Source of the DNA: Saccharomonospora saliphila YIM 90502
GTDB taxonomy: Bacteria; Actinomycetota; Actinomycetes; Mycobacteriales; Pseudonocardiaceae
Length of the DNA stretch: 32,752 nt
Direction of reading: 5' to 3'
Assembly: GCF_000383795.1 (NCBI RefSeq)
Contig: NZ_KB912678.1
Coordinates: 23,882-56,633, forward strand
In this document: piece after piece, positions 1 through 32,752 of the stretch
Layout of the letters: every line of letters starts with the position of its first letter
Position numbering within the stretch: the first letter of the stretch is position 1
The notes under the pieces: model-generated
The model's database searches: none
The model's input: only the letters and a program-made list of their open reading frames with translations
Told to the model about the DNA's origin: nothing
Made by a program: the position numbers and the translations under genes

Positions 1-133
1 CGGGGTCGGCGGCGAGCAGCCGGGCCACCGCGCGGGCGCAGTCGGCACGCAGGTCGGCGGCCGAGTCGTGCGCTCCGGCGAGTTCCCGCAGCAGCAGCGG
101 CGGGTGGGGGCAGAAGGCGGCGGCGACGAGCAC
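1..133 (-). CDS. LigB-like (CPHPPLL-type) protein, N-terminal part only
   Basis: Only the first 44 or so codons are in the window. Reading left from a GTG at 133, the product begins VLVAAAFCPHPPLLL and continues RELAGAHDSAADLRADCARA. The early CPHPPLL motif is what I recall from the actinobacterial class III extradiol-dioxygenase-like (LigB fold) proteins often found near folate or tRNA-modification genes; their reaction is not established. The GTG is preceded by GAGGG at a five-base spacing, and that ribosome site overlaps the folP2 stop codon, so the two genes are probably translationally coupled. Family assignment rests on one motif and a short fragment. Confidence 0.6.
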   Translation of the reverse strand, partial: MLVAAAFCPHPPLLLRELAGAHDSAADLRADCARAVARLLAADP

Positions 134-141
134 GGCAGCCC

Positions 142-1002
142 TCAGACCAGCCCTCGGACGGTGCGCGCCGGCAGGCGCTCACCCCGGACCGAGGCCACCA
201 TGTCGAGCACCTGCCGGGTCTGGCGGACCTCGTGAACCCGGTAGACACGAGCTCCGTGCCACGCGCACACGGCGGTCGCGGCGAGAGTGCCGACCAGGCG
301 CTCACCGACGGGCAGGTCGAGCGTCTCGCCGACGAAGTCCTTGTTCGACAGCGACACCAGCACCGGCTTCCCCGTGGCGACCAGCTCGTCCAGCCGCCGG
401 GTGATCTCCAGGGAGTGCCAGGTGTTCTTGCCGAAGTCGTGCGCCGGGTCGAGCAGCACGGCCTCGGGGTCGACGCCCGCGGCCACCGCGCGGTCGGCCA
501 GCTCAAGCGTGCGGGCGCGTACGTCGGCGACGACGTCGCGGTAGCGCACGCGGTGCGGCCGCGTGCGCGGGGCCACTCCCCCGGTATGCGCGCACACCAG
601 CGCGGCGCCGTACTCGGCGGCGACCCCGGCCAGCTCGGGATCATAGCCACCCCAGGCGTCGTTGAGCAGGTCGGCGCCCTCGGCGCACACGGCGCGCGCG
701 ACGTCGGCGCGCCAGGTGTCGACGCTGATCACGACGTCCGGGAAGGCGGCCCGCACCCACGCGACGAACTCCACCACCCGCCGCCGCTCCTCGGCGGCGT
801 CGACCTCGGGCCCCGGCGCCGCCTTCACACCGCCGACGTCGACGATGTCGGCACCCTCGTCGACCACCTGGCGAACCCGGTCGTGTGCGGCCGACTCGGT
901 CCAGGTCGCGCCCCGGTCGTAGAACGAGTCGGGCGTGCGGTTGACGATAGCCATCGTCAACATCGCGTCGTCGGCGAACTCGTGCCGCCCGAGACGGAGC
1001 AT
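142..1002 (-). CDS. folP2: FolP2-type dihydropteroate synthase homologue
   Basis: 286 residues, TIM-barrel pterin-binding family. MAIVNRTPDSF (17-27) matches the DHPS opening, and DVGGVKAAPG (55-64) replaces the DVGGESTRPG type loop of true dihydropteroate synthase. That pattern is typical of actinobacterial FolP2, and mycobacterial FolP2 is reported to lack DHPS activity, so a role in folate synthesis should not be assumed. SVDTWRA, LLNDAWGG and LLDPAHDFGKNTWHSLE supply other barrel motifs. The ATG at 1002 has AGGGGG four to five bases upstream. The gene ends inside the ribosome site of the leftward neighbour. The paralogue call is well supported; the substrate is unknown. Confidence 0.85.
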   Translation of the reverse strand: MLRLGRHEFADDAMLTMAIVNRTPDSFYDRGATWTESAAHDRVRQVVDEGADIVDVGGVKAAPGPEVDAAEERRRVVEFVAWVRAAFPDVVISVDTWRADVARAVCAEGADLLNDAWGGYDPELAGVAAEYGAALVCAHTGGVAPRTRPHRVRYRDVVADVRARTLELADRAVAAGVDPEAVLLDPAHDFGKNTWHSLEITRRLDELVATGKPVLVSLSNKDFVGETLDLPVGERLVGTLAATAVCAWHGARVYRVHEVRQTRQVLDMVASVRGERLPARTVRGLV

Positions 1003-1169
1003 GCGCCCCCCTGTCGGTGTGTCGACCGTGACCGAGAAGGCGCGCGGCGCCGATGTCCCGGTCCCGGCCCGGCCTCCTCGTGATCATCCCATGGTAGGTC
1101 CACCGCGGGAGGGCCTGCCGCGCCGAGGTCGCCCGAGGCCGCTGCGAACGCGGCCCGTCCTCGCGCTGA

Positions 1170-1196
1170 GTGCCGTCAAGGGGGCTTTGACGGCAC
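1170..1196. terminator. 10-bp hairpin between folP2 and the GntR gene
   Basis: GTGCCGTCAA and TTGACGGCAC form a perfect ten-base-pair stem around a seven-base G-rich loop. No T-tract follows on either strand. It sits upstream of folP2 and downstream of the GntR gene on the minus strand, so it could be a second terminator for that operon or a dispersed intergenic hairpin. Confidence 0.45.
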
Positions 1197-1236
1197 GCCA
1201 ACGCGGTGCGGGGCGCGGCACCTCCCCCGACCACTG

Positions 1237-1257
1237 GTGCGGGGCCGTGCCCCGCAC
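1237..1257 (-). terminator. Terminator hairpin after the HAD-GntR operon
   Basis: GTGCGGGGC, loop CGT, GCCCCGCAC: a perfect nine-base-pair GC stem starting 12 bases beyond the regulator's stop codon on the minus strand. There is no U-tract, as is usual for high-GC actinomycete terminators. Confidence 0.6.
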
Positions 1258-1268
1258 ACGGCTGGTTC

Positions 1269-1940
1269 TCAGCGTTCGCCGGGCTCGCCGGCGGACCGGG
1301 CGGTGAACAAGCGCACCGCCTGGTCGAGGTGTTCTCGCATCACCGTGCGTGCGTGCGCGGGATCACCTGAGGTGACCGCGTCGAGCAGGTGCCGGTGCTC
1401 GCGGGCCAGATCGTCCGGCCCCGGGTAGGCCGAGTGCAGTTGCGCGAGGCACAACTGCATCTCCTCCTGGAGCGCGGGGTAGATCCGGCTCAGGCGCGGG
1501 CTCTCGACCGCGTCGACCAGAGCGGTGTGGAACAGCGTGTGCGCCCGCACCCGGTCGCCCCAGCTCGCGTCCGCTGGGAGCGACTCCAACTCGTCCAGTC
1601 GTCGCCGGGCGTGCTCGACGCTCAGGCCCCGCTCGGCGATCGTGGTGACGACCTCCATTTCGAGAGGCGCGCGCACGAAGTACAGATCACGCGCGTCAGC
1701 GGGAGTCAGCGTCGGCACGGTGGCCGTGCGCCCGTGCGGGCGGCAGAGCAGGTTGCGGCCGGCGAGGATCTGCAACGCCGACCGCACCGTGGGCCTGGCC
1801 ACCCCGAATTCGCTCGCCAGCGCGTTCTCCGGCAGCGCCTCGCCCGGCGTCAGCTCGCCGCTCAGGATGCGCCCACGCAGTTCGGCGACCAGCGCGTCGG
1901 TGGTGCTCGTGACCTGGAGTCGGCCCGTGGCGGCGGTCAA
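1269..1940 (-). CDS. GntR-family regulator with FCD ligand domain
   Basis: About 223 residues. The N-terminal winged helix-turn-helix spans roughly 12-78, with the GntR signature around LRGRILSGELTPGEALPE and the recognition helix near FGVARPTVRSALQIL. An FCD-type all-helical domain follows (DARDLYFVRAPLEMEVV onward, with AREHRHLLDAV near the end), which in this family binds a small acid, often through a metal. I chose the TTG at 1940 because it overlaps the HAD stop codon in a TTGA junction, implying co-translation; an ATG at 1994 inside the HAD gene is the alternative. As the second gene after a strong palindrome, it probably represses its own operon. Effector unknown. Confidence 0.85.
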   Translation of the reverse strand: MTAATGRLQVTSTTDALVAELRGRILSGELTPGEALPENALASEFGVARPTVRSALQILAGRNLLCRPHGRTATVPTLTPADARDLYFVRAPLEMEVVTTIAERGLSVEHARRRLDELESLPADASWGDRVRAHTLFHTALVDAVESPRLSRIYPALQEEMQLCLAQLHSAYPGPDDLAREHRHLLDAVTSGDPAHARTVMREHLDQAVRLFTARSAGEPGER

Positions 1941-2629
1941 CGTGGAACCGCCTGTCCGTCGGCGAGCTCGGCCAGACCCCACAGGTCGCGCCATTCGTGA
2001 TCGACGGGATCACCGTCCGGGCGCGGCTCCACGTGCCGGTTCACCCAGGCCGTCGTCATGCCGAAACGCTTCGCCGGGGCGTTGTCGTACTTGAACCCGA
2101 ACGCCACGTGAATGATCTTTTCCGGCGCGACGCCGATCCGCTCCAGCGCCTGCTGGAAGAACTCCGGGCTGGGCTTGTAGACCCGGCAGTCCTCAGCGGT
2201 GATGACGTCGTCGAATTGCACACGCATGTGCCGCAGGCTGTGCTCGATGATGTCGCGGTCGGTGTTGGAGAGGATCACCAGCTTCATCCCGGCCCGCTTG
2301 GCCCGCAGCAGGGCGGGGTAGGTGTCCGGGAACGGCTGCCAGGACCGCATCGAGCGGACGAACTCCTCCGCCAGCCGCTCGTCGTAGGGCCAGCCGTGGT
2401 TCGCGCAGACCGCGCGCAGGCTCTCGGCGAGCACCCGCTTGTAGCTGCGGTACTCCCGGCCGAGGATGTCGAACTGGATCGTCTCCCACTCGTCGCGCAG
2501 CTCGATGCCCGGAACGAGGGTCGCGTCGCCGTTACGCAACGCCAGCTCGTACAGGAACTGCGCGGCTCCGCCTTCCCAATCGGTCAGGGTGCCGTAGTTG
2601 TCAAAGGTCGCCACGTCGAACGGTGCCAC
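1937..2629 (-). CDS. HAD hydrolase of the haloacid-dehalogenase type II group
   Basis: 230 residues from a GTG at 2629, chosen because GGAGG lies five bases upstream; the open frame runs further but only through repeats. Motif I is TFDNYGT (nucleophile Asp10), motif II is ILSNTD (Ser121), motif III is YKPSP (Lys152), and motif IV is HVAFGFKYDNAPAK with Asp182. The layout fits the L-2-haloacid dehalogenase or phosphatase branch, where FDxYGTL.DWE is typical. Motif IV is unusual: AFG stands where GDS or AQS is common, so dehalogenase activity is not certain. It is co-transcribed with a GntR regulator, suggesting a small inducible catabolic step on a 2-haloacid or phosphorylated acid. Confidence 0.8.
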   Translation of the reverse strand: MAPFDVATFDNYGTLTDWEGGAAQFLYELALRNGDATLVPGIELRDEWETIQFDILGREYRSYKRVLAESLRAVCANHGWPYDERLAEEFVRSMRSWQPFPDTYPALLRAKRAGMKLVILSNTDRDIIEHSLRHMRVQFDDVITAEDCRVYKPSPEFFQQALERIGVAPEKIIHVAFGFKYDNAPAKRFGMTTAWVNRHVEPRPDGDPVDHEWRDLWGLAELADGQAVPR

Positions 2630-2641
2630 CGCCACCTCCGT

Positions 2642-2676
2642 CTCACTGTCACTCTGTCTGACAGAATGACAGTGAG
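2642..2676. promoter_or_regulatory. 35-bp nested palindrome, probable GntR operator
   Basis: The outer arms CTCACTGTCA and TGACAGTGAG are perfect ten-base inverted copies. Between them TCTGTC-T-GACAGA is a perfect 6+1+6 palindrome on the same centre. The core contains GTnnnAC, the central spacing of many FCD-subfamily GntR operators, and TGTC/GACA half-sites occur four times. It ends 13 bases upstream of the HAD start, where it would block transcription or ribosome access. The regulator encoded by the second gene is the obvious candidate ligand. Confidence 0.75.
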
Positions 2677-2709
2677 CCACGTCCGAGGTCAACGCCCCGC
2701 CACCGCAGC

Positions 2710-2793
2710 CCGCGAGTCGCCCCCTCATGTCCGCGAGTTGCCCTCTCCGGTGCGCGAGTTGCCCTCTCTGGTGCGCGAGTTGCCCCGGCAACT
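2710..2793. repeat. Left array: four 21-bp repeats (GCGAGTTGCC type)
   Basis: Units start at 2710, 2731, 2752 and 2773 with exact 21-base spacing. Each carries CGCGAGTTGCC or one change from it (CGCGAGTCGCC in the first); the last unit diverges after GAGTTGCCCC. On the minus strand the array reads as heptads of the form RGQLAHR. It is the inverted counterpart of the array at 2851-2934. Confidence 0.85.
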
Positions 2794-2850
2794 CCTCCGC
2801 ATCGGCGGCTGCCGGGCAAGACACGGAACCGCCAAAGCAATTCACCGGCC

Positions 2851-2934
2851 CTGAAGAGGCAACTCGCGGCTGTGAAAGGGCAACTCGGAGACATGAAGGG
2901 GCAACTCGCGGGCCTGAAAGGGCAACTCGCGGCA
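2851..2934. repeat. Right array: four 21-bp repeats (GGGCAACTCGCGG type)
   Basis: Units start at 2851, 2872, 2893 and 2914, each 21 bases, with consensus TGAAAGGGCAACTCGCGG. They are reverse-complement copies of the left array, separated from it by 57 bases. Read on the plus strand from the ATG at 2893, or the GTG at 2872, they give MKGQLAGLKGQLA-like heptads. I see no convincing ribosome site, so I list it as a repeat and not a gene. Confidence 0.85.
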
Positions 2935-2957
2935 CCCGCGGCCCGGCCCACACACAA

Positions 2958-2994
2958 CGGTGTGGCGGTGGGACCGCGTCCCACCGCCACACCG
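2958..2994 (-). terminator. 17-bp-stem terminator of the S1 protease gene
   Basis: CGGTGTGGCGGTGGGAC, loop CGC, and its perfect complement give a 17-base-pair stem. It begins 53 bases beyond the protease stop codon on the minus strand. No T-run follows. Confidence 0.75.
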
Positions 2995-3046
2995 TCACCG
3001 AATCTCGGCGTGGGGCTGCCGCCGGAGCGTCAGCCCGTCACCAGGT

Positions 3047-4192
3047 TCAGCCCGTCACCAAGCTCAGCCCGTAGGCGTTGAGCGCTTCGTTGACCGGCTG
3101 GAAGTAGGTCGTGCCGCCCCAGGTGCAGTCACCGGAACCACCGGAGGTCATGCCCTGGGCCTGGTTGCCCGAGATGAACGAGCCACCGGAGTCACCCGGC
3201 TCGGCGCAGACGTTGGTGCGCGTCAGACCGTAAACGGTGCCCTGCGAGTAACGCACGGTCTGGTTCTTCGCCTCGACCGAGCCGCAGTGCCAGCCCGTGG
3301 TCGAGCCGGAGCGGCAGATCGACGAGCCGGTGGGCGCCTCGCTCGAACCGGACACGACGCGGGCGTAGCCGTTGTACATGTTGACCCACGGCCGCGGCGT
3401 GTCGTCCGAACCGGTGCGGACGTAGGCGTAGTCGTTGCCCGGGAACGAGGAACCGGCGAAGTAGCCGCTCGGCGACGAGGTCGAGGTGCCCGTGCTGCCG
3501 CAGTGGCCCGCGGTCACGAAGCCGTCGTGCACCGCGAACCCGACCGAGCACCGGCCGCCGCTGCCCATGTAGTAGGCGTTGCCGCCGACGATGTCCATCA
3601 GCGCGCGGGGCTGCTCGGTGGACTCGACGACGTTGACGCTGTCGGCGTCGACCCCGGCGGAGGACACGAACTCCTCGGCCTGGGCGGCCGTCCGCGGGGA
3701 CGTGGTCACGACCACCGAGTTGCTCTCGACGTCGACGTACCAGCCCGTCACGGCGTCGGGAGCGGTGTCCTCGGCCTTGTTGAGCCGCTCGGCGACGGCC
3801 TCGAGGTCGGCGACACTGTCGTCGACCAGCCGCGCCTCCGCGCCGGCGGCACGGACCTGCTGGAGTTTCGCCGCGTCGGTCACACCCACGACGAGCGTGC
3901 CCCGGTCGGCGTCGTAGTGCGAGCCGCCGAAGCTGTCGGCGAGAGCGGCGCGCACCGTGTCGTCGACCTCGCGCGCCTTCGCCTCACTGTCGAGGCGCTG
4001 CTCGGCCTCGGCCGCGCTGAGTCCGAGATCGCGCTGCATGGCCTCGATCATCGTGTCGGCCTCGGCCGTCGGGGTCGTCCGCGGCGCCGAGGTGTCCGCG
4101 GTGGCGGGCACGGTGAGGGCCACGGCCGTTCCCGCCGCCAGCATCGCGGTCGCGCTCAGCCGTGCCGCGAGTCTGTGCTTCCTGGGCGTCAT
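3047..4192 (-). CDS. Secreted S1E serine protease (streptogrisin/alpha-lytic type)
   Basis: 381 residues, exported as a zymogen. A Sec signal peptide covers about 1-32, with hydrophobic LSATAMLAAGTAVALTVPA ending at ATA. A pro-region with the alpha-lytic type fold lies at about 45-199. The mature chymotrypsin-like domain begins near Asp200 (DIVGGNAYYMG). The triad is His230 (TAGHC), Asp254 (GNDYAYV) and Ser335 (GDSGGS). Six cysteines fit three disulfides, 215-231, 293-303 and 329-356. Length matches streptogrisin precursors without a C-terminal chitin-binding domain. AAGGAG lies six bases before the ATG. It degrades extracellular protein after self-processing. Confident to family. Confidence 0.93.
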   Translation of the reverse strand: MTPRKHRLAARLSATAMLAAGTAVALTVPATADTSAPRTTPTAEADTMIEAMQRDLGLSAAEAEQRLDSEAKAREVDDTVRAALADSFGGSHYDADRGTLVVGVTDAAKLQQVRAAGAEARLVDDSVADLEAVAERLNKAEDTAPDAVTGWYVDVESNSVVVTTSPRTAAQAEEFVSSAGVDADSVNVVESTEQPRALMDIVGGNAYYMGSGGRCSVGFAVHDGFVTAGHCGSTGTSTSSPSGYFAGSSFPGNDYAYVRTGSDDTPRPWVNMYNGYARVVSGSSEAPTGSSICRSGSTTGWHCGSVEAKNQTVRYSQGTVYGLTRTNVCAEPGDSGGSFISGNQAQGMTSGGSGDCTWGGTTYFQPVNEALNAYGLSLVTG

Positions 4193-4679
4193 GCCATCTC
4201 CTTGTGACGTGGGCTACGTCGTCCGGACAAGTGCAGAAGTATGCCGAGCCGCACAGGCGGATACAGCCGCTCAATGGACCGCGACGAAAGTCGCTGATCG
4301 GCAGGAGGCCGACGACGAAGGTTCCACGAATACGGCGAACGAGTGACATGGCACCGCGGGGTCGTGCTGCCTTTCACGCACCGGGATCTTCCGTCTCCCC
4401 AGGCGAGATCGTTACACCGCCGATGGCCGGGTGTCAGGGGCCAGGCCGGATGCGGTCAGTCGGCGTCCGAGCATTGTGGCCGGACGAGAGAAGTACGTAA
4501 CGTCGGAGCGTGCCCACGGATTCGGTGGTACACGGCGAAAACCACCCGGTCGCACCACCATTCGACTTCGTGCTGTGATATCGGCGGCTCTCCTCGCCAC
4601 GGGACACCCGCCGGACGGCCACGCACCACGCGTGTACGCGCTATCCGTGCCCCGCGCACGGCGGAAAGGGGACGTGTTC
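4193..4679. other. Divergent intergenic region, protease / rhamnosidase
   Basis: This 487-base stretch separates two diverging secreted-enzyme genes and should hold both promoters. I see no credible gene; open frames here lack ribosome sites. TACTTCTGC (minus strand, 4233-4241) lies about 40 bases before the protease start and recurs upstream of the gene at 8701-11757. TACGTA near 4494 is a weak -10 candidate for the rhamnosidase. No clear operator palindrome was found. Confidence 0.5.
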
Positions 4680-7600
4680 ATGACGGAGCGGGAAACCGGT
4701 TCGGTCGACGTGTCGCGCCGACACTTCCTCCAGGCGACCGCGGTCGGCGCCGCGGGCCTGGCCGTGGCCCGCTCCGGCACGGCCGTCAGCAGCCGTGCTC
4801 TGGCCGCGCGGGCCGATCCCGCTCAGGTGGGCGCTCTCGCGGTCGCGGGCAGGGCGGACCAGCCGCTGGGCGTGGACGAGACCACCCCGGTGCTGAGCTG
4901 GCGCGTGCGTGACGGGAGGCAGCGCGCTTACCGGGTCCGCGCCGCGAGTAGTACCGACCGCCTGACCACGCCGGACCTCTGGGACACCGGGTGGGTGCGG
5001 TCCCGTGCCTCGACCGGTCTCGCCTACGCGGGCACGACCCCGGGGTCGAGGCAGCGGGTCGTCTGGCAGGTCCGCGTCCGCTACGACGATGGCAGTGTGT
5101 CCGCGTGGAGCGCTCCGTCGACGTGGGAGATGGGGCTGCTCGCACCGTCGGACTTCTCGCCCGCCGTCTGGATCGACCATCCCGGCCGAAACGACGAGGA
5201 CCCGCTTCCCGTTTTCGCCCGGGCGTTCACCGTCGAGGACAAGACCGTCGAGCAGGCGCGGCTCTACGTCGCCGGGCTCGGTGTCTACGTGGCCACGGCG
5301 AACGGCCATCCGGTCACCGACGCCGTGCTGTGCCCGGGCAATTCGAATCCGCAGCAGTCGGTGGAGGTGGGCACCTACGACGTCACCGCGTTACTCGCCC
5401 AGGGTGACAACACGGTCGGCGTCCAGCTCGGCAACGGAAGTGTCAACGTCGTCGAGGTCCCCAACCCCGCGGTAGGCCGGACCGAGGTGTATCAGAAGTA
5501 CTCCAGCATCCGGCCGCGGCCGACGACGCTGGCGACCGGGGCCGCTCCCGGCGAGACGAGCGTCCGGGTGGCCGACGCCGGGGGATTCGCCGTCGGTGCC
5601 ACGGTCAACATCGACACCGGCGACGGTGGCGCCCACCTCGAAAGCCGCCGCATCACGGCCCTCGGCACGGCCGACGCGGACGGCACACCCGTGGGCTTCG
5701 CCGAACCGCTGACCACGTCGCACGCGTCCGGGGCCGCCGTGACCCGCTCCGGTACCGCCAACGAGACCCGGATGGCCGTCAGCCCGCGGTTCCTGGCACG
5801 CCTGGAAATCACCTACGCCGACGGCAGCACCGACACGATCGTCACGGACCCGAGCTGGCGCACCGCGCTCGGCCCGTCGGTCACCGACAACTGGTACGCG
5901 GGCACCGACTACGACGCGCGCCGGGAACAGCCCGGGTGGGACCGTCCGGGCGCGGACCTCTCGGCGTCGGCGACCCGCCGGGACGGCACCCCGAGCGGGT
6001 GGATCTCCGCGGGGATCGCCCCGTCGCCGAACCTGGCGACCGACCTCGTCTGGCGCCGTGGCGAGCCGATCACGGTCGTCGACACGGTCGCCCCGGTCGC
6101 CGTCTCCGAACCGAGCCCGGGGACGTGGGTGTTCGACTTCGGCCAGAACTTCTCCGCGCTGCCGGAACTGCGTGTCGACGGCACGGTCCCGGCGGGCACC
6201 GTGATCACGCTCCGGCCCGCCGAGTCGCTGTCCGGCGACGGCACCGTCGACGCCGGAAGCATGGGTTCCGACGACAGCATCTTCGACACCTACACCACCG
6301 CCGGAAACCCGGAGGGCGAGACCTGGCGCACGCAGTTCGTCTACCACGGCTTCCAGTACGTCGAGGTCACCGGCCTGCCGTCGGATTACCGGGCCGGCGC
6401 GGACACGCTGACCGCGCTGCCGATCCGCGCGGCGGCACCGGTGGCAGGCGAGGTGTCCACGTCGAGCGAGGTGGTCAACCGCCTGCACCGGATGAGCACG
6501 TACTCCATCGCCAGCAACATGCAGTCGATCTTCACCGACTGCCCGAACCGGGAGAAACTCGGCTGGCTGGCCGACATGCTGCAGTCGCTGGAAGCCATCG
6601 ACCGCACCTTCGGCATGGCGGCCTACCTGCCGCAGATGCAGCGGATGATGGCCGAGTCCCAAGTGGTCGCCGGGCCGGCGAAGGGACTGGTTCCCGGGCA
6701 CGTTCCGGAGTTCCCCGTGTTCGGTGGCGGCTACCGCGAGGACATCAACTGGGGCAGCGCGGTGATCACCGTGCCGTGGTGGTTGTGGCGCTACCACGGC
6801 GACACGGGGACGATGGCCGCACACTACGAGTCCATTGTGGACTACCACGACTACGTGCGCACCACCCAGGCGGGCAAGGACGGCGGCGAGCACCTGGTGC
6901 GGGGCGGCCTCGGTGACTGGGTCGCCCACGACGACCGCACGCCGAAGTTGCTGGTGGGCACCTGGGGCTACTTCGTGATGACCGAACGGCTGGCGCGGAT
7001 GGCGGACGAACTCGGCAACGGCGCCGACGCCCGGACGTACCGCGAACTCGCGGGAGCGATCAAGGCCGAGTTCAACACCCGGTTCTTCAACGAGTCGCTG
7101 CGCGCCTACACCAACGAGGGCAACGCGGGCACCACGGGCACGCAGGCCGCGAACGCCCTCGCCCTGGACGCGGGCCTGGTGCCCGACGGCGAACGGCGAC
7201 ACGTGCTCGACAGCCTCGTCCGGCGCATCGAGTCCTACCACCCGAACGGCGGTGGGCCGCACGTCAGCGGCGGCACCATCTCGCTCGGCCCGACCTTCCG
7301 CGCGTTGTCCGACGGCGGGCGCGACGATGTGATCTGGGCGGTCCTGCACGAGTCCACCCGGCCGGGCTACGGCGCGTTCCTGGAGCCCTCCACCATGAAT
7401 CCGCAGGGCATGACGACCGTGCCGGAACACTGGCACGCGCCGGAGCACAACTCCTCACTCAACCACATGATCCTGCTCCAGATCCACGAGTGGTTCAGCA
7501 CCGGCCTGGCCGGCATCCGGCACGCGCCCGGGTCGCTGGCCTACGAGCAGGTCGTGATCAAGCCGAAGCTCGTGGGGACCCGGGAACACCCCCTGACGCG

Positions 7601-7862
7601 GGTCGAGGGTCACTACGACGGCCCCCGAGGGCGGATACGCAGCTCCTGGGCCACCAGCGACCGGGAGTTCCGGCTCGACGTCGAGATCCCCGGCAACACC
7701 GGCGGCGAGATCCACGTGCCCACCCGGCGGCCACAGACCGTCCGGATCAACGGCCGCAACGCCCGAGCCTCCCGGGAAGCCGAGTTCGCCGGGTACAGCG
7801 ACGGCTACGCCGTCTTCCGTGTCGGTCCGGGCGAGTACCGGTGCACGTCCCAGCTGGGCTGA
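4680..7862 (+). CDS. Tat-exported GH78 alpha-L-rhamnosidase
   Basis: 1060 residues. The ATG at 4680 was chosen because AAAGGGG lies eight bases upstream and a Tat signal follows (SRRHFLQATAVGAAGLAVA). The N-terminal beta domain starts around PLGVDETTPVLSWRV, and the Bac_rhamnosid_N-like domain (ARLYVAGLGVYVATANG) is interrupted by an extra beta-rich insert at about 275-365. The next segment contains VFDFGQNFSALPEL. The (alpha/alpha)6 barrel carries DCPNREKLGWLAD with Asp620, Glu625 and Asp632 in the GH78 acid positions, and TTVPEHW with Glu916 as probable base. It inverts and hydrolyses terminal alpha-L-rhamnosides outside the membrane. Export in folded form fits a multidomain enzyme. Substrate source (plant glycosides or polymer) is not shown. 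Confidence 0.92.
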   Translation: MTERETGSVDVSRRHFLQATAVGAAGLAVARSGTAVSSRALAARADPAQVGALAVAGRADQPLGVDETTPVLSWRVRDGRQRAYRVRAASSTDRLTTPDLWDTGWVRSRASTGLAYAGTTPGSRQRVVWQVRVRYDDGSVSAWSAPSTWEMGLLAPSDFSPAVWIDHPGRNDEDPLPVFARAFTVEDKTVEQARLYVAGLGVYVATANGHPVTDAVLCPGNSNPQQSVEVGTYDVTALLAQGDNTVGVQLGNGSVNVVEVPNPAVGRTEVYQKYSSIRPRPTTLATGAAPGETSVRVADAGGFAVGATVNIDTGDGGAHLESRRITALGTADADGTPVGFAEPLTTSHASGAAVTRSGTANETRMAVSPRFLARLEITYADGSTDTIVTDPSWRTALGPSVTDNWYAGTDYDARREQPGWDRPGADLSASATRRDGTPSGWISAGIAPSPNLATDLVWRRGEPITVVDTVAPVAVSEPSPGTWVFDFGQNFSALPELRVDGTVPAGTVITLRPAESLSGDGTVDAGSMGSDDSIFDTYTTAGNPEGETWRTQFVYHGFQYVEVTGLPSDYRAGADTLTALPIRAAAPVAGEVSTSSEVVNRLHRMSTYSIASNMQSIFTDCPNREKLGWLADMLQSLEAIDRTFGMAAYLPQMQRMMAESQVVAGPAKGLVPGHVPEFPVFGGGYREDINWGSAVITVPWWLWRYHGDTGTMAAHYESIVDYHDYVRTTQAGKDGGEHLVRGGLGDWVAHDDRTPKLLVGTWGYFVMTERLARMADELGNGADARTYRELAGAIKAEFNTRFFNESLRAYTNEGNAGTTGTQAANALALDAGLVPDGERRHVLDSLVRRIESYHPNGGGPHVSGGTISLGPTFRALSDGGRDDVIWAVLHESTRPGYGAFLEPSTMNPQGMTTVPEHWHAPEHNSSLNHMILLQIHEWFSTGLAGIRHAPGSLAYEQVVIKPKLVGTREHPLTRVEGHYDGPRGRIRSSWATSDREFRLDVEIPGNTGGEIHVPTRRPQTVRINGRNARASREAEFAGYSDGYAVFRVGPGEYRCTSQLG

Positions 7863-7981
7863 AACGACCGGACCAGGCCCACGGTGGCAACGGCGAGATC
7901 CCGGTGACCCGCCGGGGACGTCGGCCACCCACACGTGTGTGCGGCGGCAGTGGTCGTCCGGCCGAACCGGGCTCTCGGGCC

Positions 7982-7987
7982 TACGAT
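7982..7987 (+). promoter_or_regulatory. -10 box candidate (TACGAT) for the OsmC gene
   Basis: TACGAT lies 36 bases before the OsmC ATG, a suitable distance for a short leader containing the AGGGAG ribosome site. No good -35 hexamer is visible 16-18 bases upstream. Confidence 0.4.
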
Positions 7988-8022
7988 CGGTTCCGGACCC
8001 ACTGCGGTGAAGGGAGCTGAGC

Positions 8023-8457
8023 ATGGCCCGGCGCGATGCGACCACGCACTGGAACGGTGGCCTCAACAGCGGCACCGGTTCGGTCACTCTCGACTCGTCC
8101 GGCGCGAGCCGGTTCGACGTCACGTTCCCTCGCCGGATCGGCGAGCCGGAGGGCACCACCAGCCCCGAGGAACTCATCGCCGCCGCCCAGTCGTCCTGTC
8201 TGGCGATGAACCTCGCCGGCGTGCTCGACAAGGAGGGCCTTTCCCTCGGTTCCGTCGACGTCAGCGCCGCGGTGACGGTCGAGCCCGCCGACGGCGGGCT
8301 GACCATCAGCACGGTGGACATCACCCTGCGCGCCGGTGTCGAGGGCGTGGACGCGGACCGGTTCGCTCAGCTCGCCGCGGTCGCGAAGGACACCTGCCCG
8401 GTGAGCAACGCCCTGGCGGGCACGACGATCAACCTGGACGCCGCGCTCGTGAGCTGA
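8023..8457 (+). CDS. OsmC/Ohr-family thiol peroxidase
   Basis: 144 residues, full length for the family. The two redox cysteines are Cys59 in AAQSSCLAMN and Cys125 in KDTCPVSNAL, with FPRRIGEPEGTTSPEELIAAA forming the substrate-pocket and dimer region. Proteins of this fold reduce organic hydroperoxides with a Cys-Cys pair, usually in the cytoplasm. TTSPEEL and CPVS favour the OsmC branch over Ohr, but I cannot settle this by eye. AGGGAG precedes the ATG. It stands alone between the rhamnosidase (same strand, 160 bases away) and a convergent gene, with its own -10 candidate. Confidence 0.9.
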   Translation: MARRDATTHWNGGLNSGTGSVTLDSSGASRFDVTFPRRIGEPEGTTSPEELIAAAQSSCLAMNLAGVLDKEGLSLGSVDVSAAVTVEPADGGLTISTVDITLRAGVEGVDADRFAQLAAVAKDTCPVSNALAGTTINLDAALVS

Positions 8458-8603
8458 CCATCAGGGCCGTCCGCGCGCTCACCTGAGCGGCCACCCGGCT
8501 TCCGGCTGGTGACCCGGGGAAAGGAGCGTCGAGCGCCCACCGAGGCCGCCCGGCCGGTGCCCGCGGCGATCCGCTCCGCCGGACGTTCACCCACGAGGAC
8601 GGA

Positions 8604-8646
8604 GGTGGCGATGAGTCCGTCTCGCTCGGACGGACTCATCGCCACC
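8604..8646. terminator. 18-bp-stem bidirectional terminator
   Basis: GGTGGCGATGAGTCCGTC and its perfect reverse complement flank the loop TCGCTCG. It lies between two convergent genes, 147 bases after the OsmC stop and 55 bases after the stop of the minus-strand gene at 8701, so it can serve both. Confidence 0.75.
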
Positions 8647-8700
8647 TGATCACGCGCACCCCGTTGGCCAGCGGCCCACGGTGGCCGCGGTCACCGGGAC

Positions 8701-11700
8701 TCAGCCGTGTCCGCCACCGCCGACGCCCCTGTCCGCCGACCCGAGCGGCTGGACCCAGATGTTGCGGTAACGCACCGGGTTGCCGTGGTCCTGCAACCGG
8801 ATCGCACCGGTGGACGGTCCCTCGGCGATGGAGCCCCCGGTCGGGCCGGGGATCGCGACGTCGTCGTGCACGGTCTCCCCGTTCCACACCACGGTGATCC
8901 GGGCGTCGGACACCTTGTTCCCCTCGTCGTCGAACCGGGCGGCGCGGAACTCGATGTCATAGGTCTGCCACGTCCCGGGTGCCGTGGCGGCGTTGACGTC
9001 GGGCGCCTTGTGCTCGTAGATCGCTCCCGCCTCGTTGTCGGCGAGCGTGTCGTCGCCGTACGAGTCCAGGATCTGCACCTCGTAGCGCTCCTGCATGTAG
9101 ACGCCGCTGTTTCCCCTGTCCTGGCCGGTCACGTCCGGCGGCAGCTCCGGCACCTGAAACTCCACGTGCATCCGGTAGTCGGAGAACGCCTGCTTGGTGC
9201 GCAGGTCACCGCCGTCGACCTCCATGGCACCGCCGGAGACGAGCGGCCAGCTCGCCGTGCGCCCGTCGGTGTGCTGCCATTCCGAGAGGTCGGTGCCGTC
9301 GAACAGGGTGATCCGCCCACCGGGTTCGCGGACCGAGAGCTGGTCGAGGTTGACGTGTCCGGTGTCGCCCTCGTCCACCCGGTACTCGATCGTGTTGAGC
9401 CCGCCGGAGAGCACCAGCCGCTCGGTCTTGGTGGCCCAGTTCTGCCACGTCGTCGTGGACGGCAGTGTCGACTGCCGCACCTTGTCGCCGTTGACGTAGA
9501 CGCTGACCGTCTTGTCCCCGCTGAACGGGTGCGGGCCGTTGGAGTAGCGCAGCCCGACGTCGTAGGCTCCCGGCCGCTCGACCGCGACCTTCATCGTCGT
9601 CGAGGCGCCCTGTTCGCCGAAGCCCGCGACGAAGCCGGACCCCGTGTAGCCCGGGTGGTCACTGGCCACGCGGGCGCCGCCGTTCAGCCTGCCCGACTCG
9701 GCGTCGTAGAACACCCGCTCAGTCTGCTCCCGCTCGCCCGGGATCGCATTCAGGGTGTACCAGGCTTCGGTGTTCCACAGCTGCTGACCGTTCTCCGCGG
9801 TGAAGGGGCGCGGCGACCGCAGGTGCACGACGCGGCCGGGCTTGAGCCCGTCGATGGTGAGGGTGACGGTTTTGCGGTCGTCGGAGATCTCGGTCCCGCT
9901 GACCCGCAGCGACTCCTCGTCCACCTTCGGCCCGCCGTAGTTCTGGGTCGGGACGTAACGCCACTGCTCGACGTCGTAGCTCTGCGCGAGCTTGTCGATC
10001 GTCTCGGCCGACAACGGCCGGGTGTAGTCGATCCTGAAGCCGTTCTCGGTCGCGCGCACGGACTTCATGTCGAAGGTGTTCGCGCCGTTCGGCGTCAGCT
10101 TCTGAAGCCCGTACTTGAGCTTGCCGGGCTCACTCCAGTTGCCGCTCTCACCGATCCCGCCGACGTAGATCGCCCCGTCCGGGCCGACGATGGTGCGGTT
10201 GACGCCCGCCTCCAGGCCCGCGGAGTGGCGGAACACCGCTCCCTGGTACTCGCCGTGCACCTTCTCCAGGAACGCACGCTGGAGCCCGCCGTAGGTGACG
10301 TCCCCGAAGAGCATCTGCCCCGCGAAGGGACCCTCTTCCAGCCGCACGGGGTTGCTCGGGGAGTTGCCGATGTCGTTCTGCGGCAACCACAGCACCGGTT
10401 CGGTCACCGGCTGCTCGTCGAACGGACCGGCGGGGTTGGTGTAGTGGTTGAAGAACCGGTCCTGCTTGACGTGCACCAGCTTCGAGGAGGGCAACCAGCC
10501 ACCCTGGTTGTCCATCGCGAACAGTTCGCCCTCGGGTCCCCAGCCCATGCCGTTCGGGGTGCGCAGGCCACCCGCGACGTAGGAGACCTCACCGGTCTCC
10601 CGGTCCACCGTGATGGTGGTGCCCCGGTTCCGGGCGGGCTGCGGGTCGGTCGTCGCGCCGCCCTGGTCGATCGCGACCGACAGATTGACGTAGAAGTAGT
10701 CCTCGTCGTGCAGCAGTCCGAACGCGAACTCGTGGAAGTTCCCGCCGTAGGGCCATTCCGCGACCGTGTGGTGCTGGCGGAGACCGTCGCCGTCGGTGTC
10801 CGGGGTGAGCTCGGTGAGCCGGTCCCGTTCCGAGACGTAGATGGAGCCGTCGACGACCGCGACACCCATCGGGTTCAGCAGGTCGGTGGCGATCCTGGTG
10901 ACCGTGACCTCGTCGGGACCGGTCTCGCCGGTGACGTTGTCCAGGACGAACACTTCGCCGGGCTCAGGGTCCTCCACCGGCCCCGCCGGGCTCACCGAGC
11001 CGGAGGTGACAAGGACAAGCTTGTCGTCGGGGGTCCAGTCCATCGCCGCCACCATCGGCTGGAACCCCTCCGGCCGCAGGTCGGTCAGGGTGTAGTTCGG
11101 GTTCACCGAGTCCAGCGGCAGTCCATCACCCGGGTTGTCGACCGCACCCTCGCAATACTTGCGCCCGGGAGCCGTCACGCGGACGACATCGGAATCGGTG
11201 CTCAGCACGGAGTCGGGCACCACCGTGAACTCCGAGGCCCCGGGGGCCTTCCACGACAGGGTGAGCTGCTGACCACCGCCTGCCTCGAAGTGCTCGATGC
11301 GCAGCGGGTGGTGGCCCGGGCTCAGCGTGACGGTGCCGTCCTTGGGCTCGGCCCCGTGTAACCCGTCATGGTCGATGACCAGCTGGTCGTCGATGTAGAG
11401 CCGGGAACCGTCGTCGCTGGTCAGACGGAAGGTGTAGGCGCCCTCCTCGGGAATGTCGATGTTGGCGATCACGTGGGAAAGGAAGTTGTCCTCGAAGCCG
11501 AAGTCGTCGGCGGTGCTGAAGTCGATGGTCGGCATCAGCTTGTCGACGTTCGGGGTCGTGCCGGGTCTGAGGTCGCACAGTTCGTCCAGCGGCTGTCGCA
11601 GGTCGAACGTACGGAGGGTGACGCCCGGCTCTTGAGGCGGGAGATCGTCGGACTGGGCCTCGGCGGGCGGTGCGTTCTGGGTGGAGACGACCCCCAACAG

Positions 11701-11757
11701 CGCGACACCGAGCAGCCCAACCAGGCTTCTCCGGCGGCCGCGCGCGGTCCGTGACAC
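8701..11757 (-). CDS. Secreted PA14 / beta-propeller / CBM / 3-keto-disaccharide hydrolase protein
   Basis: 1018 residues from a GTG at 11757, chosen for GAGGAGGA about six bases upstream and the signal peptide right after it (RRRSLVGLLGVALLGVV); the frame's earlier ATG at 11859 adds no sensible sequence. Domains in order: PA14 at about 75-180 (LTSDDGSRLYIDDQLVIDHDG); a glucose/sorbosone-dehydrogenase-like propeller at about 225-640 (MDWTPDDKLVLVTSG, NPMGVAVVDGSIYVSERD, GWGPEGELFAMDNQGGW); a CBM6/35-type jelly roll at about 680-810 (YDAESGRLNGG to HVNLDQLSV); and a DUF1080 (3-keto-disaccharide hydrolase) domain at about 815-1010 (TLFDGTDLSEWQ, GNSGVYMQERYEVQILDSY). The last domain type hydrolyses or eliminates 3-keto-glycosides. 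The fusion suggests binding and processing of a glycoside at the cell surface. Catalytic assignment is inference. Confidence 0.87.
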   Translation of the reverse strand: MSRTARGRRRSLVGLLGVALLGVVSTQNAPPAEAQSDDLPPQEPGVTLRTFDLRQPLDELCDLRPGTTPNVDKLMPTIDFSTADDFGFEDNFLSHVIANIDIPEEGAYTFRLTSDDGSRLYIDDQLVIDHDGLHGAEPKDGTVTLSPGHHPLRIEHFEAGGGQQLTLSWKAPGASEFTVVPDSVLSTDSDVVRVTAPGRKYCEGAVDNPGDGLPLDSVNPNYTLTDLRPEGFQPMVAAMDWTPDDKLVLVTSGSVSPAGPVEDPEPGEVFVLDNVTGETGPDEVTVTRIATDLLNPMGVAVVDGSIYVSERDRLTELTPDTDGDGLRQHHTVAEWPYGGNFHEFAFGLLHDEDYFYVNLSVAIDQGGATTDPQPARNRGTTITVDRETGEVSYVAGGLRTPNGMGWGPEGELFAMDNQGGWLPSSKLVHVKQDRFFNHYTNPAGPFDEQPVTEPVLWLPQNDIGNSPSNPVRLEEGPFAGQMLFGDVTYGGLQRAFLEKVHGEYQGAVFRHSAGLEAGVNRTIVGPDGAIYVGGIGESGNWSEPGKLKYGLQKLTPNGANTFDMKSVRATENGFRIDYTRPLSAETIDKLAQSYDVEQWRYVPTQNYGGPKVDEESLRVSGTEISDDRKTVTLTIDGLKPGRVVHLRSPRPFTAENGQQLWNTEAWYTLNAIPGEREQTERVFYDAESGRLNGGARVASDHPGYTGSGFVAGFGEQGASTTMKVAVERPGAYDVGLRYSNGPHPFSGDKTVSVYVNGDKVRQSTLPSTTTWQNWATKTERLVLSGGLNTIEYRVDEGDTGHVNLDQLSVREPGGRITLFDGTDLSEWQHTDGRTASWPLVSGGAMEVDGGDLRTKQAFSDYRMHVEFQVPELPPDVTGQDRGNSGVYMQERYEVQILDSYGDDTLADNEAGAIYEHKAPDVNAATAPGTWQTYDIEFRAARFDDEGNKVSDARITVVWNGETVHDDVAIPGPTGGSIAEGPSTGAIRLQDHGNPVRYRNIWVQPLGSADRGVGGGGHG

Positions 11758-12298
11758 TATGCTTCCTCCTCGAAGCTGATCCCGGCATGCACCAGCGGCG
11801 CACGCCACGGTGTCGAGCGGCCGGGTAGGCGTGGCGCCTCGCTCACACCACTTCTTCACGTTTTAAGCAGAAGTACACTGCTCGCGCTCAAAAGTAGTGA
11901 TCCGAGAGCCCAAAGTCATCGGCTGATGGCGTGACAGCACCCCGTGCGCCTATTGCCCCGAGTAGCGTCGGGGCGCTCGTCGGCCTTCGCCGGTCGGAAG
12001 GAGCATCGCCGACGCTCCTGTTCAGGGCGCCACTCGGCTGGTGCCGAGATGTTGTGCACCCGACGCGCATGCGCGGATTTCCGTACTCCGCGTCAGCGGA
12101 TGCCAGATGTGGATCTAATGCGCACTCCGACTGGCCGGTGGGACGACGACGGCGCTATTCCCGGCCGCTGCGACACCAAAGGTCCGGCAACGCGACCGGG
12201 GTTGTGGAAGGCCACGCCACGTGACCGACATACGCTCGGCTCGTCATCCGGCCGCGGTCATGTACCCCCTTCGGACGCGACCTTCCACACGACCACAC

Positions 12299-12334
12299 TT
12301 GTTAACAGTTGTTGCGCGACCGGGTCAACAACTG
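12299..12334. promoter_or_regulatory. Inverted-repeat operator candidate of the EspR-like regulator
   Basis: CAGTTGTTG (12306-12314) and CAACAACTG (12326-12334) are perfect nine-base inverted arms around an 11-base spacer. The palindrome TGTTAACA (12299-12306) abuts the left arm and repeats the GTT/AAC theme. The right arm reaches the -35 position of the promoter whose -10 is TACAGT at 12353, so binding would block polymerase. The HTH protein encoded just downstream is the likely ligand. Confidence 0.6.
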
Positions 12335-12352
12335 ATCTCATGAACCGGGCAG

Positions 12353-12358
12353 TACAGT
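12353..12358 (+). promoter_or_regulatory. -10 box candidate (TACAGT) of the XRE cassette
   Basis: TACAGT lies 31 bases before the chosen ATG at 12390. The -35 region (12330-12335) is poor and overlaps the inverted repeat, as expected for a regulated promoter. Confidence 0.45.
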
Positions 12359-12389
12359 GCCTCTGTCATCGCTGCCCCACGGAGTGACC

Positions 12390-12857
12390 ATGACCGAGAC
12401 CCCCGCGACCTTCGGCGAGAAGCTGGCGTTTCTGATCGAGACGATGCACCCGGCCTCGCGCGGTCCCTACGACGACGACGAGCTCGCACGGGCGTGGGGT
12501 GTGTCACGACAGTACGTATGGCAGCTGCGGACGGGGCGACGCGCCGAACCGCGCCACACGGTGGCGATGAAGATCGTGCGGTTCTTCGGGGTCCCCGAGG
12601 ACTACTTCGTCAACGACGACACCACTGTCGCGGTGATGCGCCAGATCCAGGACGTCCTGCGCGCACGCGACACCGCGCGCGCCGACACCGACCCCGGGGA
12701 CGACGTCGAGCTGCGCCGCCTGGCACTGCGCATCGTCGGGCTCTCCGCCCAGGAGCGTGAGGTGGTCTCCACGGTCGTGGAGGAACTGCGCTCCTACGAC
12801 GAGCAGCCCCGCCGCCACCGCGCCCGGCGCAAACCACCCCGACCCGAGCGGGGCTGA
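12390..12857 (+). CDS. XRE-family regulator resembling EspR
   Basis: 155 residues. The ATG at 12390 has GGAG five bases upstream; a GTG at 12384 is less likely. The layout resembles mycobacterial EspR: an N-terminal helix (FGEKLAFLIETMHPASRGPY), a helix-turn-helix at about 29-50 (DELARAWGVSRQYVWQLRTG), a FFGVPEDYF segment at 65-73, then C-terminal helices ending LALRIVGLSAQEREVVSTVVEEL that resemble the EspR dimerisation region. EspR-like proteins bind DNA as dimers of dimers and loop it. Here the protein most likely controls its own promoter through the inverted repeat at 12306-12334. It heads a cassette with a metalloprotease of the type that cleaves such repressors. Confidence 0.85.
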   Translation: MTETPATFGEKLAFLIETMHPASRGPYDDDELARAWGVSRQYVWQLRTGRRAEPRHTVAMKIVRFFGVPEDYFVNDDTTVAVMRQIQDVLRARDTARADTDPGDDVELRRLALRIVGLSAQEREVVSTVVEELRSYDEQPRRHRARRKPPRPERG

Positions 12858-12977
12858 CCCGCGCCCGTGCGTCAGGATCACGGTGGTCCGACACGCGCCT
12901 TCGGGGCGCCCCGGTGCGTCCGCACCACCTCGGACCAGGCGTGGTCAGTCGGCTCGTCGTCGGGAGGGGGCGAGAGG

Positions 12978-13514
12978 GTGAAGCGGACGGAGGCCGGATA
13001 CCGCTGCACGGCACTGGTAGACGATGTCCTGCGCCGCACCGGCGTTCCGGAACCGTGGGACATCAACGCATGGCTCGACCGGCTGGAGCGGGTCCGGGGA
13101 CGGCGCATCGACCTGTGCGCGCTGACGTTCTCACCCGGCTCCGCCACCGGGGCCTGGCGGGCCCACCGCGACCATGACGTGATCGCGTATCCAGCGAACA
13201 CCGCGAGCTTCCACCAGGACCACATCATCCTGCACGAGGTCGGGCACATGCTCTTCGAACACTCCGGGCGGTGCCCGCTGTCGGACGAGCGCGCGCGGAG
13301 ACTGGCGCCCAGCCTCGGCGCGGCCGCGTTCACCCACCTGCTCGACCGTGTCCACAATGGCGGGGACGAGTACGAGGCCGAGCGGTTCGCCCATCTCCTG
13401 CACGCACGGGTCACCACACGGGCGGTCCCCCGGCCCCGGCACCACCGGCCGCCGGAGGACGCGGGCACGGCCGACACCCTCGCCCGGTTGACGACCACAC
13501 TCGACGACCCCTGA
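12978..13514 (+). CDS. ImmA/IrrE-family metallopeptidase
   Basis: 178 residues from a GTG at 12978 with a GGGAGGGGG ribosome site; an in-frame start at 12867 would add 37 residues unlike the family. HEVGH (86-90) gives two zinc ligands and the general base, and EYEAERFAHLL (131 on) gives the downstream glutamate. No DNA-binding domain is attached. In ICEBs1 and Deinococcus, ImmA/IrrE proteins cleave or inactivate an XRE-type repressor coded next door, so the target is probably the regulator 120 bases upstream. The stop codon overlaps the next gene's ATG (TGATG), so the membrane protein is co-translated. Confidence 0.87.
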   Translation: MKRTEAGYRCTALVDDVLRRTGVPEPWDINAWLDRLERVRGRRIDLCALTFSPGSATGAWRAHRDHDVIAYPANTASFHQDHIILHEVGHMLFEHSGRCPLSDERARRLAPSLGAAAFTHLLDRVHNGGDEYEAERFAHLLHARVTTRAVPRPRHHRPPEDAGTADTLARLTTTLDDP

Positions 13515-14650
13515 TGGGCACGGCGGTGATGGTGACCGCGGGGCTCGTCGCGGTCACGGGCGGAACGCTGCGCCTGTTCCGGGCGCGCGGACGGCTGACC
13601 CCCGCGACGGCCTACCTCTGTGCGGCAGTGATCACCGCGGGGGTCTCCGCCGCGCTGTCGGCCCCGGCGGTGCTCGCCGCCGCCGCACGGGTGGAACCGG
13701 CGCCGAACGTGACCAGATTGCTGGTCAACGGTGTCGGCATGGTCGCCGCGTGGTGCGTGCAAAGCATGCTCACCCACCTGGTCTCCGCCGAGCCGGCGCG
13801 AGCGCGGGCGACCGTGCGGGTCCAGGCCGTCGTACTGGCACTCACGGTCACGGCCATGGCGGCGCTGTTCCTGTCGGCGCCGACGACCTACCGCCCCGAC
13901 TTCCTCGACGCCTTCGCGCACCTGCCCGGCATCTACGGCTACCTGCTGCTCTTCGCCACCTACATCGGCTGGAGCCTGCTGCGGTTGGTGCGCCTCTTGG
14001 GCCGCTACGCCGGGATGACCGGCCGCCGGTGGCTCCGGCTCGGGATGCGGGTCATGCAAGCGGGCGCGGCGTTCGGGGCCGGGTGGGCGGTACACAAGGT
14101 TCTCGCCTCGACGGCCGTGTTCCTCACCGGCTCGTCCTACCCGGGTTCGGCGGTCCTCGCGTCCGCCCTGCCCGGCACGTCGGTGGCGCTCATCGCGGTC
14201 GGCGTGTGCGTGCCCGTGTGCGCGCCCCGGGTGGCGCGCGTGGCGCTGTGGGCCCGGCGCCACCGGCAGTACCGGGGTCTGCGCGGCCTTTGGCTCCGGT
14301 TGTCGCCGGTGATCGTCGAGGTGCGGCACACCAGCGACCGGGACGGGTCGATCCACGAGCGCCTCAGCACTCGCGTCGTGGAGATCCTCGACGCACTGCT
14401 GGTGCTGGCCGCCTACCGGGACGGCGATGGTGGGGCCTCCGGCACGGCACCGACCCCGGAGCACGAGGCCGCCTCGGTCGCCGCCGCGCTGGCGCGCTGG
14501 CGCGCAGGGGCACCCCCGACGCGGGGTCCGGCGCCCGGCCCGGGACACACCGTGGATGATCTGGATGGCGAGATAGCGTGGCTCCGCCGACTCGACCGTG
14601 CCCTGCGGCGCGCGACCGCGCCGAGTGACACCGTGAGGGGAGTTCGTTGA
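13514..14650 (+). CDS. Seven-helix membrane protein, MAB_1171c type
   Basis: 378 residues. Seven hydrophobic segments lie at about 3-20, 32-57, 68-90, 102-122, 138-158, 176-205 and 212-236. A cytosolic C-terminal half follows, with YRGLRGLWLRLSPVI at about 253-267, LSTRVVEILDALLVLAAY around 295, and a helical tail. I recognise this pattern as the MAB_1171c (putative transporter) family that accompanies XRE and ImmA/IrrE genes in actinomycetes. Its function is unknown; a sensor feeding the protease is a reasonable guess and transport is the database label. The start overlaps the protease stop and the end overlaps the next gene's TTG, so the three are co-expressed. Confidence 0.8.
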   Translation: MGTAVMVTAGLVAVTGGTLRLFRARGRLTPATAYLCAAVITAGVSAALSAPAVLAAAARVEPAPNVTRLLVNGVGMVAAWCVQSMLTHLVSAEPARARATVRVQAVVLALTVTAMAALFLSAPTTYRPDFLDAFAHLPGIYGYLLLFATYIGWSLLRLVRLLGRYAGMTGRRWLRLGMRVMQAGAAFGAGWAVHKVLASTAVFLTGSSYPGSAVLASALPGTSVALIAVGVCVPVCAPRVARVALWARRHRQYRGLRGLWLRLSPVIVEVRHTSDRDGSIHERLSTRVVEILDALLVLAAYRDGDGGASGTAPTPEHEAASVAAALARWRAGAPPTRGPAPGPGHTVDDLDGEIAWLRRLDRALRRATAPSDTVRGVR

Positions 14651-15255
14651 CTGTTCGGACCGAGGCCCGCCCGGACGGGCACACCCGCTGGGCGCGCGGG
14701 CTGACCGAGGTGTTCGCCCCGTGGGTGATCGTGATCGTGTTGTCCGTGGCCGTGGCCTGGGCGGCGACCCGTGCGTGGCTGCCCACGATGGCGTGGGGCC
14801 TGCTGATCGCGCTGACCAGCAGCGTCCTGCCGATGGGCGTGATCGTGTGGGGTGCGCGCACCGGTCGCTGGGACGGCCACCACGTGCGCGACCGCGGAGG
14901 CCGGTTGGTGCCGTTCGTGGCGCTGATCGTGCTCAGCGGGCTCGGGCTAACGCTGCTGGTGCTCTGGGGCGCGCCGTGGACGCTGATCGCGCTCGACGTC
15001 TCCATGCTGGCGAGCCTGCTGGTCACGGGCGCGATCACGGCGTGGTGGAAGGTGTCGATGCACGCCGCCGTCGCGGCCGGCGCGGTGGCGATCCTGGCCG
15101 CGACCTACACGCCGTGGGCGTGGACGGCGCTGGTGCTGGTGGCCGCGGTGTGCTGGTCCCGGGTGCGCCTGCGCGACCACACCCCCGCGCAGGTGGCGGT
15201 CGGGTCCGTTGCGGGCGTGGTCGTGGGAGGCGGAGCGTTCGTCCTGGTGCTGTGA
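14647..15255 (+). CDS. PAP2-like membrane phosphatase, incomplete active site
   Basis: 202 residues from a TTG at 14647 that overlaps the previous stop (TTGA); GAGGGGAG lies upstream at a normal spacing. About five membrane helices. WWKVSMH (133-139) stands where the PSGH motif of PAP2 phosphatases falls, and SRVRLRDHTPAQ (171-182) matches the third motif (S-R-x5-H-x3-D), except that Gln182 replaces the aspartate. PAP2 enzymes remove phosphate from lipid phosphates such as undecaprenyl diphosphate or phosphatidate. Because this residue is replaced and motif 1 is indistinct, the enzyme may be divergent or inactive. Last gene of the EspR-like cassette. Confidence 0.75.
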   Translation: MTVRTEARPDGHTRWARGLTEVFAPWVIVIVLSVAVAWAATRAWLPTMAWGLLIALTSSVLPMGVIVWGARTGRWDGHHVRDRGGRLVPFVALIVLSGLGLTLLVLWGAPWTLIALDVSMLASLLVTGAITAWWKVSMHAAVAAGAVAILAATYTPWAWTALVLVAAVCWSRVRLRDHTPAQVAVGSVAGVVVGGGAFVLVL

Positions 15256-15262
15256 CTCGCCC

Positions 15263-15295
15263 GGACGGCCCCGGCGTCACGCGCGGGGCCCGTCC
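15263..15295. terminator. Bidirectional hairpin between convergent genes
   Basis: GGACGGCCCC and GGGGCCCGTCC pair as ten base pairs with one bulged base around a 12-base loop. It starts eight bases after the PAP2 stop and overlaps the last codons of the convergent lipid-kinase gene, so a single element may end both transcripts in a 21-base gap. Confidence 0.5.
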
Positions 15296-16218
15296 AGGGT
15301 CGCGGCGGTGCTGTCCGCGGGTACCACGACGTGCAGTGCGTTGCGCTCGATCGCGAAACGCGTGGGGGTGGTGGAGACGAGTTCGCCGTCCACGGTCACC
15401 GGTGACGGCGGCTCGGTGGTCAGGTGCAGGCGCCTGCTGGTCAGGTAGTGCACGTTGTCGTGCTCGACGAACGTGCCGTCCCTGAGCCGGCGGGCGATCC
15501 GGACGTGCTCCGGCATCCGGCCACGCACGATGGCGACCACGTCCAGCTTGTGGTCGTCGATCCCCGCGGCCGGGGCGATGGCGTGGCCTCCGCCGTAGTA
15601 CCGGCCGTTGCCCACGGTCACCTGAAGCAGGTCGGACAGCTCCACCGGCGCGTGGTCGCCGTCAGGGAACTCCAACCGGGCACGGAACGGCCTGTGCTGG
15701 CGGTACGCGCGGGCGGTGGCGACCGGGTACGCCAGCGGACCGAAGAACCGCTTCAGCCGCGCGGTCAGCGCCTCGGTCACCCCCACGGCCAGGCCGACGG
15801 AGGCGACGTTGAGCAGCGGGTGGCCGTCCACGCGGCCCACGTCCACGTCCACGACCGCGCCGTCGGCCAGGGTCCGGCACGCGGCGTCGAGGTCGCCGGG
15901 CACCTGAAGCGTCCGGGCGAAATCGTTGGCGGTGCCCAACGGCAGGACACCCAGCGTGACCTCCGTCCCCGCGATCAGTCCGGCGGCGGTGCTCAGCGTG
16001 CCGTCCCCGCCACCCACGACCACCAGATCGTGGTCCTGGGCAAGCACGCGTTCCAGCGTGGAGCGCATGGCGGAGCCTTCGGTGACCGCCTCGGTGGTCA
16101 CCACCGGCACGCCGGAGTCGCTCAGCCGCCGCACCGCCTGGTCGTAACTCGCCGCGCCCAGCCGCGAGCCGGTGTTGACCACGACGGCGACCCGACGGGC
16201 CTCGGCTGCGTGCTTCAT
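15277..16218 (-). CDS. Diacylglycerol/lipid kinase family protein (DagK/YegS type)
   Basis: 313 residues from the ATG at 16218. Near the N-terminus VAVVVNTGSRLG opens the nucleotide-binding fold, VVVGGGDGTLSTAA is the GGDGT ATP-site motif, and LPLGTANDFARTL is the second signature of the family. The C-terminal beta domain includes LSDLLQVTVGNGRYYGGG and VTVDGEL. Such enzymes phosphorylate diacylglycerol or another lipid at the inner membrane face. No ribosome site precedes the ATG, but TACGCT ends six bases before it, so the mRNA may be leaderless. It converges on the PAP2-like gene, which may be chance or a linked lipid phosphate cycle. Confidence 0.88.
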   Translation of the reverse strand: MKHAAEARRVAVVVNTGSRLGAASYDQAVRRLSDSGVPVVTTEAVTEGSAMRSTLERVLAQDHDLVVVGGGDGTLSTAAGLIAGTEVTLGVLPLGTANDFARTLQVPGDLDAACRTLADGAVVDVDVGRVDGHPLLNVASVGLAVGVTEALTARLKRFFGPLAYPVATARAYRQHRPFRARLEFPDGDHAPVELSDLLQVTVGNGRYYGGGHAIAPAAGIDDHKLDVVAIVRGRMPEHVRIARRLRDGTFVEHDNVHYLTSRRLHLTTEPPSPVTVDGELVSTTPTRFAIERNALHVVVPADSTAATLDGPRA

Positions 16219-16224
16219 GGCACG

Positions 16225-16230
16225 AGCGTA
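16225..16230 (-). promoter_or_regulatory. -10 box (TACGCT) for a leaderless lipid-kinase mRNA
   Basis: On the minus strand TACGCT is followed by six bases (CGTGCC) and then the ATG at 16218. A TANNNT box at this distance places the transcription start at or next to the A of ATG, the usual sign of leaderless genes in actinobacteria. The -35 region is weak. Confidence 0.5.
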
Positions 16231-16263
16231 GCCGCGTACCGGACCGGGGCGCGGGAAAGCGCC

Positions 16264-16302
16264 TCCGGGCCCGGCGTGTCCGCTGAGCACACCGGGCCCG
16301 GA
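16264..16302 (-). terminator. Terminator hairpin after the subtilisin gene
   Basis: TCCGGGCCCG, a two-base bulge and GTGT pair with ACAC and CGGGCCCGGA, a 14-base-pair stem. It starts 48 bases past the subtilisin stop on the minus strand and lies upstream of the lipid-kinase promoter. Confidence 0.6.
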
Positions 16303-16349
16303 AACGCCCTCCGCGTGTGACGATCTTCCGGTTGGGGGTGGTGATCCGG

Positions 16350-17579
16350 TCAGAACGTCGACACGTTCAGCAGCTTCTCCTGGATGCCGTCCGGGTCCTC
16401 ACTCGGCCAGATCCAGTCGGTGGTGCCCGCGTCCTGCAGCGCCGACCGCACCTGCGCGGGCGTGGCACCGGGGTGGTTCGCCGTGTACAGGGCCGCGCCA
16501 CCGGCGACGTGCGGGCTCGCCATCGACGTTCCGGAGATCGTCTCGTAGCCCCCCTTCATCCAGGTCGACTCGATGCACACGCCGGGAGCGATCAGGTCGA
16601 CGTCGGGTCCGTAGTTGGAGAAGTCGGCGAAGGTGTCGTCCTGGTCGGCCCGGCAGGTCGACACGCCCGCGCCACCGGAGGCGCCGTCGAAGTCGGCCAG
16701 CGCGCTGACCGTGATCACCTCGTCGTAGGCGGCGGGCACCGAGTTCGCCGCGTCGGCGTAGTCGTTGCCCGCCGCCACGGCGTAGGTCACACCGGCCGCG
16801 ACCGAGTTGCAGATCGCCTGGTGCAGCGCGTCGTCGTTGGTGTTGCCACAGTCGCCGTCATCGGTTCCCGCGCCTCCGAGGCTCATGTTGGCGACCTCGA
16901 TCTCGTCGGCGTGGGCGGTGACATGGTCGATCCCGCAGATGATGTCCGACCAGCGACCGGAGCCGCGGTTGTCGAGCACGCGCACCGGCCACACACGCGC
17001 GCCGGGCGCGACGCCGACGACGCCGCTGTCGTTGTCCAGAGCGCCGATGGTTCCGGCCACGTGCGTGCCGTGTCCGTTGCCGTCGTCGGCATCGCGGCCG
17101 GTGGAGCAGTTGATCGCCCCCGCGGTGTGCACGTTGAGGTCGGGGTGGTCGAGATCGATCCCGGTGTCGATCACCGCGACGTCGACGTCGACCCGGTCGT
17201 CGGTTCCGTCGATGTTCGCGGTGGCACTCTGCTCGGCGTCGACGCGGTCGATGCCGGTCGGCGTGCTCTGGGCGAGGGTCGTGACGGTCCGGTCCGGGGA
17301 CACGGACGTCACCCGCTCATCGGCGCGGACCTCGGCCACCTCGCCTGCGGACAGGCGTGCCGCGTAGCCGCGCAGGGCCGTCCGGAACACGTGACCGACC
17401 TCCGCGCCGTGCCGGTTCCGGTGTTCGTCGGCGACCGCGCGTGGGTCCGCGTCGTCGGCGAGTGTGACGATGTAGGGCCGCGCGCCCGGCCCGTCCGAGG
17501 ACGGTGTGGCCGCGACGGCGGTCGTCGCCGGTACGGCGAGCAGGGCCGCGCCCAGCAGGAGTCCCGCACTCGTGCGCAT
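16350..17579 (-). CDS. Secreted subtilisin-like serine protease (S8) with I9 propeptide
   Basis: 409 residues. Signal peptide about 1-24 (LLLGAALLAVPATTAVA). Inhibitor_I9 propeptide about 35-102, starting PYIVTLADDADP. Catalytic domain about 108-385 with Asp138 (AVIDTGID), His170 (GHGTHVAGT), oxyanion Asn272 (AAGND) and Ser352 (GTSMASPH). Five cysteines in the catalytic part (158, 215, 244, 257, 309, plus 335) fit extracellular disulfides. No C-terminal binding domain; length is typical of proteinase K-like enzymes of this phylum. AAGGGA precedes the ATG. It lies 131 bases after the secreted lipase gene on the same strand; co-transcription is possible. Confidence 0.93.
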   Translation of the reverse strand: MRTSAGLLLGAALLAVPATTAVAATPSSDGPGARPYIVTLADDADPRAVADEHRNRHGAEVGHVFRTALRGYAARLSAGEVAEVRADERVTSVSPDRTVTTLAQSTPTGIDRVDAEQSATANIDGTDDRVDVDVAVIDTGIDLDHPDLNVHTAGAINCSTGRDADDGNGHGTHVAGTIGALDNDSGVVGVAPGARVWPVRVLDNRGSGRWSDIICGIDHVTAHADEIEVANMSLGGAGTDDGDCGNTNDDALHQAICNSVAAGVTYAVAAGNDYADAANSVPAAYDEVITVSALADFDGASGGAGVSTCRADQDDTFADFSNYGPDVDLIAPGVCIESTWMKGGYETISGTSMASPHVAGGAALYTANHPGATPAQVRSALQDAGTTDWIWPSEDPDGIQEKLLNVSTF

Positions 17580-17710
17580 GACATTCCCTTCTCTCGGTCG
17601 GCGCCGCCACGACGGCCGGTCGGTCGACGTGACGACGGCCTTTCACTCCTCCACCCGGCTGTGGGCCGGATGCGAGTTGGTCGGACCACCGTGGGTCCGG
17701 TTCCGCCCGG

Positions 17711-18379
17711 TCAGGCCACGAAGTCGCGCACCTGCGCCGAGACCGTGTCGTCGGTGCGGAAGCTGGAATGACTCAGGCACGCCGTCCGCGTGTTGTCGGC
17801 GCCGTCCAGGATCGTGCTCTCCTGCGGGATGATGATCTCGTCGCAGGACGACCACCACGTGCCGTAGGTCGTGGCGCCCGGGGTCTCGTCCCCGTCGTTC
17901 AGGGTCGTGAGAAAGTCCGAGCCCCGCCGCATCTCCCGGCAGGACGTGTCGTAGCAGAAGTCGGCGGTCGCGGTGCCGTGGTTGGGACCGGCGAGCGAGA
18001 CCCAGTCGTCGACCTTCTCGGTGCCGCCGAGGAATGTCAGGTACCAGCGCGTGTTGAGCCCGCCCATGGAGTGCGTCACGACGTCCACCGCGCTCGCGCC
18101 CGTGTCGGCGAGCAGGTCGTCGACGACGGTGGCGAACTCCTCCGCGGTCACGGTGTTCGACTGACGGGTGTCGTAGTCCCAGGCCAGGAGCTCGGCGTCG
18201 GCGTAGCCGTCGGCCTGGAAATCGCTGACCATCTCCGCCCAGCCCGCACTGCTGCTGTTCCAGCCGTGGACGAAGATCACCGGCTCGCGCTCGGACACCG
18301 CAGCCGTGGCCGCGGCGGGCATCGCCAGTGGCACCAGAAGGGCGAGTAGTGCGGCCGGGACCCATCGTGAACGACGCAT
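17711..18379 (-). CDS. Secreted triacylglycerol lipase/esterase (class 2 alpha/beta hydrolase)
   Basis: 222 residues from an ATG at 18379 with GAGAGGA eight bases upstream; the open frame extends further without support. Signal peptide about 1-27 (ALLALLVPLAMPAAATAAV). PVIFVHGWNSSSAGW (33-47) carries the oxyanion region, THSMGG gives nucleophile Ser104, and Asp180 (SCDEI) and His204 (LSHSSF) are the likely remaining triad members. Cysteine pairs 142-147 and 179-201 suit an exported enzyme. It resembles the small LipA/EstA-like lipases of Bacillus and Streptomyces and should act on short to medium acyl esters outside the cell. It precedes the subtilisin gene on the same strand. Confidence 0.9.
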   Translation of the reverse strand: MRRSRWVPAALLALLVPLAMPAAATAAVSEREPVIFVHGWNSSSAGWAEMVSDFQADGYADAELLAWDYDTRQSNTVTAEEFATVVDDLLADTGASAVDVVTHSMGGLNTRWYLTFLGGTEKVDDWVSLAGPNHGTATADFCYDTSCREMRRGSDFLTTLNDGDETPGATTYGTWWSSCDEIIIPQESTILDGADNTRTACLSHSSFRTDDTVSAQVRDFVA

Positions 18380-18730
18380 GCCGTGTTCCTCTCGTGCGCC
18401 CCGCATCGGCGAGGGGACTGTGCTCGTGACCTGAATCAACGACGGCACACGCGCCGTGTTGCGCACGGAACGCGCCTTTCACCTGTTGGTCTCAGTCGTC
18501 GGAACCACGAGTGATCAGCGCACTCTGTTCGTCGTGGGCCCGGTGCGCGACGACAGCGGGGAGGCCCGTGGCGCGGACAACACAGGGTGGACCGCTCACC
18601 CGCACGCGGCCTCGGCGGCCGCACCCCGTAGCCTGGTCGCACAAGTTCGCGGCCCGACGGGCACCGAAGTGGCTACTTCGTCGCTGCCCCCACCCGCGCG
18701 TGGATCACGCGTGCCCAGTGGGGGTTGGAA
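18380..18730. other. Divergent intergenic region, lipase / nuclease-helicase
   Basis: 351 bases between a leftward and a rightward gene. I find no gene with a believable start. TTGATT (minus strand, near 18437) could be a -35 for the lipase, and TAGCCT near 18629 a -10 for the rightward gene, but neither has a good partner. No palindrome of note. Confidence 0.4.
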
Positions 18731-20623
18731 GTGGCGCTCGTCCGCCGAAACGCGGAGAACCTGCTCGACGAGGCGAAGGCCGATCGACTGCACCACCTGC
18801 TTTCCGAGCAGGCCGGTTTCCAGCTCGAGGCACGGGTGGGACTCGGCGAAGTCCGTGCATGGCAGCGCAGCCTGCCCGTGCTCATGGCCGATCTCGTCGA
18901 TGCCGGGCTCGGACACGTCGAGGTCCTTCTCGAACACAAGCTGCCACACAGCCCGAAACGAGTCGACGCCGTGCTGTGCGGCACCCATCCGGGGACCGGG
19001 GAGCCGAGCTACGTACTCGTCGAGCTGAAGCAGTGGTCCCGGGTCGAGCACGTCGCACACGATCTCGTACAGGTCGCGGGCTACGGTCCGGAGCCGGTGC
19101 TGCACCCGGTGGAGCAGGTGCGTGGCTACTGTCAGTACCTGGTCGACTCGACTCCCGCGCTGGCCGCGCGGCCGCACCTTGTCCGGGGGCTGGCCTACCT
19201 GCACAACGCGCGTGGCTCCAACATCGCTCCGCTCAAGCAGTACACCCCGAGCGAGTACGGTCGCCTCGTCACACTGGACGACAAGGCCGAACTCGTCGCG
19301 CAACTGCACGCCGCGCTCGACCCCGACGGCGACCGGGCCGCGGCGCGTGCCGCCGCGGACGACTTCCTCACCTTCCACCACGCGCCCTCGAAGCCACTGC
19401 TCAGCCTCGCGGCCCGCGAGATCCAGGAGCGCGAGCAGTTCGTCCTGCTCGACGAGCAGAAGGTCGCGCACGAGATCGTGCGGAGGTCGGTGCACAAAGC
19501 CCGCGCCGCGAACACGAGGACGGTCGTCGTCGTCCTGGGCGGCCCCGGGTCGGGCAAGAGTGCCATCGCGCTGAGCCTCGTCGGAGATCTGGCCAGGAGC
19601 GGGCGCGCCGTGCACCATGCCACGGGGTCCAGCGCGTTCACGCGGACCATCCGCAAGATCGCCGGTCGACGCGACCGCCGGGTGCAAGCCTTGTTCACGT
19701 ACTTCAACAACTACACCACGGCCGGTGCGCGGGACCTCGACGTGCTGATCTGCGACGAGGCACACCGCATCCGCGAAACGAGTGTCAACCGCTACACCCG
19801 CAAGGAGGTCCGCGAGCGCGCAGGTCGCCAGATCGACGAGCTGATCGACGTGGCCTGGGTCCCGGTCTTCTTCCTTGACGAGAACCAGGTCGTGCGACCC
19901 GGCGAGATGGGCTCACTCGAAGAGATCACGGCGGCGGCCGAAGCGAAAGGCTGTGCGATCGAAGTCGTCCACCTGCGTGGACAGTTCCGGTGTGGCGGGT
20001 CGGCAGAATTCGACACCTGGGTCGCCCGGATGCTGGGCCTCGAGCCACTCCCGCCGACGCCCTGGAGCCGGCTCGCCGAGCCGCTCGACGACGACTTCGT
20101 GGTCACCAGCGCCGCGTCACCCGAGGCGATGGAATCCTGGTTGCGCGCCCAGGCAGAGGAACACGGGGGGACGGCTCGTCTCGCGGCGGGCTACTGCTGG
20201 CCCTGGAGCGATCCAGTCGCGACCGAGGGCGGCAAGCGACTGGTGGATGACGTGGTGATCGGAGGCTGGACGCGGCCGTGGAACGCCAAGCCCGGCGCAC
20301 GCGTACCCGAGGCGCCGGAGTCGTACTACTGGGCCTCCGACGAGCGCGGTTTCAACCAGGTGGGCTGCATCTACACCGCTCAGGGGTTCGAGTACGACTG
20401 GGCCGGTGTCATCATCGGACCCGATTTCGTCCGGCGTGACGGACGGTGGGTCGCGCGGCGTGACCACTCGCACGATCCCGCCGTCAGGAAGGCCGGTGAA
20501 CTCCACTTCGCCGCCCTCATCCGCAACACCTACAAGGTGCTGCTCACCCGGGGCATGCGGGGAGTCTGCGTGTATTCCCCCGATCCCGAGACTCAGGAGT
20601 TCCTCGTCGAGATCACGCGCTGA
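18731..20623 (+). CDS. PD-(D/E)XK nuclease fused to DUF2075 SF1 helicase
   Basis: 630 residues from GTG 18731, chosen because GGGGG lies six bases upstream; a TTG at 18725 has no room for a ribosome site. The N-terminal 220 residues carry a restriction-like core: RVDAVLCG (Asp79), then VLVELKQW (Glu98, Lys100) and a Q-type helix PVEQVRGYCQYL. The helicase part has Walker A GGPGSGKS (270-277), Walker B LICDEAH (342-345), motif III FFLDENQ near 380, motif IV LRGQFRC near 416, motif V YTAQGFEYD near 549 and motif VI LLTRGMRG near 606. All key residues look intact. DUF2075 proteins are SF1 ATPases found with nucleases in defence and repair settings. It stands alone. Target and trigger unknown. 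Confidence 0.85.
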   Translation: MALVRRNAENLLDEAKADRLHHLLSEQAGFQLEARVGLGEVRAWQRSLPVLMADLVDAGLGHVEVLLEHKLPHSPKRVDAVLCGTHPGTGEPSYVLVELKQWSRVEHVAHDLVQVAGYGPEPVLHPVEQVRGYCQYLVDSTPALAARPHLVRGLAYLHNARGSNIAPLKQYTPSEYGRLVTLDDKAELVAQLHAALDPDGDRAAARAAADDFLTFHHAPSKPLLSLAAREIQEREQFVLLDEQKVAHEIVRRSVHKARAANTRTVVVVLGGPGSGKSAIALSLVGDLARSGRAVHHATGSSAFTRTIRKIAGRRDRRVQALFTYFNNYTTAGARDLDVLICDEAHRIRETSVNRYTRKEVRERAGRQIDELIDVAWVPVFFLDENQVVRPGEMGSLEEITAAAEAKGCAIEVVHLRGQFRCGGSAEFDTWVARMLGLEPLPPTPWSRLAEPLDDDFVVTSAASPEAMESWLRAQAEEHGGTARLAAGYCWPWSDPVATEGGKRLVDDVVIGGWTRPWNAKPGARVPEAPESYYWASDERGFNQVGCIYTAQGFEYDWAGVIIGPDFVRRDGRWVARRDHSHDPAVRKAGELHFAALIRNTYKVLLTRGMRGVCVYSPDPETQEFLVEITR

Positions 20624-20651
20624 CCAGTGCCGGAGCACCGGCGTACACCAC

Positions 20652-20684
20652 CGCCCGGCATGCTGCGGCCGTGGGAGCCGGGCG
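20652..20684 (+). terminator. Terminator candidate after the nuclease-helicase gene
   Basis: CGCCCGGC and GCCGGGCG form a perfect eight-base-pair GC stem around a 17-base loop, 28 bases after the stop codon. The loop is long, so the call is moderate. Confidence 0.4.
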
Positions 20685-20725
20685 CACCATGCCCGACGCT
20701 TACGGTCGGCGCGAACATCTTTACG

Positions 20726-20754
20726 TTGACTGTGATCAAAAGTCCGCTTACCGT
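20726..20754 (+). promoter_or_regulatory. Sigma-70-like promoter of the sugar dehydrogenase gene
   Basis: TTGACT (20726-20731) and TACCGT (20749-20754) are separated by exactly 17 bases, the best-formed promoter in the window. Predicted start near 20761 leaves a leader of about 220 bases before the ATG at 20982, which contains a possible 45-codon open frame. Confidence 0.65.
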
Positions 20755-20837
20755 TCCAGTCGGCGACAGCACCGGTGCGGGACGCCCGCGGCCCTCGCGT
20801 GTCTGCGCGCCTTGGATCGGAAGGCAGGAGTCACCGC

Positions 20838-20975
20838 GTGACACGGACTCGACGCAGGGTGGTCCACACCTGCCGTTCCGAGCTGGACCACGGACCCGAG
20901 GGCAGGTTCCGCGCCGCCCGGCCGGGTCCTTCGAACACGACAACGACCGCCACCGAACCCTGTGATGAGAGGTAG
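20838..20975 (+). CDS. Possible 45-codon leader ORF
   Basis: A GTG at 20838 follows GGCAGGAG by about seven bases and opens a frame reading VTRTRRRVVHTC, rich in Arg and Thr, ending at TAG 20973-20975. That stop lies directly before the GTGACCATG that begins the dehydrogenase gene, and its last codons form the dehydrogenase ribosome site. The position inside the long leader suggests translational coupling or attenuation. No homologue is known to me, and composition alone does not prove that it is coding. Confidence 0.25.
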   Translation: MTRTRRRVVHTCRSELDHGPEGRFRAARPGPSNTTTTATEPCDER

Positions 20976-20981
20976 GTGACC

Positions 20982-23093
20982 ATGCGAAAACGGCGCATGG
21001 TGGCACTGGTTGCCGCAGCGGGAACGGCCCTGGTCGTCACACCGGCGACCGCGACGGCCGATCCCGCCCCGCCGGCGGACAGCGCGTTCCAGAAGGTGAC
21101 GCTCAACGACCACCCCGGCGAGCCGATGGACCTTGCCGTCCTGCCGGACGAGCGCGTCCTGCATACGACCCGGTCCGGCGAGGTGTGGCTGCACGACCCC
21201 AGCACCGGGCTCAACACGCTCGCGGCCGAGCTGGACGTCTACCGGCACGACGAGGAGGGCTTGCAGAGCGTGGCCGTCGACCCCGGGTTCGACGGTCGGG
21301 ACAACCGGTGGGTCTATCTCTACTACGCCCCTCCGATGGACACCCCTGTGGACGACCCGTCGACACCCGACGTCAACGAGGGCGACGCGCCGACGACCGG
21401 CGACCCGTCGGACTTCGAGCCGTTCGAGGGCGTGGCGCGCCTGTCCCGGTTCCAGCTCGACGGCACCACGCTGGACCTGTCCTCCGAGCAGCGCATCCTT
21501 GAGATCGGCGAGGACCGCGGCATCTGCTGCCACGTCGGCGGGGACATCACCTTCGACGGCGACGGCAACCTGTACCTCTCGACGGGCGACGACAGCAACC
21601 CGTTCGAGTCCGGCGGCTACGCCCCGATCGACGAGCGCGCCGATCGCAACCCGGCGTTCGACGCCCAGCGCACCTCGGCCAACACCAACGATCTGCGCGG
21701 CAAGGTGCTGCGCATCCGTGTGCAGGCCGACGGCTCCTACACCATCCCCGAGGGCAACCTCTTCGAACCGGGGACTCCGGGCACCCGCCCCGAGATCTAC
21801 CTGATGGGGCTGCGCAATCCCTTCCGGATCGAGGTCAACGACAACGGCGACCTCTACGTCGGCGACTACTCGCCGGACGCGGGCAATGCCGACCCCGAAC
21901 GCGGTCCCGCGGGCCACGGCAAGTGGTTCGTCGCCCGGGACGCCGGAAACCACGGCTGGCCCTACTGCGTCACGCCGGACATGCCCTATGTCGACTACGA
22001 CTTCGCCACGGGCGAGTCCGGCGAGCCGTTCGACTGCTCGGCTCCGGTGAACGATTCCCCGCACAACACCGGGCTGACCGAACTCCCGCCGGTGGAGCAG
22101 CCCGAGGTGTGGTACGGCTACGACGAGTCGCCGCGTTTCCCCGAGCTGGAGGCCGGCGGCATCGGACCGATGGCCGGCCCGGCCTACGACTTCGACCCCG
22201 CCGCCACCCGCGGACGCAATCCCGTGGCGTGGCCGGAGTACTACGACGGCATGCCGCTGTTCTACGAATGGACCCGTGACTACGTCAAGGGCTTCCGCCT
22301 CGGCGGAAACGGCGAGGTGTCCTCCATTGAGGACGTGCTGCCGTCGACGGAGTTCTCCGGCACGATCGACATGGAGTTCGGCCCGAACGGCGCGCTCTAT
22401 GTGCTCGACTACGGCAAGGGCTACTTCGCCGAGAACCCGAAGGCGCAACTCGCGCGCATCGACCACATCGGCGAGAACGGCAACCACACGCCCATCCCGC
22501 AGGCGTCGGCCGACGTCACCAATGGAACGACCCCGCTGACCGTCTCGTTCTCCAGCGACGGCACGGAAGACCCCGAGGGTGACCGGCTGCGCTACGAGTG
22601 GGACTTCGATGCCGACGGCCGCGTCGACTCGCGCGAGCCGAACCCGACGCACACCTACATCAAGAACGGCGTGTACAGGGCGACGGTGAACGTCACCGAC
22701 GTCGGCGGCAAGCACCGCGGCCGGTCGGCCTCGGCCGAGGTCGAGGTCATCGTCGGCAACGCCGCACCGCGGGTCGAGTTCGTGACACCCAGCGAGGATC
22801 TTCAGTTCGACTGGGGCGACGTCGTCGAGTACGAGGTGTCCGTGACCGATGACCAGCCCGTCGACTGTTCGCGAGTGGAGGTGACCTACGTGCTCGGCCA
22901 TGACGAGCACGGCCACCCGCAGACCACCGCCTCCGGGTGCACGGGCTCCATCGAGACCACGGTCCCGGAAGGACACGACCCCGAGTACGACGATCTCGCC
23001 GCCGTGTTCAACGCGACCTACACCGACCCCGGTGCCGAGGGCGTTCCCGCGCTCTCCGGTAGCGCCGAGATCGCGCTCGAACCGGCGCACTGA
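20982..23093 (+). CDS. Secreted glucose/sorbosone dehydrogenase with PKD domain
   Basis: 703 residues. ATG 20982 is preferred (GAGAGG nine bases upstream); GTG 20976 is in frame. Signal peptide about 1-27 (MVALVAAAGTALVVTPATATA). A six-bladed GSDH propeller at about 35-495 contains PMDLAVLPDERVLHTTRSG, CCHVGGDITFDGDGNLYLSTGDD, GKVLRIR and GLRNPFRI. His184 and Arg278 fall where soluble PQQ glucose dehydrogenase has its catalytic His and PQQ-contacting Arg. A PKD domain follows at about 505-590 (YEWDFDADGRVDSREPNPTHTY). The last 110 residues look Ig-like, with a Cys pair. It probably oxidises a sugar or sugar polymer outside the cell using PQQ; cofactor use is inferred from the family. Confidence 0.88.
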   Translation: MRKRRMVALVAAAGTALVVTPATATADPAPPADSAFQKVTLNDHPGEPMDLAVLPDERVLHTTRSGEVWLHDPSTGLNTLAAELDVYRHDEEGLQSVAVDPGFDGRDNRWVYLYYAPPMDTPVDDPSTPDVNEGDAPTTGDPSDFEPFEGVARLSRFQLDGTTLDLSSEQRILEIGEDRGICCHVGGDITFDGDGNLYLSTGDDSNPFESGGYAPIDERADRNPAFDAQRTSANTNDLRGKVLRIRVQADGSYTIPEGNLFEPGTPGTRPEIYLMGLRNPFRIEVNDNGDLYVGDYSPDAGNADPERGPAGHGKWFVARDAGNHGWPYCVTPDMPYVDYDFATGESGEPFDCSAPVNDSPHNTGLTELPPVEQPEVWYGYDESPRFPELEAGGIGPMAGPAYDFDPAATRGRNPVAWPEYYDGMPLFYEWTRDYVKGFRLGGNGEVSSIEDVLPSTEFSGTIDMEFGPNGALYVLDYGKGYFAENPKAQLARIDHIGENGNHTPIPQASADVTNGTTPLTVSFSSDGTEDPEGDRLRYEWDFDADGRVDSREPNPTHTYIKNGVYRATVNVTDVGGKHRGRSASAEVEVIVGNAAPRVEFVTPSEDLQFDWGDVVEYEVSVTDDQPVDCSRVEVTYVLGHDEHGHPQTTASGCTGSIETTVPEGHDPEYDDLAAVFNATYTDPGAEGVPALSGSAEIALEPAH

Positions 23094-23103
23094 GGTGTGC
23101 GCC

Positions 23104-23136
23104 CGTGGGTCCCGGGGCACGCACCCGGGACCCACG
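23104..23136. terminator. 13-bp-stem terminator after the dehydrogenase gene
   Basis: CGTGGGTCCCGGG, loop GCACGCA, CCCGGGACCCACG: a perfect stem that begins ten bases after the stop codon and can be lengthened with one bulge. Confidence 0.75.
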
Positions 23137-23160
23137 GCGCGTCGCCACCGGCGTGTCCAG

Positions 23161-23206
23161 GCCGGCTCACTCGCCGCCGCCGCTGATCGGCGGTGAGTGA
23201 GCCGGC
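23161..23206. terminator. Second hairpin in the convergent gap
   Basis: GCCGGCTCACTC and GAGTGAGCCGGC are perfect 12-base arms; inside them CCGCCG and CGGCGG pair as well around CTGAT. Its last two bases are shared with the third hairpin, so the two compete at their junction. Confidence 0.65.
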
Positions 23207-23250
23207 ACAGTCGTGCGCACCCACGCGCGGGCGGGTGCGCACGACTGTGC
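23205..23250 (-). terminator. 18-bp-stem terminator adjoining the sirtuin stop codon
   Basis: GCACAGTCGTGCGCACCC (23205-23222) and its perfect complement (23233-23250) flank a ten-base GC-rich loop. The right arm touches the sirtuin stop codon at 23251, so it ends the leftward transcript at once and can also back up the rightward one. Confidence 0.7.
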
Positions 23251-24165
23251 TCAGGACGCGGCCGGGTCCGCGACGCCCTCGGGCAGTGCGCAGCCGAGCC
23301 GGGCCACGAGCTCGGTGAGCGCGTGCCCCAACGGCCGATCCACCCGCGCCCGCGCCAGCGGGTCACCCCGGGTCTCGCCCTGGTTCACGATCAGCACGGG
23401 CTTACCCGCCGTGGCCGCGCGGCGGACGAACCGCAGACCCGACATGACGGCCAGCGACGAGCCGAGCACCAGCACCGCCTTCGCCTCGTCGACCATGCGA
23501 TAACACTGGTCCACCAGCGCACGCGGTACGTTCTCACCGAAGAACACCACGTGCGGTTTGAGCGCCTCCGACCCACACGCCACGCACGCGACGAGCCGGA
23601 ACTCTCGCACCATCCGCTCGGGCAGATCGACGTCACCGTCGGGGTTCAGCCGCGTCGCGTCGGCGTGGAAGTGCGGATTCGCCGCACGCAACCGGCGGTC
23701 GAGTGCCTCCCGCGCGCTCATCCGGCCGCAGTCGAGACAGACGACACGACGGAGACTGCCGTGCAGCTCGGTCACCGCGGTGGCCCCGGCCGCCTGGTGC
23801 AGGCCGTCGACGTTCTGGGTGATGACACCGGAGACGTACCCGGCGGCCTCCAACGCCGCCACCGCACGATGCCCGGCGTTCGGGCGCGCCCGCGCGACGA
23901 CGGCCCAGCCGAGGTGACCGCGCGCCCAGTACCGGCGCCTGCTCTCCGCGCTGCCGACGAACTCCTGGTAGGTCATCGGCGAATGCTGCCGCAGGGTTCC
24001 GCCGGTCCCCCGGTAATCCGGAATGCCGGACTCGGTGGAGAGCCCGGCGCCGCTGAGTACGACGACACCGCGGCGGCCGAGAACCCGCACGACCTCGTCC
24101 AGCTCCGTGGTCCGGGGCGCGGGCACCCCGGTCGGCGTCCAGGTGAGCGTGGGCCGCGTCCGCAT
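23251..24165 (-). CDS. Class II sirtuin, NAD-dependent protein deacylase
   Basis: 304 residues from the ATG at 24165. The Rossmann and NAD motifs are LSGAGLSTESGIPDYRG (37-53) and TQNVDGLH (116-123). Catalytic His135 is in TELHG. Zinc is held by Cys143, Cys146, Cys194 and Cys197 (CLDC and CVAC). KPHVVFFGENVP is typical of class II (SIRT4-like) sirtuins. It removes acyl groups from lysines in the cytoplasm and consumes NAD. There is no ribosome site; TACTCT ends six bases before the ATG, suggesting a leaderless mRNA. The sugar kinase gene ends 52 bases upstream on the same strand, but the promoter found here suggests separate transcription. Confidence 0.93.
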   Translation of the reverse strand: MRTRPTLTWTPTGVPAPRTTELDEVVRVLGRRGVVVLSGAGLSTESGIPDYRGTGGTLRQHSPMTYQEFVGSAESRRRYWARGHLGWAVVARARPNAGHRAVAALEAAGYVSGVITQNVDGLHQAAGATAVTELHGSLRRVVCLDCGRMSAREALDRRLRAANPHFHADATRLNPDGDVDLPERMVREFRLVACVACGSEALKPHVVFFGENVPRALVDQCYRMVDEAKAVLVLGSSLAVMSGLRFVRRAATAGKPVLIVNQGETRGDPLARARVDRPLGHALTELVARLGCALPEGVADPAAS

Positions 24166-24171
24166 CAGTCC

Positions 24172-24177
24172 AGAGTA
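24172..24177 (-). promoter_or_regulatory. -10 box (TACTCT) for a leaderless sirtuin mRNA
   Basis: TACTCT on the minus strand, six bases (GGACTG), then ATG. Same geometry as at the lipid-kinase gene. No clear -35. Confidence 0.5.
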
Positions 24178-24217
24178 CGGAGAACTCGCTCCCGCGCGCA
24201 CGTCACAAGGCCGGTGA

Positions 24218-25708
24218 TCATGAAGCTCCGTCACGGGTCCGGCTTTCCTGGTGCGCGGCGAGTGTGTGCAGCACGTCGCGGCCGGCCGGATAGAGCGCCA
24301 GGTACTGCTGGTAGAGCTCGTCGTAGAGGGCGGTGGTCGCGGGATCGGGCGAGCGGATCTCCGCCGCCGGGTTCCACTCGGCCATGCTCGGCCGCTCCAC
24401 GAGGCCCGCGGCGAGGAACGCCGCACCGTAACTGGCCCCGATCGTCACGGTGGGCACGACCTGCGCGAGGCCGGTGACGTCCGACACGATCTGCGTCCAC
24501 ACCCTGCCCTGGGTCCCACCGCCGACGGCCACCACGCGCTCGATGTCGGCACCGGCCCGCCGCAGGGCGTCGATGTTGTGCCGTACCCCGAACGCCGTGG
24601 CCTCGAGAACCGCCCGGTAGAGATCGCCCCGGGTGTGGCGCAGCGTCAGGCCCGCGATCACGCCCCGCGCCCGGGGGTCGAAGATCGGCGTGCGTTCGCC
24701 TTCGAAGTAGGGCAGCACGAGCAGCCCACCCGCTCCCGGTCCGGACGCCTCCGCCTCGGCGAGCAGGGCCGCGTAGTCGGCACCGCCGGTGAGCTCGCGC
24801 ACCCACGACGTGATCGAGCCGGAGGCTGCCATGCCACCCGCCAGGTTGCGCGTGCCCTGGAAAGCGCCCAGCGTGCCCCACATGGAGGGCGTGGTGAGGC
24901 GTTCCCGGGTGGTGTTGACCAAGAACATCGTGCTGCCGTACATGAGCATCAGATCGCCCGGGTTCTGGGCGTCGACACTGACCGCCTCCGACCACGCGTC
25001 GATCGTTCCCGTGATCACCGGAACGCCCGCGGGAATTCCCCCGACCTCGCCCAGCGTCACGCCCGCGCGGTCGCCGGGCCAGCGCAGGCTCGGCAGTTCG
25101 AGGTCCGGGGCGATGTGGTCGCACCACGGGCGGTACCAGGTCGCGTCCACGGTGTCGAACAGCGGCGTGCACTGGCTCGCCGAGTGGTAGTCGAGCACGT
25201 ACTCGCCGGTGAGCCGGTAGGCGAGCCACGAACTCGGCACGAACATCCGGCGCGCCTTGGCGAAGACCTCCGGCTCGTTGTCGCGCACCCAGGCCAGCTT
25301 CGGCCCGACCGCCTGGCTCGACAGCATCGACCCGGTCCGGGCGAAGATCGCCTCGGCGCCGAGTTCGTCGTTGAGCGCCTCGATCTGCGCCTCGGCACGG
25401 GTGTCGACACCGTAGAGGATGGCCGGGCGCAGCGGAGTGCCGTCGTCCCCGGTCAGCAGGACACACGGGCCCATGCCGCTGACTCCGACCGCGGCGACCT
25501 CGACGTCGGCGGGCGCGGTCAGTTCCGAGGCCAGCTCGACGAACTCGGTCCACCACCGCTCGCCGTCCATCTCGACGCGGCCCGCGCCCGGCCGGTCGAC
25601 CGTGTGCTCGCGCACGGCCGTGCGCACGATCCCGCCGCCGGGACCGACGAGGACGCCCTTGCTGCTGGAGGTGCCGATGTCCACACCGAGGAACACACGC
25701 CGTCGCAT
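24218..25708 (-). CDS. FGGY-family carbohydrate kinase (xylulokinase-like)
   Basis: 496 residues, full length. FLGVDIGTSSSKGVLV (6-21) is the phosphate-1 loop, VEMDGERWW follows as in xylulokinases, Asp237 in ITGTIDAWSEA is the probable catalytic base, and VAVGGGTQGRVWTQIVSDVTG is the C-terminal FGGY signature. It phosphorylates a ketose or polyol with ATP in the cytoplasm; xylulose is the first guess, but the subfamily cannot be fixed by eye, and ribulose or related sugars remain possible. No sugar isomerase or transporter gene adjoins. CACGAT seven bases before the ATG with TTGTCT 17 bases further up suggests a leaderless promoter. Confidence 0.88.
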   Translation of the reverse strand: MRRRVFLGVDIGTSSSKGVLVGPGGGIVRTAVREHTVDRPGAGRVEMDGERWWTEFVELASELTAPADVEVAAVGVSGMGPCVLLTGDDGTPLRPAILYGVDTRAEAQIEALNDELGAEAIFARTGSMLSSQAVGPKLAWVRDNEPEVFAKARRMFVPSSWLAYRLTGEYVLDYHSASQCTPLFDTVDATWYRPWCDHIAPDLELPSLRWPGDRAGVTLGEVGGIPAGVPVITGTIDAWSEAVSVDAQNPGDLMLMYGSTMFLVNTTRERLTTPSMWGTLGAFQGTRNLAGGMAASGSITSWVRELTGGADYAALLAEAEASGPGAGGLLVLPYFEGERTPIFDPRARGVIAGLTLRHTRGDLYRAVLEATAFGVRHNIDALRRAGADIERVVAVGGGTQGRVWTQIVSDVTGLAQVVPTVTIGASYGAAFLAAGLVERPSMAEWNPAAEIRSPDPATTALYDELYQQYLALYPAGRDVLHTLAAHQESRTRDGAS

Positions 25709-25715
25709 GCCCGGG

Positions 25716-25744
25716 ATCGTGTCGGAAATCGATTACTCAGACAA
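25716..25744 (-). promoter_or_regulatory. Promoter candidate of the sugar kinase
   Basis: On the minus strand TTGTCT (25744-25739), a 17-base spacer and CACGAT (25721-25716) are followed by seven bases and the ATG at 25708. Spacing is ideal; the -10 lacks the initial T. Confidence 0.45.
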
Positions 25745-25958
25745 GCGGCGCCGGAAACCGGGCCGTGGGCACCGGTGCGACGCGCCCGGCGAGACACGGG
25801 GCGCTCGGTCACTCCCCGCTGGCTGGGGTGAAGCAGCACTGGCCGCACACGACCACCCGGCCGTTCCCGTACTGGCCTTCCTGCCGGTGCCCGCTCCACA
25901 CCTCCTCCCTCGGAGGCACGTCGTCGCGCGTTCGTGGGCTCCGCGTGGAGTGATCGCA

Positions 25959-25964
25959 TAGAAT
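25959..25964 (+). promoter_or_regulatory. -10 box candidate (TAGAAT) of the 107-residue gene
   Basis: TAGAAT lies 30 bases before the ATG at 25995, leaving room for the GGAGAGG ribosome site. The -35 position is GC-rich and poor. Confidence 0.45.
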
Positions 25965-25994
25965 CTCGCGGCCAGGCGACTCCGGAGAGGTGGA

Positions 25995-26318
25995 ATGACT
26001 GTCGACGCGTTGTTCGCTCGCCGACCTCAGAGGTGGGGCCTGCGAGGCGATCCTCGGGTGTGGGAGGCGATGCGGGAACGGTTGCGCGGCGTGGAGCTGC
26101 CGTCCGACTTCTTCACCGCTCGCCGCCTCTTCGAGAGGGCCTTCGCGGACACCGTGGGAGTCGACCTGGACGACATCGTGGAGCGGGACGACACGGTGTA
26201 CCGGCAAGAACTGGCCACCGGGTCGGGCATGAGCGACGGGTACGTCTCGCTGCACTTCTGGAAGTACACTGGATTGCCGATTCTGCTCGACCGCTGGGCC
26301 GCCGCCGTCCATGGGTGA
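25995..26318 (+). CDS. Short conserved-looking protein of unknown function
   Basis: 107 residues, family not recognised. ATG 25995 has GGAGAGG five bases upstream and a TAGAAT box at a proper distance, so it is very likely real. The product begins MTVDALFARRPQRWGLRGDP, is soluble, has no signal peptide or membrane helix, and is rich in aromatic and charged residues (SDFFTARRLFERAFAD, SLHFWKYTGLPILLDRW). The regular mix of helices ending in a tryptophan-rich tail suggests a small globular cytoplasmic protein. It converges with the DMT transporter gene. No function can be offered. Confidence 0.75.
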   Translation: MTVDALFARRPQRWGLRGDPRVWEAMRERLRGVELPSDFFTARRLFERAFADTVGVDLDDIVERDDTVYRQELATGSGMSDGYVSLHFWKYTGLPILLDRWAAAVHG

Positions 26319-26409
26319 CGATCCGGACGTCGGCACGGGTGTCGACGCCGCAGGGGATCGTGTCCGACGGCCAACCCGGCCGTGACGAGGTGGTGTGGCC
26401 GGGTCCCGG

Positions 26410-27333
26410 TCAGCCCCGCGCCTGCTCGTCCGTAGGCCGCGTCTCCGCCGCGGGACGGCGCGTGCGTTGCGCACGGTAGACGGCCAGCGCGACGAGCACT
26501 CCCACTCCGATCAGCACCGGGTCGAGAGGCTGATCCAGCAGTATCCAGGCCAGCCCGATGGTCAGGACCGGTTGCAGGAGCTGGACCTGTCCCACCGTCG
26601 CGATGCCGCCGAGCGCCAGCGCCCGGTACCAGGCGAAGAACGCCAGCAAGGAGCTGCCCACCGCGAGATAGGCGAACGCGGCCAGCGCTCCCACGGTGAT
26701 CGTCGACCGCGCCGGAATCCCCACCGCCAGGACCAGACCGAGCACGAGCGGCGACCCGATGACCAGCGCCCACGACGTGACCACCCAGCCCGGATGCGTG
26801 CGCGAAAGCACTCCGCCCTCGGCGTAGCCGAGCGCGCACAGCACCACCGCCGCCAGCAGTTCGAGATCGCCCACCCCGAACCGGGAGTCCGCCCGGGACA
26901 CCAGATAACCCGCAACGAGCGCCGTGCCGAGCAGACACCAGAACCAGAACGCACCGGCGGGCCGTTCCCCGGCTCGCACCGCCGCCATGACGGCGGTCGC
27001 GGCGGGCAACAGCGCGAGAACGACCGCGGCGTGCCCGGCCGACACGGTCGTCAGCGCGTGCGCGGTCAACAACGGGAACCCGATCACGGAACCGACCGCC
27101 ACCACGGCCACCGAGGGCAGGTGACGCAGTGGCGGAACCGGGGGCCATCGCCGGGCCAGGAGCAGTGGCACCGCGACCAGCGCCGCCACCAGCGCACGGC
27201 CAGGACCGACCAGCTGAGGCCCGAAGGCCGGGAGAGCGTACTGCGTCACCGGCACGGTCAGGCTGAACCCGAGCACACCGCCGAATCCGAGCACGAGCGC
27301 ACCGGAGCGGGTGTGTCCGGGCGCTGCGCTCAT
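26410..27333 (-). CDS. EamA/DMT-superfamily transporter
   Basis: 307 residues with ten hydrophobic segments in two EamA repeats. Segments include ALVLGFGGVLGFSLTVPVT and VPVTQYALPAFGPQLVGPGR in the first half, and SSLLAFFAWYRALALGG and TVGQVQLLQPVLTIGLAWI in the second, the usual EamA repeat signatures. These proteins export amino acids or other small metabolites through the inner membrane. ATG 27333 is preferred; a GTG at 27336 is in frame, with GGTGGA upstream. The A of the ATG is also the last base of the stop codon of a MetK-like fragment (TGATG), so translation may be coupled to it. It lies downstream of the siderophore operon on the same strand, but a role in siderophore export is only a possibility. 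Confidence 0.87.
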   Translation of the reverse strand: MSAAPGHTRSGALVLGFGGVLGFSLTVPVTQYALPAFGPQLVGPGRALVAALVAVPLLLARRWPPVPPLRHLPSVAVVAVGSVIGFPLLTAHALTTVSAGHAAVVLALLPAATAVMAAVRAGERPAGAFWFWCLLGTALVAGYLVSRADSRFGVGDLELLAAVVLCALGYAEGGVLSRTHPGWVVTSWALVIGSPLVLGLVLAVGIPARSTITVGALAAFAYLAVGSSLLAFFAWYRALALGGIATVGQVQLLQPVLTIGLAWILLDQPLDPVLIGVGVLVALAVYRAQRTRRPAAETRPTDEQARG

Positions 27334-27509
27334 CACTCCACCTTCGAAAGCCTCCGTAGGTCAGTGCTCAGGGCGACGTCCTCCCAGGGGACTCCGTCGT
27401 CCGGGCGGCCGAAATGTCCGAACGTCGCGGTTGGCAGGTACCGGACGTGCCGCAGTCCGAACCGTACCAGCGTGGGCTCGACGCGCAGGTCCACCGCGAG
27501 ATCGTCCGT
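27333..27509 (-). pseudogene. MetK (S-adenosylmethionine synthetase) C-terminal remnant
   Basis: On the minus strand, between a TGA at 27512-27510 and a TGA at 27335-27333, the frame reads TDDLAVDLRVEPTLVRFGLR, followed by HVRYLPTATFGHFGRPDDGV and PWEDVALSTDLRRLSKVE. The DLR start, PTA-FGHFGR and PWE match the last 50 residues of MetK in order and spacing. The rest of the roughly 400-residue enzyme is missing; a weak echo (AAEVRIS) lies upstream in another frame. The remnant could still be translated from GTG 27494 as 53 residues ending in a TGATG overlap with the transporter gene. It is most simply a decayed metK copy; a retained domain is less likely. Confidence 0.65.
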
Positions 27510-27676
27510 TCACGGTGAGCGGCGCCGGTACCGGGTGCCTGAGCTGATCCGGACCTCCGCGGCGGAACGCGCCGCGGTCGGCACGACGCACCCGCGCTGA
27601 GCGGTCCGGGCGCTGCCGTGCGCACCGTCCGGCACCGCGGCCCGGCTCGTGGCCGCCTGGGCAAGACCCGGAGCGC
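27510..27676. other. Gap between siderophore operon and metK remnant
   Basis: 167 bases after the hydroxylase stop. No hairpin terminator stands out, so the siderophore transcript may read on into the transporter gene. The minus-strand frames resemble no family clearly; a short AAEVRIS stretch may be part of the same decayed metK. Confidence 0.35.
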
Positions 27677-28999
27677 TCACCCCTCGCGCGCCGGTGTGGT
27701 GAAACTGGTGAAGGCAGTGTTCTTCGGCAGGCGAAAGACCTCCCGGCCCGCGACCGCGTTGAGCACGGTGGCGTTGCGGTAGGCCCCGATTCCCAGATCG
27801 GGCGCGGCGACACCGTGGCTGTGCAGGTCGGCGTTCGACACGAACAACCGGCCGGAGACGGTGGGGTCGAGTTCGACCGAGTGGTCCCGTCGCACGCGGT
27901 ACCGCCCCCGCTCGTCCCGGCGCACCAGTCGTTCGAGCGGGTCGAGGAACCGGGGAACGCGCTGCCGGTATCCCGTGGCCGCGACCACGAGGTCGGTGCG
28001 GTGCTCGAACCGGATTCCCGTGTCCCGCTGGTGACAGGTCAGCACGACCTCGCCGGTGCCGTCGTCGACGGTCGAGCCTTCGACCGCCACCCCGCAGCGC
28101 AGCCGTACCGGGGCCGGTCCGTCGTCGAGTTCCCGCCGGTAGAGCTCGTCGTGGATTTCTTCCAGCGTGTCCGCCGAGATGCCCTTGTAGTGCCGCCACT
28201 GCCGAGCGACCAGCTCGTCGCGCGTCGGCGCGGGCAATCCGTGGAAGTAGTCCACGTAGGCCGGAGTGGTCATCTCCAGCACCAGCTTCGTGTAGTCCAG
28301 CGGCGCGAACGACTCGGTCCTGGTCAGCCAGTTCACGGCAGGCCCCCCGGCGCGGTTGCGCCGCAAGAGGTCGAGGGCGACCTCCGCGCCCGACTGGCCG
28401 GACCCCACCACTGTCACCTGCCCCGCACCGGCCACCTCGGCGCTGCGGTCCAGGTAGTCGGCGGTGTGCAGCACGCGGTCAGCGGGCAGTTCGCCCAGCG
28501 CTTCGGGAAGCGCCGGTTCGGTGCCGATGCCGAGCACGAGATTCCGTGCGGAGGTCGTGCGCGTACCCGATCCGGCGCGCTCAACCTCCACAAGGAACCG
28601 CTGTCCTCCGGAGTCCCAGCTCACCGACCGCACCCGGTGGCCGAAACGGACGGTGTCGAGTCTGGATGCCGCCCAACGAAGATAGTCCTCGTACTCCCTT
28701 CGGGTTGGGTGGAACCGTTCCCGCACGTAGAACGGATACATGCGGTCCATGTCCCGCAGGTAGGCCAGAAACGACAACGGATGCGTCGGCTCGACCAGGG
28801 TCACCAGGTCGGCGAGAAAGCTCACTTGCAGCTGCGCGTCGTCGAACATCACCCCCGGATGCCAGCGCAGCTCCGGTCGCTGTTCGAACACCACGAGGTC
28901 GAGATCGTCCACCCCGTCGGCGAGCGCGGCCAGTCCCAGATTGAACGGCCCGCACCCGATGGCCACCACATCGTGCTCGGTCTCCGGCGTGCTGCTCAT
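27677..28999 (-). CDS. desB: Lysine/diamine N-hydroxylase of siderophore biosynthesis (DesB/IucD family)
   Basis: 440 residues from the ATG at 28999, which overlaps the acyltransferase stop (ATGA). Flavin-dependent N-monooxygenase: FAD motif GCGPFNLGLAALAD (15-28), EQRPELRWHPGVMFDDAQLQ as in lysine and cadaverine hydroxylases, NADPH motif VVGSGQSGAEVALDLL near 205-220, and ATGYR near 370. In the desferrioxamine route this enzyme turns cadaverine into N-hydroxycadaverine; aerobactin-type homologues act on lysine. The decarboxylase in the same operon favours a diamine substrate. It is the last gene of a four-gene coupled operon. The gene symbol is by role, not by sequence search. Confidence 0.9.
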   Translation of the reverse strand: MSSTPETEHDVVAIGCGPFNLGLAALADGVDDLDLVVFEQRPELRWHPGVMFDDAQLQVSFLADLVTLVEPTHPLSFLAYLRDMDRMYPFYVRERFHPTRREYEDYLRWAASRLDTVRFGHRVRSVSWDSGGQRFLVEVERAGSGTRTTSARNLVLGIGTEPALPEALGELPADRVLHTADYLDRSAEVAGAGQVTVVGSGQSGAEVALDLLRRNRAGGPAVNWLTRTESFAPLDYTKLVLEMTTPAYVDYFHGLPAPTRDELVARQWRHYKGISADTLEEIHDELYRRELDDGPAPVRLRCGVAVEGSTVDDGTGEVVLTCHQRDTGIRFEHRTDLVVAATGYRQRVPRFLDPLERLVRRDERGRYRVRRDHSVELDPTVSGRLFVSNADLHSHGVAAPDLGIGAYRNATVLNAVAGREVFRLPKNTAFTSFTTPAREG

Positions 29000-29568
29000 C
29001 GCGGGCTCCTCCGCTCGTAGGTCACAACGACAGCCGTCTTGTCCGGCAGCTCGACCGTCCCGGCCGGGACGAATCCCGCACGCCGGAACGCGGCCAGGGA
29101 CGCGCCGTTGCCGACGTCCGGCTCGGCGACGATGCGCGCGCAGCCGGGCTCGGCCTCCAACAGGCTCTCCGCGAGGGCGGCCAGCAGCGCCGTGCCGAGC
29201 CCTCGTCCGGTACGACGCCGCTCCCCGATCGCGAGGTGCACGCCCAGGTCGTGCGCGTCGTGCGTGACGTAGTCGGCGAGCCGGTCCCGCATCACCCGGT
29301 AGACCTCGACGTAGGCGACGTCGACGCCGTCGTGCGCGACCAGGCACGGCAGCGAATGCGTTCCGGCCACCTGCCGTGCGATCTCCGCGCGCCAGCGCGG
29401 CAGCGGCCAATCCTGCTTCCAGAACGCCGCGACGTGTGGTTCGGCCATCCACCGGTGGATCAGGGGCGAGTCCTGCTCGGCGGAAGCCACGCGCGCGGAC
29501 CACGGAGTGGGCAACGCCGGGACGGGCGGCGGCCCGACCGGTCGTCCTGTGGCCGGGGAAGCGGTCAT
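28996..29568 (-). CDS. desC: Siderophore N-acyltransferase, GNAT family (DesC/AlcB-like)
   Basis: 190 residues. ATG 29568 overlaps the synthetase stop and the gene's own stop overlaps the hydroxylase start (both ATGA). The AlcB-type motifs are present: LIHRWMAEPHVAAFWKQDW, LPRWRAEIARQ, and the acetyl-CoA loop around GERRRTGRGLGTALLAALAE. GASLAAFRRAGFVPAGT closes the fold. In desferrioxamine synthesis this enzyme adds succinyl or acetyl to N-hydroxycadaverine to give the hydroxamate. The first 20 residues are a proline-rich extension unlike the family core. Acyl donor is not deducible. Confidence 0.88.
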   Translation of the reverse strand: MTASPATGRPVGPPPVPALPTPWSARVASAEQDSPLIHRWMAEPHVAAFWKQDWPLPRWRAEIARQVAGTHSLPCLVAHDGVDVAYVEVYRVMRDRLADYVTHDAHDLGVHLAIGERRRTGRGLGTALLAALAESLLEAEPGCARIVAEPDVGNGASLAAFRRAGFVPAGTVELPDKTAVVVTYERRSPR

Positions 29569-31391
29569 CGCGGCATCACCCGCAGCGGGTTGGGCGCGTC
29601 GAGGTACACCGACTGCGTGTCCAGTGACGCGAGCACCTCATCGATGCCGTGCAGCCGGGTCAGCAGGTTGCCCTTGCACGGCAGCGAACGCGCGCGCAGC
29701 CAGCGTCGAGCCAACCGGTCGCCGTCGGGTCCGGCCTCGGCCAGTTCCGGCAGCGCCGCGCTCAGCCGGTCGGCCAGGACGTCGAGCAGGTCCGCTTCGG
29801 CCGCCAGCCCGTCCACGGCGAGGCAGCCCACCACAGCGAAGGCCTGGTTGCGCAGCAGGTAGTACGACAGCCGCTCGTCCACGACCTCGTCGGCCACCAC
29901 CGCCAGCGTCGACGGCTCCCCGCCCAGCAGGCCGAGCACCCGTGACTCGTGAGAGGCGGCCAGGTAGTAGCCCTGGTTGTCCCGGAAGGCGGCACCGGTG
30001 ACCCCGCCCCGGTCGTCGAGGCGCACGAGGGTGTTCTGCTGGTGCGCCTCCAGGCCGATGCCGGCAGAGGCGTACAGGTGCAGCATGGGCGCGAGCACCC
30101 TGTCGGCATAGTCGGCGACCCACCGCTGGGCATCGCCCCAGGCGTGGACCAGCTCGGCGAGCCTGCTGGGACCCTCGCCCGGCCGCGGCGCGACCAGCCC
30201 GGCCAGGCAGCGCAGCCCGCCGATCCCGTCGGGAACCTCCCGTACGGCCACGTCGAGCCCGGTGACCTCGGGGCCCTGCGGGCGGCCGGGCTCGTCCACC
30301 GCCAGCCAGGCCGGGTCCCTGGTGATGGCGAAACCGGGGTGAGCGGCGAACGTGCTGTCCGCATACCCCGCGTCGAGCAGCCGGTTGACCTCCACGCCGC
30401 GCCGGAGTTCGGTGCGGGTGGATTCACGCCTCGAATTGGTCAGCCGCAGTCCGAGGGAGACCTTCAGCATGACCTCGGCGTCCGGACGGTAAAGGGTGCG
30501 CACGCTGGAGGTCGGCCACCATTCCGGGCCCAGGGGGCCGAGCGGTTCCAGCAGCCCCGCGTCCACCAGGGCGGCGATCCTGTCCCGGTGGAGCAGATCG
30601 CGGGCCTGCCACGGATGCGCGGGCACGAGCACCCGCCCGTCGTCCGGGCCGTCCTCGGCGAGGTCGGCGAGCAGGCGCACGGTGTCGCGCCCGCCGAGCG
30701 CCACGGCGCCCGCGACGGCGTCGTGGGACACGATCGCGGGGTCGGCGGCGAACCAGTGCAGGCGGAACGATCCGCGCAGCTCGGGCGAGTAGAGCGCCGA
30801 CTCGTGGTCGGAGAGCCCGTCACGGCTCTTGGGCGCTGGATGGTGCAGATGGCCGAGGACGAGGGCCTGCTCGGCGTCGAGGAAACCGTCGACGGCCTCG
30901 GCCGGGACCGGGCCCTCGCGCCGGTGCCGCACGAACGAGGTCACCCTGCGCACCGATTCGGCCGTCCGCTCGACGAGGGCGGCCACTTCCCCGGGAGGCA
31001 CGCCACCGTCGCGTGCCCCGCCGTCGGCGGCAGCCTCGGCGGCCAGCACGGCAGTGGCGACGACCGGATCGGCCCGGGGACCGAGTTGTCCGGACGGCCC
31101 CTCGACGCGCACGGGTCCGAACCGGTGCCACCCGGTCGGCGACCAGTGCCGCACGTCGGTGACCAGCGTGAGACCGGTGGCCGGCAGCGCCAGGCGCAGG
31201 GGACCCGCCTCGACCCGGCGCGCGGTTTCGGTCAGCCAGCAGCGCAGCAGCGCCTCCAGGTGGGCGTGCTCGGCCGAGGCGCGGGCGTCCCGGCTGTGCA
31301 GGGGATCGTCGGCCCACGATCCCGGCCCGGCCGCGCCCCCCGGTACCGGGTCCGGGTCCGCCTTCGGATGTCCCGGGCTGGTGGCGGTCAT
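29565..31391 (-). CDS. desD: NRPS-independent siderophore synthetase, IucA/IucC family (DesD-like)
   Basis: 608 residues, the usual length for DesD and relatives. ATG 31391 overlaps the decarboxylase stop (ATGA). ATP-binding residues are carried by GHLHHPAPKSRDG (180-192), VLVPAHPWQARDLL and LKVSLGLRLTN; LEAHQQNTLV and FRDNQGYYLA match the active-site floor, and LPCKGNLLTRLHG is the FhuF-like C-terminal segment typical of the family. DesD-type enzymes join and close N-hydroxy-N-succinylcadaverine units by adenylation. The first 35 residues are a flexible Pro/Gly-rich tail. The neighbours define a complete hydroxamate pathway. Confidence 0.92.
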   Translation of the reverse strand: MTATSPGHPKADPDPVPGGAAGPGSWADDPLHSRDARASAEHAHLEALLRCWLTETARRVEAGPLRLALPATGLTLVTDVRHWSPTGWHRFGPVRVEGPSGQLGPRADPVVATAVLAAEAAADGGARDGGVPPGEVAALVERTAESVRRVTSFVRHRREGPVPAEAVDGFLDAEQALVLGHLHHPAPKSRDGLSDHESALYSPELRGSFRLHWFAADPAIVSHDAVAGAVALGGRDTVRLLADLAEDGPDDGRVLVPAHPWQARDLLHRDRIAALVDAGLLEPLGPLGPEWWPTSSVRTLYRPDAEVMLKVSLGLRLTNSRRESTRTELRRGVEVNRLLDAGYADSTFAAHPGFAITRDPAWLAVDEPGRPQGPEVTGLDVAVREVPDGIGGLRCLAGLVAPRPGEGPSRLAELVHAWGDAQRWVADYADRVLAPMLHLYASAGIGLEAHQQNTLVRLDDRGGVTGAAFRDNQGYYLAASHESRVLGLLGGEPSTLAVVADEVVDERLSYYLLRNQAFAVVGCLAVDGLAAEADLLDVLADRLSAALPELAEAGPDGDRLARRWLRARSLPCKGNLLTRLHGIDEVLASLDTQSVYLDAPNPLRVMPR

Positions 31392-32752
31392 CGCACCTCC
31401 TCCTCACTCTCCCGGATACCGGACCGGCCCGCGCGCAGGACCCGGTCGATCAGCTCGTCGATGTCGTCCGGGGTGGCCGCCGGGTTGAGCAGGGTGAACT
31501 TCAGGCAGACCTGGTCGTGTTCCGCCTCGGCCGGTGCGGCGTCGCGCGTTCGTCGTGCCCTGGCCACGGTGGTGCGCCCGATCAGCGCCTCCCCCGATTC
31601 GAGCAGCCGCCGCCGGAGCGCCCCGTTGATCCTGTCGAGCCGGTCCGCCCCGGCGCGTCCGTCACCGCGATACCGGAACACCACGGTGGTCAGCTCGGCG
31701 CCCGCGACGAGCTCCAGTTCGGGTTCGGCCTCGATCCGCCGCTGCGCGTGCGCGGTGAGGTCGTGGCAGGTGTCGACCATCCGGCCGAGCCCGCTGCGAC
31801 CGTGGGCGAGCAGGGTCGCCGCGACCTTGACCGCGTCCGGCCTGCGTGTGGTTTGCAGGCTGCGTCCCAGCAGACCGTCGTAGCCCGCGTCGCTGTCGTC
31901 GGACGGATTCAGATAGGTGACGGTGCGGTCGAGAGCCTGGAACTGCCCGGCCTCGCCCACCAGTAACGCGCTGGCCGCCGCCGGTTGCCAGCCGAGTTTG
32001 TGCAGGTCGACGGTGATCGAGTCGGCGAGTTCGAGGCCGGCGAGCCGGTCCGCGAGCCGGTCGGAGAACAGGGCACCGAAACCGTAGGCGGCGTCGACGT
32101 GCAGCCAGATCCCGTGTTCGGCGGCGATCTCGGCCAACCTCGGCAGCGGGTCGACCGAACCGAAGTCGGTGGAGCCCGCGGTCGCGACGATCGCGACAGG
32201 AGTGCGCCGATCGCGTAGTTCGCGCACGGCGGCGAGCAGGGCGTCCGGACGCATCCGGTACCGGGCGTCCACCGCGACGGGGTGCACGGCCCGCTCCCCC
32301 ACACCGAGCGCCGCGCACGCGCGGTGCACCGAGAAGTGCGCCAGCTCGGAGCAGAACACGACCGGGCTCGCCAGCGCGGCCACGCCGTCGCCGCGCACAT
32401 CGACACCACGCGCCAGTGCCGCGCTGTCGCGCGCGAGCAGCAGCCCGAGCAGATTGGACAGCGACCCACCCGGTGTGAGCACGCCGTCGGACCTGCTTCC
32501 GAGGCCTGCCAGCCGGGTCAGCGCCCGGACCACCCATCGTTCGACCGCCAGCGCCGAGCCCGCCGAGTCGTAGGTGTCCAGGGAGGCGTTCCCGGCGCCC
32601 GCCAGGGCGTCGGCGGCGACCGCGACGGACAGCGGCGGCGGTTGCAGGTGGGCCGCCGCGTGCGGGTCGGACAGGTCGACCCCGAACTCGGCGAGCGTGG
32701 TGGCGAGCCTGCGCAACGCGGCGTCCGCGCCGACTCCGTGTTCGGGCAGCGT
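31388..32752 (-). CDS. desA: PLP-dependent decarboxylase (DesA-like), start outside window
   Basis: The frame stays open to the window edge (its first visible residues are TLPEHGVGADAALRRLATTL), so the N-terminus, about 30 or more residues, is missing. Group II decarboxylase fold: TPGGSLSNLLGLLLARD, WLHVDAAYGFGAL with the PLP-contacting Asp, and ITVDLHKLGWQPAAAS with the Schiff-base lysine. Homologues decarboxylate lysine, diaminobutyrate or ornithine. The operon context points to lysine to cadaverine, the first step to desferrioxamine. The ATGA overlap couples it to the synthetase. The promoter and any DmdR/IdeR iron box lie outside the window. Confidence 0.88.
   Translation of the reverse strand, partial: TLPEHGVGADAALRRLATTLAEFGVDLSDPHAAAHLQPPPLSVAVAADALAGAGNASLDTYDSAGSALAVERWVVRALTRLAGLGSRSDGVLTPGGSLSNLLGLLLARDSAALARGVDVRGDGVAALASPVVFCSELAHFSVHRACAALGVGERAVHPVAVDARYRMRPDALLAAVRELRDRRTPVAIVATAGSTDFGSVDPLPRLAEIAAEHGIWLHVDAAYGFGALFSDRLADRLAGLELADSITVDLHKLGWQPAAASALLVGEAGQFQALDRTVTYLNPSDDSDAGYDGLLGRSLQTTRRPDAVKVAATLLAHGRSGLGRMVDTCHDLTAHAQRRIEAEPELELVAGAELTTVVFRYRGDGRAGADRLDRINGALRRRLLESGEALIGRTTVARARRTRDAAPAEAEHDQVCLKFTLLNPAATPDDIDELIDRVLRAGRSGIRESEEEVR

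What the first reader, a model, noticed from the sequence alone, without database searches (positions are those of the whole stretch)
12299..15255. EspR-like regulator, ImmA/IrrE protease, seven-helix protein and PAP2-like protein as one signalling cassette
The last three genes overlap end to start and follow an EspR-like DNA-binding protein. Its promoter carries a 9-bp inverted repeat plus TGTTAACA. The parts suggest a circuit: a membrane sensor (MAB_1171c type) activates a metalloprotease that removes the repressor and so induces the cassette, with a lipid-phosphatase-like output. ImmA/IrrE-repressor pairs are known from ICEBs1 and Deinococcus, but there the signal is DNA damage or peptide, not a membrane protein. 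The EspR-type repressor as a protease substrate would be new to me.
Basis: inference. Interest (0 to 1): 0.7.

Follow-up and report, generated by a model that had tools for sequence, protein, structure and literature searches.

The report
Seven-helix receptor, protease and repressor cassette
This is a compact bacterial signalling cassette, found widely in actinomycetes, in which a seven-helix membrane protein shaped like animal hormone receptors is nearly always encoded next to a small IrrE-type protease and usually an EspR-type gene regulator, while the enzyme that follows is swapped from lineage to lineage; the proposed membrane-to-protease-to-repressor switch fits the evidence but is untested.

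Summary
Confirmed, and larger than reported. The window encodes an EspR-family regulator (REG), a minimal IrrE/ImmA/CapP-type metalloprotease (PEP), a MAB_1171c/DUF6545 seven-helix protein (MEM) and a PAP2-like protein. In 81 MEM loci PEP is present in 76, REG in 66, PAP2 in 16. In the family survey 77 of 82 PEP hits have MEM directly downstream, but 19 of 72 lack REG directly upstream. HExxH and the third-ligand Glu are kept in 78 of 78 PEP rows. MEM is predicted as a GPCR-like 7TM bundle with a cytosolic domain. The output gene is swapped: PAP2, amidohydrolase, P450, FAD protein, nucleoside hydrolase and others. Two boxes precede REG in the genus, the second overlapping a predicted -35 in 7 of 9. 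I favour: 7TM sensor gates protease; protease removes the EspR-type autorepressor; output enzyme rises. Sensor-protease coupling is well supported by genomics; REG as the substrate is inferred by analogy, with mixed evidence. New variant of the known M78-protease/XRE-repressor kind; my searches found no prior description.

The parts
12301..12314 (+). Box 1, GTTAACAGTTGTTG: first of two operator-like boxes
   Evidence: Aligned in the promoters of 9 of 9 genus carriers (changed to GTTTACAGTCGTT in L038); pattern GTYAACANNTGTTR at the cassette promoters of all 9 carriers, 0 matches in 3 non-carriers, 1 match elsewhere
12324..12337 (+). Box 2, GTCAACAACTGATC: diverged second box (GTCAACAnnTGTTR in most relatives), overlapping the position of the -35
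   Evidence: Alignment of 9 promoters; in 7 of 9 a TTGTTR hexamer inside box 2 lies 17-18 bp before TAnnnT; the window's own -35 is degenerate and the consensus scan calls no promoter here
12390..12857 (+). REG: EspR-family helix-turn-helix regulator, 155 aa
   Evidence: phmmer E 1.6e-8 to EspR 3qf3, profile E 1.5e-38; only REG-profile match at E<=1e-10 in the genome
12978..13514 (+). PEP: minimal M78/IrrE-type metalloprotease, 178 aa, no GAF-like domain
   Evidence: HExxH and third Glu in 78 of 78 rows; model pLDDT 83.4, IrrE Z 12.1, CapP Z 10.2; single PEP-profile match in the genome
13514..14650 (+). MEM: MAB_1171c/DUF6545 protein; seven predicted transmembrane helices (about residues 1-244) plus cytosolic helical C-terminal domain (about 245-369)
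   Evidence: NF042915 192 bits, DUF6545 62.7 bits, model pLDDT 93.6, pTM 0.85, GPCR-like arrangement Z 15.8 over 235 residues
14647..15255 (+). PAP: PAP2-superfamily membrane protein, variant motifs HX6R, KxSxH, SRX5HX3Q; the variable output gene of the cassette
   Evidence: PF01569 27.9 bits; motif columns in 16 rows; fused to MEM in L068

Best explanation
A one-receptor, one-protease, one-repressor, one-enzyme switch. MEM is a seven-helix receptor-like protein whose helix bundle senses an unknown, perhaps lipophilic or envelope-associated signal and whose better conserved cytosolic DUF6545 domain controls PEP. PEP is a bare IrrE/ImmA/CapP-type protease domain that lacks the GAF-like domain with which PprI is switched on by ssDNA, so its switch is supplied in trans by MEM. 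REG, an EspR-family protein, sits on two boxes that overlap the -35 of its own promoter and represses the operon. Signal leads to PEP activation, inactivation of REG by cleavage, operon induction and more of the output enzyme; here that is a PAP2-type membrane protein, in other lineages an amidohydrolase, P450, FAD protein and others. Shown by computation: gene content, order, linkage, intact active site, predicted folds, conserved boxes, output swapping. Inferred: REG binding to the boxes, repression, MEM gating of PEP, cleavage of REG, the signal, PAP activity.
For: PEP is nearly always followed by MEM: 77 of 82 hits; of the other 5, 3 are weak partial hits, 1 carries a stop and 1 lies about 1.1 kb from a contig end. 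PEP in 76, REG in 66, all three in 64 of 81 MEM loci; 56 of 68 REG-profile hits have PEP downstream. Active-site residues in 78 of 78 rows. PEP fold: IrrE Z 12.1, CapP Z 10.2, metalloproteases of other families at 5.1 or less. PprI's GAF-like domain is needed for ssDNA activation (PMC10904395, passages); PEP has no such domain. MEM: GPCR-like bundle, loop charges fit N-out/C-in, cytosolic part better conserved (mean pairwise identity 0.28) than the bundle (0.21). PEP and MEM diverge together within genomes (r 0.90, 15 pairs). Natural fusions: REG-PEP in L143, MEM-PAP in L068. Boxes nearly confined to cassette promoters, box 2 over the -35 in 7 of 9. In other genera GTCAAC stands before 23 of 60 REGs (7.9 expected), TCAACT before 19 of 60 (3.9 expected), and TCAAC-N2-7-GTTGA with at most one mismatch before 14 of 60 (1.9 expected). 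REG, PEP and MEM are each the only match of their profile in this genome.
Against: No interaction, cleavage or DNA binding was measured or modelled. REG is not obligate: 19 of 72 PEP hits lack REG directly upstream; 12 of the 76 PEP-bearing loci have no REG at all, and in the 9 of these whose upstream neighbour was scanned that neighbour is no regulator. Within genomes REG follows PEP poorly (Pearson 0.22, Spearman -0.26, 15 pairs; unstable to single pairs). 12 of 68 REG-profile hits have no PEP downstream, one of them only because a weak partial PEP hit was not counted. EspR itself is not known to me to be cut by a protease (recalled). The window's box 2 and -35 are degenerate. The genus pattern AACAnnTGTT occurs before 0 of 60 REGs outside the genus. 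Helical bundles can reach Z 13-14 by chance (note), and Foldseek's own best E for MEM is 0.021.
Confidence: 0.5

Rival explanations
1. PEP and MEM are the true unit: the protease acts on MEM itself, on the output enzyme or on another protein, and REG is only a neighbouring autoregulator of the operon.
For: PEP-MEM linkage (77 of 82) is tighter than PEP-REG (53 of 72); within-genome divergence couples PEP with MEM (r 0.90) better than with REG (r 0.22, unstable); 12 PEP-MEM loci have no REG, 9 of them with a scanned, non-regulatory upstream neighbour.
Against: REG-PEP fusion in L143; 56 of 68 REG-profile hits in 18 genomes have PEP downstream; the characterised relatives PprI-DdrO and CapP-CapH cut an HTH regulator (PMC10904395, passages).
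Confidence: 0.25
2. A toxin-antitoxin or stress cassette: REG the antitoxin, PEP the toxin, as some public annotations say, with MEM a membrane target or export component.
For: PEP homologues are annotated 'toxin' on Streptomyces plasmids; plasmid and phage carriage; weak, far sub-threshold similarity of REG to the spr1629 antitoxin model.
Against: PEP goes with MEM more constantly than with REG; the attached genes are mostly metabolic enzymes; M78 domains with known function are regulatory proteases (PprI, CapP); PADLOC hits are weak.
Confidence: 0.08
3. MEM is a transporter or lipid-binding membrane protein and the operon is a transport or envelope-maintenance unit with the protease in quality control.
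For: NCBIfam names MEM 'putative transporter'; a MAB_1171c knockout in M. abscessus lost about half of its biofilm and had lower clarithromycin and cefoxitin MICs (0.5 and 4 against 2 and 16), though many other mutants of that set shifted too (PMC8707978, passages).
Against: The 50 structural rows listed for MEM are GPCRs or a designed GPCR-like fold (candidates limited to Foldseek's top 1000); Pfam finds only DUF6545 in more than one of 81 members (first 25 of 33 families shown); none of the downstream genes scanned is an ATPase of a transporter.
Confidence: 0.15

Closest known systems
PprI/IrrE-DdrO (Deinococcus)
   Same: M78-type metalloprotease fold (Z 12.1), HTH regulator as partner, derepression logic
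   Different: PprI has HTH and GAF-like domains and is activated by ssDNA (PMC10904395, passages); PEP is the protease domain alone and is tied to a 7TM protein; the regulator is EspR-family
CapP-CapH of CBASS operons
   Same: Protease fold (7t5t, Z 10.2) and HTH regulator; one REG homologue (L067) matches the capH model weakly (E 1.1e-6)
   Different: CapP-CapH responds to DNA damage/ssDNA and controls CBASS immunity (PMC10904395, passages); here a membrane protein is the constant partner and outputs are metabolic or lipid enzymes
ImmA-ImmR of ICEBs1-type elements
   Same: Single-domain M78 protease beside an XRE repressor (recalled)
   Different: Mobile-element control, no membrane receptor partner (recalled)
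BlaR1-BlaI / MecR1-MecI
   Same: Membrane sensor, metalloprotease and repressor removal inducing an enzyme (recalled)
   Different: There sensor and protease are one membrane protein of another protease family; here they are two genes
EspR (Rv3849) of Mycobacterium tuberculosis
   Same: REG is a full-length homologue (E 1.5e-38 with the family profile)
   Different: EspR acts as a nucleoid-associated global regulator; no protease partner known to me (recalled)
Bacterial 7TM receptors such as HisKA_7TM kinases
   Same: Seven-helix sensor with cytosolic signalling part; one of 81 MEM members hits PF16927 weakly (E 0.0011)
   Different: No kinase, cyclase or phosphodiesterase domain found in MEM; the signal would go through a separate protease

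Membership tests
EspR family (REG) | Full-length similarity to EspR: HTH plus C-terminal helical domain | tested here: met
   phmmer E 1.6e-8 over 6-134; profile E 1.5e-38 over 4-132 of 140
EspR family (REG) | Binds DNA as dimer of dimers / nucleoid protein | not testable with these tools
   no binding assay
M78 (IrrE/ImmA/CapP) peptidases (PEP) | HExxH plus downstream Glu ligand | tested here: met
   78 of 78 rows; invariant H86 E87 H90 E131 in the 75 of these aligned as A1
M78 (IrrE/ImmA/CapP) peptidases (PEP) | Passes the Pfam PF06114 cut-off | tested here: not met
   16.6 bits against 22; not among the 4 matches of the whole-genome PF06114 search. The fold test is met, so I call it IrrE-type by fold and not a Pfam M78 member
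M78 (IrrE/ImmA/CapP) peptidases (PEP) | IrrE-like fold | tested here: met
   model pLDDT 83.4; IrrE 3dti Z 12.1, rmsd 2.4 over 103 residues; CapP 7t5t Z 10.2, rmsd 3.5 over 115 residues; Foldseek E for PprI 8sln only 8.6e-3
IrrE/DdrO- or CapP/CapH-type derepression system | Protease cuts the cognate HTH repressor | not testable with these tools
   adjacency and one natural REG-PEP fusion only
IrrE/DdrO- or CapP/CapH-type derepression system | GAF-like C-terminal sensor domain on the protease (PprI) | tested here: not met
   PEP is 178 aa and aligns only with the N-terminal peptidase part of IrrE (9-129 of 3dti)
MAB_1171c / DUF6545 family (MEM) | NF042915 and PF20182 over cut-off | tested here: met
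   192 against 100 bits, 62.7 against 24.4 bits
GPCR-like seven-helix arrangement (MEM) | Bundle superposes on GPCRs over most of the membrane part | tested here: met
   Z 15.8, rmsd 3.8 over 235 residues; an arrangement statement only
GPCRs (common descent with MEM) | Significant homology | tested here: inconclusive
   Foldseek best E 0.021, none at 0.001 or below; Z only a little above what helical bundles reach (note)
PAP2 superfamily (PAP) | Three phosphatase motifs KX6RP, PSGH, SRX5HX3D (recalled) | tested here: inconclusive
   Variant motifs HX6R, KxSxH, SRX5HX3Q; His of motif 2 in 14 of 16 rows, His of motif 3 in 16 of 16; profile just over cut-off
Toxin-antitoxin system | Toxicity of one partner neutralised by the other | not testable with these tools
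   annotation names only

The most novel reading that the evidence does not exclude
Actinomycetes carry a large family of GPCR-shaped seven-helix receptors that signal not through kinases or G proteins but by gating a dedicated soluble IrrE-type protease, which destroys an EspR-type repressor and induces a signal-matched enzyme (PAP2, P450, amidohydrolase, FAD protein, nucleoside hydrolase and others); several copies per genome would be parallel, insulated sensors of different small molecules or lipids, and the set moves on plasmids and at least one phage.
Probability: 0.3. Interest if true: 0.88.

Novelty: new variant of a known kind. Interest (0 to 1): 0.62.

Why it matters
If right, it adds a membrane receptor to the protease-repressor switches known for DNA damage and peptides, gives a function to DUF6545 (now 'unknown' or 'putative transporter'), puts an EspR-type protein under proteolytic control, and supplies a set of natural sensor-enzyme pairs in which the downstream enzyme hints at the signal. 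Searches of the held paper library: DUF6545, no paper; PF20182, none; MAB_1171c, one paper on M. abscessus transport mutants; EspR with IrrE, none; IrrE with 7TM and repressor, one toxin-antitoxin screen seen as a listing only. None describes the unit as far as seen; most subscription papers are not held.

Tried and rejected
Genus pattern AACAnnTGTT as a family-wide operator: 0 of 60 outside the genus, so rejected as a universal site; related GTCAAC/TCAACT words are enriched instead, but these were picked from all 6-mers and from looking at the sequences, without correction for multiple testing, and some of the 60 upstream stretches are coding.

My first within-genome comparison used a genome list that covered only 21 loci and gave REG-PEP -0.27 over 14 pairs; with all 81 loci assigned (15 pairs) REG-PEP is 0.22 and swings from -0.28 to 0.59 when single pairs are dropped, so I no longer treat it as strong counter-evidence. 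PEP-MEM is stable (0.87 to 0.90). The odds in this report were left unchanged.

Separate regulator in REG-less loci: the nearest upstream gene of 9 REG-less PEP-MEM loci and of the MEM-only locus L046 is no HTH protein (10 proteins scanned).

Defence system: PADLOC hits are weak. Phage origin: only phage Adler and a near-copy among 50,697 phage records. MEM as relative of a named transporter: Pfam gives DUF6545 in 81 of 81 members; each other family shown (first 25 of 33) hits one member, weakly. The structural rows for MEM and PEP come from Foldseek's top 1000 only, so families not listed are not excluded. The Streptomyces development review (PMC4255298, passages only) held nothing on this unit. 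Complex prediction was not possible: the folding tool takes single chains.

Flanks: the neighbouring DAG-kinase and PA14/3-keto-disaccharide hydrolase genes were not found near the cassette in the loci of the 8 other genus carriers (blastp E<=1e-3, about 8 kb each side, less in L036), so the cassette's place differs; not followed further.
Full report
What is there. The window carries REG 12390-12857, PEP 12978-13514, MEM 13514-14650 and PAP 14647-15255 on the + strand. PEP/MEM overlap by 1 bp and MEM/PAP by 4 bp; REG and PEP are 120 bp apart. The genome is of the same family as G025, whose contig C2 has the length of the Prauserella marina plasmid NZ_CP016354.1 (134,495) and the same MEM coordinates, so the family is Pseudonocardiaceae. 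REG, PEP and MEM are each the only match of their own profile in this genome at the cut-offs used (E<=1e-10, 0.001 and 0.001); a PF06114 search lists four other M78 proteins and not PEP.

Identity of the parts. REG is a full-length EspR homologue. PEP falls under the Pfam M78 cut-off but HExxH and the third Glu are kept in 78 of 78 homologue rows (75 of them form alignment A1). Its model (pLDDT 83.4) matches IrrE 3dti (Z 12.1), PprI 8sln (Z 11.3), CapP 7t5t (Z 10.2) and an M. tuberculosis regulator 6d2s (Z 9.2); metalloproteases of other families come at 5.1 or less; Foldseek's own E for 8sln is 8.6e-3. PEP has the peptidase domain only; in PprI the GAF-like domain is needed for ssDNA binding and ssDNA-stimulated cleavage (PMC10904395, passages). 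MEM is MAB_1171c family with C-terminal DUF6545; its model (pLDDT 93.6, pTM 0.85; 81 rows) has seven long helices in residues 1-255 and a helical cytosolic end. VIA-align places the bundle on GPCRs (best 8iq4, Z 15.8, rmsd 3.8 over 235 residues; the 50 rows listed are GPCRs or a designed GPCR-like fold; candidates limited to Foldseek's top 1000), while Foldseek's E-values are weak (best 0.021). The tool's note says helical bundles can reach about 13-14 by chance, so this is a statement on arrangement, not on descent. Loop charges (K+R 3, 1, 1, 1, 4, 0 for the six loops and 8 for the segment after helix 7) fit N-outside, C-inside. PAP is a PAP2-superfamily protein with variant motifs.

Linkage. 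NF042915 found MEM in 33 of 61 genomes of the kin sample (31 over the cut-off), among them 9 of the 12 genus members, own genome included, and in 37 of 197 genomes of a class-wide sample (26 over the cut-off); it rang in 0 of 14 control genomes. I fetched 80 loci from these surveys (not all hits, several per genome) and, with the window, searched 81 loci with iterated profiles: MEM 81 (by choice), PEP 76, REG 66, all three 64, PAP 16. One of the five loci without PEP (L043) starts at a contig end. The tandem order REG-PEP-MEM was found 57 times. In the reverse direction the PEP profile was searched in 60 family genomes (43 with a match, list cut at its end); of the 82 listed hits in genomes shared (one gene counts as two hits), 77 have MEM directly downstream; of the other 5, 3 are weak partial hits, 1 has an internal stop and 1 lies about 1.1 kb from a contig end. 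In 18 genomes 56 of 68 REG-profile hits at E<=1e-10 have PEP downstream (some are two partial hits of one gene; a 57th, G030:C1, has a weak partial PEP hit that I had not counted) and 53 of 72 PEP hits have REG upstream (three weak partial hits and one half-gene left out). So PEP-MEM is close to obligate, REG frequent but not obligate, PAP lineage-specific.

Co-variation. Over 49 triads (8 genus near-copies left out) distance matrices correlate PEP-MEM 0.80, REG-PEP 0.64, REG-MEM 0.55 (0 of 2000 permutations as high; species kinship not removed). Within genomes (15 paralogue pairs, all 81 loci assigned) PEP-MEM is 0.90, REG-PEP 0.22, REG-MEM 0.50; leaving out single pairs moves REG-PEP between -0.28 and 0.59 but PEP-MEM only between 0.87 and 0.90. 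PEP-MEM is thus the intimate pair; for REG the data are too few. Two natural fusions: L143 (REG-PEP in one frame of 320 aa, with a second REG before it) and L068 (MEM-PAP in one protein, PEP absent).

Outputs. Downstream of MEM lie, besides PAP2: amidohydrolases (a cluster of 10; 4 scanned), FAD proteins of two clusters (9 and 4; 2 scanned of each, the larger cluster only at sub-threshold scores), P450 (3; 2 scanned), F420H2-quinone-reductase-like proteins (3; 1 scanned) and single cases of nucleoside hydrolase, amidase, methyltransferase, short-chain dehydrogenase, 3-hydroxyacyl-CoA dehydrogenase, luciferase-like monooxygenase and a lipocalin-like protein. An amidohydrolase also stands divergently before PEP in L048. 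On a MEM tree of 86 rows ('quick' method) the output labels need at least 24 changes with 'none' as a state and 14 with it left out; 34 rows are labelled none, some of them with unscanned neighbours. Plasmids: 56 of 72,556 records hold a PEP relative; phages: 2 of 50,697, both phage Adler. Of 11 such regions read, the gene after PEP is MEM in all 11 (10 by annotation; Adler's by NF042915, 110 bits), an HTH gene is annotated directly upstream in 6, and the gene after MEM is a P450 in 7 (M. riyadhense, Adler, three Streptomyces, two Nocardia), a nucleoside hydrolase in 1 and no co-directional enzyme in 3, one of these at the record's end. These enzyme types look like small-molecule or lipid modification; that the signal is the enzyme's substrate is inference.

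Promoter. In the genus two boxes, GTTAACAnnTGTTR and GTCAACAnnTGTTR, stand 22-23 bp apart before REG (9 of 9 aligned, with changes in the window's and L037's second box and L038's first). In 7 of 9 the right half of box 2 holds a TTGTTR hexamer 17-18 bp before TAnnnT, a repressor-like geometry; in the window the hexamer is degenerate and no promoter is called. The pattern GTYAACANNTGTTR gave 18 matches in 12 genus genomes: 17 at the cassette promoters of all 9 carriers (two palindromic sites count on both strands), 1 elsewhere, none in the 3 non-carriers; the reversed control pattern gave 10 scattered matches. Since the pattern was read off these promoters, only its scarcity elsewhere is informative. 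Outside the genus GTCAAC (23 of 60, expected 7.9), TCAACT (19 of 60, expected 3.9) and TCAAC-N2-7-GTTGA with at most one mismatch (14 of 60, expected 1.9) are enriched before REG (motifs chosen after inspection).

Mechanism. The best-supported reading is a membrane receptor that controls a bare IrrE-type protease, which removes an EspR-type autorepressor and so raises an output enzyme. Receptor-protease coupling rests on near-obligate linkage, co-variation and the missing sensor domain; the repressor step rests on adjacency, one fusion, box placement and the precedent of PprI-DdrO and CapP-CapH, and has the counter-evidence above. A MAB_1171c knockout in M. abscessus halved biofilm and had lower MICs of two drugs (PMC8707978, passages), but the authors treat it as a transporter and many other mutants of the set shifted too, so it does not decide between readings.

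Verdict. New variant of a known kind; interest 0.62.

Noticed in passing
L035:9843-12537 (and L037, L038, L040, L041, L042): In 6 of 9 genus carriers the cassette is followed on the same strand by a HalD/WelO5-like Fe/2OG enzyme and a choline/carnitine acyltransferase; L036 has both on the same contig but apart; the acyltransferase is not found in the window's genome (genome 84% complete).
   Followed up: partly
window 12210-12289 and the same stretch in 8 relatives: A second conserved block upstream of the boxes, with CRYGTGACC ... GGTCAYGT-like arms at variable spacing and a CCCCTTCG...CGACCT stretch; perhaps a further regulator site.
   Followed up: no
L068:4013-5761: Natural MEM-PAP2 fusion protein with no PEP gene between REG and MEM.
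   Followed up: partly
L143:5134-6096: Natural fusion of an EspR-like HTH with the M78-type protease, next to a second EspR-like gene and MEM.
   Followed up: partly
L177:5495-9108 (phage Adler, KC960489.1): The M. abscessus phage Adler carries an XRE regulator, a PEP relative, a MAB_1171c-family protein (110 bits) and a P450 in a row; all but the regulator are annotated hypothetical.
   Followed up: partly
L127-L132 (6-10 Mb genomes of one family of the class survey): A REG-less subtype PEP-MEM(-MEM)-FAD-like protein with no regulator found next door; how it signals is unclear.
   Followed up: partly
window 8701-11859 (-): Large protein with PA14, carbohydrate-binding and 3-keto-disaccharide hydrolase domains, divergent from the cassette.
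   Followed up: no
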